Shown here: positions 1-64,000 of the stretch, piece by piece
How positions within the stretch are numbered: position 1 is the stretch's first letter
Layout: every line of letters begins with the position of its first letter
Virus record (IMG/VR): IMGVR_UViG_3300024999_000030
Span: 62,001 to 126,000 of that record
Strand: one strand, 5' to 3'
DNA length: 64,000 bases
Origin: a virus
Program-made: the position numbers and the translations under genes
The notes under the pieces: generated by a model
Databases searched by the model: none
Seen by the model: the letters and a program-made list of their open reading frames with translations, nothing else
Told to the model about the DNA's origin: nothing

Positions 1-1
1 G

Positions 2-772
2 GGGAAGGGAACTGTTTCTTCTACTGTAACTGGCGCTAGAGGCGCAGCTCGGGTTGGTTCTGGTGGCTCACCTCCAGGCACTATTAGAGGTCAATATGGG
101 GAAACGAGAATAGACAGTAGAGGTCGTAGATATTTACATAGTGGAATTGATATTTCCGGTAAAGAAGGAACAGTATTTCCTTCTCCTGTGACGGGGATAG
201 CCACCTATCACCCAGAGGGTTTTCCTGGATATAAAAATATGGGAAATACGGTTAGCGTAATTACTGGTAACGAGGAGCATGTGTTTGGTCATTTATCTGG
301 TATTCCCGATGGGTTTAAAAACGGTCCAGTAAACATTGGTGAACCAATTGGTCTAGTTGGAAGTACGGGCCGCTCTACGGGCCCGCATATTCATTACGAA
401 GTGAGGAGTTTAGACTCTTCTAATCGTTCACGCACGGCTGGTGGCAGAATAGTTACTATCGAACCACCTCAAAATAATGTTTTATCATTACGCGCAGCGG
501 TAAGTAATCTTCCACCTCGTATTTCGCCCACTGTGCCTAAGTTACCCTCTTCATTGCCAACTAGTGACGTCACTTCATCGTCCAAGTTAATCGCTAGCAA
601 TGAAATGGCAACCAACACTAAAGCCCCTTCTTCGCAGATGGATTCAAATCAAAATGAACCCAAATCAAAGGGGCCCGTTAATAAAACTACAACTGTTAAT
701 GCCGCTCTCATTCAAACCAAAAATGCTCCTCTTGAAAATGAATCTACTGGCGGAACCCCAGGAAGCAAATGA
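2..772 (+). CDS. M23-family metallopeptidase, 5' end outside window
   Basis: This reading frame is open from the left edge, so the N-terminus is missing. The visible part has a complete M23 (lysostaphin-like) zinc site: an HxxxD motif (HSGID, codons from 137) and a later HxH motif (PHIHYE, around 386-394) preceded by a glycine-rich GSTGRSTG loop. Such enzymes cut peptide cross-links in peptidoglycan. Before the domain is a Gly/Ser/Ala-rich stretch; after it is a low-complexity Ser/Pro/Thr/Asn tail to the C-terminus. It overlaps the next gene by ATGA. Its position before tail-tip genes suggests a tail-associated lysin, and it could be the C-terminal end of a much longer tape-measure protein. 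The family call is firm; the role is inferred. Confidence 0.85.
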   Translation, partial: GKGTVSSTVTGARGAARVGSGGSPPGTIRGQYGETRIDSRGRRYLHSGIDISGKEGTVFPSPVTGIATYHPEGFPGYKNMGNTVSVITGNEEHVFGHLSGIPDGFKNGPVNIGEPIGLVGSTGRSTGPHIHYEVRSLDSSNRSRTAGGRIVTIEPPQNNVLSLRAAVSNLPPRISPTVPKLPSSLPTSDVTSSSKLIASNEMATNTKAPSSQMDSNQNEPKSKGPVNKTTTVNAALIQTKNAPLENESTGGTPGSK

Positions 773-3588
773 ACGAACAAGATAAAAATATTCAACGTGC
801 GACTAAAGCAGCTATAGAATCTTCTAATGTTGCATATGAGTCATATTTACGCGTTCTTCAGCGATTAACGCGGTCCTTTAAGTTAATGGAAAATACTGCT
901 GATGATATGAATAGTATTTTAAATGATCAAATTAAAACTTTATCAGATTCTGGTGTAATAAGAAATCTTACTTCCATGATGAAGAAAAGTGAAAATTTAA
1001 AAATTAAAACAGCTGGCAATTTATTAGAATCTGGAGCTAATCTTATAGACACAGTAACAACATTTGAACAAGCTATGATTAAAACCAAAACTAGTGCAAT
1101 TCAATTAGGAGCCTCTTTTGGGCAAACCACGGAAGAAGTTAGTCGATTTGCTAATGCCACACTTTCTCATATTGGTGAATTAAAATCAACACTACATGTT
1201 CAGCAAGACAGAATAGATCAATATCTTAATACTGTAAAAATGATGGCAGGTTCTTATGCCATGCTTAATGCTCAAATTATTGATTCTAGCGGTAATGTTG
1301 TTGATAATTTACAAAGCACTTTATTTAAATTTAGCAACGCCTTTCAATATGATATTATTCCCCTCACTAAGATGGTATATGGCGCCGCTGGTAGAATGGG
1401 CGCCTCCGATGATCCAAAAATTGCAGCATATAGAATGATGGAAGCTTGGGTAGATGCAACTAAAATGTTACGTATAGTTGGAATGTCTACCACTAAGGGC
1501 CTTGGAGATTTAGCTTCAATTGTGGCTGGGACAGAAGGTAGTATTGTAGATGGAACTAGGCGCATTGCGAATATTACATCTTTATATACTAGTGTTTTTA
1601 CTATTTTAAGAAATAAGGGACAAGAAGCTTTGACTGATGAATTTACGCGCATTATGGATGATGGAATGCGAAATTTATCTCCAGTTATATCTGGTCTTAT
1701 GGTGTCTGGTGGTTTCGCTAAAAATATTATTGGTGATGTTCAAGATCCATTAGTTGGCGGTATGATGTTGCGTGCTGCAGTTCGAGCTGGAAAGGATTTA
1801 AGAACTGGAAAAAATGTTTCCACAAATGATGTTATGGATATGATTATAAACACTCTTGAGGGTTCTGCTAAAACGCCCCTCTTTGTTTGGGGCCCAGAAT
1901 TTACTAAGGGCTTAACTCATTCACAAGCTAACACAGCGGCCAATCAATCTTTGTTGTTTGATCAATTACTGTCTAGTGTCTTTGGAGTTAAAGATAAAAA
2001 CCAAGCAATGTTAATGCGTGGAATTTTAATTGATTATAAAAAAACTAATAAAGTTACAGAAGCTAATTATAAAAAAATGCAACAAACAATGGGAAATGGT
2101 TTAAGTGAAGCTGAAGCAATAGAAAGTATGAAAAGAACCACATTACAGCAAATTTGGGACCATGTTTCTGGTATGTATATGAAAGCGATTGGAATGGCTG
2201 GTAATAATGTAGAATCCACTAAACGTAAATCCGATATATTATTTTCTCTTACTTCTGGATCTAAACAACACTATATAGATACTAGATTGGAAACCTTTCA
2301 AAAGGAAAATAAAACAGATAAAGTAGTGGCTGCAACAGCGCTTGGTAAGCAATGGGAAAATATGAAGCGCGCAGATGTTATGGCTTCTTCTGATCCCATA
2401 CATGGTTCAGAATATATAGCCGACACACTTAAAGAAATTTCTAAGAAATATGCATTACGTGTGAAACTAACTGCTGCGGAAGAGGCAATTTTAAATGACC
2501 CAGCTTCTTCAGCAGAAGCTAAAATGTCAATATATGGTAAGGCACTGGGAATAGTAGTTGCTCAAGATTTGTCGGCATCAGGAATTAAAGACGAAGCATA
2601 CACCCGCGAAGCAATCACTGCATTAAATCCCTGGAGCGTTGAAGCAGAGGCTAATGAAAAACGAGCTAGATTACAGGGAGAAGCCTTGACACCTATGGGT
2701 GGTTCAGGTGGCTCTCTCGCCGCCGCCTTTAAAGAAACAACTCAAGGTAGTTCTACATCTTTAAAAGATATAAAACAACAAGGTATTCCATCTGGAGACA
2801 CCGAGGGAGTTACGATGCACGGCCAGGGCCAAATTCTTAGACACCAAGAAGGAGAGGCTACGATAGGGGCTTCAGATATGTTACGTATTCAGAACATGGG
2901 TGGCTTACAATATATTCTTAGTAAAGCAAAAATGCTTTCTGAAGCTAACCTTTCTGGTGCAGCATTAGATGAATTAAAAGCTGAAGTAGCGGGAGTAGAA
3001 TCTGGACCAGATGGATATTATGCCGCTAATAAGCAAACAAGTGCCACAGGAAAATATCAATTTGTACAAAGCACAGCAAAAGAGCTTTATGAAAAACATA
3101 CGTCGGCATTTTCAAATATGGGTGTTTCCACTCAAGATTTTTCGTCTAAAGAGTCTATGCGCCAAATGATGTTTGGTCCTGAAGGTGCTAAAATTCAAGA
3201 AACAATGATGGGTTTAGCGGTTCAGGATTACGCTAAAGGGCTACGTAATATAAACATACCAGTAACAGCGGAAACTTTAAAATTAGTACATTTTATGGGT
3301 CTTGGTGGTTTTAAAAAATGGATTAAAGAAGGGGCATCATTAGATTATAATCCAACAGCTGGTGGTGTCAAAAATGCTACAGTTGGTCAATATTTAGGAT
3401 TAGGTAGACGTTCTGGAGCAATGGCATCGGCGGTTGCCTCTCAGCTAACTGTTGGTGGAATGGATAATTGGTTTGATGTAGACGCGGGTCCTCAAGAGAT
3501 TAAGATAGATAAATTGATTGCAGCAGTAAACACATCGGGTGCTCGCACTGGTGAAGAATATCGTCTTCAGGCAACTATTAGGTTTTAA
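769..3588 (+). CDS. Tape-measure-like tail protein with C-terminal lysozyme/transglycosylase-like domain
   Basis: The protein has 939 residues. The first ~450 are helical and rich in Ala, Met, Lys and Thr, as in tape-measure or tail-chaperone-like proteins. Residues ~735-900 resemble a lytic transglycosylase or lysozyme-like domain: a candidate catalytic Glu (about 744, in GVESG) is followed by TGKYQF near 763-768, the usual order in SLT-type enzymes. It would locally open peptidoglycan during DNA injection. The start overlaps the M23 gene by ATGA. It is short for the tape measure of a large phage, so the true tape measure may lie upstream and this may be an inner-tail or baseplate component. 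Confidence 0.6.
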   Translation: MNEQDKNIQRATKAAIESSNVAYESYLRVLQRLTRSFKLMENTADDMNSILNDQIKTLSDSGVIRNLTSMMKKSENLKIKTAGNLLESGANLIDTVTTFEQAMIKTKTSAIQLGASFGQTTEEVSRFANATLSHIGELKSTLHVQQDRIDQYLNTVKMMAGSYAMLNAQIIDSSGNVVDNLQSTLFKFSNAFQYDIIPLTKMVYGAAGRMGASDDPKIAAYRMMEAWVDATKMLRIVGMSTTKGLGDLASIVAGTEGSIVDGTRRIANITSLYTSVFTILRNKGQEALTDEFTRIMDDGMRNLSPVISGLMVSGGFAKNIIGDVQDPLVGGMMLRAAVRAGKDLRTGKNVSTNDVMDMIINTLEGSAKTPLFVWGPEFTKGLTHSQANTAANQSLLFDQLLSSVFGVKDKNQAMLMRGILIDYKKTNKVTEANYKKMQQTMGNGLSEAEAIESMKRTTLQQIWDHVSGMYMKAIGMAGNNVESTKRKSDILFSLTSGSKQHYIDTRLETFQKENKTDKVVAATALGKQWENMKRADVMASSDPIHGSEYIADTLKEISKKYALRVKLTAAEEAILNDPASSAEAKMSIYGKALGIVVAQDLSASGIKDEAYTREAITALNPWSVEAEANEKRARLQGEALTPMGGSGGSLAAAFKETTQGSSTSLKDIKQQGIPSGDTEGVTMHGQGQILRHQEGEATIGASDMLRIQNMGGLQYILSKAKMLSEANLSGAALDELKAEVAGVESGPDGYYAANKQTSATGKYQFVQSTAKELYEKHTSAFSNMGVSTQDFSSKESMRQMMFGPEGAKIQETMMGLAVQDYAKGLRNINIPVTAETLKLVHFMGLGGFKKWIKEGASLDYNPTAGGVKNATVGQYLGLGRRSGAMASAVASQLTVGGMDNWFDVDAGPQEIKIDKLIAAVNTSGARTGEEYRLQATIRF

Positions 3589-3600
3589 TGGGAGATAATT

Positions 3601-4260
3601 ATGGCTGAGTGGAAAAGACACTTAATGGTGTGGGAACTATATGATGGAACTATGGTTGAAATGTATATTAATCCACAACAAGTAGTATTCAATCATACTA
3701 AAAAAATTACATCCACTCGCACAAAGGGCGGGTTTGTTGTGCAATATTGGGGAGACGACCTTGATACTTTACAACTTACGGGCACTACCGGCTCCGCAGG
3801 AATAGAAGCGATTGAGGTATTGTATGATATTTATCGATCTGAACAATTAAGTGAATCTGGTCTTTCCGTTTTAGGCCAAATAGAAAAAAGATATAACAAA
3901 TCTTTAACCACAGACAAAAAACAAGATGATAATTCTCAAACAGCATATCATAGTTCAGATTTAGTGTCACGAGCCACACAGGTGACACTATGGTATGGCA
4001 ATAAAAGATATTATGGTTTTTTCACAAATTTTAGTATTACTGAATCGGCCTCTTCCCCAGGAGAATATACATATACTATTAATTTTACTGTATGGAAGAC
4101 GAAGGGTAGGGATGCCAATTATATGCCTTGGCATAGGACCGTTCAAGGTGAGCTTACCTTTCCCTCTTCAAGGGAAAACGAAAAAGCAGCTCAAAATGTT
4201 TCAACTCAGCAGGCAGCAGATAAACAATCTGCTTCTAAATCACAAATTAGTGAAGATTAA
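3601..4260 (+). CDS. Tail tube / baseplate adaptor-like protein
   Basis: This is a 219-residue protein. The N-terminal ~150 residues contain alternating beta strands, with VQYWGDDLDTLQLTGTTGS near residue 45. This resembles phage tail proteins that connect tube and hub in contractile systems. The C-terminal ~40 residues are Gln/Ser/Lys-rich and probably disordered. A GGGAGAT ribosome site lies just upstream. It sits between the tape-measure-like gene and the giant hub gene, which fits a tail-tube initiator or hub adaptor. The assignment rests on sequence style and position; no catalytic motif is visible. Confidence 0.5.
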   Translation: MAEWKRHLMVWELYDGTMVEMYINPQQVVFNHTKKITSTRTKGGFVVQYWGDDLDTLQLTGTTGSAGIEAIEVLYDIYRSEQLSESGLSVLGQIEKRYNKSLTTDKKQDDNSQTAYHSSDLVSRATQVTLWYGNKRYYGFFTNFSITESASSPGEYTYTINFTVWKTKGRDANYMPWHRTVQGELTFPSSRENEKAAQNVSTQQAADKQSASKSQISED

Positions 4261-4287
4261 AATTTAATTTTAAAAAGGAAAGAATAG

Positions 4288-7200
4288 ATGTCTAATCCCA
4301 ATAATTATTCTATTGTGTTACATAAACCACCTAAAACGCAACCATCTTTACGGGTTAATTGGGAATATTCTCTGATAAATGGCGAAGCCCCTAACACTAG
4401 ATTTCCTTATTATTATCAAGAAAAAGATCAAGTGGGCTCATTTGTTGAGCCTAATGAGTGGAGGAAGGACGAGTCTCCTGGTTCTTCGACTGGAACCTCT
4501 TCAACCCCAGCTGTTAATCCATCCCCCACGGCTACACCAGAAAAAACACAACCTTCAAACGCAGCACCCTTAACCACTCCGTCGTCCGCCTCAGGTGGTC
4601 CAGAAACTATCTCTTGGGATGAGATTTCTGGCGTGGCCCAAACATATCGTAAACAAATGTTAGCTTCTGAATTAACATATACCAGAGAGTGGCGAGATGA
4701 TATTTTGAGAGTACAGGAGGGAAGATATAAAAGCTGGGAAGAAGCAGATGGTACATATTTTTCAGAACCAGGAACTATAGCTAAGGATTTACAACGTATT
4801 CCAGAAATAGATGCTAATAAATCATTAGTTGTTGTTCAAACACCCTCCGCATCTGTATATTTTAGGAAAAAATACTTTAGATTATTAACCTCCGCTGCTG
4901 CTTGGAGCCCTGCCTTTCAATCTGCTGTAACTGACTTGATGATTCAAAAAACAGTTGATATTTCTACTATTGAAGCTCTCACTAAATACAGATATATGTA
5001 TGGTGTGTCTGAAACAGATGCAGAGGGGACACTTACTAAAATAGCTAAAAACCATGGTACTGAAGCACCACAAAGTAAAGAATATAATCATTATCGTGCA
5101 TATTGGTATGGTAAACAAGTTACTGGTATTGATGTCGGTGGGGTTTTAGAAGTAACTAATTTTTCTTCATTAACTACAAATCTTTCCATAGACACTGGCG
5201 ATGCTGGTAGTTGTTCTATCACCTTAGAGGATCCATATAATTTATTATATGTGAGTAAAAAAGATATAGATAATCTATTTGATTATACTAAAGATTTAAA
5301 TAGGCAAGACAGTAAAACACGTCAGGATAGAGTTGATTTAGAAAAAAAACTTACAGATGCTCAAGCGGCGTTGACTATTGCTAATCAAAAAAGAGATAAA
5401 GCAGTTCATGATCTCGCAGCTGTATCGCCAACCACAGAACCATCTGGAAGTGTTACAGCTGCCGCACCAGATAGTGACCAAGTGCTTACTCAATTAGTTA
5501 AATCAATTCAAGTTAAAATTAATGATTCCCGCCGTGGGGGCGGTATACAATCAGTTTGGCCTAATGAATCAATTCCTTTTAATACAGATATTTCATTAAC
5601 AGAAGAAGACATGATTGCTATTTCCAAGGCTTTAATTTCAGAAGATGAAAACGCTATTATGCCTAAAGATAAATTAGATAATTGGTGGAGACAGCAGCTT
5701 AGTACTATTTATGACGACCAGGTTGTTAATCATCAGGAGTGGAGATCTAATATTTCCAAAGTTAGAGTAAGTACAATTGTTGGTGATCATCGTTTATCTT
5801 ATTTATTAAATAATGTTGAGCCCACGTGGTCCAATTTGGTGGCATTATATTATTCTTTACAATCAGACGTTTTCTCCACAGCTTTATCTACTAATCAATG
5901 TGAACAAATAACTTCGGTTCCATTAATGCAAGATATGTGGCATTCTTGGGGTAATAAGGTAATGCAAGATGCCGGTTCTTCAGCATATTTTTTAGATTTA
6001 GGGGTGAGTACAAATGATTGTACATCTACTTGCGGCGCGGCTATTAAAGCAATAGATAGATTTATGGCTTTAGCCACAGCTATGTCTTTAGTATATTCTA
6101 TGGCCTTAGATGTTTTAGATGCTGCTCCACCAGGAGACTCAACCGAGCCATCACCGCCAGAAAAAGAAAAAAATCCATTAGATATAATTAATGATGAAGT
6201 GGCAAATGCTGAAATATCCGTTGTCGATGCTCAAAAGGCTTTAGATAATTTTGATAGTGGACAAATTGAGCAGCGCCCTATAGCAAAACTTAAAAGTGGG
6301 GCTACTTTTACCCGTAAATCCGAAATAGATAATTTGTATAAATTTTTAGTAGGAAGAAGTGTGTTTACGGTAATGGACGAAATTTATGTTTGGATGTCTC
6401 CAGAAAAAGAAAATTTAATGGATTTCAATTTACTTCAGGAATTATACGATAGATATAAATTACTTCAATCTAAAATTAAAGATGGTGTACAAGAAAAGCT
6501 TCAAGAGGACATAGATGCACTTAAACAAGCTAAAGCAGACGAACTTAAAAAAACAGAAGAACCAAAGCCAGTTGAAACCCAAGCACAAGTTCAAGATTGC
6601 CAGTCTTTGATAAAAGAATTGGTGGCTCAAGGTATTGCTGTTATTCAAAGTCTTAGACCTTTAAGTTCACCTATGTGGAATCCTTCTGCCACAGACTTAG
6701 ATCCTGCACAATTATTTTCAACGGAATCTATTGCTCAACTTAAATCATTATGTACATACGATGTTGCTATGGGGCATGTGGATGCTTTTTTAAAAAACTA
6801 TACCATTGGTAATAGAAATTTAGCTCCCGAAACTATATTAACTATGAATTCTGATATGGATGTTTTTATTCCATTTCCTGCCAATTGGGACACTCTTATG
6901 TTTAAATATAGTGGATATTTTTTATATAATTTAACGAAGGGCAGCTCTCAAAGATGGATGGTTTATGCAGAAAACAGCACATCACCATTTGTTGGTGTAT
7001 CTTTTGATAGTCCAAACTTATCTACTTCACAGCTTGCTGAGTTAGCAACATACACTACTGCATATTTAAATTGGCGTTCTCAAATTATTATAGCTCAAAC
7101 TGGAAAATCTAAAATACATAGTGTTATTAATATTAAAAGTATTTTAAATGGTATTATTTCTATTATGCAAATCGTTTTACCTCCAATACATGATGGTCAC

Positions 7201-10161
7201 CAACAACCCCTCTATCTTCCAACAGATACTTTAAGGTTTGTTGGTAACAATAGGGGATCCTGTTGGTATAAAGATAATTTTTGGGATACTTTAGGTTTAT
7301 TTAATTACAATCAAAGCAATGCTCAATGCGCGGAAAACAATAGTGTGACCTATGATGCGGACACTAGTGCAGTGGTGTCAGAGGCTCTTTGGCTGTTGAA
7401 GGATTATTTATCTAGTTTAAATCAATCTTCTAGTGATAATTTTATGTCTTCTCAAGACGCTACAGCCAAAGAAGAAACAACTTCTGTTCAAACTTCTGAC
7501 CCCGCAATTGCTGGTCAGGTTGAAGCGGATGTCTCCGCCGAAGCTAATTCAAATAAACAAATGTCTGAATATTTAGCGGCAAATCAAGCTACACAGGAAT
7601 ATGATAATCAAATTACAGCATATACGGAACAATTAAATCAACTTAATGATTATAAAACAGAAATGGCAGATATTGAAACCAGATTTAAGGCTTTTGGTTT
7701 AAGTCCTACAACTATCCCTAAAGATTTAAGTCAGTTTATGGTGTTTGCTCTTTCTGGGGGAATGCAAGTTTTTAGTGGCGTTGTCACTCGGGTATCAGAA
7801 GCCTATAATGACGGAGTTCATACTGTAAATATTAATGCTTCTTCGGTAATGAGATTTTTAGAAATGACAAGATTTATTAATTCACCATCAGTTACTAACT
7901 TTGGTGGTTATTTGTATGACCCGATTGACGTAGAGGTAAAAGTAGAAACTGACGAGACCGTTACTCCAACGGGACATTTTAGTTGGAGACATGGTCAATA
8001 TTTTGTGGCGGGTAATGCTAACTCTATGGCTATTTTTACAAGCGCATACGACAGAGCTACTGCTTTGGAATCTATGACCTCTGATTACGTTAAACGAGTT
8101 GGGTTAGCCTTTGAGAAGGCACCTCTTCAATCATTGGATTCTGCAAACATTATATCTGTGATTACTACTGGGTTGGCCTTTAATCCACAATTATCCATGA
8201 AAGCCTCTATTCCAGATTCTAATCATTCTTTTAGAAGATATTTGGATACAAAAATTGCACAGTCTCCAATTCCAGATAAATGGATTAATTTATTGCAAAT
8301 TGCCGCCAATGCTCAAAATAAAGCTTTTGGAGATTTCACACCATTTGGATGGATACCAGCAGATATTTCTCTATATGACCCTAAAACATTTAAAGATGAG
8401 CAATATATACATCAAGTAATTATGTTTGATAGCGCGGAAGATTCCACTCCACTTCCATCTCCTCAGGGGGTCCCAAGAACAGAAGCACTTAAAGAAAATG
8501 AAAAATTTAGAGCACTTATTAATGGTGCTATATTTCCAGGTCAAACCCTGTCAGAACAAATTGTGTTATCAACCTATGGTCAAGTCGGAAAGTACAGAAA
8601 TATTGTAGCAACGGGCAAAAGAAGCACCTCGCTTGCTTGGGCTGATATGAAAATTACCGGGGCCCAGATAGACGAAGAATTAGATCAACTTAAAATATTA
8701 GAGTTAAGTAATATTCACAAGGACGATATAACTGAATTTAGAGTTGATAGTGTAATTGGTGGTTATCCAAGTGTAGATGCCCCCGATGATGATGCGTTAT
8801 TAAAATGTATCAATTATAGAGATGCCCAGTTAGCTGTATTGCAAAATAAACGTAGCGATGTAGTTATGAACATAGATCAGAATTTTGTGATTATAGATAT
8901 GACTTATATGGCTAGTATAGCTGTAAGGGCGTTTAATTTTCAAGTCAATCAAAACATGGAACTCTGGGATACGGATAGATTAAATCCTAAACAAATATGT
9001 GAAGACGTCGTAGAGCAATTAGATTGGGAATTTTTTCCAGACGCACAGGGTAATCTTTGGTATAGAAAGCCACAATATAATCGAGTTCCATTGAGTGTGT
9101 TTAAAGAAAAAATTCTACCATATGTTTTATCATTTTTGAAAAACTCACCAGATTTTGCGGAAGCTGGTAGTTGGGCAGATTGGGAAAGACAAATCGGCAC
9201 TGACGCAGCTAGCCAGAGATTATTAAAATATTTACCAGGTATAGATAAATCTTGGGTAAGGGCATATCAATATAAATATTTATTAGCACATTTAGTAGAG
9301 GTGGATTATCCAATTTCAGAAGAAGGTGTGGCTAAGGAAATATTTGGGGATTCTATTCTTCCATCTTCGTCCGCCAGGTCACATTATTATATTAAAGATA
9401 AAAATATATTAAGTTGGTCTTTCGATGAGAGTGAACCTAAATTTTGCCGCTTAAATGTACTGGGCAAATATGATGGACTTACTGATACTCCTGGAATTCC
9501 AGTTTATTTAACTGCAGCTGGAGTGGATTTTGATTTGTGGTATCATTATGGATTTAGAGAAGAAAAAGTACAAAAAGCATTTATAACCAATGCTCAAAGC
9601 CAGGGTATGCCATACGTTTCTGCTTATTTAACCAGGCAGTATTCTGCGCTGCTGAGTGGTTCAATACAAATAATTGGTAATCCGTTTTATCAGACAGGGG
9701 AAGTTATATATGTGGAAAGCCGTAATATGTTATTTTATGTAACAAAAGTGGCTCATAATTTTTCTTATAGTGGTCAATTTACCACTACTCTTTCTTTGGG
9801 GTATGGACACTATCCTGGAGTTTGGATTCCTAATCCATATGATCAAACTGCAGCATTGCTATCTCATGATACTAGATTTTTAACGAGTTATGATGTATCT
9901 AATTTCACTAAATTACTTGAGTTCAAAAGAGATAAAATAAAAAATGCCACGAGCGATCCGTCTAGCAATACTCACTCTGTAGAATGGAATGAAATATGCG
10001 GTTTAAATTGCGATAAAGAGAATATTATTAAGGCTACTTGGGATCCGAGCATAGTTGATAGATTAAGGGCCTCCCTCTATTATGATAGGGCTGAACATGA
10101 ATTAAAATTGGTATCAGAATTAAGATCCGCTACTCAATCTCCAGGACTTACAGAGGGATAA
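4288..10161 (+). CDS. Giant baseplate hub-like protein (1957 aa)
   Basis: Residues ~60-105 form a Pro/Ser/Thr-rich linker. Around 275-325 a beta-rich segment (EVTNFSSLTTNLSIDTGDAG) looks like the first half of a tail hub of the gp27/gpD type. Around 1147-1200 a second hub-like segment appears (GGMQVFSGVVTRVSEAYNDG). Near 1800-1845 is the ending typical of hub proteins (GEVIYVESRNMLFYVTKVAH followed by a beta strand and GYGHYP). Between the hub parts lie ~800 residues with Lys/Glu/Gln coiled-coil stretches that have no obvious family. It probably forms the central baseplate ring that holds the spike encoded two genes downstream. The hub assignment is inferred from pattern and context. Confidence 0.55.
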   Translation: MSNPNNYSIVLHKPPKTQPSLRVNWEYSLINGEAPNTRFPYYYQEKDQVGSFVEPNEWRKDESPGSSTGTSSTPAVNPSPTATPEKTQPSNAAPLTTPSSASGGPETISWDEISGVAQTYRKQMLASELTYTREWRDDILRVQEGRYKSWEEADGTYFSEPGTIAKDLQRIPEIDANKSLVVVQTPSASVYFRKKYFRLLTSAAAWSPAFQSAVTDLMIQKTVDISTIEALTKYRYMYGVSETDAEGTLTKIAKNHGTEAPQSKEYNHYRAYWYGKQVTGIDVGGVLEVTNFSSLTTNLSIDTGDAGSCSITLEDPYNLLYVSKKDIDNLFDYTKDLNRQDSKTRQDRVDLEKKLTDAQAALTIANQKRDKAVHDLAAVSPTTEPSGSVTAAAPDSDQVLTQLVKSIQVKINDSRRGGGIQSVWPNESIPFNTDISLTEEDMIAISKALISEDENAIMPKDKLDNWWRQQLSTIYDDQVVNHQEWRSNISKVRVSTIVGDHRLSYLLNNVEPTWSNLVALYYSLQSDVFSTALSTNQCEQITSVPLMQDMWHSWGNKVMQDAGSSAYFLDLGVSTNDCTSTCGAAIKAIDRFMALATAMSLVYSMALDVLDAAPPGDSTEPSPPEKEKNPLDIINDEVANAEISVVDAQKALDNFDSGQIEQRPIAKLKSGATFTRKSEIDNLYKFLVGRSVFTVMDEIYVWMSPEKENLMDFNLLQELYDRYKLLQSKIKDGVQEKLQEDIDALKQAKADELKKTEEPKPVETQAQVQDCQSLIKELVAQGIAVIQSLRPLSSPMWNPSATDLDPAQLFSTESIAQLKSLCTYDVAMGHVDAFLKNYTIGNRNLAPETILTMNSDMDVFIPFPANWDTLMFKYSGYFLYNLTKGSSQRWMVYAENSTSPFVGVSFDSPNLSTSQLAELATYTTAYLNWRSQIIIAQTGKSKIHSVINIKSILNGIISIMQIVLPPIHDGHQQPLYLPTDTLRFVGNNRGSCWYKDNFWDTLGLFNYNQSNAQCAENNSVTYDADTSAVVSEALWLLKDYLSSLNQSSSDNFMSSQDATAKEETTSVQTSDPAIAGQVEADVSAEANSNKQMSEYLAANQATQEYDNQITAYTEQLNQLNDYKTEMADIETRFKAFGLSPTTIPKDLSQFMVFALSGGMQVFSGVVTRVSEAYNDGVHTVNINASSVMRFLEMTRFINSPSVTNFGGYLYDPIDVEVKVETDETVTPTGHFSWRHGQYFVAGNANSMAIFTSAYDRATALESMTSDYVKRVGLAFEKAPLQSLDSANIISVITTGLAFNPQLSMKASIPDSNHSFRRYLDTKIAQSPIPDKWINLLQIAANAQNKAFGDFTPFGWIPADISLYDPKTFKDEQYIHQVIMFDSAEDSTPLPSPQGVPRTEALKENEKFRALINGAIFPGQTLSEQIVLSTYGQVGKYRNIVATGKRSTSLAWADMKITGAQIDEELDQLKILELSNIHKDDITEFRVDSVIGGYPSVDAPDDDALLKCINYRDAQLAVLQNKRSDVVMNIDQNFVIIDMTYMASIAVRAFNFQVNQNMELWDTDRLNPKQICEDVVEQLDWEFFPDAQGNLWYRKPQYNRVPLSVFKEKILPYVLSFLKNSPDFAEAGSWADWERQIGTDAASQRLLKYLPGIDKSWVRAYQYKYLLAHLVEVDYPISEEGVAKEIFGDSILPSSSARSHYYIKDKNILSWSFDESEPKFCRLNVLGKYDGLTDTPGIPVYLTAAGVDFDLWYHYGFREEKVQKAFITNAQSQGMPYVSAYLTRQYSALLSGSIQIIGNPFYQTGEVIYVESRNMLFYVTKVAHNFSYSGQFTTTLSLGYGHYPGVWIPNPYDQTAALLSHDTRFLTSYDVSNFTKLLEFKRDKIKNATSDPSSNTHSVEWNEICGLNCDKENIIKATWDPSIVDRLRASLYYDRAEHELKLVSELRSATQSPGLTEG

Positions 10162-10162
10162 T

Positions 10163-10477
10163 ATGACAGATATAGATACACTATTAATCAAATTACGTCA
10201 AGTGGCAGATGCTTTTTCTGGACACGGTTCCATCGACACTTATTTGGTGGTGTTATATGATCCACAGAAAGTAGTTGAACTTCAACAGTCGGGCATCATT
10301 AAATCTATGGCCGAATTAGACACCCTAACAATTAAAAATTGTAATGTGGTAATAGCTGAATTAAAAACCGAATTGGGTAACGCAGCAGACATATTTAATT
10401 TTCATACTGAAACACGTATTGATAGCGTGAGTGGTAACGGTTCTCAACTTTTCATATTTATCGACTATTTCGCTTAA
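10163..10477 (+). CDS. Small conserved-looking tail-region protein, function unknown
   Basis: This 104-residue protein starts one base after the hub stop codon and has AGAGGGATA as a likely ribosome site inside the hub's last codons. It looks soluble with mixed alpha/beta structure, no membrane segment and no cysteine pair (a single Cys). The tight packing between hub and spike genes suggests a structural or assembly role in the baseplate, such as a hub chaperone or a small ring protein. I do not recognise the family. Confidence 0.6.
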   Translation: MTDIDTLLIKLRQVADAFSGHGSIDTYLVVLYDPQKVVELQQSGIIKSMAELDTLTIKNCNVVIAELKTELGNAADIFNFHTETRIDSVSGNGSQLFIFIDYFA

Positions 10478-10489
10478 GGCAAGGAAAAT

Positions 10490-13400
10490 ATGGCAACTGG
10501 ACAAAGGCAATATTCTTTTTCTGATTTAAGATTCGCAACTATTGTTACTGCCAACGGAGATGGTACTTATGATATTTCATATGGAGATAATTCTCCATAT
10601 CAGATTCGTAAGGGAGTAACCTCTTTACTTCCTGGTGCAGGATTTGGTGGTGGTCTACACACTGCTTACGCCCCAGGCGAAGTTGTGGGAGTTATACATG
10701 CAACTTATGGCATACCTTATATTATAGGGGGTTTGCCACTTGCATCTTATAAAGATGGGGTTGATCAAAATACTGGTCAACGTTCAGTCTTTCATTCTAC
10801 ATATAGAACAGGGAAACCTGGTGATCATATTTTAAGTAGTGGTAGTGGTGGCGATGCCGCCGTTGCTGTGCTTGCAAACGGTTCAGTTGTTATAGACGGT
10901 CCCACGGGAGAGGATTATTTTAAACTCTCTCCAGATACACGCTCTACAACTCTAGTCTCACGAAAACACTACCACGCTACAGATGCCTTTAATTTAAGAG
11001 CGGGTTCTACTAAGCGAGATATGTATCGTATTACCAATAAAGATGAAGATTTGAGATTGGATTTAGAAAAGGGCGATGATGCAGATAGAATAGCTTTAAC
11101 AGTAGGGGCTAAAGCTAAACACTTGGCCCTTAGAACAACGGTAGAGTTTGCTGGTAAAAATAGTAAAGACATGAATCAGGCGCCCATCAATAAATCTAAA
11201 AATGAAGGTTTAGCTGAATGTAGAATCGTATATCGTGAATTTGCTGCTTCATATTTAGATCCATTAGATGATCAAATTAAAGCAGAAGACGAGAATAGAA
11301 ATTTTTATAGAAAAGTGTATTTGCGATCTAACACTTTGGAATTAGCAGACAATGATTTGGCTGAGATAGTATATGGCCCACTTGTAGATATTAATGGCTT
11401 AGTATTGGATATTAATCATATGCCAATTCACGCAGACGACTCTGCCTCTCATGCTGAAATTAATACTGTGTTGCTTGAGGGCGTGAGCGTTTCGGGCACT
11501 CAAGAAGATAAGCTTTCTAAAGCTTACCCAACTTTACTTAATAATGCCACTGTACTTAATATTAGGATTAACACACTTGGAACCGACTATAAAAGAGAAA
11601 TGCATCATAGTGATGGTAAAGATGGTGCAAGACGATTTGAGGGCTTAGCTAAGGGTCAAATATCTAAAAACTGGGCCTATGATACGGCGTTGGACAGTGA
11701 TATTTGGAGTAATATTAATCCAGATGACCTAAATGAACTCAAGTCTAACAAGGGTGCATTTTTACCGCCAATATTCGATTTTTCTGTTGATAAAAATGGA
11801 ACTTTTAAATTACATGTTCCAGCCTCTTCATTAACTCATTCAATTGCAGAATGGACTAAATATGACCTTGATGAGACCGCTGAAGTTTCAATACAAAGCA
11901 GTCCAGAAGAAAATCATGTGCGCTCTAAAACTAAAAACTTAGAGCTTTTTCAACGCATTAAACGTTATGGTGGTGAGCTTTATCATCCTGTTCATCAAAC
12001 TTCTTTAAATACGATTGGTGGTGAACTTCGAGTTTTAACAGATAATGTAGGCGTAAAACACTATGCTATGCTTTCTCCTGTTGGAGCTAATGCTGAAACT
12101 GGCACAGCGTCTAGTCAAGAAAAAACTGATTTATTTGATAATGCGTCTGGAGATAGTCACACTAAAGCTTATTGTCCTATAGGTCAATCTGCAAAAATTA
12201 GTTTAGATGGTCGTATGGATCTGTCAATCGGGCGCGATCATGCAGATTGGAAATCTCTTGTAGCGGATTTACGTGGCGGAGCAATTTTACGTTTAGGTAG
12301 AATGTACGATGTACAACCTTGCGAATGCCAAGCTGAGGCTCCGTGGGGAGACACTAAAGTAGCTGCCCGAAGCGGTAAATCTTCTCAAGAAAAAATATTT
12401 AATGATAGACGATCTTTAGTATTTGAAACAGATGGTTCAATTACTGGCACTATAGGCAGGTCCATTGAAAGGGAGTTGAGCCTTGATTTAAACATGAAGG
12501 CTGGATTGAAATTACATATAGGTAAAGCTAATTATGGTATATCGTTACGTAGAAAACTTATTCATTATTTTAGAGATTATAATCCAAACACGACTTTTGA
12601 TATAGATAGTAAAATTAATGTTGGTTATAGATTTTTTGATTCTTCTCAGTCTACTGAGACTTGGGATGAATTTGATGAAGAGAGACATGATAAAATTGCT
12701 TACAATCCCCGTTTAATAGACGGCACCTTTAAGGGAGCTGAACCTCAACCATTTCCCGACGGTAAGGGAAAACAAACGCCAGAGTCAACTAATAAAATAG
12801 CTGATAGATCTCTTGAGGCCGCTGATCCCAAAAATCACCATGAACCCAATAATGTTATTAATAAAAAACTTACTGATGAGGTTCGAAAAGCTAGAATTAA
12901 ACATGGTCTATTTGAAGAAGTGGCCCATGTTGTTAATAATAGACATCGTTCGCAGGGTTTGGGCTCATATGATAGTGAAACTAGAAATAATGATGAAAGA
13001 CTCACTCTCAAGGCAGATGCAAGAGATACAGAAGCCGGTAGCATCAATATTAATACTGAGGCCGATGTGTTACTTACCATCAGAGACGATTTAGATTATA
13101 CTTATCGTAAGGGAAATAGAACTTCTTTACGTCTAGATACTTCTGGTCAGGTTATAGCTTGGTTGGGAGCAGACATAGACGATTATCGCAGTTTATCATT
13201 AGAATGTGATGGAGCCATTCAAACAACGGTTGGAAAAACCAAATATGAAGGTAAATCTTTATATGGTTTATTAAAGGGTGGAATTAAATTAATTGTAGGT
13301 AAAGATAATGAAGATGTAGAACATAATACAGATGAGGGGCTTCAGGGTTATCCATCTTCAAATTCAGACTATCAATACTCGTCTGAGGCTAACCCAGATG

Positions 13401-14095
13401 GCACAGGACCAGCGAACGGTGGAAAGAAATACGAGAAGGTAGGGTATCACCCTCACATTGACCAGGCGACTCGACAGGCAGCGGGAGCCGAAGAACCGCG
13501 CCCACATAAAGATGATTATGCTACCTGGCAAGCTGCAATACAACAAGTTAATTATGAAGGTACCTCTTTAAACTTAAAAACACTTGGCTCCAACTGGTTA
13601 ACGTTGGGAATGAATAAAGATAAAGAATCACTTGTTTTAGATACGGCGGGGTCGGTGATAGCTCAAATTGGTGTAGATAAAAAGAATCGTAGTGCCATTA
13701 TACATTGTGATGGTTCTATGAGTGCTTATTTTGGAAAAGACAATAGACCAGGCGGTGATGGTGGTCGTAGTCTTAATGTCCAAATGGCTGGTGGGGCACA
13801 TATATCAATTAAACCTGGTAATACTAAAACAAATGACTTTGGCGATTCTAATACCGGAGACGGCTTAATTTTAGCTGTTAGTGGTAATGTAAAAATTGTG
13901 GTATTGGAATCTGATTCTGTTCAAGTGGACATTACGACTAAAAAATATCATGAGCAAATTCATGCTACAGATGCAATTGATTTTGTATATGATGCACCAG
14001 AAATTAGACAAACATATAATGGCAATCTCACAAATATAGTTAATGGAGTTAAGATCTATAGTGGAAAAGAGTTAGGGGTCACAGAGGAGAAGTAA
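10490..14095 (+). CDS. Baseplate central spike-like protein (gp5/gpV type) with beta-repeat shaft
   Basis: Residues ~8-90 have an OB-fold look typical of spike N-termini: FATIVTANGDGTYDISYGD, then a GAGFGGG loop, then GEVVGVIHA and a PYIIGGLPL strand. The rest is strand-rich. At least four degenerate units of the form SLxxDxxGxxxxxxG with a following G(K/R) recur near residues 564-604, 641-685, 877-941 and 1045-1110, consistent with a beta-helical or beta-prism shaft. It would be the trimeric membrane-puncturing needle on the hub. A ~120-base GC-rich patch lies near 13381-13500. AAGGAAA precedes the start. No lysozyme domain was recognised inside it. Confidence 0.6.
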   Translation: MATGQRQYSFSDLRFATIVTANGDGTYDISYGDNSPYQIRKGVTSLLPGAGFGGGLHTAYAPGEVVGVIHATYGIPYIIGGLPLASYKDGVDQNTGQRSVFHSTYRTGKPGDHILSSGSGGDAAVAVLANGSVVIDGPTGEDYFKLSPDTRSTTLVSRKHYHATDAFNLRAGSTKRDMYRITNKDEDLRLDLEKGDDADRIALTVGAKAKHLALRTTVEFAGKNSKDMNQAPINKSKNEGLAECRIVYREFAASYLDPLDDQIKAEDENRNFYRKVYLRSNTLELADNDLAEIVYGPLVDINGLVLDINHMPIHADDSASHAEINTVLLEGVSVSGTQEDKLSKAYPTLLNNATVLNIRINTLGTDYKREMHHSDGKDGARRFEGLAKGQISKNWAYDTALDSDIWSNINPDDLNELKSNKGAFLPPIFDFSVDKNGTFKLHVPASSLTHSIAEWTKYDLDETAEVSIQSSPEENHVRSKTKNLELFQRIKRYGGELYHPVHQTSLNTIGGELRVLTDNVGVKHYAMLSPVGANAETGTASSQEKTDLFDNASGDSHTKAYCPIGQSAKISLDGRMDLSIGRDHADWKSLVADLRGGAILRLGRMYDVQPCECQAEAPWGDTKVAARSGKSSQEKIFNDRRSLVFETDGSITGTIGRSIERELSLDLNMKAGLKLHIGKANYGISLRRKLIHYFRDYNPNTTFDIDSKINVGYRFFDSSQSTETWDEFDEERHDKIAYNPRLIDGTFKGAEPQPFPDGKGKQTPESTNKIADRSLEAADPKNHHEPNNVINKKLTDEVRKARIKHGLFEEVAHVVNNRHRSQGLGSYDSETRNNDERLTLKADARDTEAGSININTEADVLLTIRDDLDYTYRKGNRTSLRLDTSGQVIAWLGADIDDYRSLSLECDGAIQTTVGKTKYEGKSLYGLLKGGIKLIVGKDNEDVEHNTDEGLQGYPSSNSDYQYSSEANPDGTGPANGGKKYEKVGYHPHIDQATRQAAGAEEPRPHKDDYATWQAAIQQVNYEGTSLNLKTLGSNWLTLGMNKDKESLVLDTAGSVIAQIGVDKKNRSAIIHCDGSMSAYFGKDNRPGGDGGRSLNVQMAGGAHISIKPGNTKTNDFGDSNTGDGLILAVSGNVKIVVLESDSVQVDITTKKYHEQIHATDAIDFVYDAPEIRQTYNGNLTNIVNGVKIYSGKELGVTEEK

Positions 14096-15103
14096 ATGCA
14101 AGTCAGTACTACCCAATATGATATTGAATTTGGCGGTAAGTTAGATGAATTTCTAGGTTCTTTATTTGGAGACTTTGGGTCTGGTGGTTCTGGTCAAGGC
14201 GGACCCGGAGGAGTGACAACAATTACAGAGGCTCTTTCTGCTGCAGAATGTTCTAATAAAGAGCACATTCAACGTGCTCTAGAGGCTGTAGATAAAATGG
14301 ACTTCTGTGTTATGGGCCCGTTAAGAATTTATTTATCTATAGTAAAGGCTTTATCGCAAGTTGTGGGAGCTTCGCTTGGGGCTATAGATTTAGGTCCAAT
14401 CGCTTCTGCTATCTCGATGTTATCTGGATCCATTCAATCTCTTGGCGATATTAACATGGGTATTATTAAAATCCATACAGACATTGCTGTAAGTGCTGCT
14501 GGTATTAAGGGCCAAGGGCTTATGAATATTAAAACTTTAAGCGACTTGAATGTTACTATAGCCGGAAGACAAATGAATCTTAAACAAATGAAAGATAATA
14601 AAAGTGAATTTTCTAAAATAATGAAGGAAACAGCTAAAAATTGGTGGGATTCACAGCAAGCGGTAGTGGCTATTAAAAATACTAAAGACCTTATGAAAAA
14701 GGGTGTTGGTAAAATTAGAAAATTAATTGATGATATGGACACCCAAGAAAAAAAGGCGATGGATAAAGTTAATGATATTTTTAAAATAGCCAATATGCTT
14801 AAGTCTATGATTTGTTCAATTTTTGGATTATTAAGAGCATTTTTATCAGCATTGCAAGCGGCAGGCATCGCTATCGGTATTCAGGGGACAATAGTAGCGG
14901 AAGTGGTTCAGGTGTTGCAGGCTATTCTCTCTGCTTTAGCGGCCTTTTTTGCTGCATTACAAGATATGCTTAATTTTTTAAGTGTGTTAATTACGGAATC
15001 TGAAGGAATTTCTCTTAAAATGTTTGATCATACTCTTTCATTGGTAAAAGAAAAATTCAGAGAACTTAAATACGCCGCATTTGGTGGCCCCGGAGGCGGA
15101 TAA
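14096..15103 (+). CDS. Helical tail-region protein, function unknown
   Basis: The protein has 335 residues. It begins with ~20 mixed residues and a Gly-rich linker (FGSGGSGQGGPGG), continues with long amphipathic and hydrophobic helices (residues ~75-120 and ~235-300) and ends in a GGPGGG tail. The helices near 240-300 are Ala/Leu/Ile-rich and could be membrane-active or could form a coiled bundle. The start codon follows the spike stop directly and uses GGAGAAG as ribosome site; the stop overlaps the next start as TAATG. It is probably a tail-tip component. An alternative is a protein inserted in the host membrane during injection. Confidence 0.5.
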   Translation: MQVSTTQYDIEFGGKLDEFLGSLFGDFGSGGSGQGGPGGVTTITEALSAAECSNKEHIQRALEAVDKMDFCVMGPLRIYLSIVKALSQVVGASLGAIDLGPIASAISMLSGSIQSLGDINMGIIKIHTDIAVSAAGIKGQGLMNIKTLSDLNVTIAGRQMNLKQMKDNKSEFSKIMKETAKNWWDSQQAVVAIKNTKDLMKKGVGKIRKLIDDMDTQEKKAMDKVNDIFKIANMLKSMICSIFGLLRAFLSALQAAGIAIGIQGTIVAEVVQVLQAILSALAAFFAALQDMLNFLSVLITESEGISLKMFDHTLSLVKEKFRELKYAAFGGPGGG

Positions 15104-17619
15104 TGTATTGTGCATTTGACGAAGCCGATCTATTAAGTCGCATTAACGATCCAGTTGCCACAATTCGCCTGGGCGGCGTGCAAGAGGCTATTAGAGTGCA
15201 AGCTAATACGCCAGCTATTATAGATGCTTTCAAGGGTCGTATTAATGGTCCAAGTTCAGAATTTGTGTTGGTATCGGGCTCTATAGGTCAAGCAATTATT
15301 AATTCTTGTGTTTATGCTTTGGGACGATTGGGTGACGCCGATTATGTGTCAACAACGGAAGAGGATTATTTAGCAGATCTTATTGATGATCCTCCCATTA
15401 TTAATCAATCTAGAAACGCGGAACCAACGCGTTATCAATATGAGGGCTCAGTAGTTGGAAACGCTTATGAAATAGATAGTGAATTAATGTTGATGGAAAC
15501 TTCAAATTATGATTTTATTTCTTTAGGTGTTGTAGCTGGAGATAAAATTGTAATTAGAGATATATATTTAACAGAATCTCCAATTGATGGAGCTTGGATA
15601 GATAGTTCATTTGTAGATGGAAATTTGGTTTTAGATAAATTATCATTAAATACTTCATCAGGTATTGATGTAGCTACTAGAAACTCTATTATAACTACTA
15701 TGAAGGCTTATAATTGGATAATATCAGAAGTCTCTACAGATGGATATTTTGTTACCGTGGAGAGAAATCCAACTATCCAGCCCTTTAAAGTTACTGATTT
15801 ATATGGTGGAGCATATGTAGATGTTCCTGGGTCTTTTTTTCAAGTAAGTGGCACCCCTGATGATTATGTAGTATATTTTGCGGCTATTCGTTTAGACGCA
15901 TTTGATTATGCTATATATGATTCCTTGGGGATATTAAAATATGAAAGTTACATCGCGGAAGCCCCAGTCATTGACGCAGATAATTCATTATTTCATAAAG
16001 CCCTAACCAAAGCAATAATAGCGGATGCTTTAATAGAATTAGCTGCTCGTAAATATGTTAAGCCAACAACCGTTACGCGAACGTTAAATAATTTATATAC
16101 AGATGCTCTGGCCTCCACGGATCCAGAGTTGGAAATTTCTGCTTATGCCGCCTCAACGTTAACATTAGCACGAAAAGCGGCTAAAAGATATGATGAAGAC
16201 ACGGCAAATTCCATTGATGAAGATGTCCAAACTAAATTTTACAGTCCCGGTTCACCCACATTGGGTTGTAATACCGATGTGTTGGCCGGAGAAGATCCCA
16301 CTAATACGTGCATTACTTATTTTTCACCAATTGTAAATATGCGCTGTGGTAATTTACAGCCGATATATGAAAATAGAACTGTGTCTTTTGGACCAACAGT
16401 ATTTGATAGCTCTGGAAACTTAGTATTAGATGCTGGTGTTCCAGATTTAAACTATCATACAATGTCTTATTCATGGGACTTTGGAGACGAAACAACCTCC
16501 ACGGACCCCTCACCCACTCATACTTATATTATTGCTGGTGTATATGTTGTAACTTTTATTGCTACAGACTTAATTTCTGGTTTAGCCCAAGAGGCAACAT
16601 GTAACGTGGAAGTGTTAACAGAATATGTGAACGTAACAGTGCCCACACACGTTATTCCACAGGAACCATTTTGTATAACAGTCGCATATAGATATGTTGA
16701 AGATTTAACTATAGAACCGTTTGGAATTTCTATAGACGGAAACGGCTGTTATGAAGTTACACTACCTTTACCTGGCACCACACACGGCGCCGTGGGGCCC
16801 ACCGAATTTGACGTAACTGCAGTGGAACCACTTACCCTTAATTTAGAATCTGATGCAGTAAATTGTCCAAATGTATCTAAAAGCTTTACAGCTATTGTTG
16901 CTGGGGGCTTGGAACCATATGAATATGTATGGGCCGTGGATGCTGTTTCTGTTAATGATGTTGGTGAATTATTGGCCGAAGTATTTGAAGAAGGAGAGCA
17001 CACTGTATCAATAGTGGTAACAGATGCCATGGGAACTGTCATTAGTGGAAGTATAGATTTTGTTATTTATCCACGATTGGATGCTTATATTAATTATATG
17101 GTTACTAATGTAATAGGAAATGATAGACTCCCGGGATATACAATTGATTTAGCTCCATGTGTTACTTCTACTGGATTACCAAACCAATATGAATATTCTT
17201 GGGATTTTGGTGATGGAGAAGTGAATTCTGGAGCTGATCAAACACACACTTACACTACTCCTGCCGAATACACCATTTCTTTACATTTAACGGATCCAAA
17301 TGGGTGTTCGGAGACACTGGATGTCAATTCTACAATCTCAATATACGGAGCGCCAATAATTTTATTACGTAATATAACGGAAGATAAACAACTTTGTCCT
17401 CGTAAATTAATTATGGAGATTTCTATTTCGCGTGGCTTAGCTCCACATACATTAACAGTGGACATGGGAGATGGTCAAATTTTATATCCAGTCTCATCAG
17501 GGGGCATATTTTCATTTGAGCATTTTTATGCTCTTTCTGGCACATATACTGTTCGTTTAACTGTCACGGATGCACAAATGATTACATCTGAATTAGATAC
17601 CATAGTGAGTGTGGGATGA
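15103..17619 (+). CDS. Tail protein with C-terminal PKD/Ig-like domain array
   Basis: This is an 838-residue protein. Residues 1-~400 are an unrecognised virion-type region. From ~430 onwards come tandem beta-sandwich domains. PKD signatures are clear near 455 (SWDFGDETTS, then HTY and GVYVVTFIATD) and near 697 (SWDFGDGEVNSG, then HTYT and EYTISLHLTD), with a third, less regular one near 782 (VDMGDGQ, then GTYTVRLTVTD). Between them, residues ~585-645 look like another Ig-like unit. PKD domains usually bind surfaces or act as spacers on secreted and virion proteins. The start overlaps the previous stop as TAATG. Lineage-specific adhesion is likely. Confidence 0.6.
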   Translation: MYCAFDEADLLSRINDPVATIRLGGVQEAIRVQANTPAIIDAFKGRINGPSSEFVLVSGSIGQAIINSCVYALGRLGDADYVSTTEEDYLADLIDDPPIINQSRNAEPTRYQYEGSVVGNAYEIDSELMLMETSNYDFISLGVVAGDKIVIRDIYLTESPIDGAWIDSSFVDGNLVLDKLSLNTSSGIDVATRNSIITTMKAYNWIISEVSTDGYFVTVERNPTIQPFKVTDLYGGAYVDVPGSFFQVSGTPDDYVVYFAAIRLDAFDYAIYDSLGILKYESYIAEAPVIDADNSLFHKALTKAIIADALIELAARKYVKPTTVTRTLNNLYTDALASTDPELEISAYAASTLTLARKAAKRYDEDTANSIDEDVQTKFYSPGSPTLGCNTDVLAGEDPTNTCITYFSPIVNMRCGNLQPIYENRTVSFGPTVFDSSGNLVLDAGVPDLNYHTMSYSWDFGDETTSTDPSPTHTYIIAGVYVVTFIATDLISGLAQEATCNVEVLTEYVNVTVPTHVIPQEPFCITVAYRYVEDLTIEPFGISIDGNGCYEVTLPLPGTTHGAVGPTEFDVTAVEPLTLNLESDAVNCPNVSKSFTAIVAGGLEPYEYVWAVDAVSVNDVGELLAEVFEEGEHTVSIVVTDAMGTVISGSIDFVIYPRLDAYINYMVTNVIGNDRLPGYTIDLAPCVTSTGLPNQYEYSWDFGDGEVNSGADQTHTYTTPAEYTISLHLTDPNGCSETLDVNSTISIYGAPIILLRNITEDKQLCPRKLIMEISISRGLAPHTLTVDMGDGQILYPVSSGGIFSFEHFYALSGTYTVRLTVTDAQMITSELDTIVSVG

Positions 17620-19418
17620 TATATCAAGCTAGATGTGTTGACTTTGCTTATGGACATAAAATTGTAGTTAATACTGATAATGTGGATGATTCTACTAGAA
17701 TTATTACGTCTGTGTTTCCCATTGGGTCTAGTTCTCCTTTGAATATTACTAGTAGTGGATTTGAAAATTATGCAAATAGAGATGATTTAAATTTAGCTTT
17801 AAGTGCTGCTATAGAGGTAGCAAAACAATCTCTCGTGCCAGCATTAACACCTTCCGCCCCTCCACTTAACCTTCCAGATCCGTTATCTCCATCTTCTCGT
17901 CCAATGACCTCGGCCCCAGGGCCCACCCAAACCACATTGACCCCCAAAACCGAAGAACTTAAAGCATATAAACAAAGCGTGGGAAATGAAACACCAGCAG
18001 ATGTTGCTCGTGACATGATGGGTATTATTAGTTCTGTAAAAGCTGGTCAGGCCTCATATGTTGATACGGCAGGTCAAGCTAAATGGGAAACCTTGCGTGG
18101 TTCGTTTGAAAGGCTTTTGGGGTTGAAGTCTGATGAAATTCCAGAAGAACAGCTTTTAGCAGGTAGTCAAAAACCTTTTGTATATTTTGTATATGCTCTA
18201 TTGCATGACAAGGGAGTGGTTCAAAGTATTGATGGGCAAGAGGTTTCTGGTCAAGATTTAATTAATAAACTTTATGAGTCTATGATTAAAAGACTTAGAG
18301 AACTAGATGGACATAATTTAGTGGCTACTATGTCGGTGGCAGATGCAATTAGAACCACTGGTACACAAATACTTTCTACTATTGCTTCCGCGAAAGCGGG
18401 AGTAACACCAACCAAACAAAAAATTAGTGATGATTTATCTAAAGGTGTAAATAAAGCTCAAGGAATAATTAACACTATTGAAAGTTTTGCATCTACTTCT
18501 TTTTCTCCTCTTGAACAAAAAGAACTATTTAAAGAAGAGGCAAAATTTGGAAGTATTGACTATCAAAAATTTAGATTTGATAGGAACGATGCGGGTAATG
18601 TGTTTGCCACCACACCAGAAACAGCAAGCCTTATGCAAAATACATCACTCTCCAGCGCATGGTTAAATACCGGTGCGGATACTATGCGTAAACAAAAATT
18701 GGATTTATTAAATCGTAGCCAAGCATATGCAGCTAGGTATAGATTTTCTGGTGATGTATATTCTGTATTAGTAGAGGGGAAGGGGTTGGAAAATGATCCC
18801 AATACGCTCACTATGCGAATGGTTGTATCTTATTTTGCTTCTTGTTTAAAAACCATGAAAGGTACATGCTCAGAGTGTAGGCATTACAATGGGGCCGGTA
18901 GTTATTCTCCATCTAGGGATAATACAAAAGCCCCCTCACCCCCTCTCCAACCAGAATCACATCCATCCGCTGCATGGGACACAATTTATAATCAAGCTAA
19001 ATCTGATTGGGAAAGTGGTAACTATACTAAATATAATAATGTAACTGCTTCTTTGAGTAGAATAATCAGTGGGACAGATTCATCTCAAGAACAAAAAAAT
19101 CAAGCATCACAACTTAAAGAAGAAATTACTAATCAGGTTATAGAAAGGGGAAAGGGTTATGTAATAGTAAAGCACGTTGATACGATGCTTACGACGAGAG
19201 ATGAAGTCCAAGCTGAGCGTGCTAAATTAGCTAAAGCAAAACCGCCCTCCTGTGCCTTAGGTTTCACTAATCCAAATAATACAAATAAAGGACCAGACGA
19301 TTATTGTTGGGTTGATGCAGTGGCACCTGGTCGCGGAGCTAGTGGTATTAAATACGAGTTAAATACTGATATTTCTAAGAAAATTAGAGAATTAGCTAAA
19401 AACTTATCTAAAGGATAA
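17616..19418 (+). CDS. Tail-region protein of unknown function
   Basis: This 600-residue protein overlaps the PKD-protein gene by ATGA. The first ~60 residues look beta-rich, residues ~80-115 form a Pro/Ser/Thr linker and most of the remainder is predicted helical. Near residue 420 is a Cys pair (CSECRHYNGAG) followed by a Pro/Ser-rich linker, and near 545-565 is another Cys-containing segment (SCALGF, then DDYCWVDA). I do not recognise a family. Position directly before the gp25-like wedge gene points to a baseplate structural role. No catalytic motif is evident. Confidence 0.5.
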   Translation: MIYQARCVDFAYGHKIVVNTDNVDDSTRIITSVFPIGSSSPLNITSSGFENYANRDDLNLALSAAIEVAKQSLVPALTPSAPPLNLPDPLSPSSRPMTSAPGPTQTTLTPKTEELKAYKQSVGNETPADVARDMMGIISSVKAGQASYVDTAGQAKWETLRGSFERLLGLKSDEIPEEQLLAGSQKPFVYFVYALLHDKGVVQSIDGQEVSGQDLINKLYESMIKRLRELDGHNLVATMSVADAIRTTGTQILSTIASAKAGVTPTKQKISDDLSKGVNKAQGIINTIESFASTSFSPLEQKELFKEEAKFGSIDYQKFRFDRNDAGNVFATTPETASLMQNTSLSSAWLNTGADTMRKQKLDLLNRSQAYAARYRFSGDVYSVLVEGKGLENDPNTLTMRMVVSYFASCLKTMKGTCSECRHYNGAGSYSPSRDNTKAPSPPLQPESHPSAAWDTIYNQAKSDWESGNYTKYNNVTASLSRIISGTDSSQEQKNQASQLKEEITNQVIERGKGYVIVKHVDTMLTTRDEVQAERAKLAKAKPPSCALGFTNPNNTNKGPDDYCWVDAVAPGRGASGIKYELNTDISKKIRELAKNLSKG

Positions 19419-19421
19419 TAC

Positions 19422-19430
19422 CTATTAATA
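19422..19430 (+). promoter_or_regulatory. CTATTAATA motif, candidate phage-specific promoter
   Basis: CTATTAATA lies in the 38-base gap before the gp25-like gene, 26 bases upstream of its GTG start. The same 9-base motif recurs in other long gaps of this window at similar distances from start codons. No -35 box is evident. Function is inferred. Confidence 0.45.
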
Positions 19431-19456
19431 AAAGCTGATAATCTGGAGGGATTTAC

Positions 19457-19933
19457 GTGTCTTTTGACCTTCGAATCGAAAACGGAGACATATCTTTTCA
19501 AAATAGCAAGGTGGAGACGGTAACTAATGAGGATAAGCTAGTTCAGTCCCTCGTTAGAATTCTCTTAACCCCGCTTGGAGAAGTTAGGCTTCGTCCATAT
19601 TATGGAACCAATCTTGGTGGCATTATTGCTCGCCCCCTTATGCCAGATTTTATTTTTATCACAAAAATTGAAGATTCTGTGAAAGAAGCTTTAGAGTTTT
19701 TAATGGCTCAACAGTCCACACAGGCTAGATATCAATATGTGAGTCCCGGAGAAGAGATACGAGAAATTTTAAGTGTTATGGCTGAAAAATCTTTATCTGA
19801 TCCTAGACAAATTAATGTAGGTATTGCTATTAGAGCTGGTAGTGGGGACGTTGTAGCTAAAACCTTTACCATTTCCCCTGGAGCTATAGTACAGGTAACC
19901 GGTGGTGTGGTAACCGAGCGAGGTGGGTTCTAA
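19457..19933 (+). CDS. Baseplate wedge protein, gp25/gpW-like
   Basis: This is a 158-residue protein of the gp25-like family, which forms the inner wedge of contractile baseplates and starts sheath assembly. Family features are the early LLTPLGEVRLRPYYGTNLGG segment (near residues 35-55) with the conserved small loop, then an amphipathic helix and two closing strands. Its length matches the family. The start is GTG with a strong CTGGAGGG ribosome site eight bases upstream. The stop overlaps the gpJ-like start as TAATG, the same gene order as in P2-like and many other contractile tails. A CTATTAATA motif lies upstream, suggesting a new transcript begins here. Confidence 0.85.
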   Translation: MSFDLRIENGDISFQNSKVETVTNEDKLVQSLVRILLTPLGEVRLRPYYGTNLGGIIARPLMPDFIFITKIEDSVKEALEFLMAQQSTQARYQYVSPGEEIREILSVMAEKSLSDPRQINVGIAIRAGSGDVVAKTFTISPGAIVQVTGGVVTERGGF

Positions 19934-22900
19934 TGATTAAAAATTATCAGCAGATAGTGGCTGATTTAAAAGATAAGCTCCGTAGTCGCATTCAGGGAGC
20001 AGATTTAACTGACGGCTCGGTTATTAAGGAATTATTAGATTCTTATGCCGATGAGCTTTCTGGTTTATATGCTGAAGTCAAAAATATGCAAAATCTGCAG
20101 TCAGTAAAAACAGTATTTGGTTCTGATTTAGATAAACTTGCTTCTAATTATTCCATGCAAAGAAAACAAGCACAAACCGCTGGTGGTGTGGTGTTATTAA
20201 CTCGTTCATTGTTATCCCCTGATGAGCGCATAATAGTGCGTTCTGGATCATTGGTATATACCTCTTCCAGTTCTATTGCCACTAATGCTCCAGTCTCTTT
20301 TAGAATTGTGGGTGATGTGGTTATTTCTGGTGCCAATAGAGAGATTTATCGAGCAACAGCAAATCAATATCGTAGTTTTCTAGATGCCAATGGTATTTAC
20401 GATACATATGCAATTGCTGTGTCGGTTACGGCAGTTAATCAGGGATCCACATCCAATGTTGCAAAGGGCTCTATTCGGAAACACGCAATAGCAGCCGTCA
20501 ATAATGTTATTAACTTTGAAACCACTTCTGGTGGAGAAGATTTAGAGTCAGATGATAATTTCAGAAAAAGATTATTATTAGTATTTGCTGGTAGTAATTT
20601 AACCACTATGTTTGGATTGAAATCATTTTTCATGTCCCAACCAACAGTGAGCGACGTTGCTATTATTGGACCAGGCCACCCATTAATGGTCCGAGATGGT
20701 ACGGTTTCCGACGGCGAAACAGTTCTTGTTCCAGGTTCTGGTGGTATGTTGGATGTTTATATCGCAGGTCGAAAACTAGAACGTGGAGAAGAAAATTTCA
20801 TATTTAGTCCCGTAGCGGGCGTGCCTATTACAGATTCTTCTAATGATTATGTGTTGGGTCGTTCTTCCTATATTGATAGATTTTCTGGATTACTAAGAGA
20901 GTTAGATGCCAGCAATAGAAAGTTATTAGCTTCAGACCCACAATTATATGTGCAAGCGCCCATAGCCGACTTAGTTAGCGTTGTTGGTTCTCAGTCTGGA
21001 GCGTTTGAAAAGGATGTCAATTACACACTTATTAAAGATGCTGATAGTGATTCTCCATCCGCCTTTGCTAATAGTAGTTTTGGTTTTGATAGAATTAGAT
21101 GGCTCAAACAAGAAAAAAGTATTATAGCTGAAGACGTTACAAGAACTCGTGACTCTTCTTATGATTTCACTCAATATACCGATTTGACATCTATTGATGA
21201 TATTCATTCACAATTACCGGTTAATCAAGAGCCAGCGATTGTATCTTCTTCCATTGTAAATGAAAATGGAACATTAGTGGCCACTGTGTATACTAGACAT
21301 ATTCCGGTGTCATCAGTTAGTGCGGTGGAGAATTATGATACTGGTGAAAGATATATTATTGAAAGCTATGATTCAAGCGGTAAAATTAAGATTTCTGGTA
21401 GAGCCTTACCTACCACAGATGCCACTGTTTTAATTTCATATACTTGGGATAAATATTTTGATCCGTCTTTTGATTATTCATTAATTGATAATATGATTTA
21501 TTGGACAGATTCATCTGCACCTTTATTGCAAGTTGGTAAAGATGACATTATCAATGGTGTGGTTTTATCAGATACTATCAACATAAGTGGTGTTACTGGT
21601 TCCATTACAGTGCCCAATGAAATAAATTTAACCGTTTCTGCTCGTGGTACGGGTAAACGTATTGCCGTTGTTCAGGGAATTAGTATTACTACGGTAATGA
21701 ATCAATATCAGCGCGTGACATCAAATATTTCTCTCGATGACACTGGAGCGGCTTATGTTTTTAGAGTAATTCCGCCCACTGATGCTTCTGGAATTATTGG
21801 CGGCGTATATGAAAGAGATGTGGTGACGTCATATGTATCATTGGCTCGTAGGGGAGATACTATTGGGCGTGTCTATCCTGAAACAAATCCTTTGTCGCTA
21901 AATGGCACCTTCACTTATCCAGAACCAGTTGTAATGTATAGTAATGACACTATTCAGGAAAATAAAATTGTATCATATTCAACAACTAGCAATGGCCTAC
22001 AGTTATTAATTTCAACTACAGATATAACACAACCACGCCCAGGAGATGATATATATTTATCATTCCTTTGGGAAGTGCGACATCCAGTTTCATCCACATC
22101 CAACACTACACGCCACGCTGATGAGACCGGTACGATTAGAACATATTATGTGTTAGGAACAACGGAAGGGCTCACTGAAGACACAATAAGAAATGTGAAT
22201 AATCCAATGTATGTTAATCCTAATTCTGGTTTAGCTAATATTGGTAACTATGATAGATTGATTTTTGCTGGAGCGATTAGTGGCTCCAACAATGCTCAAT
22301 ATACATATAAGAGATTTGCCACAATAGATAATATTGCAGTATCCACAGATAATTATTCTTTATTTACTGGTGTAACTGTAAGCTTAGTGTCTTCTCCAAT
22401 TTCCTCCACGCGCTATAAAGTAAATTATACATATTCCTCTCCAAAACCCGGTGAGCGCATTTTAACAACATACTTTTATAATAAATCGGTTGGAGACTTA
22501 ACTAAAACTATAGAAAGCGAGCGCATTATTAATACTGACATATTGGTGAAAGCCGCTATCGAAGTCCCATTATTTGTGGCTGTGTCAATAGTGGCCGCAA
22601 GTGGCAGTAATCCAGTTACTATGCAATCTGCTGTATCGAATGCCCTTCTTACCATTATGAATACAGAAAGTTTAGGCGGGACTTTACAACCTTCATATGT
22701 CTCATCTGAACTTTTTAGATTAGTATCGGGCCTCATAAATGTTAATTTTACTAGATTTAGTAAACAAACGGAAACAGGTACAAAAGAAATATTATTAAAA
22801 GATAATGAATATTATAGTTTGAGTTCGTCTAATGCAACAGTCGTCGTGGCTGTGGGCCGTGAAACTGTTGGTAAAGATTATTTTACCGAAGGAGCCACCT

Positions 22901-22989
22901 CCCCAACGCTACAACCTACGGGGCAGGCTTCGACATGTGAGAATGCTCGAAACGTTATTTATAATCCCAAAGAGTGTTCTCCTAGATAA
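19933..22989 (+). CDS. Baseplate J-like wedge protein
   Basis: This is a 1018-residue protein. The first ~250 residues match the gpJ/gp6-like pattern: an N-terminal helix with DLTDGSVIKELLDSYADELS, then a second helical segment with FGSDLDKLASNYSM, then strands and a GGEDLESDDNFRKRL motif near 200, typical of this family. The remaining ~750 residues are beta-rich and much longer than in P2 gpJ, so the protein carries extra domains, perhaps for attaching tail fibres. It would form the wedge arms around the hub with the gp25-like partner just upstream. Its N-terminal identification is solid; the C-terminal role is inferred. Confidence 0.8.
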   Translation: MIKNYQQIVADLKDKLRSRIQGADLTDGSVIKELLDSYADELSGLYAEVKNMQNLQSVKTVFGSDLDKLASNYSMQRKQAQTAGGVVLLTRSLLSPDERIIVRSGSLVYTSSSSIATNAPVSFRIVGDVVISGANREIYRATANQYRSFLDANGIYDTYAIAVSVTAVNQGSTSNVAKGSIRKHAIAAVNNVINFETTSGGEDLESDDNFRKRLLLVFAGSNLTTMFGLKSFFMSQPTVSDVAIIGPGHPLMVRDGTVSDGETVLVPGSGGMLDVYIAGRKLERGEENFIFSPVAGVPITDSSNDYVLGRSSYIDRFSGLLRELDASNRKLLASDPQLYVQAPIADLVSVVGSQSGAFEKDVNYTLIKDADSDSPSAFANSSFGFDRIRWLKQEKSIIAEDVTRTRDSSYDFTQYTDLTSIDDIHSQLPVNQEPAIVSSSIVNENGTLVATVYTRHIPVSSVSAVENYDTGERYIIESYDSSGKIKISGRALPTTDATVLISYTWDKYFDPSFDYSLIDNMIYWTDSSAPLLQVGKDDIINGVVLSDTINISGVTGSITVPNEINLTVSARGTGKRIAVVQGISITTVMNQYQRVTSNISLDDTGAAYVFRVIPPTDASGIIGGVYERDVVTSYVSLARRGDTIGRVYPETNPLSLNGTFTYPEPVVMYSNDTIQENKIVSYSTTSNGLQLLISTTDITQPRPGDDIYLSFLWEVRHPVSSTSNTTRHADETGTIRTYYVLGTTEGLTEDTIRNVNNPMYVNPNSGLANIGNYDRLIFAGAISGSNNAQYTYKRFATIDNIAVSTDNYSLFTGVTVSLVSSPISSTRYKVNYTYSSPKPGERILTTYFYNKSVGDLTKTIESERIINTDILVKAAIEVPLFVAVSIVAASGSNPVTMQSAVSNALLTIMNTESLGGTLQPSYVSSELFRLVSGLINVNFTRFSKQTETGTKEILLKDNEYYSLSSSNATVVVAVGRETVGKDYFTEGATSPTLQPTGQASTCENARNVIYNPKECSPR

Positions 22990-23010
22990 AAATCCTAGGG
23001 GCGTGGACCA

Positions 23011-26000
23011 ATGAATAAATTACCTGTGAAGCTAATTGCTGTTACAGCAATAGCTTTAGATGAACTGGAGGCGGTATTTAACCAGCCAGTTAATCCCAAC
23101 CTTACCAATGCTAATTTTGTTATTTCCCCACTTTATGGGGTTGGCAATTTAAACATAGTTTCCATTACACAGTCACTAGATAGTTCTGTAACAATTATAA
23201 TACATACAGATACACAAATACCATTTATGCTGTATCGAGTAGTGACTTCTGGTGTGCGTGCTCTCACTAGTAGTGCTATTATAGAAACAAATTCGGTAGA
23301 CAATATAGCTGTATTTGATGGTTTTGCGACTGATAGTGTTATTTTAGATCGAATGATAGATTCTTTGTCTCCTATGTTAGCTAATAAAACTAAGATAGAA
23401 CCCACCACAGGACAAGAGGTAGAAACTTTTACTAGTAAGCTATTTAGGGTTGTGTCCGATGAATTATCCAGAATTGAAGATGAAATTGGAAAAACTGAAG
23501 CAGATTATTTTATTGGTGTTCAAGTTGACTCTGAAGCTGTAACGCGTGGTCGAGGCCACTATGATAAATTAAATAACATAGGCGCAAATGAAATTACAAG
23601 AGTTGCAAAAGAAAAATCTAGTAAAGCAATTATTAAATCTGATACTTCTTCAGTATTTTTTGATGGAGATGTTCAACTTATAACTCAAAGTATTATGGGG
23701 TCGTTAACCGTGTCTCTAACTCCTAGTTCTGGTTATTTGGAGGTGGACGCTCTTAGTCCCTCCTTAATCAATGCTAGTAGATTTATGTTGGGTTTTCCCG
23801 CTCCCCAAGCTGGAGATAAGAGATATATTCGTTTTGTAAATGCTGAAGAAGCCACTATCACAGCTACCCCATATGTTTTAGAGGTCCAATTGGGGCCTAT
23901 TCTTAAAGTGTTGGCTGTAATGGTCCAAACTGGACCAGTTATGGCAATGTACGATTTGTCTAGTTATGCATTGAAGACTAATTTTTATGATGTTGGAAAT
24001 GCTTATGTTGATGTTAAATTAACAGACACCCAATTTAAATTAAGTCCGGTTTTAGGAGTCCCTCCTCCACAAGCTGGAGATAAAGTTTTTGTGGTATATT
24101 CTTATAATAACTCTACTAGAAAAATTCAGGAAAATTTAAATGTTACCGCTGTAGTTGGCTTACCACCTGCTAGAGTCACCAACACCACATTACCAATTAT
24201 AGGTACACCAGATCCAAATTTAGATCCAGTTTTTAATGAAATAGAAATGGAACAATCTTCAGCTTCTGGCGGCGCATTTTTCATTAACAATGTTGGTTTG
24301 TTATCTTATTCTGGAATTAGTAATGCAACTTCTACTAATACCTCTTTAGTCATTATGAAAAAAGAAGTTGATGTTTTAATTCGTATAGACCATGATTTAA
24401 CTTTAACTGAACTTTCAGATGGTAGATTTGTTTGTTTAAATCCATTTCAACGTGAAGTATCTTGGTCTGTGGTGCGTACTTTAAGCTGGGGCGAGTATAT
24501 GGTAAATTATAGAAATACTCAATCCACTTCAGCTCAAACAGAAATAGCTATTGCACAATTTGATGCAGGGTCGCCCAATGATACACTTTTAGCGGCAAGA
24601 TTGACCGCTTTTCCACAAGTGATATACGTAAGTTATTTGAGATTAGCTACATATGAAGAAGATATTGACTATAGCGTTATTTTAGGTAACGCTAATGTAT
24701 ATGCAAACAACCCATTGATGACTGGCGCGATTGCTTTGCCATCATCTGATTCTAGTCAAATATCAGAAGGCCAGATTGTAAATATAGCCTATCAATATGA
24801 AGATGTTTTTGTTGAGGGCCGGGATTATAATTTATTTGCAAATGTTGAGGAATGTTATGAAAGGGTTGGTTCCTCTATGTTTATAGATGAAGATGGTAAA
24901 TTTAACATTAAAACACAACATAGTCCCATAGAAGAAGTAAACAAAGTATTTAGTGAAGGTACTGGTATCGATTATACAGTTAATCATGTTTATGATGATC
25001 GTATAATTGTAAATGAACCGATTAGTGTTGAAAATGTAATAGAGGTAGTAACATTTAAAGACGTTACAGATGTTATAGAATTAAAGGATGTTGCTGGAGC
25101 CCTTTCACTCTCCCATGCAATGTTACTTAATGAAGCAAAGACAACTATAGGTGGAACTGTATATGATTCAGTATCATTACAAAAAGTTGATAAAATTGCG
25201 ATTAGGACGGCATATCTTAGTGGAACCGATGGGTTTTTATTACAATTCCAAAATAAATTAATTTCCGAAGGTGAAACCGCAGACAGATTTACCGGTATTG
25301 ATACCACTAGTGTATTGTATCCATTTACAATTGATCCATATTTATTAACGGACGCTTATCTTCAAAATCAAGGTCTTTTTGAAGATGTTTTTAATAAAAA
25401 TGATTGTATAAATATTACCACGTTTGTAGGAATCAATGAAGAGCCAACATGTTTTTATGGTACTATTGATTCCTCTGTTTCATTTGAGCCTACAGTTTGC
25501 GTTCATGATACTGGAGCGGTTTGTGACGTTACTGGTACGGCATTTAGTCCCATTGACGGGTATAATGTTGATGCTAATTTATATAAATCTCATTGTAAGT
25601 CTCAGTCTTGTTTTAAATATACATCAGTATTTCATAAAGAAGTACCGTTTATTGATGGTAAAACTGAATTTTATCGGCGTGTTATTGGAGAGGATGGCAT
25701 TCCCCTTGTAGATAAAAATGGACAATATATTTTTACCAGACGTGAAGCTCCAGGGGCTTATTCTATTGATTATATAAACGGGGTTGTTCATGTGGCAATT
25801 GATTCTTGGGCACCGGTCGTGGGTCTTCAGTCTCAAATTGTAGCTAGATATACCACGGCAGCACTTCAAGCTAGACATCAAAATGTCTTAAATGTTAATT
25901 ATGTACAAAAACAAGCAATTTCATCTTCTGCTGGTCAAAACATTCAAAAGACTGCATTAAACTATCTTAAGGTAGATCACATTGATAACGATACAATTTA

Positions 26001-29000
26001 TCTATCTGATGTTTGTCGTTTTGATAATAATATTCATTGTACTAATTACCCATATCCAATGTCACAATTTGAACAAACTTATCAGGGTGCCTTTACTCCT
26101 GCGGGCTGTGTTTACGATCAAACTACTGGTTCTTATAGTTCTTGTGTTAAAATGGACGGTATAATTGCTGCTGATGGAGCTTCACCAGTAGAAGCTGATC
26201 CAGATTTTATTTATCGTAAATCCGCAACGTCTAAAGTGAACAGTATTTGCTTAGAAACCTCTTGTAGGTTTTATAGCGCCTCTGGTAAACAAAAGGATTT
26301 TGCTGGTATTAACGGTCGGGGATTATATTATCAAAATTGCCGTAATTCTTTATGTCCAAATTATCAACCTATTTTATTGGGTAATAATGAAGAAATTCTC
26401 GCTAATTATAATTACGTAGTGGATAATATAGTTGTTGATTATGTCTATGGTGATAATGGTATAGACTGGAGCCCTAATTTATCAGCTTTACGTCAAACTG
26501 CGGGTAGATTTGGCATTGACACAGCAGGAGAAACATATTATGTTTCCTATAAATACGGAGCTAGGGAACCCGCTCTTTATAGTAATTTTGCTTATTTATT
26601 GGGAACAAGAGAGCTGGATGAAAGTTCTAGACGGTGGGCAAAAGAAACCTATAGAAAAGCTATTAGCGGAGTTATCGCTGCCTATCTTAAGGGTCCAACT
26701 TTATTTGGAATAGAAGAACTCGTCAAAACATTTACAGCTACCACACCTGAAATTAAAGAAGGAAACACTCTTGGTTGGCGTTTAGATATTGATCATTTAT
26801 ATAGTTTACCTGCGATATTTACTGGAACTACATTTTATAGTACCTCTACTCCAGTTACGGGCCAATCAGATCCATTTGGTAAGGGTCTTTGGATGCGGGA
26901 CAATAATGCCCTAACATATGATGCTGATGTTAATTTTAGAATTTCTGAAGGTGGGCTAGATTTATTTGTTGGTACAAATTGGTTGCGTAAAAATACATCA
27001 CCTGTTATTTTAGATTTATATCAAAATAATTCTAAAGGTTTACGTGGTGAAGCCATTATTACCGACACCTCAGTTAGTGCTGTGGGATTAGTATATGATC
27101 CTGATTCTGAATCAGCACAAATTTCGCATCAAGCAATTTGGGAAAATGTAATTGATGCCGGAGCAGTTGTATCTTGGAAATCTTTTAGTTTGGGTTCAGC
27201 TATCACCAACGGTAAGGTTAACGAATTTTCTGCAGTTGATGTTGATGTGTGGTTTTTACCCTGGAATGAAGCTGAGTATGGCAGCGAATATTGTGGTATT
27301 GTTGGGCAAGCGGACACTGAGTCTTATGCAACTTGGTATGGAGAAAATTATGGTTATCCAGAAATTGGTCCTCCTTATGCTAGAATTTCTTTAGAAACTT
27401 TTACTGGTACTGACGGTTATTTGTGTCCACATTTAAATATGGAATCGTGTGCTCAAAATACTCCACCAGCATATTGCTTAAACAAAGATTCTTCTGTATT
27501 GTATGTGACGGGTGAGAATGACGAAAACGCAACGATTACTATTGAAAAATTACAAAAAGCCGTTGGTCGTAGAGTCACAATTATTAATGGCGAGCAGGCA
27601 AATAGAAATTATTATGTGTTAGATTATGTTGCTGAAGACACAACGATTGGAAACACAACATATCATGTATATGGATTGCATTTAGATGGCATGTCAGCTA
27701 TGGATTATGCTGAAAACATTGAATACATTATTCACTCATCGCCTATTCAATCTTTATCTTTATCTTTACCTAATTCCAGACATTTACGCGTCAGAATGCA
27801 AATCTCAGTTAATCCATTAAGTGAAACTGGATATGGTGAATATTATAATGAATATCAAGGTTATGGAGAATATTACGGGGAAGTAGAAAATCTAAGTACG
27901 GCTAAACTTGGAATTACTGATATAGTGGTTACTTATAATAATCCAGTGTGTGCGGTTCCAAGTGCTAAAATTACGACTCTGTTTGATGTAAATCATGAAA
28001 ATAGTGGTCCATATAGTAATCGATTATCTATTTTCAAAGATACAGAAAATTTATTACATTTTAGATTATATGAACATGTGGAATTAAACAAAACATCAAT
28101 GTTGAAGCCAATGTCCAGTGGCATTTCTTCTGTGTTTATTTCAGAAGAGGGATGCAGATCTTATTATGAAGTTGTTTTAGATTTAGAAAAATTTGATTTT
28201 GATTTAATGTGGTCTCGTCGAACACGTCAATACATTGCTATGAGTTGGAAATTAAATGATGGAACGCAAACCTGCGCTCAGAAAGATAGTGAAATTCACG
28301 CTTTTATTAATGGCGCTGAAATTAGCACTCAACCAGAAGATGGACAAAGTTTACAAGATTGGATTGAAAATAGAGTGAGTTGGGTAAGAAGGGGAATTTT
28401 GTGTCCCGATGGAACATTAACAGAAACTGATATATTCAATTTATCTAAAAACAATGGGCTTGTTGATGTAGTGAGGGAGGATTCATTTATTCAAAGAGAT
28501 AGGTTTAATACTATAACGCTTTGTGATTCCCCTAAGTATGACACTACTGATATTTCTGTTTGGTTTAATGGTTGGAAAGAAGACACTACTGCCCAATGGG
28601 CACAAACAACTGTAACCCCTGAAAACATTAGTTACTATGGTAATAGACTTATGTTAGAAGCTGTAGATTTAAATAAATTGTGGCCATGCGCATTTATTCT
28701 CAATAGCTATCCATCGGCTGGAAATATTTATGGTGAACCGGTTTCTGGCGTATATACTTCTCAAATATATGATAGTACGATGTTGGGATTGGAGTGGACT
28801 AAATTAGCAATTAAAGCCTCTACATCAAGCCTTCAACGTCGAGGTTATATTATGAGAGATACCATTGGTTGTGGTATTAGTTTAGATGGCTGTACATCAG
28901 AATACTGTGATTATGGATATGATGCATATGGGTATGATGCATATGGCTCTAGCGCGCTTAAATCGTTATTTAAAATTATGTATCGCACTGCGGACTATTC

Positions 29001-29307
29001 TGATACATTGATAACAGAACCATGGATTGAATTAGATCTTATTAATAATATATCCAGTGAAGACGATGGATATGTTTACAGTGATTCAGTGTACGCTTAT
29101 GTTTTAAAATGTGATTGGACAGTAGATTATGAAGCCACATTATCTGGAGTTAACGGTAGATATATTCAATATCGCATAGAAATGTTAACAAATGGTAAGG
29201 ATTCACCGGTAATTTTTTCTGTAGATTTTAATAGTGTTAAAACTTTATTCAGCACTGATTTGAATTTTAATTTATCTGGTCAAGAACTCACGATGTCGTT
29301 AATATAA
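23011..29307 (+). CDS. Giant tail/baseplate peripheral protein (2098 aa)
   Basis: The N-terminal ~100 residues look like an Ig/cadherin-type sandwich (AVTAIALDELEAVFNQPVNP). The bulk is strand-rich. Residues ~990-1130 hold an unusual cluster of about ten cysteines in short CxxxxxC spacings. Residues ~1640-1790 resemble a LamG/concanavalin-type sandwich (LHFRLYEHVELN, IHAFINGAEI). Near residue 1966 is a short Tyr/Gly repeat (GYDAYGYDAYG) and near 1610 a similar GYGEYY pair. Position after gpJ suggests a gp7- or gpI-like wedge periphery protein or a tail-fibre connector. No enzyme motif was found. The gap before it is 21 bases with a weak GGGGCG ribosome site. Confidence 0.45.
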   Translation: MNKLPVKLIAVTAIALDELEAVFNQPVNPNLTNANFVISPLYGVGNLNIVSITQSLDSSVTIIIHTDTQIPFMLYRVVTSGVRALTSSAIIETNSVDNIAVFDGFATDSVILDRMIDSLSPMLANKTKIEPTTGQEVETFTSKLFRVVSDELSRIEDEIGKTEADYFIGVQVDSEAVTRGRGHYDKLNNIGANEITRVAKEKSSKAIIKSDTSSVFFDGDVQLITQSIMGSLTVSLTPSSGYLEVDALSPSLINASRFMLGFPAPQAGDKRYIRFVNAEEATITATPYVLEVQLGPILKVLAVMVQTGPVMAMYDLSSYALKTNFYDVGNAYVDVKLTDTQFKLSPVLGVPPPQAGDKVFVVYSYNNSTRKIQENLNVTAVVGLPPARVTNTTLPIIGTPDPNLDPVFNEIEMEQSSASGGAFFINNVGLLSYSGISNATSTNTSLVIMKKEVDVLIRIDHDLTLTELSDGRFVCLNPFQREVSWSVVRTLSWGEYMVNYRNTQSTSAQTEIAIAQFDAGSPNDTLLAARLTAFPQVIYVSYLRLATYEEDIDYSVILGNANVYANNPLMTGAIALPSSDSSQISEGQIVNIAYQYEDVFVEGRDYNLFANVEECYERVGSSMFIDEDGKFNIKTQHSPIEEVNKVFSEGTGIDYTVNHVYDDRIIVNEPISVENVIEVVTFKDVTDVIELKDVAGALSLSHAMLLNEAKTTIGGTVYDSVSLQKVDKIAIRTAYLSGTDGFLLQFQNKLISEGETADRFTGIDTTSVLYPFTIDPYLLTDAYLQNQGLFEDVFNKNDCINITTFVGINEEPTCFYGTIDSSVSFEPTVCVHDTGAVCDVTGTAFSPIDGYNVDANLYKSHCKSQSCFKYTSVFHKEVPFIDGKTEFYRRVIGEDGIPLVDKNGQYIFTRREAPGAYSIDYINGVVHVAIDSWAPVVGLQSQIVARYTTAALQARHQNVLNVNYVQKQAISSSAGQNIQKTALNYLKVDHIDNDTIYLSDVCRFDNNIHCTNYPYPMSQFEQTYQGAFTPAGCVYDQTTGSYSSCVKMDGIIAADGASPVEADPDFIYRKSATSKVNSICLETSCRFYSASGKQKDFAGINGRGLYYQNCRNSLCPNYQPILLGNNEEILANYNYVVDNIVVDYVYGDNGIDWSPNLSALRQTAGRFGIDTAGETYYVSYKYGAREPALYSNFAYLLGTRELDESSRRWAKETYRKAISGVIAAYLKGPTLFGIEELVKTFTATTPEIKEGNTLGWRLDIDHLYSLPAIFTGTTFYSTSTPVTGQSDPFGKGLWMRDNNALTYDADVNFRISEGGLDLFVGTNWLRKNTSPVILDLYQNNSKGLRGEAIITDTSVSAVGLVYDPDSESAQISHQAIWENVIDAGAVVSWKSFSLGSAITNGKVNEFSAVDVDVWFLPWNEAEYGSEYCGIVGQADTESYATWYGENYGYPEIGPPYARISLETFTGTDGYLCPHLNMESCAQNTPPAYCLNKDSSVLYVTGENDENATITIEKLQKAVGRRVTIINGEQANRNYYVLDYVAEDTTIGNTTYHVYGLHLDGMSAMDYAENIEYIIHSSPIQSLSLSLPNSRHLRVRMQISVNPLSETGYGEYYNEYQGYGEYYGEVENLSTAKLGITDIVVTYNNPVCAVPSAKITTLFDVNHENSGPYSNRLSIFKDTENLLHFRLYEHVELNKTSMLKPMSSGISSVFISEEGCRSYYEVVLDLEKFDFDLMWSRRTRQYIAMSWKLNDGTQTCAQKDSEIHAFINGAEISTQPEDGQSLQDWIENRVSWVRRGILCPDGTLTETDIFNLSKNNGLVDVVREDSFIQRDRFNTITLCDSPKYDTTDISVWFNGWKEDTTAQWAQTTVTPENISYYGNRLMLEAVDLNKLWPCAFILNSYPSAGNIYGEPVSGVYTSQIYDSTMLGLEWTKLAIKASTSSLQRRGYIMRDTIGCGISLDGCTSEYCDYGYDAYGYDAYGSSALKSLFKIMYRTADYSDTLITEPWIELDLINNISSEDDGYVYSDSVYAYVLKCDWTVDYEATLSGVNGRYIQYRIEMLTNGKDSPVIFSVDFNSVKTLFSTDLNFNLSGQELTMSLI

Positions 29308-29320
29308 TGGATATGAAATA

Positions 29321-31207
29321 ATGTCAGATTACTTAGGTCCTCTCCAGAATCCACCCCCAGCCAGAAGTGATGGCATAGGTATAAAATTGTCTTCTGGTAA
29401 TGTTTTATTTGCTGGTGGGTGGGGAATAGATGGAACTTTAATATCTAGCTCTGTTATATATAATATCATAGACAATGGTTTTTATTCCGTTGGGGACCTT
29501 AACGTCTCACGCGCATATGGTCCTCCAGCAATTTTACTTGATGATGGAAACGTATTGGTGGTTGGTGGTTTGACTGGTTCCGATCCCACCTGGCTTAGCA
29601 CAGCATCTTGTGAATTATATAATCCAAATACTGGTCTTTGGACTTTTACTGGCTCCTTGTCTATATCAAGGCAATTTCACGCCATAGTTAAACTTATTGA
29701 TGGTAGGGTATTGGCCATAGGTGGTTCTACCACAGATGGTGGCGGAGGTAGTTTAGACACCTGTGAGATATATGATCCTATTTTGGGAACCTGGTCGCCT
29801 GCGGGCTCATTAAATATTTCTCGTGATGCTGTTGCAGCGGTGAGATTAGTGTCTGGTAAAATATTGGTAGCTAGCTGGAACGAAACCTCTAGTGAAACAT
29901 ATGATCCAGATACAGACACATGGTCAATTGTGGGAGATTTATCTTTACCGCCCCAAAATTCAATAAATTTAAATTTACTAAATAACAATACCGTATTATC
30001 TTCATGTACAGGAACAGACACTTGTGAATTATTTGATCCCAACTCTAACACGTGGTCTGTTACTGGTTCACTCTCTGCTGTGCGATTTTGGGGGGGGGCA
30101 GTTAAACTTTCTGATGGAAATGTTTTAGTTTTTGGGGGCACAACTACTTCAGACTTTACTGGAATTTTAGATTCAGCAGAAATATATAATGTGGCTAGCG
30201 GAACCTGGTCTTTAACAGGATCTATGAATGTTCCAAGAATGGAATTGGGACAAGTAGCCGCTAGCGTACAATATGCCCTTTTAGATGACAATACGGTATT
30301 GGTTTATGGTGGTTGGGGCGGACTTCCAGATGTTCTTCCACTTAGTACTGCAGAAATTTACTATCCTGATTTAGGTACATGGGGACTAGATTCTTATTCA
30401 CCTTGTCTTTCTCCGACTATTGACACACAACCATCAGGGGAAACTATTTCCCTTGGAGATACGGCAATTTTAACTGTGGTGGCGAGTGGCACGTTATCAT
30501 TGTCTTACCAATGGTACGAAGGCCTTAGTGGAGATACGTCAACTCCAGTCGGAACAGATTCAAACACATATACAACTCCAGCTTTAACCACAGAAACCAA
30601 CTATTGGGTAAGGGTTACTGGTCAATGTGATCCACCTGCTGATAGCACTACGGCAACTATAAGTATAAATTCGGAACCATATTTGACTATTATTTCTAAT
30701 GTTTTTGATGGTCCCCCTACTCTTCAAGCAACATGGCCCACTAAAACAATTGTTAATTGTGTGTGGGCGGCTAATGAAGAAATTATAGTTAGTACACCAA
30801 ACACGTTTTTAGTGCCCACTATAGATGCAACATATTCTGTAATTTTAACAGCCTCTGATAGCTCAGTGGGAATTCCAAATGATATTGATGTGACTGTTTC
30901 ATATGTTGATATGAATTTTGAATTAATTACATATAATTCTATTGCTAATGCCTCTAATATAAGTCGTTATGCTACTTTTATTTTTGATATTATAGAAACT
31001 CATGGAAAATATTTTCCACTATCATATGTTAATTTTTCTATATATCAAAATGGAGCCGTAATAGAAGATTTAACAAAAACTTCATCGGAAGTTTCTTATT
31101 CAGAAATATCTAATGGCTGGCGTTTTGTTATTAATGGCGGAGAGATTAAACATAGATTTAAATCTGGTTCCAATATTACAGTCACAATTAACGTTGCTAA
31201 TAATTAA
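29321..31207 (+). CDS. Kelch-propeller tail protein with Ig-like and shared C-terminal module
   Basis: This is a 628-residue protein. Residues ~14-360 hold about six kelch-type blades: repeated DGxVLxxGG strands (for example DDGNVLVVGG, DGRVLAIGG, DGNVLVFGG), each with a following E-x-Y-x-P/V and W segment (CELYNPNTGLW, CEIYDPILGTW, AEIYNVASGTW). Residues ~365-450 form one Ig-like domain (YQWYEG, YWVRVTG). Residues ~455-628 are a module that recurs at the C-terminus of the 522-residue protein two genes on. Kelch propellers generally bind ligands, so receptor or glycan binding on the tail is likely. The absence of a signal peptide fits a virion protein. Confidence 0.65.
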   Translation: MSDYLGPLQNPPPARSDGIGIKLSSGNVLFAGGWGIDGTLISSSVIYNIIDNGFYSVGDLNVSRAYGPPAILLDDGNVLVVGGLTGSDPTWLSTASCELYNPNTGLWTFTGSLSISRQFHAIVKLIDGRVLAIGGSTTDGGGGSLDTCEIYDPILGTWSPAGSLNISRDAVAAVRLVSGKILVASWNETSSETYDPDTDTWSIVGDLSLPPQNSINLNLLNNNTVLSSCTGTDTCELFDPNSNTWSVTGSLSAVRFWGGAVKLSDGNVLVFGGTTTSDFTGILDSAEIYNVASGTWSLTGSMNVPRMELGQVAASVQYALLDDNTVLVYGGWGGLPDVLPLSTAEIYYPDLGTWGLDSYSPCLSPTIDTQPSGETISLGDTAILTVVASGTLSLSYQWYEGLSGDTSTPVGTDSNTYTTPALTTETNYWVRVTGQCDPPADSTTATISINSEPYLTIISNVFDGPPTLQATWPTKTIVNCVWAANEEIIVSTPNTFLVPTIDATYSVILTASDSSVGIPNDIDVTVSYVDMNFELITYNSIANASNISRYATFIFDIIETHGKYFPLSYVNFSIYQNGAVIEDLTKTSSEVSYSEISNGWRFVINGGEIKHRFKSGSNITVTINVANN

Positions 31208-31224
31208 AAAATAGGGAGATAGGC

Positions 31225-33888
31225 ATGTCAACGTGGTATATGGATTATGAAAATGGATTAGATGCTACTACCGCCACTCCATATGGATGGTGGAGCGTAG
31301 CGGTAACTGTCACTGGAGGTAGTAGTCCCGTCGCTGGTGACAAGATGACGGGACAAACCAGTGCCAAGGTAGCTTATCTCACAGTGACTCCTGGTGCGTG
31401 GGCTGGCGTAGTTACCTGCTATTTCTATGGGAGGAGTGGGACTTTCGTAGCAGAAAACGTCACCTACGGGAATGAAGGTGGTGGTCCTGGAACTGGTACT
31501 GGATCTATTGCTGGTGATTTGACTTACTGTGCTTGGAAAACCATAACCAACGGAGCCACAGCAGCTAGGATTGCTCCAGGAGACACCATTAGAATAGCAA
31601 AAAGCCTTGCTCCAATTTTAATTTCTGGGGGAGATTGTTCATGGACAGGTGTGACAAATGTTGGTGGAGTTGTTACCGGAACAAAAACTATTAATGCAGC
31701 TACCAATGCCTCTCCCATTGAAATAACAACTATTACAAATCATGGTTACATAACTGGAGACATAGTTCAAATTATAGGAAATACTGTTAATACAGCAGCA
31801 AATGGGGCTTGGGTAATAACCTATGTATCAGATACTAAATTTACACTTGATAATTCAGTGGGAAATGGGGTCGGTGGAGCCGGAACTTCTCGTTTAGTAA
31901 ATGTTAAAGCAGTAAAATTAACCACAGCCCAAACAACAACCATTGATAGATGTGAAGTTGCTTGGACTGTAGACAACACATCCACCGTAACCCGCACCGC
32001 AGTCACCACTCAAGCTAAAGAGGGTGGAGCCTGCATGAAAATTACTAAAGCCACTTATGCGATAAATACATTATATGCACATAAAACTATAACCTCTGTT
32101 GATTTATCCTCTAAGCAAAAAATAACTTTTTGGATTTACAATAGTGCAGCCACCCTAGCAACTCATTGGGTTATTAAATTATGTTCAGATACTGCTGGAG
32201 TCACTGCCGTCGATACGTTTACTCTTCCAGCAATTCCATCTATAAATGTGTGGGTTCCTTTAACTTTAACTAGAGATGGGGGTGGAAATCTTAGTGGAGC
32301 CGGAGGTGGACCAACTAACATTCAATCCATTGCTTTGTATACCGGATCAGTGGTTCCTACTGCGGCTTCATATCTTTATTTAGATAATTTTGAAGCAGCC
32401 ACCAGTACTGGTTTAAATCTCCAAAGCCTTATAAGTAAAAATTCGACAGAACAAGACGGAGATGAGGCTTGGTATGCCATACAAAGCATTAATGGGCGAG
32501 TTGTTTTATTAGAAACAGATCCGTCAACTAAACCAGATTCCATCATTGAGAGGGGTTATTCGGGAGACACAGAAATTGTTCCCACTTACACAAGGGAAAC
32601 TATTAAAACAACATTATCGACCAGTCTTACTGCTAGTGTTCAAGAAATACAGGAGAGTGGAACATCAGGAAATAATATTCAATATCAGGGGGGATATGAC
32701 ACTAATACCAACCTGCAAACTGGGGAAACATTTTTTGATGGATTAAATGGTTTAGGTCGAGGTCTTTTTTCAACAAGCAAAGATTATATAACTCTTAATT
32801 ATTTGAATTTTTATAGATATAATTATGGAACATATTTACTTAGCTGTGATTATTGGAATTTCCAAAACATTAACAACTGTAGTAATAATGGCTCTGGTGG
32901 AGGATATTGGAGTTCTTTTACAAATGGCATAGGCTCTCTTGGATTTTTCAATAATAATGGTGGGATAGGTTTAGATTTTAACAGTAGTAGTCAAGGTAAT
33001 TTATTCACTCTTTTAAAGGGTGTTAGTAATAATACTTCTTATGGTTTGATGATTAATGCATCAGATAATAATGATTTTTCATTAATATCTAATCTTAACA
33101 ATAATAGCTATGGTCTATATTCTATAAATAGTGCGGCTCGTAATAATATACACACTATTACAAATGCAAATTACAATAGTACGTCTGGAATATTTATACA
33201 AAGCATTACAGAGGACGTATTTAATACAATAACTCAAGCAAATTATAATGGACAATATGGTTTACAAATATCCACGGTTTCCCTTAATAATAAGGTTTAT
33301 TCTATTACCACAACTGGTAACGGCACCAATGGTATTTATGTTGCCGTTGGGCCAAATTATGTTTCCAATGCTCTTTGTGCAGAGGGCCTGCCAAGTGCCC
33401 CAATAACCACTGCACTTAATTATCGAGTTTATTTTCCAAAATGGGGGCAAGCAATAGATAGTCATTATTTCTTTACTGATGCGGCAATCGTGAATACTGT
33501 AACTACAGACCCAGAAAGACACACGGCCACTGGAATTGCTTGGAAAATGGCAATTACTGGATCATCTAGAAATAGTTGGTATCCCCTAAAACTTTCTATT
33601 GCTAAGGTGGCCGTACTAAATTCTGGATTAGTTACTGCTCGTGTGTGGGTTAAGAAAACCCATGCAACAAATATTTCTGCTAAATTGTTTATTCAGGGGA
33701 ATCAACTGTCGGGTGTTCCAGAAGATTTAATAGCCACTAAAGCAGACGATGTGAATTACGAAGAATTAACTTTAACTTTTACTCCTTCGGAAACTGGCGT
33801 TATCGAAATTGAATGTTGGGTATGGTCAAATACAGCTTCAATAGTTGATTCTGTATATGCAGACGACTTTACAGTAACGCAAGCGTAA
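31225..33888 (+). CDS. Beta-helix tail spike with carbohydrate-binding-like sandwiches
   Basis: This is an 887-residue protein. It opens with a phrase often seen at the start of right-handed parallel beta-helix proteins (WYMDYENGLDA, then TITNGATAARIAPGDTIRI at ~100-120). Residues ~235-400 look like a jelly-roll domain. Residues ~530-720 are rich in Asn and Gly with ladders of the NosD type (NNSYGLYSIN, RNNIHTI, YNGQYGLQI). Residues ~750-887 form a second jelly roll ending in DDFTVTQ, similar to carbohydrate-binding modules. It is probably a receptor-binding spike, perhaps with glycan-cleaving activity, but no active site can be assigned. The first ~200 coding bases are GC-rich relative to the gene. 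Confidence 0.6.
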   Translation: MSTWYMDYENGLDATTATPYGWWSVAVTVTGGSSPVAGDKMTGQTSAKVAYLTVTPGAWAGVVTCYFYGRSGTFVAENVTYGNEGGGPGTGTGSIAGDLTYCAWKTITNGATAARIAPGDTIRIAKSLAPILISGGDCSWTGVTNVGGVVTGTKTINAATNASPIEITTITNHGYITGDIVQIIGNTVNTAANGAWVITYVSDTKFTLDNSVGNGVGGAGTSRLVNVKAVKLTTAQTTTIDRCEVAWTVDNTSTVTRTAVTTQAKEGGACMKITKATYAINTLYAHKTITSVDLSSKQKITFWIYNSAATLATHWVIKLCSDTAGVTAVDTFTLPAIPSINVWVPLTLTRDGGGNLSGAGGGPTNIQSIALYTGSVVPTAASYLYLDNFEAATSTGLNLQSLISKNSTEQDGDEAWYAIQSINGRVVLLETDPSTKPDSIIERGYSGDTEIVPTYTRETIKTTLSTSLTASVQEIQESGTSGNNIQYQGGYDTNTNLQTGETFFDGLNGLGRGLFSTSKDYITLNYLNFYRYNYGTYLLSCDYWNFQNINNCSNNGSGGGYWSSFTNGIGSLGFFNNNGGIGLDFNSSSQGNLFTLLKGVSNNTSYGLMINASDNNDFSLISNLNNNSYGLYSINSAARNNIHTITNANYNSTSGIFIQSITEDVFNTITQANYNGQYGLQISTVSLNNKVYSITTTGNGTNGIYVAVGPNYVSNALCAEGLPSAPITTALNYRVYFPKWGQAIDSHYFFTDAAIVNTVTTDPERHTATGIAWKMAITGSSRNSWYPLKLSIAKVAVLNSGLVTARVWVKKTHATNISAKLFIQGNQLSGVPEDLIATKADDVNYEELTLTFTPSETGVIEIECWVWSNTASIVDSVYADDFTVTQA

Positions 33889-33901
33889 ATGAGGTAATTG
33901 A

Positions 33902-35470
33902 ATGTCTCTGCCTGGTAGCAACGATTTAATTGGAATGGATTATGCCTTTGAAGCACAACCGTTTGTCCAAATTCCAGCCAAAGCAGAGGCAGGTCCATTA
34001 GATTTATCTTTTAACGCAGAACCCTTTTTACCAGCAAACTTACCAATTAATATATATGGCGATTCATCTGGCTGCACTAGCGTAGCTCTATCTACTGATG
34101 TATATGACGTTTATCGGTGGCAAACTTCTCCTGACAATTCCACTTGGTCTGATATTGTTTTGGCTACAAGTTCAACTTATTCAGTAGTCTCCACTGCTTA
34201 CTATAGGATTTCTGCCAGGGTTACAATTTCTGATCCGTGGCTTTATTCCAATGGATTGTTTGTAACTATTTATGTTGCCCCAATAATGGGTATAATTGGA
34301 GATTCCTCTGATTGTACGTCAGTCACTTTAACGGCAACTGGTTCTGACATTGTTACTTATCAATGGGCTAAAGATGGTAATCCTATTGGTGTAAATAGTG
34401 ATACATATGTTGCCACTGAAAGTGGATCATACACTGTGGCTGGAACCAATTCTAACGGTTGTTATGGAATCTCATCTACTCATGCGGTTGTCATTTATAG
34501 TTTTCCGACTATTTCTATTATTGGAGATGCTTCTGGTTGCGATTCTATATCTCTTTCTACGGCCTCTTCTGGTGTAAATTCTTATCAATGGAAATTAGAT
34601 GGAGTTATTATTAGTGGAGCGGAAAGCAGTACATATATAGCAACTGTAAGTGGTAATTATACTGTTGTCGGAACAAGTGTAAATTCATGCGCTATGGAAT
34701 CGAATAGTCACGCTGTAATTGTGTATGTTGCGCCATCCGCGCCGACAATCAATGTGTCTTTTTATACATTATCCGTACCAGATATTTACATTTCTTATCA
34801 GTGGCGCTTGGAAGGCGTTGATATTTTTAGTGCAACTACTTTTACATATTTAGCTGGATTACCTGGTAATTATTCGGTATTGGTGACCGATTCTAATGGA
34901 TGTTCTGTGATTTCTGAGGAAGTTTATCTTACTATGGATGCATATATTTCCATAACACCAGATTCATTGGGTCCAGCAACATTATCTGCATTATGGCCTG
35001 GTAAAACTATTGCTAGAACTTATTGGTTTTTAGATAATATTATGTTATTTGACACAACAGAAGAGTTATTTTTACCGACAGCTCCAGGATATTATAAAGC
35101 GGCAATGCAATCGATTGATAATTTTACAACTATGACGTCAAATATTTATGTTGCAAGTTCTTATGTTAATCAAGAGCCAGGATTAATATTAAATGGTTCA
35201 GTCTCAACTGGATCAATATTAAGTAGATATACTGATATTATGTTTGATGTAATAGATTCTACTGATAGGGCTATTCCTATTTCGTATATTAATTTCTTTG
35301 TATATCAGAATGGAGGTCTCTTAGAAACTCTTACTAAAGACTCCTCTTATGTGTCATATTCAGAAATATCCAATGGGTGGCGTTTTATTATTAATGGCCC
35401 TACCGTTAATCCCAAATATAGATTCAAAAATGGATCTGTCATAGAAGTAAAAGTTATGATAACCAATTGA
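33902..35470 (+). CDS. Tandem Ig-like domain tail protein
   Basis: This is a 522-residue protein. After a ~45-residue N-terminal segment come four tandem Ig-like units, near 46-125, 128-198, 202-275 and 280-345. The first three start with a Gly-Asp-(Ala/Ser)-Ser-(Gly/Asp)-Cys phrase, and the last three carry a central YQW strand. Residues ~346-522 are the same module as the C-terminus of the kelch protein, with SYSEISNGWRF shared exactly. The units probably form a stalk that presents or anchors an adhesion domain. The start has a GAGG ribosome site eight bases upstream. Confidence 0.6.
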   Translation: MSLPGSNDLIGMDYAFEAQPFVQIPAKAEAGPLDLSFNAEPFLPANLPINIYGDSSGCTSVALSTDVYDVYRWQTSPDNSTWSDIVLATSSTYSVVSTAYYRISARVTISDPWLYSNGLFVTIYVAPIMGIIGDSSDCTSVTLTATGSDIVTYQWAKDGNPIGVNSDTYVATESGSYTVAGTNSNGCYGISSTHAVVIYSFPTISIIGDASGCDSISLSTASSGVNSYQWKLDGVIISGAESSTYIATVSGNYTVVGTSVNSCAMESNSHAVIVYVAPSAPTINVSFYTLSVPDIYISYQWRLEGVDIFSATTFTYLAGLPGNYSVLVTDSNGCSVISEEVYLTMDAYISITPDSLGPATLSALWPGKTIARTYWFLDNIMLFDTTEELFLPTAPGYYKAAMQSIDNFTTMTSNIYVASSYVNQEPGLILNGSVSTGSILSRYTDIMFDVIDSTDRAIPISYINFFVYQNGGLLETLTKDSSYVSYSEISNGWRFIINGPTVNPKYRFKNGSVIEVKVMITN

Positions 35471-35477
35471 GGATAAT

Positions 35478-37358
35478 ATGGCTTTAGAAATTGTTTTTAC
35501 TTGGTCGGATAATCCAGAGTTTCGTTGTGTAACAGCTACTGCTACAGATGGATATAGTTCTTATTTATGGAACAATGGAGAAACTGACAGAATTATTACA
35601 ATTACGGAAGATGGTTTATATTATGTAACGGCTGATGCTGAAGAATCTCAACATTATTATATAGATATTAGCGCTAATATTATTAATTCAGAATTGTCTT
35701 TTTCTTTTTCCATTGAATCTATCAACTCTTTACCACCAGGTAAATATGTTTTTGAATATGATACCGGTTTAGATATTAAAATGAAAAAAACTGGTCGTTC
35801 TTTATATTTAGGATCATCTTCATCTCAAATGAAGTATGACTTAGCCCCTCATCTTGGAATTTCAAAACCAAAATATGATTCGGGATATACTTACGATTCG
35901 TATTATCCAGCCGATGCCATTCTCTTAGAGCAGCGTCTTTTGGATAAATCATTTAATAATGATTTGATTTCTAATTCTTTAGGTATTAGTCCAATTAAAA
36001 CTAATAATAGATTGGCTCCATTTATCGATTCAGGCAGACATAATCTTATGGTCGTTCATTTTGATGATTGTTTTGATAATTTTGCACCATTTTATCCATT
36101 ATATTCTGGTGTTTTCTTAGCAGACTCTTTGTTCGGTCAAGCAGGAGTGTTTAGTGGCACGCCCCTGATTGTTCCAAATGTGAAATATTTTAGTGCAACA
36201 ACTGGATCTATACAGTTATGGGCTAAAAGACTCTGTAAAACCAGAGGAACCAAATACTATATAGTTGACATGCAGCCTTTTGTCGGCTCTAATAATTTAG
36301 CTGCTTCTTTTTCCCTTTATATCGATGAGATTGATAATTTAACATTTGAAATTATAGGTTTTACTCCTATATCGGGAACAAATTCTGTACGTACAGATAA
36401 ATATGTAATTCATTGTCCTTTATCCACTAAAGATTTAAATGGCAATGAATATAATCATATAGCTATTACATGGAATAATTCCTCCTCCCCGACTGAAAAT
36501 TTCATGAGACTATATCTTAATGGAGAGTTGCGTAGTTTACTTAAATATGACACAGGCGCTACATTTGGTATTGACGAGGTTACAGCTGAAGAGAGATTGT
36601 TTGGAGATTATGCTGATTCTACATTTATTGGTGGAGATGCCCAAACCCACGAAGTGAAAGCTAGGGTTAATAAGTTTATTGTGGAAAAGTTAGGTGGTAT
36701 CGTAGATCCAAGCACGATTACGATAGGGAATCCCACAGGAAGTAAATTTTCAAGAACCATATCTGGTTTAGAGAGCTTCTTTAATCAATTTATTGATGGC
36801 GTGTCGTATCAAATAGCAACATATGAAAATGAAACATTTACAGTATCCAATCAGGTTTATGGTGGTACTTTTTATGATTGGTTGGGATTAATGAATGAGC
36901 AACCCACTCAAAAATATAATACTGAACCTACAGATTGGCTAGATACTGTTAAAAGTAAAGCTGCGGTAAAGGAAATTAGTGGACAATTTATTGACAATGC
37001 CTCTGATTTTACTCATATTTATATTGGGGAAGATATTAATGGTTTGTATCCTGGTCAAGTTCTCATTGATCAATTGGCCATTACGAATGCTCCGCTTTCA
37101 ACTGCAGAGGTGGCTGCTTTTAAACGTCAGCAACCTGTTTCAATAAGCGACAGTAGAGTAACACTTGGATATGATTTTAATATTGCCGCCATTGAAGCTA
37201 TGACATTTACTAATTTGCAGGACGAATATGGTCGTAATTTTGAGTTTATTGTTAACGTGCTAAATCCTTTCAGTTTTCCATTAGATAAGGCATTGATTAC
37301 AAATCTTATCTCAATGGTTAAACCAGCTAATAGTACGGCTTTTGTGAATTTTGCTTAA
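35478..37358 (+). CDS. Tail protein with Ig-like N-terminus and LamG-like domain
   Basis: This is a 626-residue protein. Residues 1-~65 form one Ig-like unit (SSYLWNNGETDRIITITEDG) close in style to those of the preceding gene. Residues ~205-370 look like a LamG/concanavalin sandwich: GSIQLWAKRL, then YNHIAITWNN, then MRLYLNGEL. LamG-like domains in virion proteins usually bind sugars or other surface ligands. The C-terminal ~200 residues are unrecognised. The gene starts seven bases after the previous stop with a GAGGAT ribosome site, so it is co-transcribed with the adhesin block. Confidence 0.5.
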   Translation: MALEIVFTWSDNPEFRCVTATATDGYSSYLWNNGETDRIITITEDGLYYVTADAEESQHYYIDISANIINSELSFSFSIESINSLPPGKYVFEYDTGLDIKMKKTGRSLYLGSSSSQMKYDLAPHLGISKPKYDSGYTYDSYYPADAILLEQRLLDKSFNNDLISNSLGISPIKTNNRLAPFIDSGRHNLMVVHFDDCFDNFAPFYPLYSGVFLADSLFGQAGVFSGTPLIVPNVKYFSATTGSIQLWAKRLCKTRGTKYYIVDMQPFVGSNNLAASFSLYIDEIDNLTFEIIGFTPISGTNSVRTDKYVIHCPLSTKDLNGNEYNHIAITWNNSSSPTENFMRLYLNGELRSLLKYDTGATFGIDEVTAEERLFGDYADSTFIGGDAQTHEVKARVNKFIVEKLGGIVDPSTITIGNPTGSKFSRTISGLESFFNQFIDGVSYQIATYENETFTVSNQVYGGTFYDWLGLMNEQPTQKYNTEPTDWLDTVKSKAAVKEISGQFIDNASDFTHIYIGEDINGLYPGQVLIDQLAITNAPLSTAEVAAFKRQQPVSISDSRVTLGYDFNIAAIEAMTFTNLQDEYGRNFEFIVNVLNPFSFPLDKALITNLISMVKPANSTAFVNFA

Positions 37359-37360
37359 AA

Positions 37361-37369
37361 CTATTAATA
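37361..37369 (+). promoter_or_regulatory. CTATTAATA motif, candidate phage-specific promoter
   Basis: CTATTAATA begins three bases after the LamG-like gene's stop codon and ends 25 bases before the next ATG. Spacing to the start codon matches the motif copies near 19422 and 63572. No -35 box is evident. Function is inferred. Confidence 0.45.
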
Positions 37370-37394
37370 AAATACTAATCTTTGGGGATGAAAT

Positions 37395-40300
37395 ATGAGC
37401 GATACTGTATTGAAACCAACATTTTACAGCGGGCAGAATATATATCGAGATAATTTACAGAGAATTGTATCTTATGATTCCTCTAAACGCACGGCATTAA
37501 TTCTGTCTATGTTTAATAATGGCGTCGTAAATCCAACTCCATATGATTTGAGTGCTATGCGAGTTGTTGTTGATTCCTATCGCAACAATAGTTGTTATTT
37601 AGACTTTCAATCTTCATCTCAGGCTAATAATCCAATCACTATGTCAGCATCTGGCGATCCTCGTATTTTATATGCTCAAAAATTTTATGCTAGAAGTAAC
37701 AATATTCAAAAAGTTAGACTATGGATGTTAGTGGATGTACCCCCAGGCACACAGTTTGGTGAAATTTTTGTAGAAATTAGGGCTCTTGTTGGTTCCGATT
37801 GTACATCCAGCAATAGCTGTAATTGCAATTCAACATTACCCACCGGTGCCAGCCCCCTCATCACTGAACCAGCTTCTCAGGTTTTAGCTAGACGGGTGTT
37901 AGACCACAATACCATTAATAATTCTTTTCCGTATATTGATGTGAGTTTTGCCACAGAGCCACTTGTTTCTAATCTTGATGACAGATCTTTGATGATTCCT
38001 GGTCAATACTATGCTATTGTTATTGGGCGTAATTATTCTACAACCGGAACTTTACAAATTCATGGTAATTTTGGTAATAATCTAGCTAACTTAGAAAGCT
38101 ATGTTACTAAATTTGATCCAACAACCGGACTATGGACAAACTATGAAGGTGATTCAATAGCTTATCAAATTTTTTCTAATACTGTAGAGCTTCTCCCTGG
38201 GGATGGTATTGTTAGTGGTGCATCTATTAACAACCCAACGTACGTAGAAGACTCTGTTGGTAATACAGTGAGATATCATCTAGGAAACTTAGATTTAGCT
38301 CACGTTAAAAACATTGTGAGTGCTGGTGCTGTCGATCAGAATGGCGATGGGCGTAATATGGTTATTGCTCGTATTCGTGAAGTTGAAATGGAATATCAAC
38401 CTAATCCTAGAACGGGTAATCCAAATGCTACTGCAACGGCTGAGGTTATTGAGGCCTCTATTACCACTGAGAGGCTCTGGTCCGAAATGTCCAGTACCGA
38501 TCAAGCCGCTTGGTTGATATTAGCCTATGTTACCGATGAAAACACTAAAACAATTAAGGGATTATATGAACCACCCTGCGATATTAATGCTGCCGCAATT
38601 GCGGGTAATTGGTCTCCAGGTTTAATCAATATTGAAGACGCTAGGGTGTTTGTTCCTCACGCACAGGCCCTTAAATATAGCCTATTAGATGAGCCACCCG
38701 CTAGAGCCATTTCCACTTCTTATAACACTAATTTAATTATTCCTCAAGCTGATTCAACATTGGCATTAGCTTCAGTCTATATTAACACTGAGTCTGGGGC
38801 CCCGAGCAGTGTTTTTAAAACCGGATGTGTAGAGCGCAATCAATTGTCGGTTTTTGATAGTGCCTTTGGAATGACACTTACCACACCACATATGGGTAAG
38901 TATTTATATTATGCGGATGATGCGGGTACTCTTAAAAAATTAAATATCATTCCACCAATGGTTCAAAGTTCTATTGCTAGTGCCGACATTACCTCTGTTC
39001 CAAGGACATTAAATGCCTCTACAACCATTGGGGCCTGCGTGAACGCCAACATGGGTCTACGCGTTAGATTACAGTGGACACCTCCCTCGGACCCGACTTC
39101 TTATCGTGGGTTAGTTATTGTTAGGTCTACGGAAGACTATCCACGCTCTATCGACGATGGAGTAATTATTGCTGTATCTGAAAAAACATTTACTACTTTA
39201 GATGGACGAGTTTATAATTTTGATCCAGTCGGACAAGCAAATCCATGTTGTAATGCTGATAATCCAGAAGCGGGTATTATAGGAAAACGTCGTGGATTAA
39301 ATTCCCCACTTCCAGAATTATCTATGGAATTGGTTAGTGCGATGTCTGGTACTCTTAATAGTTTAAACGATATCGTAGAATATTCCATAATTCCTGGTAC
39401 GGAATTTAATATTAACGTGTCAGCCTTTAATCTTAGTTCCGCTATTCTTCATCCTCGTTTTGATGTTGATATTATATATGCGGGCGGTTCAATAAATCTT
39501 TTGAGGGATTATCAAGCAGTAAATGCTTCCACAATGTATGTGAGTTCTTCAGCTATTAATGATATTATTTTACCTGTTACAATTCCAACTACAATTAACA
39601 ATAGCTCTTTTCCAACCGGATATACATACTTAATGATTAGAGTATATGACGGATTTGTGTCAACTCATCCTCAAATTGGTACTCTTACATTAATTTTGAA
39701 AAATGAAACAGGTGAAAGTTTTAATTCTGGTCTTACTGCTATAGCTGCTCCACTATATGAAAACGACCAAGCTGTGGAAGATTATATTGCAGATTCAACA
39801 ACATTATTATCTGTTTCAGCAATGAGCTTTTTAAATATTTCAGCTATACCGTTTGGTAGATTATCACTTAAATCTCAATGGATGGCTAATTATTACAATG
39901 GCACTACCAATCAAATTGTACCCACAGATTCTATTAATTTAACTCCTTTAGAAACTGTAAATGGATCAGAAATTACAATGGAGACTTTGTTGGATTATGT
40001 TGGAGCTAATGCTTCTGTGGTTCCAGTTTCCATATCTTCTGACACATTTAGATTACAATTTATTGATATTGTTGGCAGTTCCATCGCCATAGGAAATAGC
40101 ACGACAGCCGCTCCTTCAGAATTATTTTTATCTGTTGTAGATGAAACTTCTGAGGCGGATATTAAACCAATTGTGGCATATTATAATCAGGATTTATATT
40201 TAGTTCCACGTCAACAGCTTGTTTTAAATCAAGAGTGCTCTTGCTATGTAGATGCTTACTCTGGAACGGCGTATTCTGCCGGTTTTGTCGGTTGTGAGCG

Positions 40301-40967
40301 GGGATACAATGCTGCAGCTTGTAATAACGGTATGTCCTATAATTTAATTTATTATTATACTGTTTTTACATATAACGATGCTGGACATTTTAGTTATGTT
40401 GACAGTTGCGCTCGCGCTGAATATGGTATTGGTAATGCTTTACCTCCTGGCCCAGTATGTCAACTTGCTATTGTTCCTCAAGCTAGTGGTAATCATGGCC
40501 CACTGTATGATAGCATCTCTTTATCGTGGGTAAATCCAGACGAATCTTCACTTTATGGAGTTAGAATTTACGTTTCTAAATATCGCTATGCTACAAACTT
40601 CGTAGAGCCATTCGATGCCAGCGATCCAATGTATATTTTATATGACTCCGTGTTTACCCCTAATTTAAATGCTATTGTTAATGTTGGTCCGGGTACAAGT
40701 TCAGCTATTATTGATGGGGTGGATAATTTTATAGCAGATCCCGACCATCCCGAACCCGATCCATATTATGGACACACTCAAGGTTATCGTGGTCTTTATA
40801 AGCTTTCTTCTGGCGGAGACGCTGTATTTACTGAATCCTCTACGTCTTCGGCGGTCCAATTTGAGAATGGAGTTATATATCATTATACTGTGTTCACATA
40901 TGATGTAAATGGCAATTACAATACCCCAACTTGTGTGGATAGGGGTCAAGTAAGCTATGCTTTATAA
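37395..40967 (+). CDS. Large virion structural protein with Fn3-like domains (1190 aa)
   Basis: The N-terminal segment (SGQNIYRDNLQRIVSYD) resembles tail proteins that attach to baseplates. Near residues 137-152 is a dense Cys/Ser cluster (CTSSNSCNCNS). Residues ~550-640 (LQWTPPSDPTSYRGLVIVRS) and ~1025-1190 (ISLSWVNPDESSLYGVRIYV, then YHYTVFTYD) look like fibronectin type III domains, and a further YYYTVFTYND strand occurs near 985. No enzyme motif is seen. It is the last gene of the virion block and precedes the glycosyltransferase island. A CTATTAATA motif upstream suggests its own transcript. Role is inferred from context. Confidence 0.5.
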   Translation: MSDTVLKPTFYSGQNIYRDNLQRIVSYDSSKRTALILSMFNNGVVNPTPYDLSAMRVVVDSYRNNSCYLDFQSSSQANNPITMSASGDPRILYAQKFYARSNNIQKVRLWMLVDVPPGTQFGEIFVEIRALVGSDCTSSNSCNCNSTLPTGASPLITEPASQVLARRVLDHNTINNSFPYIDVSFATEPLVSNLDDRSLMIPGQYYAIVIGRNYSTTGTLQIHGNFGNNLANLESYVTKFDPTTGLWTNYEGDSIAYQIFSNTVELLPGDGIVSGASINNPTYVEDSVGNTVRYHLGNLDLAHVKNIVSAGAVDQNGDGRNMVIARIREVEMEYQPNPRTGNPNATATAEVIEASITTERLWSEMSSTDQAAWLILAYVTDENTKTIKGLYEPPCDINAAAIAGNWSPGLINIEDARVFVPHAQALKYSLLDEPPARAISTSYNTNLIIPQADSTLALASVYINTESGAPSSVFKTGCVERNQLSVFDSAFGMTLTTPHMGKYLYYADDAGTLKKLNIIPPMVQSSIASADITSVPRTLNASTTIGACVNANMGLRVRLQWTPPSDPTSYRGLVIVRSTEDYPRSIDDGVIIAVSEKTFTTLDGRVYNFDPVGQANPCCNADNPEAGIIGKRRGLNSPLPELSMELVSAMSGTLNSLNDIVEYSIIPGTEFNINVSAFNLSSAILHPRFDVDIIYAGGSINLLRDYQAVNASTMYVSSSAINDIILPVTIPTTINNSSFPTGYTYLMIRVYDGFVSTHPQIGTLTLILKNETGESFNSGLTAIAAPLYENDQAVEDYIADSTTLLSVSAMSFLNISAIPFGRLSLKSQWMANYYNGTTNQIVPTDSINLTPLETVNGSEITMETLLDYVGANASVVPVSISSDTFRLQFIDIVGSSIAIGNSTTAAPSELFLSVVDETSEADIKPIVAYYNQDLYLVPRQQLVLNQECSCYVDAYSGTAYSAGFVGCERGYNAAACNNGMSYNLIYYYTVFTYNDAGHFSYVDSCARAEYGIGNALPPGPVCQLAIVPQASGNHGPLYDSISLSWVNPDESSLYGVRIYVSKYRYATNFVEPFDASDPMYILYDSVFTPNLNAIVNVGPGTSSAIIDGVDNFIADPDHPEPDPYYGHTQGYRGLYKLSSGGDAVFTESSTSSAVQFENGVIYHYTVFTYDVNGNYNTPTCVDRGQVSYAL

Positions 40968-40991
40968 TACAAGACAAAAAAGAGAGGATAC

Positions 40992-42911
40992 ATGGACATT
41001 TTGTATAGCGCCTACGTTGGCTCGACGTCCTCATGGTCGATTGTCGCTAGAAATGTAATTTCCAATTTACTAACCCTTGGTAATAAAATTAGAGTATCTA
41101 GTACCAATGGATGGGAAAACGTACCATCTGAAATAGTATCATTGGCATCTACTCAATTAACCGATCCTGTTTTTCTTGGATATACGGTCCCACATCGTCT
41201 ACCTGCAATTCCTCAAAAATCTAGATTTCTTATTTATAATTACGAATCCTCTTTATTGCCATCTGGATGGGCCTCTATTATCAATCAACATGCTCAACTG
41301 GTATTTCCTGCCTCTGCATATGCAGCTAATATTTTACGCGACAATGGAGTTATATCTGATAAAATTGTGGTGTTACCATATGGCGTAGATACTACAGTTT
41401 TCTCTCCTAATGTTCCCCCAGCTATTCCGCGAGATAAATTCAATTTTTTATATTGTGCAATTCCACACGTTAGAAAGGGTATTGATTTACTATTGAGGGC
41501 CTATTATGAGGCCTTTGACGCTAATGATGCGGTCAGGCTTATTCTTAAAACTTCTAGGCGAACAGCTCCCCCTCAAAGCTTTGTTATAGATATTGATAAA
41601 ACAATAGCAAATGCTAAAGCCCTATTTCCAGGAAAAAATCTTCCAGAAGTAATGGTAATAGATCACACTTACCATAATCTATCGTCTCTCTATACTTCTG
41701 CTTCCGCCTATGTGGCACCCAGCCGATCAGAGGGCTTTGGTATGACTCCACTAGAAGCAATGGCCTGCGGGGTTCCAGTAATAGCCTCAGCCTATGGTGG
41801 CCATTTGGACTTTTTAAATAGTGATAATTCTTATCCAGTTTTAACCCGCGAAGTAGAAGCAACTCACCAGATGCAATATTGGCAATATCAAAGGGGTGCA
41901 AAAATTGGAGAACCAGATGTACAAGATTTAAGAGATAAAATGATCTACGTGTATTCTAACTATGAGAGCACTGTAGATGTTATTCGCAATGGATTAGCAA
42001 CTGTTAAAAAATACAATTGGAAAGATATTATTGTTGGTTTAGATGCTACGATGAGAGATAGTTTAGGTGTAGCTAAATCCAATAAGATTATCCCCCCAAT
42101 TAAAGGAAAGGTTGTTACCACTCTTTCCTCTGCTGCTAAAATAGCTATGACCCCAGGCAATGCCAATAAGATAGATAGGGCAAATGCTAGAAAAATATTA
42201 AAGGGCAGTGCGGCAAATAGTTTAACTACTCCTGGGCAACATTCCGTGGTTGTTGCGGCTAATTCCCTACCAGCTAAAGCAACAAAGCAAAAAATTCTAC
42301 AACAGGCAGTTGTATTAAATACCATGAACATCTCTCCAAAAACCCCATCCACCGCCCTACCAAAGCCCCCACTTCCCATCAATCAACCAACTACACAAGA
42401 CTCAACAGTTGTTTTATCTGCTCCTAGGGATTATATTTTCTTATATAATGGGATTACGAATGATAAATATTCATACATACGCGCTCTCTCTTCGGCAATT
42501 GGAAACACGCGCGGAATGTATGTTATTGATGGTGCCTCTTCCCCATCAAGTAGCGTTGGTGTCCTGCGCGAGGTTTTTAGTTCTAGATCTATAAAATATG
42601 CAGCTAAATGCAAGGCCGTGGCGGCAGAGGCTACTGTTGTTGTCCACCTAAGTGATTTACCTGTATGTGAATATTATTTGAGAGCTATTATGCCAGCATA
42701 TGAAATTTATTATATCACCGACTTACCTATTGATCGTGTAAATTTTGCTGCTTTACCTAGGGGTAAAACAACCGTGATATTAAATGCTCTTCCAGAAAAT
42801 CACAGCTACTCTAATCAAATAGAAACAGAGGGTTGTGTGTATGTAGATACTTTTGACGTGGACCCAGAGACGTTAGTCAATTTACAGTTCACGCAGGGGA
42901 TGATTCTATGA
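40992..42911 (+). CDS. GT4-type glycosyltransferase with extra C-terminal domain
   Basis: This is a 639-residue protein. Residues 1-~350 are a GT-B fold, family 4: a NAD-like N-terminal half, VLPYGVDTTVFSP near 130, PHVRKGIDLLLRAY near 160 and the nucleotide-sugar EX7E motif (SEGFGMTPLEAMACG) with Glu247 and Glu255. It would transfer a hexose from an NDP-sugar. Residues ~365-470 are a Lys/Pro/Ala-rich linker. Residues ~475-639 form a second Rossmann-like domain I do not recognise. The linker plus extra domain make it about twice the usual GT4 length. The next gene overlaps by ATGA. A virion protein, phage DNA or host glycan could be the acceptor. Confidence 0.8.
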   Translation: MDILYSAYVGSTSSWSIVARNVISNLLTLGNKIRVSSTNGWENVPSEIVSLASTQLTDPVFLGYTVPHRLPAIPQKSRFLIYNYESSLLPSGWASIINQHAQLVFPASAYAANILRDNGVISDKIVVLPYGVDTTVFSPNVPPAIPRDKFNFLYCAIPHVRKGIDLLLRAYYEAFDANDAVRLILKTSRRTAPPQSFVIDIDKTIANAKALFPGKNLPEVMVIDHTYHNLSSLYTSASAYVAPSRSEGFGMTPLEAMACGVPVIASAYGGHLDFLNSDNSYPVLTREVEATHQMQYWQYQRGAKIGEPDVQDLRDKMIYVYSNYESTVDVIRNGLATVKKYNWKDIIVGLDATMRDSLGVAKSNKIIPPIKGKVVTTLSSAAKIAMTPGNANKIDRANARKILKGSAANSLTTPGQHSVVVAANSLPAKATKQKILQQAVVLNTMNISPKTPSTALPKPPLPINQPTTQDSTVVLSAPRDYIFLYNGITNDKYSYIRALSSAIGNTRGMYVIDGASSPSSSVGVLREVFSSRSIKYAAKCKAVAAEATVVVHLSDLPVCEYYLRAIMPAYEIYYITDLPIDRVNFAALPRGKTTVILNALPENHSYSNQIETEGCVYVDTFDVDPETLVNLQFTQGMIL

Positions 42912-43987
42912 CGGGCGTTAAATTTGTTGGTAATCCTGAGGATCACACGGGCTATGGACGCGCTTGTCTTAATACTATATTAGCTCTATTAAAGACTAAG
43001 ATTCCTATAACACTTTGCAATATTCGTTTTATACATAACACCAAACAGCCATTACCACCTGAAATCAAGGCACGAATTGATGTTAAGATTCCATATGACA
43101 CTGTTATAGTTCAATGTACTCCTAGTTCATCTGTTCAATTTTTTGAGCCCGGCAAGAAAAACATTATTTATTTTTTTTGGGAAACCGATTGTATTCCAAG
43201 CGTGTGGGTAGATGCCTGTAATAGTGCACAGGAAATTTGGGTGGCGTGTCAAAGTAATAAAGATGCGTGCATAAAAAGTGGAGTTACTACTCCAATACGT
43301 ATTGTGCCACAAGCAATGTCCCTACATACACATTCGCAACGTTTATATTTACCAGGAGTAACACCTAATACATATGTCTTTTATAACATTTTTCAGTGGA
43401 CCCCTAGAAAAAACCCAAGAGCTATGCTACATGCATATTGGAAAGCTTTTACAGCAATGGATGATGTGTTGTTAGTTGTTAAAACATATGGTTCATCAGA
43501 TAACAATCAAGATGTAGAACGAATTAAATCGGAAATTAAAAACTATAAAGCTGAATTACAACTATCCTCCTTTCCTAGATTATGGTTTATTCATAAAATT
43601 ATTAGTGATTTTACCATAGAGAGCCTTCATAATACTGCACACTGTTTTGTGTCTAGCTCTAAGGGTGAGGGATGGAATATGTCTCTCGCTACCTCGGCTA
43701 TGCTAAATAAACCAATTATTTCTTCTACCTATGGGGGACTGGTAGACTTTATGTCTCCAGAAGATTATTACTCTGTGGATAGTAGTAAGTGGGAATCAGT
43801 TTCTGGTATGAGTTGGATTCAATGGTACGAGAAAACTCAAAAATGGACAGATCCAAATATTGAGGATTTAAGTCTCAAAATGAGACAGGTTTTTGATGAA
43901 AACGTAAGACATGTTGAATATGAAATTGCAAAAAACATTACACTAGAGGCCGTAGGGGCTCAAATGCGAGAGCTATTATGGAAATAA
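42908..43987 (+). CDS. GT4-like glycosyltransferase (atypical active site)
   Basis: This 359-residue GT-B protein opens with VGNPEDHTGYGRACLN, the glycine-rich N-terminal loop of GT4 enzymes. FQWTPRKNPRAMLHAYWKAF near 160-180 matches the (R/K)KNP helix start. The donor motif near residue 254 reads EGWNMSLAT: the first Glu (254) is present but the second position is Thr262 rather than Glu, a departure from EX7E. It may use another residue or a different donor. It overlaps both neighbours and belongs to the same modification operon. The family call is good; activity is less certain. Confidence 0.75.
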   Translation: MTGVKFVGNPEDHTGYGRACLNTILALLKTKIPITLCNIRFIHNTKQPLPPEIKARIDVKIPYDTVIVQCTPSSSVQFFEPGKKNIIYFFWETDCIPSVWVDACNSAQEIWVACQSNKDACIKSGVTTPIRIVPQAMSLHTHSQRLYLPGVTPNTYVFYNIFQWTPRKNPRAMLHAYWKAFTAMDDVLLVVKTYGSSDNNQDVERIKSEIKNYKAELQLSSFPRLWFIHKIISDFTIESLHNTAHCFVSSSKGEGWNMSLATSAMLNKPIISSTYGGLVDFMSPEDYYSVDSSKWESVSGMSWIQWYEKTQKWTDPNIEDLSLKMRQVFDENVRHVEYEIAKNITLEAVGAQMRELLWK

Positions 43988-44571
43988 CAACTTGTATTTT
44001 AGCTAAAAATGCCGCTAATTATATTGATTTGCCGATAAAATCAGCTAAACTTTTTTCATCTGAAGTAATAGTGGCCATAGATTCATTAAGTGATGATGAT
44101 ACTACCGCTAAGGTAGCCGCCTCCGACGTAATTTATTATTCATATGATTTTATTCATTTTGGAGACGCTAGAGATAAACTTATTGATTCTGCACATGGAA
44201 ATTGGATTTTTATGCTTGACGCCGATGAAGACTTGACCGCACAAGATTGCAGTAATATGAAAAAAGCAGCCGGGTGTTGTCCCGAGTGTGATTCGTTTTT
44301 ATTTCCAAGATATCAATGGTTAGATTGGGAAAGAACTAAATATGACCAACCTTATCCAGATTATCAATTGAGATTGTTTAAGCGGCTTCCACATATTAAA
44401 TATGGAAATCAACCAGTACATGAAGCACCTAAGGGTGTAAATAGAACTTCAGTAATACCATTTAATATTCATTTAAATCATTATAATAGAGTGTTTAGGC
44501 AGTGGATAGATTGGCATAACACTGCCATGTTTTATAATATCTTATCTGAAAAATATAAGGATGAAAAATGA
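43978..44571 (+). CDS. GT2-type glycosyltransferase, copy A
   Basis: This is a 197-residue single-domain GT-A protein, similar to the WaaE/KdtX group. It has an early ILAKNAANYID strand, an acidic VIVAIDSLSDDDT segment for the nucleotide, FGDARDKLIDSAHGNWIFML, and the metal-binding LDADED motif near 78-84. It is clearly related to the later GT2 gene at 46586: both share PYPDYQLRL, a GN..H..P.G.N segment and H(L/I)NHYN. The C-terminus is short. The start lies ten bases inside the previous gene. It would add one sugar to an acceptor that cannot be told from sequence. Confidence 0.8.
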   Translation: MEITTCILAKNAANYIDLPIKSAKLFSSEVIVAIDSLSDDDTTAKVAASDVIYYSYDFIHFGDARDKLIDSAHGNWIFMLDADEDLTAQDCSNMKKAAGCCPECDSFLFPRYQWLDWERTKYDQPYPDYQLRLFKRLPHIKYGNQPVHEAPKGVNRTSVIPFNIHLNHYNRVFRQWIDWHNTAMFYNILSEKYKDEK

Positions 44572-45302
44572 TAACTAGTATAGTGAATTCACGTATGTTT
44601 CGGGAAGAATATAATCAATGGATTGATGAGTTTCAAACTATTATAGCTCCAACACCAGAAGAGCAATATAAATTGCAACATTTGAGGTATAGTGATTTTT
44701 TCTTTATACATCAAGCCATGAAGCCGACTGTTACAGATAAAATTTTAGAGCTTGGTGCGTGGCCCACATATGGGTTTCTCTATTTCGCTCAATTTGCCGC
44801 AGAAACAGTTATATCTGATAATTTACAATGGGATTCTGAGAGAGATTTAGCTGGTGTAGATAAATCTCCATCCCCATGGTTGAAAAATTGCGCTTCTTTC
44901 CCTAAAACCGTTGCTGAAAAAATAGACGCATGTAATATTCCATATGACAATTATTTTAATTTTATTTATTCTGTGTCTGTTATAGAACATGTTGTTGATG
45001 ATAATTTAGCTTTGAGGCAAATGTACAAGGCTTTAGCTCCTGGTGGAACAATGATATTAACCACTGAGGTTAATTTGTTTACATCAATGCCTTACCAGCC
45101 AGATGTATATTTTAGAGTATATAAGTTTAGTGAAATTATAGAGCAAATAAGGGCTGCAGGATTTATTGTTTCTAATAATATTGAAGGGGTGGACGCTGAA
45201 GTGGAAGCCATGATGTCCGGTGCCATTAATCATGAGACGGAGCTGAGGCAGCCATATAAACATTTCATGTCAGGCGGTGTAGTATGTCGCAAACCACTAT
45301 AG
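44568..45302 (+). CDS. SAM-dependent methyltransferase (class I), island member 1
   Basis: This is a 244-residue protein. ILELGAWPTYGFL (near 60) is the SAM-binding motif I position, though less glycine-rich than usual; FIYSVSVIEHVVDD (near 130) is motif II; LAPGGTMILTTE (near 155) is the post-motif strand. This is the Methyltransf_11/23 pattern that acts on small molecules or sugars. The stop is TAG. It overlaps both neighbours (ATGA upstream, 19 bases downstream). Methylation of a glycan made by the adjacent glycosyltransferases is the simplest reading; the true substrate is unknown. Confidence 0.75.
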   Translation: MITSIVNSRMFREEYNQWIDEFQTIIAPTPEEQYKLQHLRYSDFFFIHQAMKPTVTDKILELGAWPTYGFLYFAQFAAETVISDNLQWDSERDLAGVDKSPSPWLKNCASFPKTVAEKIDACNIPYDNYFNFIYSVSVIEHVVDDNLALRQMYKALAPGGTMILTTEVNLFTSMPYQPDVYFRVYKFSEIIEQIRAAGFIVSNNIEGVDAEVEAMMSGAINHETELRQPYKHFMSGGVVCRKPL

Positions 45303-45958
45303 ATTATCATTTAAGCGCATTACCAGATTTAATGGAATATCTTGGAGAGACATATGTTCATAGGAATGGACAGGTGGAATTAAGAGATAAATGGTTATCT
45401 TGGCAAGGGGGAGTTTCAGAGTACTATAAAGACTGCGTGAATGATTCATATTTGTTTGATCTATCTCAATGGCACGCCTCTGGTACATTGACTGGTTGGG
45501 GTAATATAATTAAAGATCACGCTCATGGGGTGACATTGGATTTCGGTGGTGGTATAGGTACTTATTCTTTAATTATGGCCTCTTCTGATAAAACCAGTGA
45601 AGTTTGGTTTTATGATATTAATGAGGCTAATGAAAAATTTACCAAATATCGTATAGATAAACATAGTTTAGCTCATAAAGTGAAATATGGAATGCCCACA
45701 ACTCAAGTAGATACAATTGTGGCCATTGACGTTTTAGAGCATATGCCGGATAGAGTTTTAGCTGTTAAAGAGTGGGTTGATAAATTAAATCCTGGTGGTG
45801 TATTAATCTTAACTCACACCACCACAACGAGTGGCGGACAACATCCTATGCATCTTATGACTGATATCGAAATTCCAGTTGTAGCAGCCGCCCTTTCTGT
45901 GTCCTGCACCAAATTAGGCACTTTTTGGCCGCAGGTATGGGTGAAAAATGCACACTAA
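45284..45958 (+). CDS. SAM-dependent methyltransferase (class I), island member 2
   Basis: This is a 224-residue protein with a clean class I signature: TLDFGGGIGTYSLIM (motif I, near 85), VWFYDINEAN (motif II acidic end), VAIDVLEHMPDR (near 147) and LNPGGVLILTHT (near 170). The start codon is inside the previous gene, and the last 11 bases overlap the next gene. Sequence differs enough from its neighbours that the three adjacent methyltransferases are not recent tandem copies. Substrate unknown; the operon suggests sugars or a lipid/protein acceptor. Confidence 0.8.
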   Translation: MSQTTIDYHLSALPDLMEYLGETYVHRNGQVELRDKWLSWQGGVSEYYKDCVNDSYLFDLSQWHASGTLTGWGNIIKDHAHGVTLDFGGGIGTYSLIMASSDKTSEVWFYDINEANEKFTKYRIDKHSLAHKVKYGMPTTQVDTIVAIDVLEHMPDRVLAVKEWVDKLNPGGVLILTHTTTTSGGQHPMHLMTDIEIPVVAAALSVSCTKLGTFWPQVWVKNAH

Positions 45959-46574
45959 CAACATACATACTGAAAAAGCATATATGGAAAGAGCACATGG
46001 GCCAGTTAGTCCAGTTTATTATACTGATGGTAGACCCATTACAGTCGGTTATAAATTATTAGATGAGTTATCTATACAGGGTGCCTTGGTTATAGATGTT
46101 GGCGCTTTTGCGGGATTTATAGGTAATTATTGTTTGCAGCGCGGAGCCCGAGTTACATTAATTGATATATTTAAGGGGGCGTTTCCCTCTTTTATGTTTA
46201 GCGTTCAGGGATCCAAAGAACAAATGCCATTTAGAGATAATTTTTTTGATTTTGCTGTATGTGGTGACACATTACATCATGGAGATTTAGATTCAACTCT
46301 ATTGGAAATTTATAGAATTCTTCGTCCAGGTGGCCAATTTATTTCTGTACGGGAGCCCTGTATAGCTTCCTCAGAAGACGAATGGACAGTATTACAAAAG
46401 GACTGCGGTTTAGTTGTTGCAGAGGGTATTTGTGAACGTAGGCCGAATCTAATTCAATATAAACGCGCTCTTACAGTGTTTCCTAAATTTAGTGTTTATA
46501 GTGGTGTGGACTTAACTCCAGCTAAAGATTTAAATTATGGAGATAAGGGCATTGTTATAAAGGCAATAAAATAG
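45948..46574 (+). CDS. SAM-dependent methyltransferase (class I), island member 3
   Basis: This is a 208-residue protein. VIDVGAFAGFIGNYCLQRG (near 48-66) is motif I, VTLIDIFKG the acidic strand, FFDFAVCGDTLHHGDLD (near 100) motif II and ILRPGGQFISVRE (near 128) the last strand. CGDTLHH is characteristic of Methyltransf_11 proteins. It overlaps the previous gene by 11 bases. The following gene starts 11 bases on, with a weak ribosome site (GGACGGCGA). Function within glycan or small-molecule modification is inferred. Confidence 0.8.
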   Translation: MHTNNIHTEKAYMERAHGPVSPVYYTDGRPITVGYKLLDELSIQGALVIDVGAFAGFIGNYCLQRGARVTLIDIFKGAFPSFMFSVQGSKEQMPFRDNFFDFAVCGDTLHHGDLDSTLLEIYRILRPGGQFISVREPCIASSEDEWTVLQKDCGLVVAEGICERRPNLIQYKRALTVFPKFSVYSGVDLTPAKDLNYGDKGIVIKAIK

Positions 46575-46585
46575 GACGGCGAAAA

Positions 46586-47275
46586 ATGAAACTTTCATTA
46601 TGTATGATGACATTAGATGGCGCTGATCGCATTGAAAAATGTTTACTTAATTTTGTTGGAATGGTCGATCAGATTGTTATATGTGTAGATGATAAAACAG
46701 TAGACAGCACAAGAGAGGTAGCGGCTAAAATTACCAATGAGGTATATGATTTTACTTTTGTACATTGGGGACAGGCAAAAGATAATATGTTACAATATCT
46801 CACTGGAGACTGGATACTTCTTATGGACGATGATGAAGATATGTCGATTGAAGATATTGGAATGCTCAAAACTGTAATAGAAACGGCTCCACTAGATGTG
46901 GATCTCTATGTAGTTCCCAGAAGACATTGGTTGGACTTGTCATGTACCAAATTAGATGAAACAAGGCCATACCCAGATTATCAATTAAGACTACATAGAA
47001 ATGTAGATTATATTAAGTGTGGAAATAAATTTGCCCATGCGTCCCCATCTGGGTACAATAAAAGCGAAATTATTCCATATGATATTCACATTAATCATTA
47101 TAATAAGGTGTATCACGACAGAGATTGGCATTTACGTCGTTATCAAATGTATGATGAATTGTTTCATAAATATGAGGGTATATCGTATTTGGAATTTATT
47201 AAAGAACACGTCAATCCGTTAGTACAAAAAATAGAAGAATGTCTTCCGACATTTAAACCAGAGGACAAAGAATGA
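46586..47275 (+). CDS. GT2-type glycosyltransferase, copy B
   Basis: This is a 229-residue GT-A protein and a paralogue of the 43978 gene. It has CMMTLDGADRIEKCL, VICVDDKTVDSTREVA for the nucleotide, and LMDDDEDMS (near 80-88) as the metal-binding motif in place of LDADED. It shares PYPDYQLRL, CGN, HxxPSGYN and HINHYN with copy A. It overlaps the next gene by ATGA. Two such enzymes in one island suggest two successive sugar additions or two acceptors. Confidence 0.8.
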   Translation: MKLSLCMMTLDGADRIEKCLLNFVGMVDQIVICVDDKTVDSTREVAAKITNEVYDFTFVHWGQAKDNMLQYLTGDWILLMDDDEDMSIEDIGMLKTVIETAPLDVDLYVVPRRHWLDLSCTKLDETRPYPDYQLRLHRNVDYIKCGNKFAHASPSGYNKSEIIPYDIHINHYNKVYHDRDWHLRRYQMYDELFHKYEGISYLEFIKEHVNPLVQKIEECLPTFKPEDKE

Positions 47276-47868
47276 TATATAATGCTGATTTTTATTTAAA
47301 TAGAAATAAAATTACACGACCATCAGCTCTTGTGGTTTGTCCAATAGTTTTTGCTTTACTAGATGCCCCACAAACTGTGTGTGATTTTGGGTGTGGAGTA
47401 GGCACTTGGTTAAAAGTGTTTTCTGAGCTTGGAACGCAAGATGTTTTGGGATTAGAGGGAGATTGGCTAGATACTCAATATGTAGTGATTCCATTTGAAT
47501 CGTTGAAAATTACAGACTTATCTTCTACGGTGCAATTAAACAAAATATATGATTTAGCTGTATCTTTAGAGGTGGCTGAGCATATTGATGAAAAATATGC
47601 TGATGTGTTTGTGGATAATATAGCCCAAGCTTCAGATACTATATTGTTTTCTGCGGCAATTCCGGGTCAAGGTGGTGTCAATCATGTTAATGAGCAACCC
47701 CACCAATACTGGATAGATAAATTCGAAAACAGAGGATATGTTACTTTCGATTGCATTAGGTGGAGAATTGCCAATAATCCAAAAGTGTTTCCGTGGTATC
47801 AAAATAATATTTATATTTTTTCACGCAATCCTCGACATTCTATTAAACTCACGACCCTAAGTTCATAA
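47272..47868 (+). CDS. SAM-dependent methyltransferase (class I), island member 4
   Basis: This is a 198-residue protein. VCDFGCGVGTWLKVF (near 36-50) is motif I, VLGLEGDWLD the acidic strand, AVSLEVAEHIDEKYAD (near 95) motif II. PHQYWIDKFENRGY near 145 is a helix seen in FkbM-like and sugar-associated methyltransferases. The N-terminus is short. It ends the tightly overlapped island operon; a 48-base gap with a likely promoter follows. Confidence 0.8.
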   Translation: MIYNADFYLNRNKITRPSALVVCPIVFALLDAPQTVCDFGCGVGTWLKVFSELGTQDVLGLEGDWLDTQYVVIPFESLKITDLSSTVQLNKIYDLAVSLEVAEHIDEKYADVFVDNIAQASDTILFSAAIPGQGGVNHVNEQPHQYWIDKFENRGYVTFDCIRWRIANNPKVFPWYQNNIYIFSRNPRHSIKLTTLSS

Positions 47869-47869
47869 C

Positions 47870-47898
47870 TTGCAATTTATCTCGATAGGTATTATATT
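47870..47898 (+). promoter_or_regulatory. Sigma70-type promoter with dyad over the -10 box
   Basis: TTGCAA (47870-47875), a 17-base spacer and TATATT (47893-47898) lie in the gap before the radical SAM gene. An inverted repeat AGGTA/TACCT (47887-47891 and 47901-47905) is centred on the -10 box and could be an operator. The same -10 box and spacer length recur at three other sites. Inferred from sequence. Confidence 0.6.
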
Positions 47899-47916
47899 AT
47901 TACCTTGGAGGTTAAT

Positions 47917-48726
47917 ATGGTTCCACAGTTAATTCAAATAGAATCCTCCACAGCATGTAGTGCTGCATGTGATTTTTGCCCACATAGTTCACTTCAGAGA
48001 AAAATGGGTTCTATGACGGATGCTTTGTTTTTAAAAATTATTAACGATGCTAATAATATGGGAATAAAGCACATTCTTCTTTTTCTTAATGGTGAGCCTT
48101 TGATTTTTAATCGTTTTTTTTACTGGCTTGAAGAATTGCGTCAGCGGAATATGGTGACTACTATCTTTACTAATGCTTCACATTTAACTGAAGATAAAGC
48201 TCATCGTTTAATTTCTTACGCTGATGTAATTAGAGATATTTTTTTCAGCGTTGCTGGTATAAATAAGGAAACCTGTTTTAATCTTACTGGTTTAGATTTT
48301 GATACGGTGGTTTCTAATGTTAAATATTTTGTGAATCTGAATAATGGTTTAATCCCAATTGCCGCTCATATGCCACTATATAGCAAAACAGTAGCCTTTT
48401 CGAAGCAATGGAAATTATTTTGGTCAGATGTGGTTGGTAGGGCCGATTTAACCGATTATTATAATTTTGCTGGATTAGTCACGCCAGAGAAAAGTCAAAG
48501 AAAAAAAGCGTTTTGTGGTCGCCTTACTCATTTAACAGTGTTATATGATGGTAGGGTGTGTCTGTGCTGTATGGACCCAGAGGGACAAGTAATTTTAGGA
48601 GATCTAAACACTCAGTCTATCACGGAAGTTTATAATGGTGAAATAATGGAAAAATATCGTATGGCCCATCACCGTGGAGACTTTTCTTACCCGTTGTGTT
48701 GTAACTGCAATATGAATGAAGTATAA
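47917..48726 (+). CDS. Radical SAM protein with SPASM-like C-terminal cysteines
   Basis: This is a 269-residue protein. The ATG at 47917 is preferred over a TTG 12 bases upstream because GGAGG lies seven bases before it. Cys14, Cys18 and Cys21 form the CxxxCxxC [4Fe-4S] site that cleaves SAM. The following GEPL motif (LLFLNGEPLIF near 55) is a radical SAM hallmark. The C-terminus has a second Cys group (CGRLTHLT, VCLCCMDPEG, CCNCN) like SPASM/Twitch auxiliary cluster domains, which often modify peptides or sugars. It has its own promoter. The substrate is unknown; a sugar dehydration or epimerisation step fits the island. Confidence 0.8.
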   Translation: MVPQLIQIESSTACSAACDFCPHSSLQRKMGSMTDALFLKIINDANNMGIKHILLFLNGEPLIFNRFFYWLEELRQRNMVTTIFTNASHLTEDKAHRLISYADVIRDIFFSVAGINKETCFNLTGLDFDTVVSNVKYFVNLNNGLIPIAAHMPLYSKTVAFSKQWKLFWSDVVGRADLTDYYNFAGLVTPEKSQRKKAFCGRLTHLTVLYDGRVCLCCMDPEGQVILGDLNTQSITEVYNGEIMEKYRMAHHRGDFSYPLCCNCNMNEV

Positions 48727-48763
48727 TATTGTGGTTATCTAACTTAAGAGGAAAGGAATTGAT

Positions 48764-49738
48764 ATGAAAAAGGCATTAGTTACTGGTATTTATGGACAAG
48801 ATGGTGGTTTTTTAGCAAAACAGCTACTTCAAGAGAACTATGAAGTGTGGGGTGTAAAGCGCCGCTCAGCCTCATCTATTCCATGGCGGCTGGAAGCACT
48901 TGGTATCTTATCTCACCCAAATCTCCATATTATTGAGGGAGATGTAACAGATCCAATTTCCATGTTAGACTGTGTAAAACGCTCTCAACCAGATGAAGTT
49001 TATAATACGGCAGCCATGAGTCATGTGGGAACCTCATTTAAACAGCCTCTTGCCACTGCCCAAATTGATGGGTTGGGAGTTCTAAATATATTAGAGGCTA
49101 TTCGTACATTAGCTCCTGAAGCTAGATTTGTACAGTGTTCCACCTCGGAGCTTTATGGTAATTTACCCCCGGAGCAACAATCTCTAGGCGTATATCATCC
49201 ACGTAGTCCATATGGGGTGGCAAAGCTTTTTGGTTTTTGGACTACAGTTAATTATCGTGAAACATATAATATTTTTGCTTGCAATTCCATTTGCTATAAT
49301 CACGAATCAGCTTTACGCGGCGAAGACTTTGTTACTAGAAAAATTACACTTGGCTTAGCTGATATTGTAGCTGGTAAAAGCAAGGTGATTAAGTTGGGAA
49401 ATATTGATGCTCGTCGAGATTGGCAACATGCTAAAGATGCGTGTCGAGCAATGATTATGATGGCCCGCGCGGATGTAGCGGATGATTTTGTTGTTGCTAC
49501 TGGAGAATCTCATTCTGTACGAGAGTTTATTCAATTGGCGGTGAAGAAAGCTGGCTTAGGAGATGATTGTGAACGTTTTATTGAAATCGATCCACAGTTT
49601 TATCGTCCTGCTGAGGTCCCAGATTTGAAAGGGAATCCAGATAAAATTATGAAAACTTTGGGATGGAAACCTATTACATCTTACGAACAGTTAGTCGAGG
49701 AAATGGTTAATTATGATGTCTTTGGGAAGAAGCCTTGA
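48764..49738 (+). CDS. gmd: GDP-mannose 4,6-dehydratase
   Basis: This 324-residue protein belongs to the extended short-chain dehydrogenase family. TGIYGQDGGFLAKQLL (residues 8-23) is the TGxxGQDG NAD(P) loop typical of Gmd. KRRSAS near 32, YNTAAMSHVGTSF near 82, CSTSELYG near 125 and the catalytic YxxxK (YGVAK near 150) follow, then NHESALRGEDFVTRKI near 180 (family form NHESPRRGE). It converts GDP-mannose to GDP-4-dehydro-6-deoxymannose, the precursor of fucose, rhamnose and perosamine-type sugars. It probably feeds the glycosyltransferases upstream. AGAGGAAAGG precedes the start. No GDP-fucose synthase gene was seen in the window. Confidence 0.9.
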   Translation: MKKALVTGIYGQDGGFLAKQLLQENYEVWGVKRRSASSIPWRLEALGILSHPNLHIIEGDVTDPISMLDCVKRSQPDEVYNTAAMSHVGTSFKQPLATAQIDGLGVLNILEAIRTLAPEARFVQCSTSELYGNLPPEQQSLGVYHPRSPYGVAKLFGFWTTVNYRETYNIFACNSICYNHESALRGEDFVTRKITLGLADIVAGKSKVIKLGNIDARRDWQHAKDACRAMIMMARADVADDFVVATGESHSVREFIQLAVKKAGLGDDCERFIEIDPQFYRPAEVPDLKGNPDKIMKTLGWKPITSYEQLVEEMVNYDVFGKKP

Positions 49739-49763
49739 CTTTTTCTAACTTTAAAATTATATT
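49735..49763 (+). promoter_or_regulatory. Sigma70-type promoter before the tubulin-like gene
   Basis: TTGACT (49735-49740), a 17-base spacer and TATATT (49758-49763) precede the tubulin-like gene. The -35 box overlaps the end of gmd. The elements are identical to those before the helicase gene at 54402. The likely start of transcription is about 30 bases before the ATG. Confidence 0.7.
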
Positions 49764-49799
49764 CCTCATGTAGAGAGAATCATATGCAAGGAGAAAATT

Positions 49800-51104
49800 A
49801 TGAGTGATAACGAATTTAAGATAGAGGCTACTGGAAATAGTGGCATTCATATCGAGAGTACTGGCGGAGTTAAAATTGAAGCAAAAGCTGGAACTCCGGT
49901 AGAGGTGAGAGGAGTAAAAGTGGGAATGACAGGTGAGCTTGCGATTCGTTTCGGTGTCATCGGTGCCGGGCAGGGAGGCTCTAGAATAGCCGAGGTGTTT
50001 GGTGCGCTGGGTTACCCATCTTGTGCCATTAACACGGCCAAACAAGATCTAAAATATATTAAACTGCCTGAAGACCGTAAACTTTGTATGGAATATGGTC
50101 TTGGCGGCGCAGGACGAGACATTCAATTAGGTGCCGAAGCCTTTACTGCTCATCGAGAATCTGTGCAGGCCCTTATTGATCGCACTTTTTCTGATGATGT
50201 GGACTATGCATTAGTGTGTGTTGGTGGTGGTGGTGGTACGGGATCAGGTGTAGCCGAACAACTTATTACGTTGTTACATTCTTATAATATGCCGGTTGGT
50301 ATGATTTACACTTTACCTCAATCTAATGAAGACGCTTTAACCCACGCTAATGCCGTTAAAGTGTTGGATAAGCTCAGTAAATTGGTTAAGGAAAAAATAC
50401 TCACTACTCTTATCGTGGTAGATAACGCTAAGATTGAAGCCATTTATCCTTCTTTATCTACTGTGGCTTTTTGGCAGAAAGCAAATGGTGACTTAGTTAA
50501 TATTCTCCATCAATTCAATCGTCTTACTGCACAGCCATCTCGTTTTGTATCTCTTGATCCCATGGACTTTGCTAAAATTATAACTGAGGGAGGGTGTACT
50601 GTATATGGAGCAGCTAGACTCTCAGAATATAAAGATGCAGAAAGCCTTGCGCAGACGGTAATTAACAGTGTTAAATCCGGCCTATTAGCCTCTGAATTTA
50701 CTCTATCTGAAGCCACAATGGGTGGATTAATTGTTACTGGTTCATTTGATATGCTTTCAACTGTTCCACAGGAAGATATCAATTATGCTTTATATAATCT
50801 TACTTCTATAGTTGGCCATGCTGGTCTTTATAGAGGAATTTATGATTTAGATTCTACGGATGCTGGACATGGCCTTGTGGTTTATACTATGTTGAGTGGT
50901 CTTGGTGTGCCCCATCGTAGAGTTGAAGCCCTTATCCAACGTGGCGAAGAGGGCGCTCAAGCCCTTGAGATTAAAAAGAATGATCATGCTAAAATGAACG
51001 TTATTGATTCTGATTCTTCCAGCGCCGATAATGACCGTCTTAAAAACATGCAAGCTAAACATGGTCCATTGGGTAAACTTTTGGGAAATAGAAAGAAGCC
51101 TTAA
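49800..51104 (+). CDS. Tubulin/FtsZ-family GTPase (PhuZ/TubZ-like)
   Basis: This is a 434-residue protein. Residues 1-50 are an extra N-terminal segment rich in beta strands with two repeats of the IHIESTGG/VKIEAKAG type. The GTPase follows: GAGQGGS loop (55-61), the tubulin signature GGGGGTGSG (142-150), VVDNAK (207-211) and a T7-like loop KANGDLVN (227-234). In FtsZ the T7 loop carries NxDxxD; here N229 and D231 fit and the last acid is Asn234. The C-terminal ~40 residues are charged and end in KKP. Phage tubulins centre DNA and capsids in the cell; that role is inferred. A strong promoter and AAGGAG ribosome site precede it. It could alternatively be an FtsZ homologue that disturbs host division. 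Confidence 0.8.
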   Translation: MSDNEFKIEATGNSGIHIESTGGVKIEAKAGTPVEVRGVKVGMTGELAIRFGVIGAGQGGSRIAEVFGALGYPSCAINTAKQDLKYIKLPEDRKLCMEYGLGGAGRDIQLGAEAFTAHRESVQALIDRTFSDDVDYALVCVGGGGGTGSGVAEQLITLLHSYNMPVGMIYTLPQSNEDALTHANAVKVLDKLSKLVKEKILTTLIVVDNAKIEAIYPSLSTVAFWQKANGDLVNILHQFNRLTAQPSRFVSLDPMDFAKIITEGGCTVYGAARLSEYKDAESLAQTVINSVKSGLLASEFTLSEATMGGLIVTGSFDMLSTVPQEDINYALYNLTSIVGHAGLYRGIYDLDSTDAGHGLVVYTMLSGLGVPHRRVEALIQRGEEGAQALEIKKNDHAKMNVIDSDSSSADNDRLKNMQAKHGPLGKLLGNRKKP

Positions 51105-51113
51105 GGAGAGAAG

Positions 51114-51278
51114 ATGAACTTTATAAAAGGTTTAGGGTCTTTGGGTTTATGGAATTTCATATTTTTCCAGTGGTTTTTTACTAGATTGGCTTTTAAATAT
51201 GATTTAAATACTAATGCTTATCTGGGATGGAAAATTCTTTTCCCGGTAGTTCCATTGACTCGATGGATTTTTAATTAA
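51114..51278 (+). CDS. Small hydrophobic, Trp-rich membrane protein
   Basis: This 54-residue frame begins with ATG at 51114 after AAGGAGAG, nine bases after the tubulin-like stop. The sequence is rich in Phe, Leu and Trp: LGLWNFIFFQWFFTRLAF near 9-26 and ILFPVVPLTRWIFN at the end. One or two membrane segments are possible. It sits between the GTPase and a strong terminator, so it is co-transcribed with the GTPase and may serve as a membrane anchor or a small holin-like protein. Family unknown. Confidence 0.55.
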   Translation: MNFIKGLGSLGLWNFIFFQWFFTRLAFKYDLNTNAYLGWKILFPVVPLTRWIFN

Positions 51279-51298
51279 ATTTTTAAGTTAAGTTTTAT

Positions 51299-51322
51299 GG
51301 CGCCCGCAAGGGCGCCTTTTTT
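51299..51322 (+). terminator. Intrinsic terminator after the tubulin-like operon
   Basis: A perfect 7-base stem GGCGCCC / GGGCGCC with a GCAA loop is followed by six T. It ends the tubulin-like and small membrane protein transcript. Confidence 0.9.
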
Positions 51323-51334
51323 GTTTCTTTTAGT

Positions 51335-51343
51335 CTATTAATG
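51335..51343 (+). promoter_or_regulatory. CTATTAATG motif, candidate phage-specific promoter
   Basis: The motif starts 12 bases after the terminator T-run and ends 30 bases before the chosen start of the HNH frame. A promoter is expected between a terminator and the next gene. The last base differs from the other copies (G instead of A). Confidence 0.4.
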
Positions 51344-51373
51344 ATAATTGTTATATGGATTGAGGAAAATATA

Positions 51374-51858
51374 ATGACAAAAATAATTTTTCTTTTTGGA
51401 AAAGAGGCTAAAAAATGTACTAAATGTCAACAAGATAAGTTATTATCAGAATTTCCAAAAAACAAAAGGGAAAAGAATAAAATATTATTAAGAAAGAAAG
51501 CACAAATACGCAGAAAAGCTAGAGCCCTACAAGACCCAGAATATAGATTGCTTCTTTGCTGTAGGAGCCGAATTAGCGATGCTATTAGAAGAAATAGGGG
51601 TTTTAGTGGAAAAAATCAAACCACTAAACAGCTAATAGGATGTTCATTATTACAACTTAGGCAACATATTGAAAGTAAGTGGCAACCGGGAATGACTTGG
51701 GAAAATTATGGTATCCGAGGGTGGCACATAGATCATATTAAACCATGTGCTTCGTTTATTCTAACGGACGAAAAACAATTACAACAATGTTTTTTCATTA
51801 TACAAATCTTCAGCCCTTGTGGTGGAGAGATAATTTAACGAAAGGAGCGAAAACATGA
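51374..51858 (+). pseudogene. HNH endonuclease with frameshift at a slippery T-run
   Basis: The start at 51374 is chosen because a GAGGAAAA site precedes it. Residues near 15-18 (CTKC) are half of a zinc finger; the second Cys pair usual for this group is absent. Near residues 122-128 is WHIDHIKP, the His-Asp-His part of HNH homing-type endonucleases. At 51790-51795 a run of six T breaks the frame: the zero frame runs to 51838 and loses the last motif. The -1 frame reads CFFHYTNLQPLWWRDN, the normal family ending, and stops at 51858, overlapping the next ATG. The run forms the canonical slippery heptamer T TTT TTC. A decayed gene and programmed frameshifting are both possible. Confidence 0.75.
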
Positions 51859-52496
51859 AATTTAATACTGATTATTCCGCAACAACCACGGATTATTATC
51901 TGGTGGAAACAGTAAAACAAGGCATAACACTTCATTATACTGCTGGCAGCACTGCTTCTGGAGCCATTAGCACGTTATGTCAACAAGATATGGTATGTGT
52001 GCCTTTTGTGGTGGATAAAGATGGCACTGTCTATCAACTTTTTAATCCAAAATATTATGCTTTTCATTTGGGGATCCGTGGAGCAGCAGAAGGTTATAAA
52101 AAAGGACATTTTGATAAAAAATTTCTAAGTGTGGAAATCGTCAATGAGGGACCATTAAAAAAAGTTGGTTCAGATTATTTATGGTGGCCTAAAAATTGGG
52201 GAGCTAAATATACAGGAAAAGTAGTTAATTATTCTTTTCGTGGTTTTGATTATCATGCGGCATTTCCAGAGGTTCAAATCCAGGCTGTTTGTGAATTAAT
52301 AAAACATCTTTGTACTGAGTTTAATATTTCTAAAAGTTTAGTGCCAAAAGATAAACGTGAATTATTAGATTTAGATTATATGGATACCTTTGAGGGGATA
52401 TGTTCGCATGTTAATTTCAGGTGGGACAAATGGGACATTCCAGGTGAACCAGTCTTTCCGTGGGATAGGCTACAAAAGTATTTAGAAGACAAATGA
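51855..52496 (+). CDS. N-acetylmuramoyl-L-alanine amidase (amidase_2 type), likely endolysin
   Basis: This is a 213-residue protein. GITLHYTAG (His27) is the first zinc ligand of the T7-lysozyme/PGRP fold. A central VCVPFVVDKDGTVYQLF strand pair (near 45-65) follows, and CSHVNFRWDKWDIPG (His185, Asp191 or Asp194) supplies the remaining ligands. It cleaves the bond between muramic acid and the stem peptide. No signal peptide is present, so release would need a holin. GAAAGGAGCG precedes the ATG. A lysis-type gene group follows. Confidence 0.85.
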   Translation: MKFNTDYSATTTDYYLVETVKQGITLHYTAGSTASGAISTLCQQDMVCVPFVVDKDGTVYQLFNPKYYAFHLGIRGAAEGYKKGHFDKKFLSVEIVNEGPLKKVGSDYLWWPKNWGAKYTGKVVNYSFRGFDYHAAFPEVQIQAVCELIKHLCTEFNISKSLVPKDKRELLDLDYMDTFEGICSHVNFRWDKWDIPGEPVFPWDRLQKYLEDK

Positions 52497-53398
52497 TTGA
52501 AATTACAGATCAGATAACCGGCATATATGAAAAAATTACAATAATCAATGAATTGCATTGGTCGCATAAACTTATGCATATTAATGAAGCTTGGGCTAGG
52601 GCAACAGGTAAAGGCGTTAAAATAGGTATAGTAGATACTGGTTGCGACATTCATCATCCAGATTTAAATGGCGCTATTGTTGGATGTCATAACTTTTCTC
52701 AATCATCGGGGCAATGCGAAGATATGCATGGGCATGGCACACACATAGCGGGTATTATAGCGGCTAAAATTACTGGCTCCGGTGTTTCGGGCGTAGCTCA
52801 TGGAGCTAGTTTATATATCGCAAGAGCTATAGATAATTCTGGAGTAGGAAATCCAGCAAACATAGCTAGGGCTATTGAAGCTTGTATAGATGCTGGATGT
52901 GATGTTATTAATTTATCTCTTGGGTGTCCAGAAGAATACATTCCAATGTCTCGGGCTATTCAACGAGCTACTGAAAAAAATATTATTGTTGTAGCTGCAG
53001 CAGGCAATTGTGGAGATAATAACGTTTCAACGGTAGAAGAACAGTGGCCAGCTAGATTACCATTTGTTATTTCTGTAGCTGCTATTAATAAAAAACTAAT
53101 TAACGCTTCATGGTCAGCTTCTGGTGATATTGAGTTTTCTGCTCCAGGAGTTGATATTTTATCTTGTTATCCAGGTGGTAGGTATGCTACTATGAGTGGC
53201 ACGAGTCAGGCCTGCCCGTTTATAACTGGGGCGTGTGCTCTAATGAAAGAAATAAAACGCGATATAAATAGAGAGCAAATTGTTAAATTGCTGTCGCAGT
53301 ATTCTATGTCTATAGGACATCAAGCCAGCTTTGGGGCCGGGGTGGTTAACGTTGTTGCTGCTTTAGAGTCCCTAGAGGGTATGTTGAAGCGAGGTTAA
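52493..53398 (+). CDS. Subtilisin-like serine protease (S8), no signal peptide
   Basis: This is a 301-residue protein. All catalytic elements are present: Asp48 (IGIVDTGCD), His81 (HGHGTHIAG), oxyanion Asn172 (AAAGNCGD) and Ser238 (SGTSQACPF). There is no secretion signal and no long propeptide (only ~40 residues precede the catalytic core), so it would act in the cytoplasm or in the virion. It overlaps the amidase by ATGA, which links it to a lysis or host-takeover group. It could mature virion proteins, inactivate host proteins or degrade antiphage proteins; these roles are inferences. It is fully intact. Confidence 0.85.
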   Translation: MIEITDQITGIYEKITIINELHWSHKLMHINEAWARATGKGVKIGIVDTGCDIHHPDLNGAIVGCHNFSQSSGQCEDMHGHGTHIAGIIAAKITGSGVSGVAHGASLYIARAIDNSGVGNPANIARAIEACIDAGCDVINLSLGCPEEYIPMSRAIQRATEKNIIVVAAAGNCGDNNVSTVEEQWPARLPFVISVAAINKKLINASWSASGDIEFSAPGVDILSCYPGGRYATMSGTSQACPFITGACALMKEIKRDINREQIVKLLSQYSMSIGHQASFGAGVVNVVAALESLEGMLKRG

Positions 53399-54109
53399 AT
53401 GAGTCAAGCGTCCGACCAAGCACGTGAGGAAATTTTAAAAGAAATCAAAGAGCTGCTTTCTGAAGGTGGTTCAGTTTCTCTTATTCCTAAATTAAGGGTT
53501 CCCAAACCTCCTCTTGCAGACAGAATGGCCGAAAAGCTTACTAATCTAGTAGGTTCCTGGCGCTTTGCACTATCCATGGTCGGCGCAGTTGTTCTATGGT
53601 TTCTTTGCAATATTGGGTTTTTCTTTTTTATGCCCTCTTTTGACCCATATCCATTTAATTTTTTAAATTTAATGTTAGCGGCGGTAGCAGCTTTTCAGGC
53701 TCCAGCTATTTTAATGGCACAAAACGCACAATATAGACGTGATTTACAACGAGAGATCCATCAATATGAAGTTATTTTAGCTGTTGAGGGTGAACTTCGT
53801 GCGTTATATAATAAATTATCTCATCTTGGAACTGATGTCGCTGTTGCTATTGAGGAGCTAGAGTTTTCACAAGATCAATCTAAAAAAGAATTGGGGGAAC
53901 TTTCAAATAATGTATCAAAAAATCTTAGTAGTACTTATGGCTGTCATTTAAAAATGGAAAAACTTCAAGATACAGCAGAAGATATTGTAACTAAAACTTC
54001 CATAATGCTTAGTCTAATTAAGAAACTAAAAGATGCCTCAGATCCATTTCCAATTACAAAAGAGATAAATGATAAAGGAAGGATTTTTCCAGATGATCCA
54101 AAGGGTTAA
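53399..54109 (+). CDS. DUF1003-type membrane protein
   Basis: This is a 236-residue protein with two central transmembrane segments, near 57-78 (FALSMVGAVVLWFLCNIGFF) and near 88-106 (FNFLNLMLAAVAAFQAPAIL). The core FDPYPFNFLNLML, then AAFQAPAILMAQNAQ, matches the DUF1003 family, often found in bacterial and phage genomes with unknown function. The N-terminal ~45 residues and C-terminal ~125 residues are soluble, and the latter is helical. The ATG follows the protease stop codon directly. It may contribute to membrane permeabilisation together with the amidase; that is speculation. Confidence 0.75.
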   Translation: MSQASDQAREEILKEIKELLSEGGSVSLIPKLRVPKPPLADRMAEKLTNLVGSWRFALSMVGAVVLWFLCNIGFFFFMPSFDPYPFNFLNLMLAAVAAFQAPAILMAQNAQYRRDLQREIHQYEVILAVEGELRALYNKLSHLGTDVAVAIEELEFSQDQSKKELGELSNNVSKNLSSTYGCHLKMEKLQDTAEDIVTKTSIMLSLIKKLKDASDPFPITKEINDKGRIFPDDPKG

Positions 54110-54125
54110 CCAGAAGGAGAAGAAA

Positions 54126-54401
54126 ATGTGGAATAAAATTAAAACCTGTATAATGAATTTAAAACAATGTTTATGCTCTAGCATTAAAGATATTCAGCTG
54201 GAAGAGTTAAAAAAACAATATCAAATGCAATTAAATGAAAATATTCACCTGCATCGTAAATTAGAAGAATGCGAAATTGCTATGCAGGCAGCTAAAGATA
54301 CAGTTACTGAGCTTAGTGATAAATTAAAAAAGACTGCTACAGATGAAATTCGCAAAAAAACTGTACTTCCTAAGAAAAACAATCAAAAACCCAAACGCTA
54401 A
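54126..54401 (+). CDS. Small coiled-coil protein, function unknown
   Basis: The start at 54126 is chosen because AAGGAGA lies five bases upstream; a longer frame from 54069 would overlap the previous gene by 41 bases. The 91-residue product has a basic N-terminus with Cys residues, then a heptad-like helix (LEELKKQYQMQLNENIHLHR) and a Lys-rich tail. It lacks a clear membrane anchor. In this position it might act as a spanin- or holin-associated factor, but no lipobox is seen. Confidence 0.5.
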   Translation: MWNKIKTCIMNLKQCLCSSIKDIQLEELKKQYQMQLNENIHLHRKLEECEIAMQAAKDTVTELSDKLKKTATDEIRKKTVLPKKNNQKPKR

Positions 54402-54430
54402 TTGACTTTTATCTTTAATAGTTTTATATT
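54402..54430 (+). promoter_or_regulatory. Sigma70-type promoter before the helicase gene
   Basis: TTGACT (54402-54407), a 17-base spacer and TATATT (54425-54430) match the promoter at 49735 exactly in both boxes. It lies just after the coiled-coil gene stop and drives the replication block. Confidence 0.7.
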
Positions 54431-54434
54431 ATAC

Positions 54435-54454
54435 AAGAGGGGTTTTATCCTCTT
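54435..54454 (+). promoter_or_regulatory. Leader hairpin near the helicase transcript start
   Basis: AAGAGG (54435-54440) and CCTCTT (54449-54454) pair around an 8-base loop just downstream of the -10 box and before the TTG start. It could stabilise the 5' end of the mRNA or terminate readthrough from upstream. The stem is only 6 bp, so confidence is modest. Confidence 0.4.
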
Positions 54455-54474
54455 TTGTATTATTGGAGACAAAT

Positions 54475-56046
54475 TTGTTAACTTTTGTAGTTCAACATAA
54501 TATAACTAAAGTAGAAAAAATAGAGGATGTACCTCAAAGTTTTTTATTTGCATTGAATGATTATCTTAGTTATACCGAACAAGACTATCAATATACTTGG
54601 AGATATAAAAATACAGCCTGGAATGGAAAGAATTATCTTCTAGGCGGACGTTGGAACAAAGATATTTTTGTTCCTAGTTTTAGTTCTTTGAGTTTTAGGT
54701 CTGGTTTATTAAAGCGTGTTTTATATTTTTGCAAACAAAACGATATTGGATATTTAGTAATCGATGAACGTTCTTTTCCAGATTTAAATGATGGGTTACT
54801 GTGGAAGGGAAATTTACGTGATTATCAACAAATAGCCATAGATAGATTTTTAGATTATAAAAAGGGTATTATGGCCGCAGCCACAGGGGCGGGAAAATCT
54901 ATTATTATTACTAATATTGTTAGTCGTCTTAATATTCCCACTGTTATTTTATGCGGGACCATAGACCTTGTTATACAAATGAAAGAACATTTAGAACATG
55001 AGATTCCAGATTCAGCTATTGGAATTGTGGGCGATGGAAAATGTGAAATAGAACAAATTACCGTAAGTACTTGGCAATCTGCAGCAAGATCAATTGACAC
55101 TAGGGCCAAAACTTATTTTTATGACAGACAGGTGTCAGAAAAATTTGACACATCGCATTCTAATAAAATAACCACCATGCTTAAAGCCGCTCAATTAGTT
55201 GTATTAGACGAATCTCATTGTGCGAGAGCTAAAACCATTCAAACGGTTTTGCGTAACATCAACGCACCATATGTGTTGGGCACAAGTGCTACCCCCAAAC
55301 GCGATGAGGGAGATGATTTACTAATAGAAGCTGAGCTTGGTAATATTTTTTATGATATTAGTGCTTCTACTCTTATTGATAAGGGCTGGCTTGTTAGACC
55401 AACCATAGAATATCACTATATAGATAACTCGGCTCGCAGAGGAGAGTGGGACGATTTTCATGCTGTTTATAAACAACTCATTGTCAATAACGATGTTAGG
55501 AATTATATTATTGGAGAGAAGGCTCGTGAAATGGTACGAGCTGGCAGAAAAACATTAATACTGGTAGATTATTTAGAGGAGCACGGTAAGGTACTTGAAG
55601 AGATGCTATCAGATGTTCAAGCTGAATTTTTGAATGCCACTCTTTCATCTAAAAGAAGACAAACACTGTTAAATGCATTTAGAAATGGAGAAATAGATTG
55701 TATGATTGCGACTTCTTTAGCCGATGAGGGTCTCGATGTTCCCATTATTTCTGGTGAAATTTTAGCAGGTGGAAAGCGGGGCAAGACTAAAATAAGGCAA
55801 CGGGTTGGTCGCGTCTTACGTCCCCATGAAGATAAAGTAGATGCTCGTGTTATAGACTTTATAGACGATGGCAAGTTTGTTTTAGATCATAGTGTTGCTA
55901 GAATTGCTGCACTTAAAATGGAACCAGCATTTGACTTAGTGGCGAATAATGTTCCTAAAGAACGTAAAGAAATTATTCTTAAGAAGATTGAAAAAGCTGT
56001 AGGACGGATGAGAAAGGATGAGTTCGATGAGCAAACAACTGGATAA
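54475..56046 (+). CDS. SF2 helicase, UvsW-like
   Basis: The TTG start at 54475 is preferred over the TTG at 54463 because GGAG lies six bases before it. The 523-residue product has superfamily 2 motifs: Q-like RDYQQIAIDRFL near 115, Walker A ATGAGKS near 138-145, DESH (LVVLDESHCA) near 245, SAT (GTSATPKRD) near 270, then the second RecA domain with SLADEGLDVP near 420 and the QRVGRVLRP motif VI near 444. In T4, UvsW unwinds recombination and replication intermediates. The first ~110 residues resemble the N-terminal DNA-binding part of UvsW-type proteins. Strong promoter upstream. Confidence 0.8.
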   Translation: MLTFVVQHNITKVEKIEDVPQSFLFALNDYLSYTEQDYQYTWRYKNTAWNGKNYLLGGRWNKDIFVPSFSSLSFRSGLLKRVLYFCKQNDIGYLVIDERSFPDLNDGLLWKGNLRDYQQIAIDRFLDYKKGIMAAATGAGKSIIITNIVSRLNIPTVILCGTIDLVIQMKEHLEHEIPDSAIGIVGDGKCEIEQITVSTWQSAARSIDTRAKTYFYDRQVSEKFDTSHSNKITTMLKAAQLVVLDESHCARAKTIQTVLRNINAPYVLGTSATPKRDEGDDLLIEAELGNIFYDISASTLIDKGWLVRPTIEYHYIDNSARRGEWDDFHAVYKQLIVNNDVRNYIIGEKAREMVRAGRKTLILVDYLEEHGKVLEEMLSDVQAEFLNATLSSKRRQTLLNAFRNGEIDCMIATSLADEGLDVPIISGEILAGGKRGKTKIRQRVGRVLRPHEDKVDARVIDFIDDGKFVLDHSVARIAALKMEPAFDLVANNVPKERKEIILKKIEKAVGRMRKDEFDEQTTG

Positions 56047-56884
56047 TGCGGTCAAACATCTTACTGTAGAAATTTTAGAAAATCTAGCTCCAGAAGCTGT
56101 GTTGAAAAATGCAGATATGGAATATAGTAAACCTAATATTACAATGGCCCGTCGCGCTATCACCCGATTTAAAAAACAAATGATTAGTGCAGCTAATGCT
56201 GATGCTATTGAAATGGATCCAACTGTCACCAAATTTAAAAATTCCTATATTAAAAACACTCGTGATGTAGCTGATGTACGTGAAAAAGGTAGAGTCCGCG
56301 CATCATCTGATGGCTCTTTAACCCCCATGGAAGAATGGGGGCAATTTGAGTTGCTTTCTTATTTTTTTGAATTATATTATAGTAGGACGGGTAAAGATTA
56401 TCCAATAGAAACTCCTGGTGTAATTTATAGTAGATTTATAAAAAATAAAGGAACGTGGGAACAAAAATCAACTAGGGGTTTAAATGTTATGTCTTTTTTA
56501 TTGAAAAAATTGAATTCTCCAGAATCTGTTAAAGATTATTTAGATTGGTGGTTTGCATATTCATTTACAAGGGGGCAGTCGTTAAATTGGGGATGGTTGG
56601 CTAGTGCGACAATGTTAAGTTCATATACGGTTTACATGACCAATTTACAACATAAAACTGTGGCTCCAGCAACTACAATATCCCCAACTTTACCAATAGA
56701 TTTTATAGGATATATACAGGGGATCGGCGGTATTTTTAATTATATTGGAAATATGAAAACCCATAAAGATTTGCAATATGTATATGCAGCTTGGAAAGAT
56801 AAAATGCAAACGCTTCCATCTCATCCAGTGGTTAAAATGTTAGAAGAAGCCCAAAGCCGTGGCCTATTAGGAGAAAAGAAATGA
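56027..56884 (+). CDS. Replication-region protein of unknown function
   Basis: The start at 56027 is supported by AAAGGA eight bases upstream; an in-frame ATG at 56018 is less well placed. It overlaps the helicase end by 20 bases. The 285-residue product is mostly helical with a Trp/Tyr-rich middle (LDWWFAYSFTRGQSLNWGW near 165-185) and an Ile/Gly-rich segment near 220-240. No motif for a known enzyme was recognised. Location between the SF2 helicase and the DnaC-like loader suggests a replisome or DNA-binding role. Alternative: a helicase-loader partner. Confidence 0.5.
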   Translation: MSKQLDNAVKHLTVEILENLAPEAVLKNADMEYSKPNITMARRAITRFKKQMISAANADAIEMDPTVTKFKNSYIKNTRDVADVREKGRVRASSDGSLTPMEEWGQFELLSYFFELYYSRTGKDYPIETPGVIYSRFIKNKGTWEQKSTRGLNVMSFLLKKLNSPESVKDYLDWWFAYSFTRGQSLNWGWLASATMLSSYTVYMTNLQHKTVAPATTISPTLPIDFIGYIQGIGGIFNYIGNMKTHKDLQYVYAAWKDKMQTLPSHPVVKMLEEAQSRGLLGEKK

Positions 56885-57273
56885 AGAAATATGTTTTAGT
56901 TAGGGCTGAAGATGGTACGTTATTAGGCGGGGGAATTTATGCTGGCGCTTGGGGGGAAGCTTTTATTAAAATTGAAAGAAGCGATAATGAAACTATTATG
57001 ATAAATGTTTCTAAGGCGATAGCTTTACATTTTTTTGAGGAACCCCCTGAAGCTTTATTAAATTATATGCGTATCACAAATTCTTCTTCCGTTGACCCTC
57101 CTGCTCCTGGAATTGTGGGTACGTCTTCAAGGTCTTCTCGCCCATCCGTAGATCAAGGGGTTCAGGGTTTAGTGGATGCTGGTCCTCCAGGCCACACTTC
57201 TGATGCTTCTGGCGTTGGATTGGCAGATTTGCCCATACCTAAAAAATCTAACAGGCCCAGGAGAAAAACATGA
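56881..57273 (+). CDS. Small protein with disordered Pro/Ser tail, function unknown
   Basis: This is a 130-residue protein, overlapping both neighbours by ATGA. Residues 1-~60 form a compact beta/alpha fold (LVRAEDGTLLGGGIYAGAW). The rest is Pro/Ser/Gly-rich and ends with a basic patch (KKSNRPRRKT), which could bind nucleic acid. I do not recognise a family. It is part of the helicase–loader operon. Confidence 0.5.
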   Translation: MKKYVLVRAEDGTLLGGGIYAGAWGEAFIKIERSDNETIMINVSKAIALHFFEEPPEALLNYMRITNSSSVDPPAPGIVGTSSRSSRPSVDQGVQGLVDAGPPGHTSDASGVGLADLPIPKKSNRPRRKT

Positions 57274-58025
57274 TAATTGGCAGTAATAGGTCTGTAGTTT
57301 TTAAAAAACTCGCAGAACTCAAAGAACGCACAGTAAATCAGTGTGTTGTTTGTCATGGTGCTGATCCAGGCTGTCGATGTCATGCCCTTATGTTAATGTA
57401 TGAAGCAGCGGCAGCGGCTAATGTGCCAGCAAAATTTTGGAGCATAAAGACAACAGACTTTGGTGTTGGTCAAGAGCAGAATCCAGTCGTTTCAGATTTA
57501 AAAAGTAAATGGATTAAACTAATTTTTGAAATTGAAAACACAGTACAAAATATTCCTTTAATTGTTGTTAGTGGCCCAAATGGCACAGGTAAAACAATGA
57601 TGGCTAGTATCCTCTTGAAGTCTGCTGCTACCGTACGTGGTATTTCACCTCAATATATTTTGTTTAATCAACTCATTTCTCTACATTATTCTAAAGAAGG
57701 CAATAAAGATGAAATTTTGGAAAGATTACATGCATGTGATTTACTTGTTATAGATGAATTCGGAAAAGAGTATACTAAAACTAATCAATTTGGGGAGATA
57801 GATACAACTAGCTCCATTGCCAATTATGCTAAGTTTGTAGCTGAAAACATATTAAAAACCAGAAGCGATGCAAGTTTAACCACGGTGATTATTACCAATG
57901 ACACTATTGATGAGCTTAAGTCTAAATATGGGGGTCCAGGAAGATCTGTAGATTCTATTTTGGCCGCCTCCTCGACTGTAACGCTACATCATGCGGGTAT
58001 AGATTTTAGGAAGGTGAAAATTTGA
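57270..58025 (+). CDS. DnaC-like AAA+ helicase loader with N-terminal Cys cluster
   Basis: This is a 251-residue protein. Walker A GPNGTGKT spans 102-109 and Walker B LLVIDEFGKE 158-167; sensor-type TTVIITND lies near 210. This matches DnaC/IstB-like ATPases that load the replicative helicase. The N-terminus has four cysteines (Cys25, 28, 35, 37: CxxC…CRCH), likely binding zinc. The gene directly precedes, and overlaps, the DnaB-like gene, the usual partner order. An IstB-type transposition role is unlikely here because no transposase is nearby. Confidence 0.75.
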   Translation: MIIGSNRSVVFKKLAELKERTVNQCVVCHGADPGCRCHALMLMYEAAAAANVPAKFWSIKTTDFGVGQEQNPVVSDLKSKWIKLIFEIENTVQNIPLIVVSGPNGTGKTMMASILLKSAATVRGISPQYILFNQLISLHYSKEGNKDEILERLHACDLLVIDEFGKEYTKTNQFGEIDTTSSIANYAKFVAENILKTRSDASLTTVIITNDTIDELKSKYGGPGRSVDSILAASSTVTLHHAGIDFRKVKI

Positions 58026-59521
58026 TTGATCAAAACATTTCTATAGATGAACATCTACTTTCAATTTTATTACAAGATAAACAACATGTGATTTCCATAT
58101 TAGAAGAAGACAAACTTACTGGAGATTATTTTGATCCTGAGTGGCGCCCAGTCTTTGACAATATTGTTATATACTATAGAAAATTTAAAGAAATATTAGA
58201 TAAAGATAAAGTCTTTGATCAGCTCAAACGTCGCGGAGTATCAAGCGTGGAGTTATCTAAGAGATATGCTATATATCTTTCTCTTGAAAATCTTAAAACG
58301 CCCACTAAAGACTATAAATATTATGTAGATGCTATTAAAACTCGTAAATATAAAATTATGTTGCACGAAGTTGTATCTAAAGCCGATAAAATGTGTAACA
58401 CCATGAATGACCCAATATCAGCGGCAAAAGATTTGGCAAAAGTTGGTAGCGAAATCGCAACACTGTCGGCTCAAGATAGAGTAGTGAGAACTTCTTTAGC
58501 CGAAAGCGCTCCAGTCATGAGCGATAATTATCGTATTGCAAAATCCAATCCAGAAATTATAAGAGGTATAATGACTGGATTCCAAAAATTAGATGAATTA
58601 ACTTGGGGTATAAATCCTGGTGAAGTTTTATTGATAGTCGGGCCGACTGGAGGTGGTAAGTCCATTAGCTTAGTCTCTATGTCTGCATACATCGCTAATG
58701 GTATTAGATATTGTGCAAAATGCGGATTTCAATTGTTTTTACATACTCAAAACAGATGTCCAAAGTGTGGAACTATTTTTGCTACTCCGGGGGATATTTA
58801 TCGAATATCTCCAAAGAATGTAGCCTATGTTTCTATTGAGATGCCAGCGGAAGACTGCTTAAGGAGATTTTGTTCAGCTTCGTTGGGACTTAAGGAGAAA
58901 GAAGTTAGACGTGGCCAGTTAAGCGACCAGGATGAACAAATATATCTTAATTACTTAGAATCAGTTAGAAGTGGAAAGGGACCAGTTGGATTTTATGTTA
59001 TTGATGTGCCAAGAGGTGAAGATATAAACTTTGTCTCTACAGAAATTGACCGTCAGGAAGCCCTACATGGCGTCAGGATGGACGTAGTGGTTATTGACTA
59101 CCTGCAGCTCATGAAAGCTACTACCGGCGACCACAGAGACACTGGCGAAGATTGGAAGGCTCAGACGGCTATTTCTGAAGAGGTACATGAATATGCTAGA
59201 ACTAAACGTATTCCAGTAATCACAGCCGCTCAGTCCACCTCTCTTCGTGGTATTAAAGGCGAAGCTGTAAGATATGGAACCCACCGTGTTTCTAGGGCAG
59301 AGGGCACCGCATTTAATATGAATATTATTGTTCAAATTGAGGACCCATTAGAAAAACAAGAAGAAGAGAAAAAAGAAGATGATACTGAACTAACAATGAA
59401 GTTTTATGTTGTTAAAAATAGAGGCGGAGAAAAGGGTGTCATTGTAATGCAAAAAGATTTTTCAAGAATGCAAATTCATCATATTTTGGATATTTCTTAT
59501 GCGACTTTAGAAGCCTCATAA
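58022..59521 (+). CDS. DnaB-like replicative helicase with internal zinc knuckle
   Basis: This is a 499-residue protein with a TTG start overlapping the loader stop; AGGAAGG lies upstream. The N-terminal domain (1-~150) matches DnaB N-terminal helices (DEHLLSILLQDKQHVISIL). The RecA domain has Walker A GPTGGGKS (207-214) and Walker B MDVVVIDYLQL (~352-362). A zinc knuckle, Cys231/234 and Cys246/249, lies between Walker A and the next strand, where the standard fold has none. It is likely the phage's own helicase, unwinding DNA ahead of the replisome. Confidence 0.85.
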   Translation: MIDQNISIDEHLLSILLQDKQHVISILEEDKLTGDYFDPEWRPVFDNIVIYYRKFKEILDKDKVFDQLKRRGVSSVELSKRYAIYLSLENLKTPTKDYKYYVDAIKTRKYKIMLHEVVSKADKMCNTMNDPISAAKDLAKVGSEIATLSAQDRVVRTSLAESAPVMSDNYRIAKSNPEIIRGIMTGFQKLDELTWGINPGEVLLIVGPTGGGKSISLVSMSAYIANGIRYCAKCGFQLFLHTQNRCPKCGTIFATPGDIYRISPKNVAYVSIEMPAEDCLRRFCSASLGLKEKEVRRGQLSDQDEQIYLNYLESVRSGKGPVGFYVIDVPRGEDINFVSTEIDRQEALHGVRMDVVVIDYLQLMKATTGDHRDTGEDWKAQTAISEEVHEYARTKRIPVITAAQSTSLRGIKGEAVRYGTHRVSRAEGTAFNMNIIVQIEDPLEKQEEEKKEDDTELTMKFYVVKNRGGEKGVIVMQKDFSRMQIHHILDISYATLEAS

Positions 59522-59577
59522 GTAATATATGTAGTTTGAAGCTCATTGAGAGAACATATTTTGAACACGGAAAGTCA

Positions 59578-59586
59578 CTATTAATA
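59578..59586 (+). promoter_or_regulatory. CTATTAATA motif, candidate phage-specific promoter
   Basis: The motif lies in the 156-base gap before the reductase gene, 91 bases from its start codon, which leaves a long leader holding a hairpin. No matching -35 box was found. Confidence 0.4.
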
Positions 59587-59617
59587 CGAATATTTTAGAT
59601 ATCAAATTGGAAAAATC

Positions 59618-59635
59618 GGGGCCGATAACGGCCCC
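59618..59635 (+). promoter_or_regulatory. Stable hairpin in the reductase leader
   Basis: GGGGCCG and CGGCCCC pair perfectly around an ATAA loop. No T-run follows on the + strand, so it is not a + strand terminator. On the - strand it is followed by a short T-run, though no - strand genes are known here. It may be a 5' stabiliser or a regulatory leader for the reductase mRNA. Confidence 0.55.
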
Positions 59636-59677
59636 ATCGCCATTAACCAACATAGAGTAGGCAAGGAGAAGAGTGAA

Positions 59678-62647
59678 ATGAACAAGTTAAGTTTATCTCG
59701 AAAAATATTGTCAGATATTACGGTATATGCTAAATATGCTAAATTTATTCCTAAATTAAAACGTAGAGAGACGTGGGAAGAAATTGTAACACGTAATATG
59801 GAAATGCATATAAGAAAATTTCCAAAATTAAAAACAGAAATTGAAGATGCTTTTAAATTAGTATATAGTAAAAAAGTTGTACCTTCGATGAGGTCAATGC
59901 AGTTTGCTGGGAAACCCATAGAGCTGTCTCCTAATCGCGGCTACAATTGTTCTTTTGTTGCTATTGATGATTTTCACGCTTTTTCCGAGACCATGTTTTT
60001 ATTGTTGGGTGGGTCAGGTGTTGGGTTTAGTGTCCAGCGGCACCATGTAGAACAACTGCCAGTAATATATAAGCCAATTAAATCACGGCGCTTTTTGGTC
60101 GGCGACTCAATTGAAGGGTGGGCAGACGCTGTTAAGGCGCTTTTCCGTGCTTATATGTGCGGAAAAACTTTACCAGAATATGATTTTAGAGATATTCGTC
60201 CGAAGGGTGCTCGTCTTATTACATCTGGGGGTAAGGCCCCAGGACCGGAACCTCTAAAAGACTGTTTACATAATATTCAAAAAATTTTAGATAGAAAAGT
60301 GGGTGGATCTAAGTTAACCACATTAGAATGTCATGATATTATGTGTTATATTGCTGATGCTGTTTTAGCTGGGGGAATTCGGCGTGCTGCCATGATTAGT
60401 TTATTTTCTTTTGACGATGAGGACATGCTTACTTGTAAATATGGCAATTGGTATGAATTAAATCCTCAACGTGCAAGAGCTAATAATTCTGTAGTTATTT
60501 TACGTCATCGGATCAAAGAAAAGGAATTTAAACAACTTTGGAAAAAAGTGCAAATGTCAAAAAGTGGAGAGCCAGGTATTTTCTTTACAAATAATAAAGA
60601 AATGGGTATCAATCCTTGTTTATCGGGAGACACTTGGATACATACTACGCAAGGAGCTAAACAAGTTAACGAACTGGTGAATAAAAAATTCACGGCGATT
60701 GTGAATGGAAAACATTTTGATTCTACGGAGTCTGGTTTTTTTAGCACTGGTGTTAAATCGTTGCTATCACTTGAAACAAACAATGGAAACAATTTAAAAT
60801 TGACAAATAATCATAAACTACTTAAGGTTCTTAAACGAACCTCTAAAAAAATTTATACGGATTGGGTAGAAGCTAATCAACTAACCGTTGGAGACGAGAT
60901 TTTGTTGTCTGTTCATGATGGCGTAGCAAAATTTGGTGAAAACAACCCAGGCGATTTTGATCGCGGCTGGTTACTCGGAGAGCTTCTGGGAGATGGTTGT
61001 TTTTCGGGGCCATCCTCCGCTTGTTTAGACTTTTGGGGGCCCTCTGCTCAACATATGTCTTCATTAGCTTATAATAGAATTAAAGGCGTTTTAGAAACTC
61101 GCTCAGATTTCGGTGTTATAGATCAATATCAAAAAGACAAATTACGTATTCGTTGTGTTGCGGTAGCTAATTTAGCAAAACAATATAATATTACGCAAAA
61201 GACAAAGTTATTAACTCCTGCAATTGAAGCTGAGAGTTATGATTTTATTGCTGGATGTTTGAGAGGATTGTTTGATGCGGATGGCACTGTAATAGGAAAT
61301 CAGATTAAGGGAGTATCTATTCGATTGGGACAAGTAAGTTTGAATAATTTACAATGTGCACAAAGAATGTTATCCCGATTGGGAATAGTTTCTAAAATTT
61401 ATAAAAATCGTCACCCCGCTGAATTCAGATATATGCCGGATGGAAAAGGAGGAACAAAAAAATATTGGTGCCAATCTATGAATGAATTAGTAATTTCTGG
61501 ACACAATATGCATGTGTTTCAGTCTGTAGTGGGATTTGATGAACCAGCAAAAGCCACCAAACTTGCGAATTTATTAGGAACATATAAACGAAAGCTTAAT
61601 CGCGAACGTGGTTTAACGACCATCACAAAAATTATTCCCATTGGAGAGGCCGAGGTGTTTGACGCAACTATACCAGGGATTCATGAATTTTGTGCTAACG
61701 GTCTGCGGGCTCATAATTGTTCTGAAATTTCTCTTAAATCGGCACAAATGTGTAACTTAACAGAAGTGAACGTATCCGATGTTCATAGCCAGGAAGACCT
61801 CAATGAACGCTGTCGTGTTGGTGCCTTTATTGGTACATTGCAAGCGAGCTATACTGAGTTTCATTATCTCAGAGATCTTTGGCAAAAAAATTGTGAGAAG
61901 GATGCCTTGCTTGGTGTCGGTATGACTGGAATTTGTTCTGGTGGTATATTAAATTTAAATCTTGAAATGGCAGCAGATATTTGTGTAAAAGAAAATGAGC
62001 GCACCGCTGCTCTTTTAGGTATTAATAAAGCCGCTAGGGTAACTTGCATTAAACCCAGTGGTACCACAAGTTTAGTGTTTGGTTGTTCATCTGGAATTCA
62101 TGAATGGCACGATGAATATTATATTAGAAGAATGCGTATTGGTAAAAATGAAGAATTATACAAATATTTAAGTGAACATTGTCCAGATATTTTAGAAGAT
62201 GATTTTTTTAAGCCTACTATTCAAGCGGTAATTAGTATTCCACAAAAGGCCCCAGAGGGAGCTATTTTAAGAAAACATAGTGATCCAATTAAACTTTTAG
62301 AGCGCGTAAAAAAGTTTTCTCAAGAATGGGTTGTACCTGGACATAACGACGGTGATAACAGACATAATGTTTCGGTTACAGTTAGCTTAAAGGATGATGA
62401 GTATCAAATTACTGGCGAGTGGTTATGGAAAAATAGGGACCATTATACTGGTATTACAGTGCTCCCGCTTGATGATCATTCGTATATGCAAATGCCCTTT
62501 GAATCATGTACTGAAGAGGTGTATGATAAAATGTTACGTAAAATTAAAGATATTGATTTGTCTAAGGTTGTTGAGATAGACGACCACACCACGTTAACAG
62601 AACAGGCGGCATGTGCTGGGGGAGCCTGCACTATTACCAGAGTATAA
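59678..62647 (+). CDS. nrdJ: Adenosylcobalamin-type (class II) ribonucleotide reductase interrupted by an intein
   Basis: This is a 989-residue precursor. The exteins are residues 1-313 and 681-989, giving a 622-residue enzyme after splicing. Family features: RGYNCSFVAIDD with the first redox Cys, the LLLGGSGVGFSVQ loop, NPC-SEISLKSAQMCNLTEVN spanning the splice junction with the catalytic thiyl Cys (681) and second redox Cys, KPSGTTSLVFGCSSGIH, and the C-terminal CAGGAC pair. It makes deoxynucleotides for replication. No small subunit or activase gene is nearby, supporting the cobalamin-dependent class. AAGGAGAAG precedes the ATG. Assignment to class II rather than class I rests on motif style and the missing partner. 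Confidence 0.85.
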   Translation: MNKLSLSRKILSDITVYAKYAKFIPKLKRRETWEEIVTRNMEMHIRKFPKLKTEIEDAFKLVYSKKVVPSMRSMQFAGKPIELSPNRGYNCSFVAIDDFHAFSETMFLLLGGSGVGFSVQRHHVEQLPVIYKPIKSRRFLVGDSIEGWADAVKALFRAYMCGKTLPEYDFRDIRPKGARLITSGGKAPGPEPLKDCLHNIQKILDRKVGGSKLTTLECHDIMCYIADAVLAGGIRRAAMISLFSFDDEDMLTCKYGNWYELNPQRARANNSVVILRHRIKEKEFKQLWKKVQMSKSGEPGIFFTNNKEMGINPCLSGDTWIHTTQGAKQVNELVNKKFTAIVNGKHFDSTESGFFSTGVKSLLSLETNNGNNLKLTNNHKLLKVLKRTSKKIYTDWVEANQLTVGDEILLSVHDGVAKFGENNPGDFDRGWLLGELLGDGCFSGPSSACLDFWGPSAQHMSSLAYNRIKGVLETRSDFGVIDQYQKDKLRIRCVAVANLAKQYNITQKTKLLTPAIEAESYDFIAGCLRGLFDADGTVIGNQIKGVSIRLGQVSLNNLQCAQRMLSRLGIVSKIYKNRHPAEFRYMPDGKGGTKKYWCQSMNELVISGHNMHVFQSVVGFDEPAKATKLANLLGTYKRKLNRERGLTTITKIIPIGEAEVFDATIPGIHEFCANGLRAHNCSEISLKSAQMCNLTEVNVSDVHSQEDLNERCRVGAFIGTLQASYTEFHYLRDLWQKNCEKDALLGVGMTGICSGGILNLNLEMAADICVKENERTAALLGINKAARVTCIKPSGTTSLVFGCSSGIHEWHDEYYIRRMRIGKNEELYKYLSEHCPDILEDDFFKPTIQAVISIPQKAPEGAILRKHSDPIKLLERVKKFSQEWVVPGHNDGDNRHNVSVTVSLKDDEYQITGEWLWKNRDHYTGITVLPLDDHSYMQMPFESCTEEVYDKMLRKIKDIDLSKVVEIDDHTTLTEQAACAGGACTITRV
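60617..61717 (+). mobile_element. LAGLIDADG intein in the reductase
   Basis: The intein has 367 residues. It begins with Cys314 (CLSGDTWI), carries a block B-like LTNNHKL with His near 378, and ends in IPGIHEFCANGLRAHN with His679-Asn680, followed by extein Cys681. Two LAGLIDADG helices (LLGELLGDG, 432-440, and LRGLFDADG, 528-536) show a homing endonuclease of full length that retains acidic catalytic residues. It is inserted just before the reductase's thiyl-radical Cys, a known hotspot type in this family. Confidence 0.92.
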
Positions 62648-62676
62648 TTGAAAAAAACCTATTTTAGAGTTATATT
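62648..62676 (+). promoter_or_regulatory. Sigma70-type promoter before the small zinc protein
   Basis: TTGAAA (62648-62653), a 17-base spacer and TATATT (62671-62676) precede the small gene at 62694. The -10 box and spacer length match the promoters at 47870, 49735 and 54402. Confidence 0.6.
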
Positions 62677-62693
62677 TACATAAGGAGAGCAAA

Positions 62694-62858
62694 ATGACGA
62701 GAGATCAGGTAAAATGTTCCCATTGCGGTGGAGACACAAAGTTTGTAAGAAAATATGAAACAGTGTATATATTTCAGTGTATTCTTTGTCGTAGAAAAAC
62801 TCAAATTATGACTGAAATGATTAGGGAGCCGGAGAAGAAAAAGAATGAGAGGAAATAA
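62694..62858 (+). CDS. Small zinc-ribbon protein (54 aa)
   Basis: The frame has an AAGGAGAG ribosome site seven bases upstream. CSHC (residues 8-11) and CILC (29-32) give the CxxC…CxxC pattern of a zinc ribbon, followed by a basic, Lys/Glu-rich tail. Such small ribbons often bind RNA polymerase or nucleic acids. It has its own promoter and overlaps the next gene by 14 bases. Possible transcription modulator; function unproven. Confidence 0.65.
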   Translation: MTRDQVKCSHCGGDTKFVRKYETVYIFQCILCRRKTQIMTEMIREPEKKKNERK

Positions 62859-63369
62859 TTCTAGTTTTATTCGTATTGGTGATGCTATTAAATCTTTCGT
62901 GATTGTACCAGATACAGAACGGACTTATGTGTCGCATTATGTTAATATTGATGGTAAAAATCAAAAGCGAAATTGTCATTGTAATGCGACTTGTCCATAT
63001 TGCCTCAATGGAACGAGTACTTTTAAGGGAGTTTATGCTATTGCTTTAGCTGAAGGCGGTCAGCTTGGGTTTATTGATCTTAAACCCGGCTTGATTAAAC
63101 AGCTTAGTATAACCGCTGCAAAGGAAGGTGTTTCATTAGGTGTATTTTTAAATAAGCGTCTTTTGGGAGTTAGCAGAGAAATTAAAAATCATTATACTGA
63201 ATATCAAATCAATAGTACGATTTTAACTGATGCCGATCATGACGCTTTGATGCGCTCTATTTATGAGGGTAAAAATAGCGATACAATGATGAAATTAATG
63301 GAAAAATTAGAAACGTTAGTCGTTCCAGGATCGGAGAGAGAAGATGGCGGATTCGACAATCAAAATTAA
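62845..63369 (+). CDS. Cysteine-containing protein, possible nucleic-acid binder
   Basis: This is a 174-residue protein. A zinc-like cluster (CHCNATCPYC) lies near residues 44-53, followed by strands (GVYAIALAEGGQLGFIDLKPG) and a helical C-terminus with an acidic end (SEREDGGFDNQN). A zinc site plus an acidic tail recalls phage single-stranded DNA-binding proteins such as gp32, but the match is loose and no OB fold can be proven. Located beside replication genes. It overlaps neighbouring small genes on both ends. Confidence 0.5.
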   Translation: MRGNNSSFIRIGDAIKSFVIVPDTERTYVSHYVNIDGKNQKRNCHCNATCPYCLNGTSTFKGVYAIALAEGGQLGFIDLKPGLIKQLSITAAKEGVSLGVFLNKRLLGVSREIKNHYTEYQINSTILTDADHDALMRSIYEGKNSDTMMKLMEKLETLVVPGSEREDGGFDNQN

Positions 63370-63523
63370 TTCAAAGGATATTGAAACATTATATAATATT
63401 ATGATTAAGTATCAAGATTTTTTTATAGATTTAGCTAAAATCGGCGGCACAGAGCATGTACATGACTTCAACACGGTAGCTAAAATTATAAATGATATGT
63501 TGGAGCAGGTAGACAGTCATTAA
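63344..63523 (+). CDS. Small acidic protein (59 aa), function unknown
   Basis: The frame starts inside the end of the previous gene with AGAGAGAAG as ribosome site. The product (MADSTIKINSKDIETLYNIM...) is helical and mildly acidic without Cys or membrane segments. It is compact and probably co-translated with its neighbour. Family unknown. Confidence 0.5.
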   Translation: MADSTIKINSKDIETLYNIMIKYQDFFIDLAKIGGTEHVHDFNTVAKIINDMLEQVDSH

Positions 63524-63538
63524 AAATAATGTTATATT
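63510..63538 (+). promoter_or_regulatory. Weak sigma70-type promoter match
   Basis: TAGACA (63510-63515), a 17-base spacer and TATATT (63533-63538) share the -10 box and spacing of the four better promoters. A terminator hairpin follows within a few bases, so either a very short transcript is made or the match is accidental. Confidence 0.25.
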
Positions 63539-63543
63539 TCTAA

Positions 63544-63570
63544 AGCTGTTCAGAAATGAACAGCTCTTTT
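63544..63570 (+). terminator. Intrinsic terminator-like hairpin
   Basis: AGCTGTTC (63544-63551) pairs perfectly with GAACAGCT (63558-63565) around an AGAAAT loop, followed by CTTTT. It ends the transcript of the small zinc-protein group. Confidence 0.75.
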
Positions 63571-63571
63571 C

Positions 63572-63580
63572 CTATTAATA
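63572..63580 (+). promoter_or_regulatory. CTATTAATA motif, candidate phage-specific promoter
   Basis: The motif begins two bases after the terminator's T-run and ends 25 bases before the next ATG. It repeats the terminator-then-motif arrangement seen at 51299-51343. Confidence 0.5.
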
Positions 63581-63605
63581 ATTGTTAATTTAGCGGAGGT
63601 GTCCT

Positions 63606-63893
63606 ATGGCGTGTGGCGGCTGTGGCGGTTATCGTAAAATTGAAAAACCGGCAGTTCAACAACCGGCGATTTCATCTGTTCCCCAACCTCTTCCACCCCC
63701 ACCCCCTCCTCCAATTTCGGTAACTTCTGTTCCTGGTACACCTACCCCTCCACCAAAACCCAAAACTGTGGTATTGGCTGTTTCATCCACTCCATCTAAA
63801 CCAGTGGACGCACAAGAGGCAGTAACAGACTTGATTAAAAAGAAAAGAGAAGCTCTTTTGGCTCTTAGGCGTAGTCAACAAAGACAATACTAA
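63606..63893 (+). CDS. Short protein with Cys-rich N-terminus and polyproline middle
   Basis: This 95-residue protein starts MACGGCGGY, continues with a long Pro-rich stretch including eight consecutive prolines near residues 29-37, and ends in a charged helix (VTDLIKKKREALLALRRSQQ). The Cys-rich start is echoed by the next gene. GCGGAGG precedes the ATG. Such proteins can be virion linkers or lipid- or metal-binding, but no family is recognised. The 82-base gap before it holds a terminator and a CTATTAATA motif. Confidence 0.55.
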   Translation: MACGGCGGYRKIEKPAVQQPAISSVPQPLPPPPPPPISVTSVPGTPTPPPKPKTVVLAVSSTPSKPVDAQEAVTDLIKKKREALLALRRSQQRQY

Positions 63894-63902
63894 GGAGAAA
63901 AA

Positions 63903-64000
63903 ATGCCAAGTTGTTGTTCTACAGGTTGCTCTTCAGGTTGTAATTCTAATACTTCTGAGTTACTCAAGGTCCCATTTGATGTTTTTGCCTTGACCCCAGA
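63903..64000 (+). CDS. Cys-rich N-terminal fragment of a gene running off the window
   Basis: The frame starts at 63903 with AAGGAGA six bases upstream and continues to the window end. The visible ~32 residues begin MPSCCSTGCSSGC, a second Cys/Ser/Gly-rich start after the preceding gene's MACGGCGG. The remaining protein is unknown. Confidence 0.5.
   Translation, partial: MPSCCSTGCSSGCNSNTSELLKVPFDVFALTP

Follow-up and report, generated by a model that had tools for sequence, protein, structure and literature searches.

Work on phage tubulins has centered on PhuZ, in nucleus-forming phages, and on TubZ, in plasmid-like partition, and GTP-driven filament assembly is established for both of these proteins as well as for FtsZ. 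The tubulin family described here is widespread in jumbo phages resembling Bacillus phage G, a group in which little is known of how DNA and particles are arranged within the cell. Which type of tubulin does such a phage encode, and what might the N-terminal extension of this protein contribute to the filament? We addressed these questions for a single gene in a window of 64,000 nucleotides, taken from a virus record of 332,730 bases, and for its relatives in other viral contigs. The analysis leads us to favor a TubZ-like, polymer-forming GTPase with two in-frame starts, the long and short products of which would probably co-assemble. The gene and its nucleotide-binding and catalytic loops are located as follows:

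49800 to 51104, plus strand: TubZ-like tubulin GTPase, long isoform, 434 residues (open reading frame, Pfam, PDB match, AlphaFold2, Foldseek)
49962 to 49982, plus strand: T1 nucleotide loop GAGQGGS, residues 55-61
50223 to 50249, plus strand: T4 signature loop GGGGGTGSG, residues 142-150
50553 to 50567, plus strand: T7 catalytic loop LDPMD, residues 252-256 (profile alignment with FtsZ)

The protein belongs to the tubulin/FtsZ superfamily, as the initial annotation had read from the GAGQGGS and GGGGGTGSG motifs, and the GTPase fold and the T1, T4, and T7 loops are all present. Pfam matches to Tubulin (7e-13) and TubZ-like_C (3e-6) both lie above the cut-off, TubZ chains are the best PDB sequence match (E 2e-21), and an AlphaFold2 model computed with an alignment of 53 family members folds as a tubulin, its pLDDT exceeding 90 over most of residues 50-380. 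When set against PhuZ, TubZ, and FtsZ, the protein comes closest to TubZ in its sequence, its fold, and the family of its C-terminal domain. TubZ also tops the Foldseek comparison with the PDB (TM 0.67-0.80), followed by CetZ and FtsZ; identity and TM score are ~25% and ~0.75 for TubZ versus ~13% and ~0.5-0.6 for PhuZ, and identity to FtsZ in a profile alignment is only ~24%. The PhuZ C-terminal family (PF22334 / phrog_4733) was not matched, nor was the FtsZ C-terminal domain family, in place of which TubZ-like_C was recovered. A T7-like loop ending in Asn234 had been proposed, but this residue is part of helix H7; VDFAD of FtsZ aligns on LDPMD, with D253 and D256 at the positions of the FtsZ acids and D253 invariant among the 53 aligned family members. 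Given a tubulin fold with complete loops, the protein would be expected to form filaments by GTP-driven assembly.

The T1 loop is also the site of an intein-like insert in the tubulins of two relatives, on contigs of ~354 and ~361 kb (L060:4399-7170 and L073:4333-7137). The insert falls between the positions of G60 and S61, separating GSGQAG (or GTGQAG) from SR(L/I)AE, and in L060 it matches the Pfam families Intein_splicing (1.8e-11) and LAGLIDADG endonuclease.

One scan of IMG/VR yielded 113 stretches encoding family members and two more scans contributed ~20 contigs; 74 proteins were left once near-duplicates had been removed. The family comprises ~100 tubulins of jumbo phages, and nearly every one has an N-terminal tail. 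With Bacillus phage G, the window phage shares 54% identity in the major head protein and 37% in the portal, which marks it as a phage-G-related jumbo phage. Each of 14 large contigs, including the record of the window, encodes exactly one tubulin, and the protein is among the most similar of those common to the window phage and a distant member (G003); the tubulin is a core gene of this lineage. In a quick tree from one method, the phage family forms a group that excludes phage G, TubZ, FtsZ, CetZ, and PhuZ, its base being modestly supported, phage G gp138 clusters with a Bacillaceae plasmid homologue, and the long reference branches meet, leaving the order of TubZ, phage G, and the family unfixed. 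A scan of plasmids returned TubZ/RepX-like proteins at ~25-30% identity, and a scan of GTDB genomes at least one match, an archaeal FtsZ-like protein. Two features were noted elsewhere in the window phage: its portal (L098:562-3378; record 326562-329378) contains extra sequence at about residues 383-457, which matches a PHROG named thymidylate synthase and is possibly an intein or homing insertion, and a 3988-residue open frame occurs in the same phage (L097:6597-18563; record 312597-324563).

The N-terminal tail precedes the GTPase domain and has its own ribosome-binding site:

49788 to 49793, plus strand: Shine-Dalgarno sequence AAGGAG of the long isoform, identical in the relative L003
49800 to 49919, plus strand: N-terminal tail, codons 1-40, mostly predicted disordered, with in-frame indels only relative to L003

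The start codon, the AAGGAG, and the reading frame of the extension are all kept in L003, whose tubulin is 84% identical. By computation, its own Shine-Dalgarno sequence and dN/dS values of 0.05-0.27 in close pairs show that the tail is translated and under purifying selection. A search for the extension in other phages found a tail in nearly all family members, ~26-71 residues long in most. Its sequence differs strongly between branches, with a VVDDVS-like motif followed by a Lys/Ala-rich stretch in the main branch, RVVVTD...IKSDAEIVKENE in another branch, and an Ile/Glu/Gly-rich stretch in that of the window. The initial description of the extension as beta-rich is not borne out: the extension is genuine, its start conserved and its indels all in frame, yet disorder is what the model predicts. 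Residues 1-31 have pLDDT below 50, the sole predicted strand element is a short hairpin at residues 34-41, and the tail is mostly disordered in both family members modeled with AlphaFold2. A beta-prism or baseplate-needle-like extension, conceivable from the strand-like repeats, was rejected given this predicted disorder, and no comparable repeat was found in other proteins of the window phage. A shared targeting tag was likewise rejected: in the two phage genomes searched, the N- and C-terminal motifs are confined to the tubulin, except that small ORFs gave two weak pattern matches at their C-termini.

Across the family, the extension has the look of an optional tail, its presence depending on which of two translation starts is used. 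Most members have an internal start codon 17 residues ahead of the GxGQ loop, with AGGAG or a near match in front of it. Among 68 distinct N-termini, 60 show an in-frame start with a Shine-Dalgarno sequence ahead of the GTP loop, and the distance is exactly 17 residues in 53 of these; in two of these phages, long genes with such an in-frame ATG are rare (2-5%). Codon choice preserves the site: in the 32 members having the Gln-Glu dipeptide, the AGGAG is formed by CAG for Gln in 27 (versus 24% elsewhere in the same genes, p 5e-12) and by GAG for Glu in 29 (versus 23%, p 4e-15), and pairing with the anti-Shine-Dalgarno sequence averages -6.4 kcal/mol versus -3.5 kcal/mol in synonymous shuffles (Wilcoxon p 3e-11), p-values that are too small because related sequences were treated as independent. 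Among the conserved Q/E/K/R columns of the de-duplicated alignment, these Gln and Glu columns are the two most G-ending. No excess pairing is seen at 616 control Met codons elsewhere (-1.3 versus -1.4), and the internal sites are about as strong as the primary ones (-6.7 versus -7.0). Close relatives that depart from the internal ATG carry GTG or TTG in its place (L028, L045, and L075). The residue that follows is, with one exception among 56, A, P, S, or T, and these are the usual second residues at real N-termini; where it is Ala, GCA is enriched relative to elsewhere (p 6e-5, again too small given the relatedness of the sequences). About a quarter of members do not have a strong internal site, with ~12 changes of the trait on the tree, and in one clade (L074, L077, L081, and L265) the tail persists while no strong internal site is present. 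The internal Shine-Dalgarno sequence and start codon are kept beyond protein constraint across the family, and the computational evidence argues strongly that the start is used, so that one gene would yield long and short isoforms.

The corresponding elements of the window allele are:

49908 to 49914, plus strand: internal Shine-Dalgarno sequence AGAGGAG, anti-Shine-Dalgarno pairing -8.6 kcal/mol
49920 to 51104, plus strand: predicted short isoform from GTG 49920, with ATG 49926 as alternative start (homology with the family's internal starts)

Here the site reads AGAGGAG-TAAAA-GTG (49908-49922), with an ATG two codons further on, and this string is conserved in L003, in which overall identity at degenerate codons is only 46%. 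The duplex of -8.6 kcal/mol compares with -5.9 kcal/mol expected from synonymous shuffling (p 0.09), and 5% of long genes in the window phage have an equally strong site at some start codon. With these two values, the prediction of a short isoform in the window rests mainly on the family, and we regard the internal start in this allele as moderately supported.

Could a single product suffice? It is conceivable, if rather unlikely, that only the long form works and that the internal AGGAG-ATG is a relic of an ancestral tail-less start, a translational pause, or a regulatory element. Phage G gp138 does start at about the internal position, and several family members are without a strong internal site, two points in favor of this reading. 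A relic would decay, however, and this site is kept by codon choice among members whose identity often falls well below 80%. Moreover, the replacement of ATG by GTG or TTG and the nearly fixed Shine-Dalgarno spacing speak for a functional start.

In conjunction with the presence of one tubulin gene per phage, two starts would give a filament in which only some subunits are tailed, and we propose the following model. Initiation at the first ribosome-binding site would produce the long form with its mostly disordered tail, and initiation at the second, immediately ahead of the GTPase domain's first strand, would produce a short form beginning at about the start of the tail-less homologues from phage G and some plasmids. 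The two forms may co-assemble such that a fraction of subunits carries a tail, with the translation ratio of the two starts setting tail density along the filament. GTP-driven filaments of this kind could then position phage DNA or particles inside the infected cell, or move them apart. Whether a phage lineage with no recognizable nucleus shell makes a tailed/tail-less filament from one gene, with initiation setting the number of docking tails, we consider an evenly balanced proposition. If true, the two isoforms would be a one-gene substitute for paralogous tubulins, and the conserved dual start a simple route to a mixed filament. We found no description of a dual-start phage tubulin in the full text of the open-licence papers searched.

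A role as a PhuZ-type spindle protein that centers a phage nucleus, close to what the initial annotation had in mind, appears very improbable. The tubulin does occur in a jumbo phage, and there is some structural likeness to PhuZ models. It nevertheless matches TubZ-like_C and not the PhuZ C-terminal family, and TubZ is closer in fold and sequence. A search for a phage-nucleus shell gene found no chimallin in the window phage or in 14 large relatives, records that are possibly incomplete, and the same set contained no phiKZ-type non-virion RNA polymerase; phiKZ served as a positive control and was matched in the same search. PhuZ is associated with phages that encode chimallin, a correlation only, and one that was not recovered in this phage.

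The C-terminus bears on both PhuZ and FtsZ:

51060 to 51101, plus strand: basic peptide HGPLGKLLGNRKKP at the C-terminus, corresponding to SxFGKL...DRRK of the family

In the main branch the conserved basic end takes the form SxFGKL...DRRK; the window protein has GPLGKLLGNRKKP. PMC3678025 describes the C-terminus of PhuZ as an acidic knuckle, which is not present in the window protein or its family, and, citing work on TubR, assigns the C-terminal tail of TubZ a part in cofactor recruitment. By analogy with TubZ and TubR, the basic peptide might provide a second docking site for a partner. That the protein mixes with host FtsZ and so disturbs division of the host could be imagined from the FtsZ-like core and complete catalytic loop, but identity to FtsZ of ~24% and a conserved C-terminal peptide of its own make this scarcely credible. 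Further upstream, at 50970-51011 (tubulin codons 391-404), nine consecutive degenerate codons are identical to L003, against a mean of ~4; this may reflect chance or an overlapping element.

Regulatory elements and a small ORF flank the tubulin gene:

49735 to 49763, plus strand: sigma-70-type promoter TTGACT-17-TATATT, hexamers and spacer length conserved in L003 and L004
51114 to 51278, plus strand: Trp-rich 54-residue ORF with a good Shine-Dalgarno sequence, private to the window phage
51299 to 51316, plus strand: intrinsic terminator, seven GC pairs followed by a T-run

The strong terminator noted initially was found again, and the claim of a dedicated promoter is partly upheld: the hexamers and spacer length are unchanged in L003 and L004 while much of the flanking DNA differs, but consensus matches are as frequent in shuffled sequence (7 versus 6.9). 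The least probable explanation, a filament paired with the 54-residue protein as dedicated membrane anchor, draws on the ORF's position close downstream, its own Shine-Dalgarno sequence, its hydrophobic stretch, and a terminator in common with the tubulin, and is not supported, because the ORF is found only in the window phage: it matches nothing in the viral collection except a contig of this phage, it is not among the conserved neighbors of the tubulin in relatives, and in L003 a terminator-like hairpin and a lysozyme-like gene directly follow the tubulin. We do not judge it part of the tubulin system.

In most relatives, the tubulin locus has an epimerase-type gene upstream and a UvsW-like helicase gene downstream. 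No TubR-like gene was seen adjoining the tubulin (a more distant one may exist), nor were iterons or a conserved small neighbor; consequently, a TubZ partition role is not directly supported. Several nearby genes merit mention. Directly behind the tubulin unit, and not so in L003, lies an HNH-endonuclease-like ORF (51341-51838) that resembles mobile-looking genes in ~10 relative loci. An amidase-like endolysin gene (51855-52496) has a lysozyme-like counterpart in L003 (L003:7392-7895), with later genes in the same order, and the subtilisin-like protease gene beside it (52493-53398; PHROG 3677, 6e-74) is conserved in L003. Upstream, at 43978-48726, a run of glycosyltransferase- and methyltransferase-like genes with a radical-SAM-like gene is absent in such form from L003.

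How does this system compare with known ones? Two polypeptides from one gene are described for phage endolysins, in which an internal in-frame start gives a short product beside the full-length one and the two can hetero-assemble in a fixed ratio (PMC9430671); those are lysis enzymes with both products shown experimentally, whereas the window tubulin is a predicted filament protein with predicted isoforms. PhuZ (phiKZ gp39, 201phi2-1 gp59) is likewise a phage tubulin with a cytomotive filament, as presumed here, but differs in sequence (~13% identity), C-terminal family (PF22334), and its acidic knuckle, the window protein being basic-ended and its phage having no chimallin found. The closest predicted viral structure is A0A6J5RW92, an FtsZ-like protein of an uncultured Caudovirales phage with 35% identity and the length of the family's main branch. 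The nearest annotated phage homologue is the putative FtsZ-like gp138 of Bacillus phage G (27% identity), and judged by its head and portal proteins this phage is also the closest relative in culture; unlike the window family, gp138 has no tail and starts at about the internal position. The best match in sequence and fold remains TubZ of the TubZ-TubR-tubS systems that partition plasmids (structures 2xka, 3m8k, and 4ei7), with which the window protein has in common the PF22453 C-terminal family, the DPxD T7 loop, and a C-terminal tail outside the fold. The gene is TubZ-like by predicted fold and sequence and is not a PhuZ, and unlike TubZ it has no adjoining TubR-like gene or iterons; what distinguishes its family is a long, apparently optional N-terminal tail with an internal start, a C-terminal motif of its own, and a place in a jumbo phage lineage.
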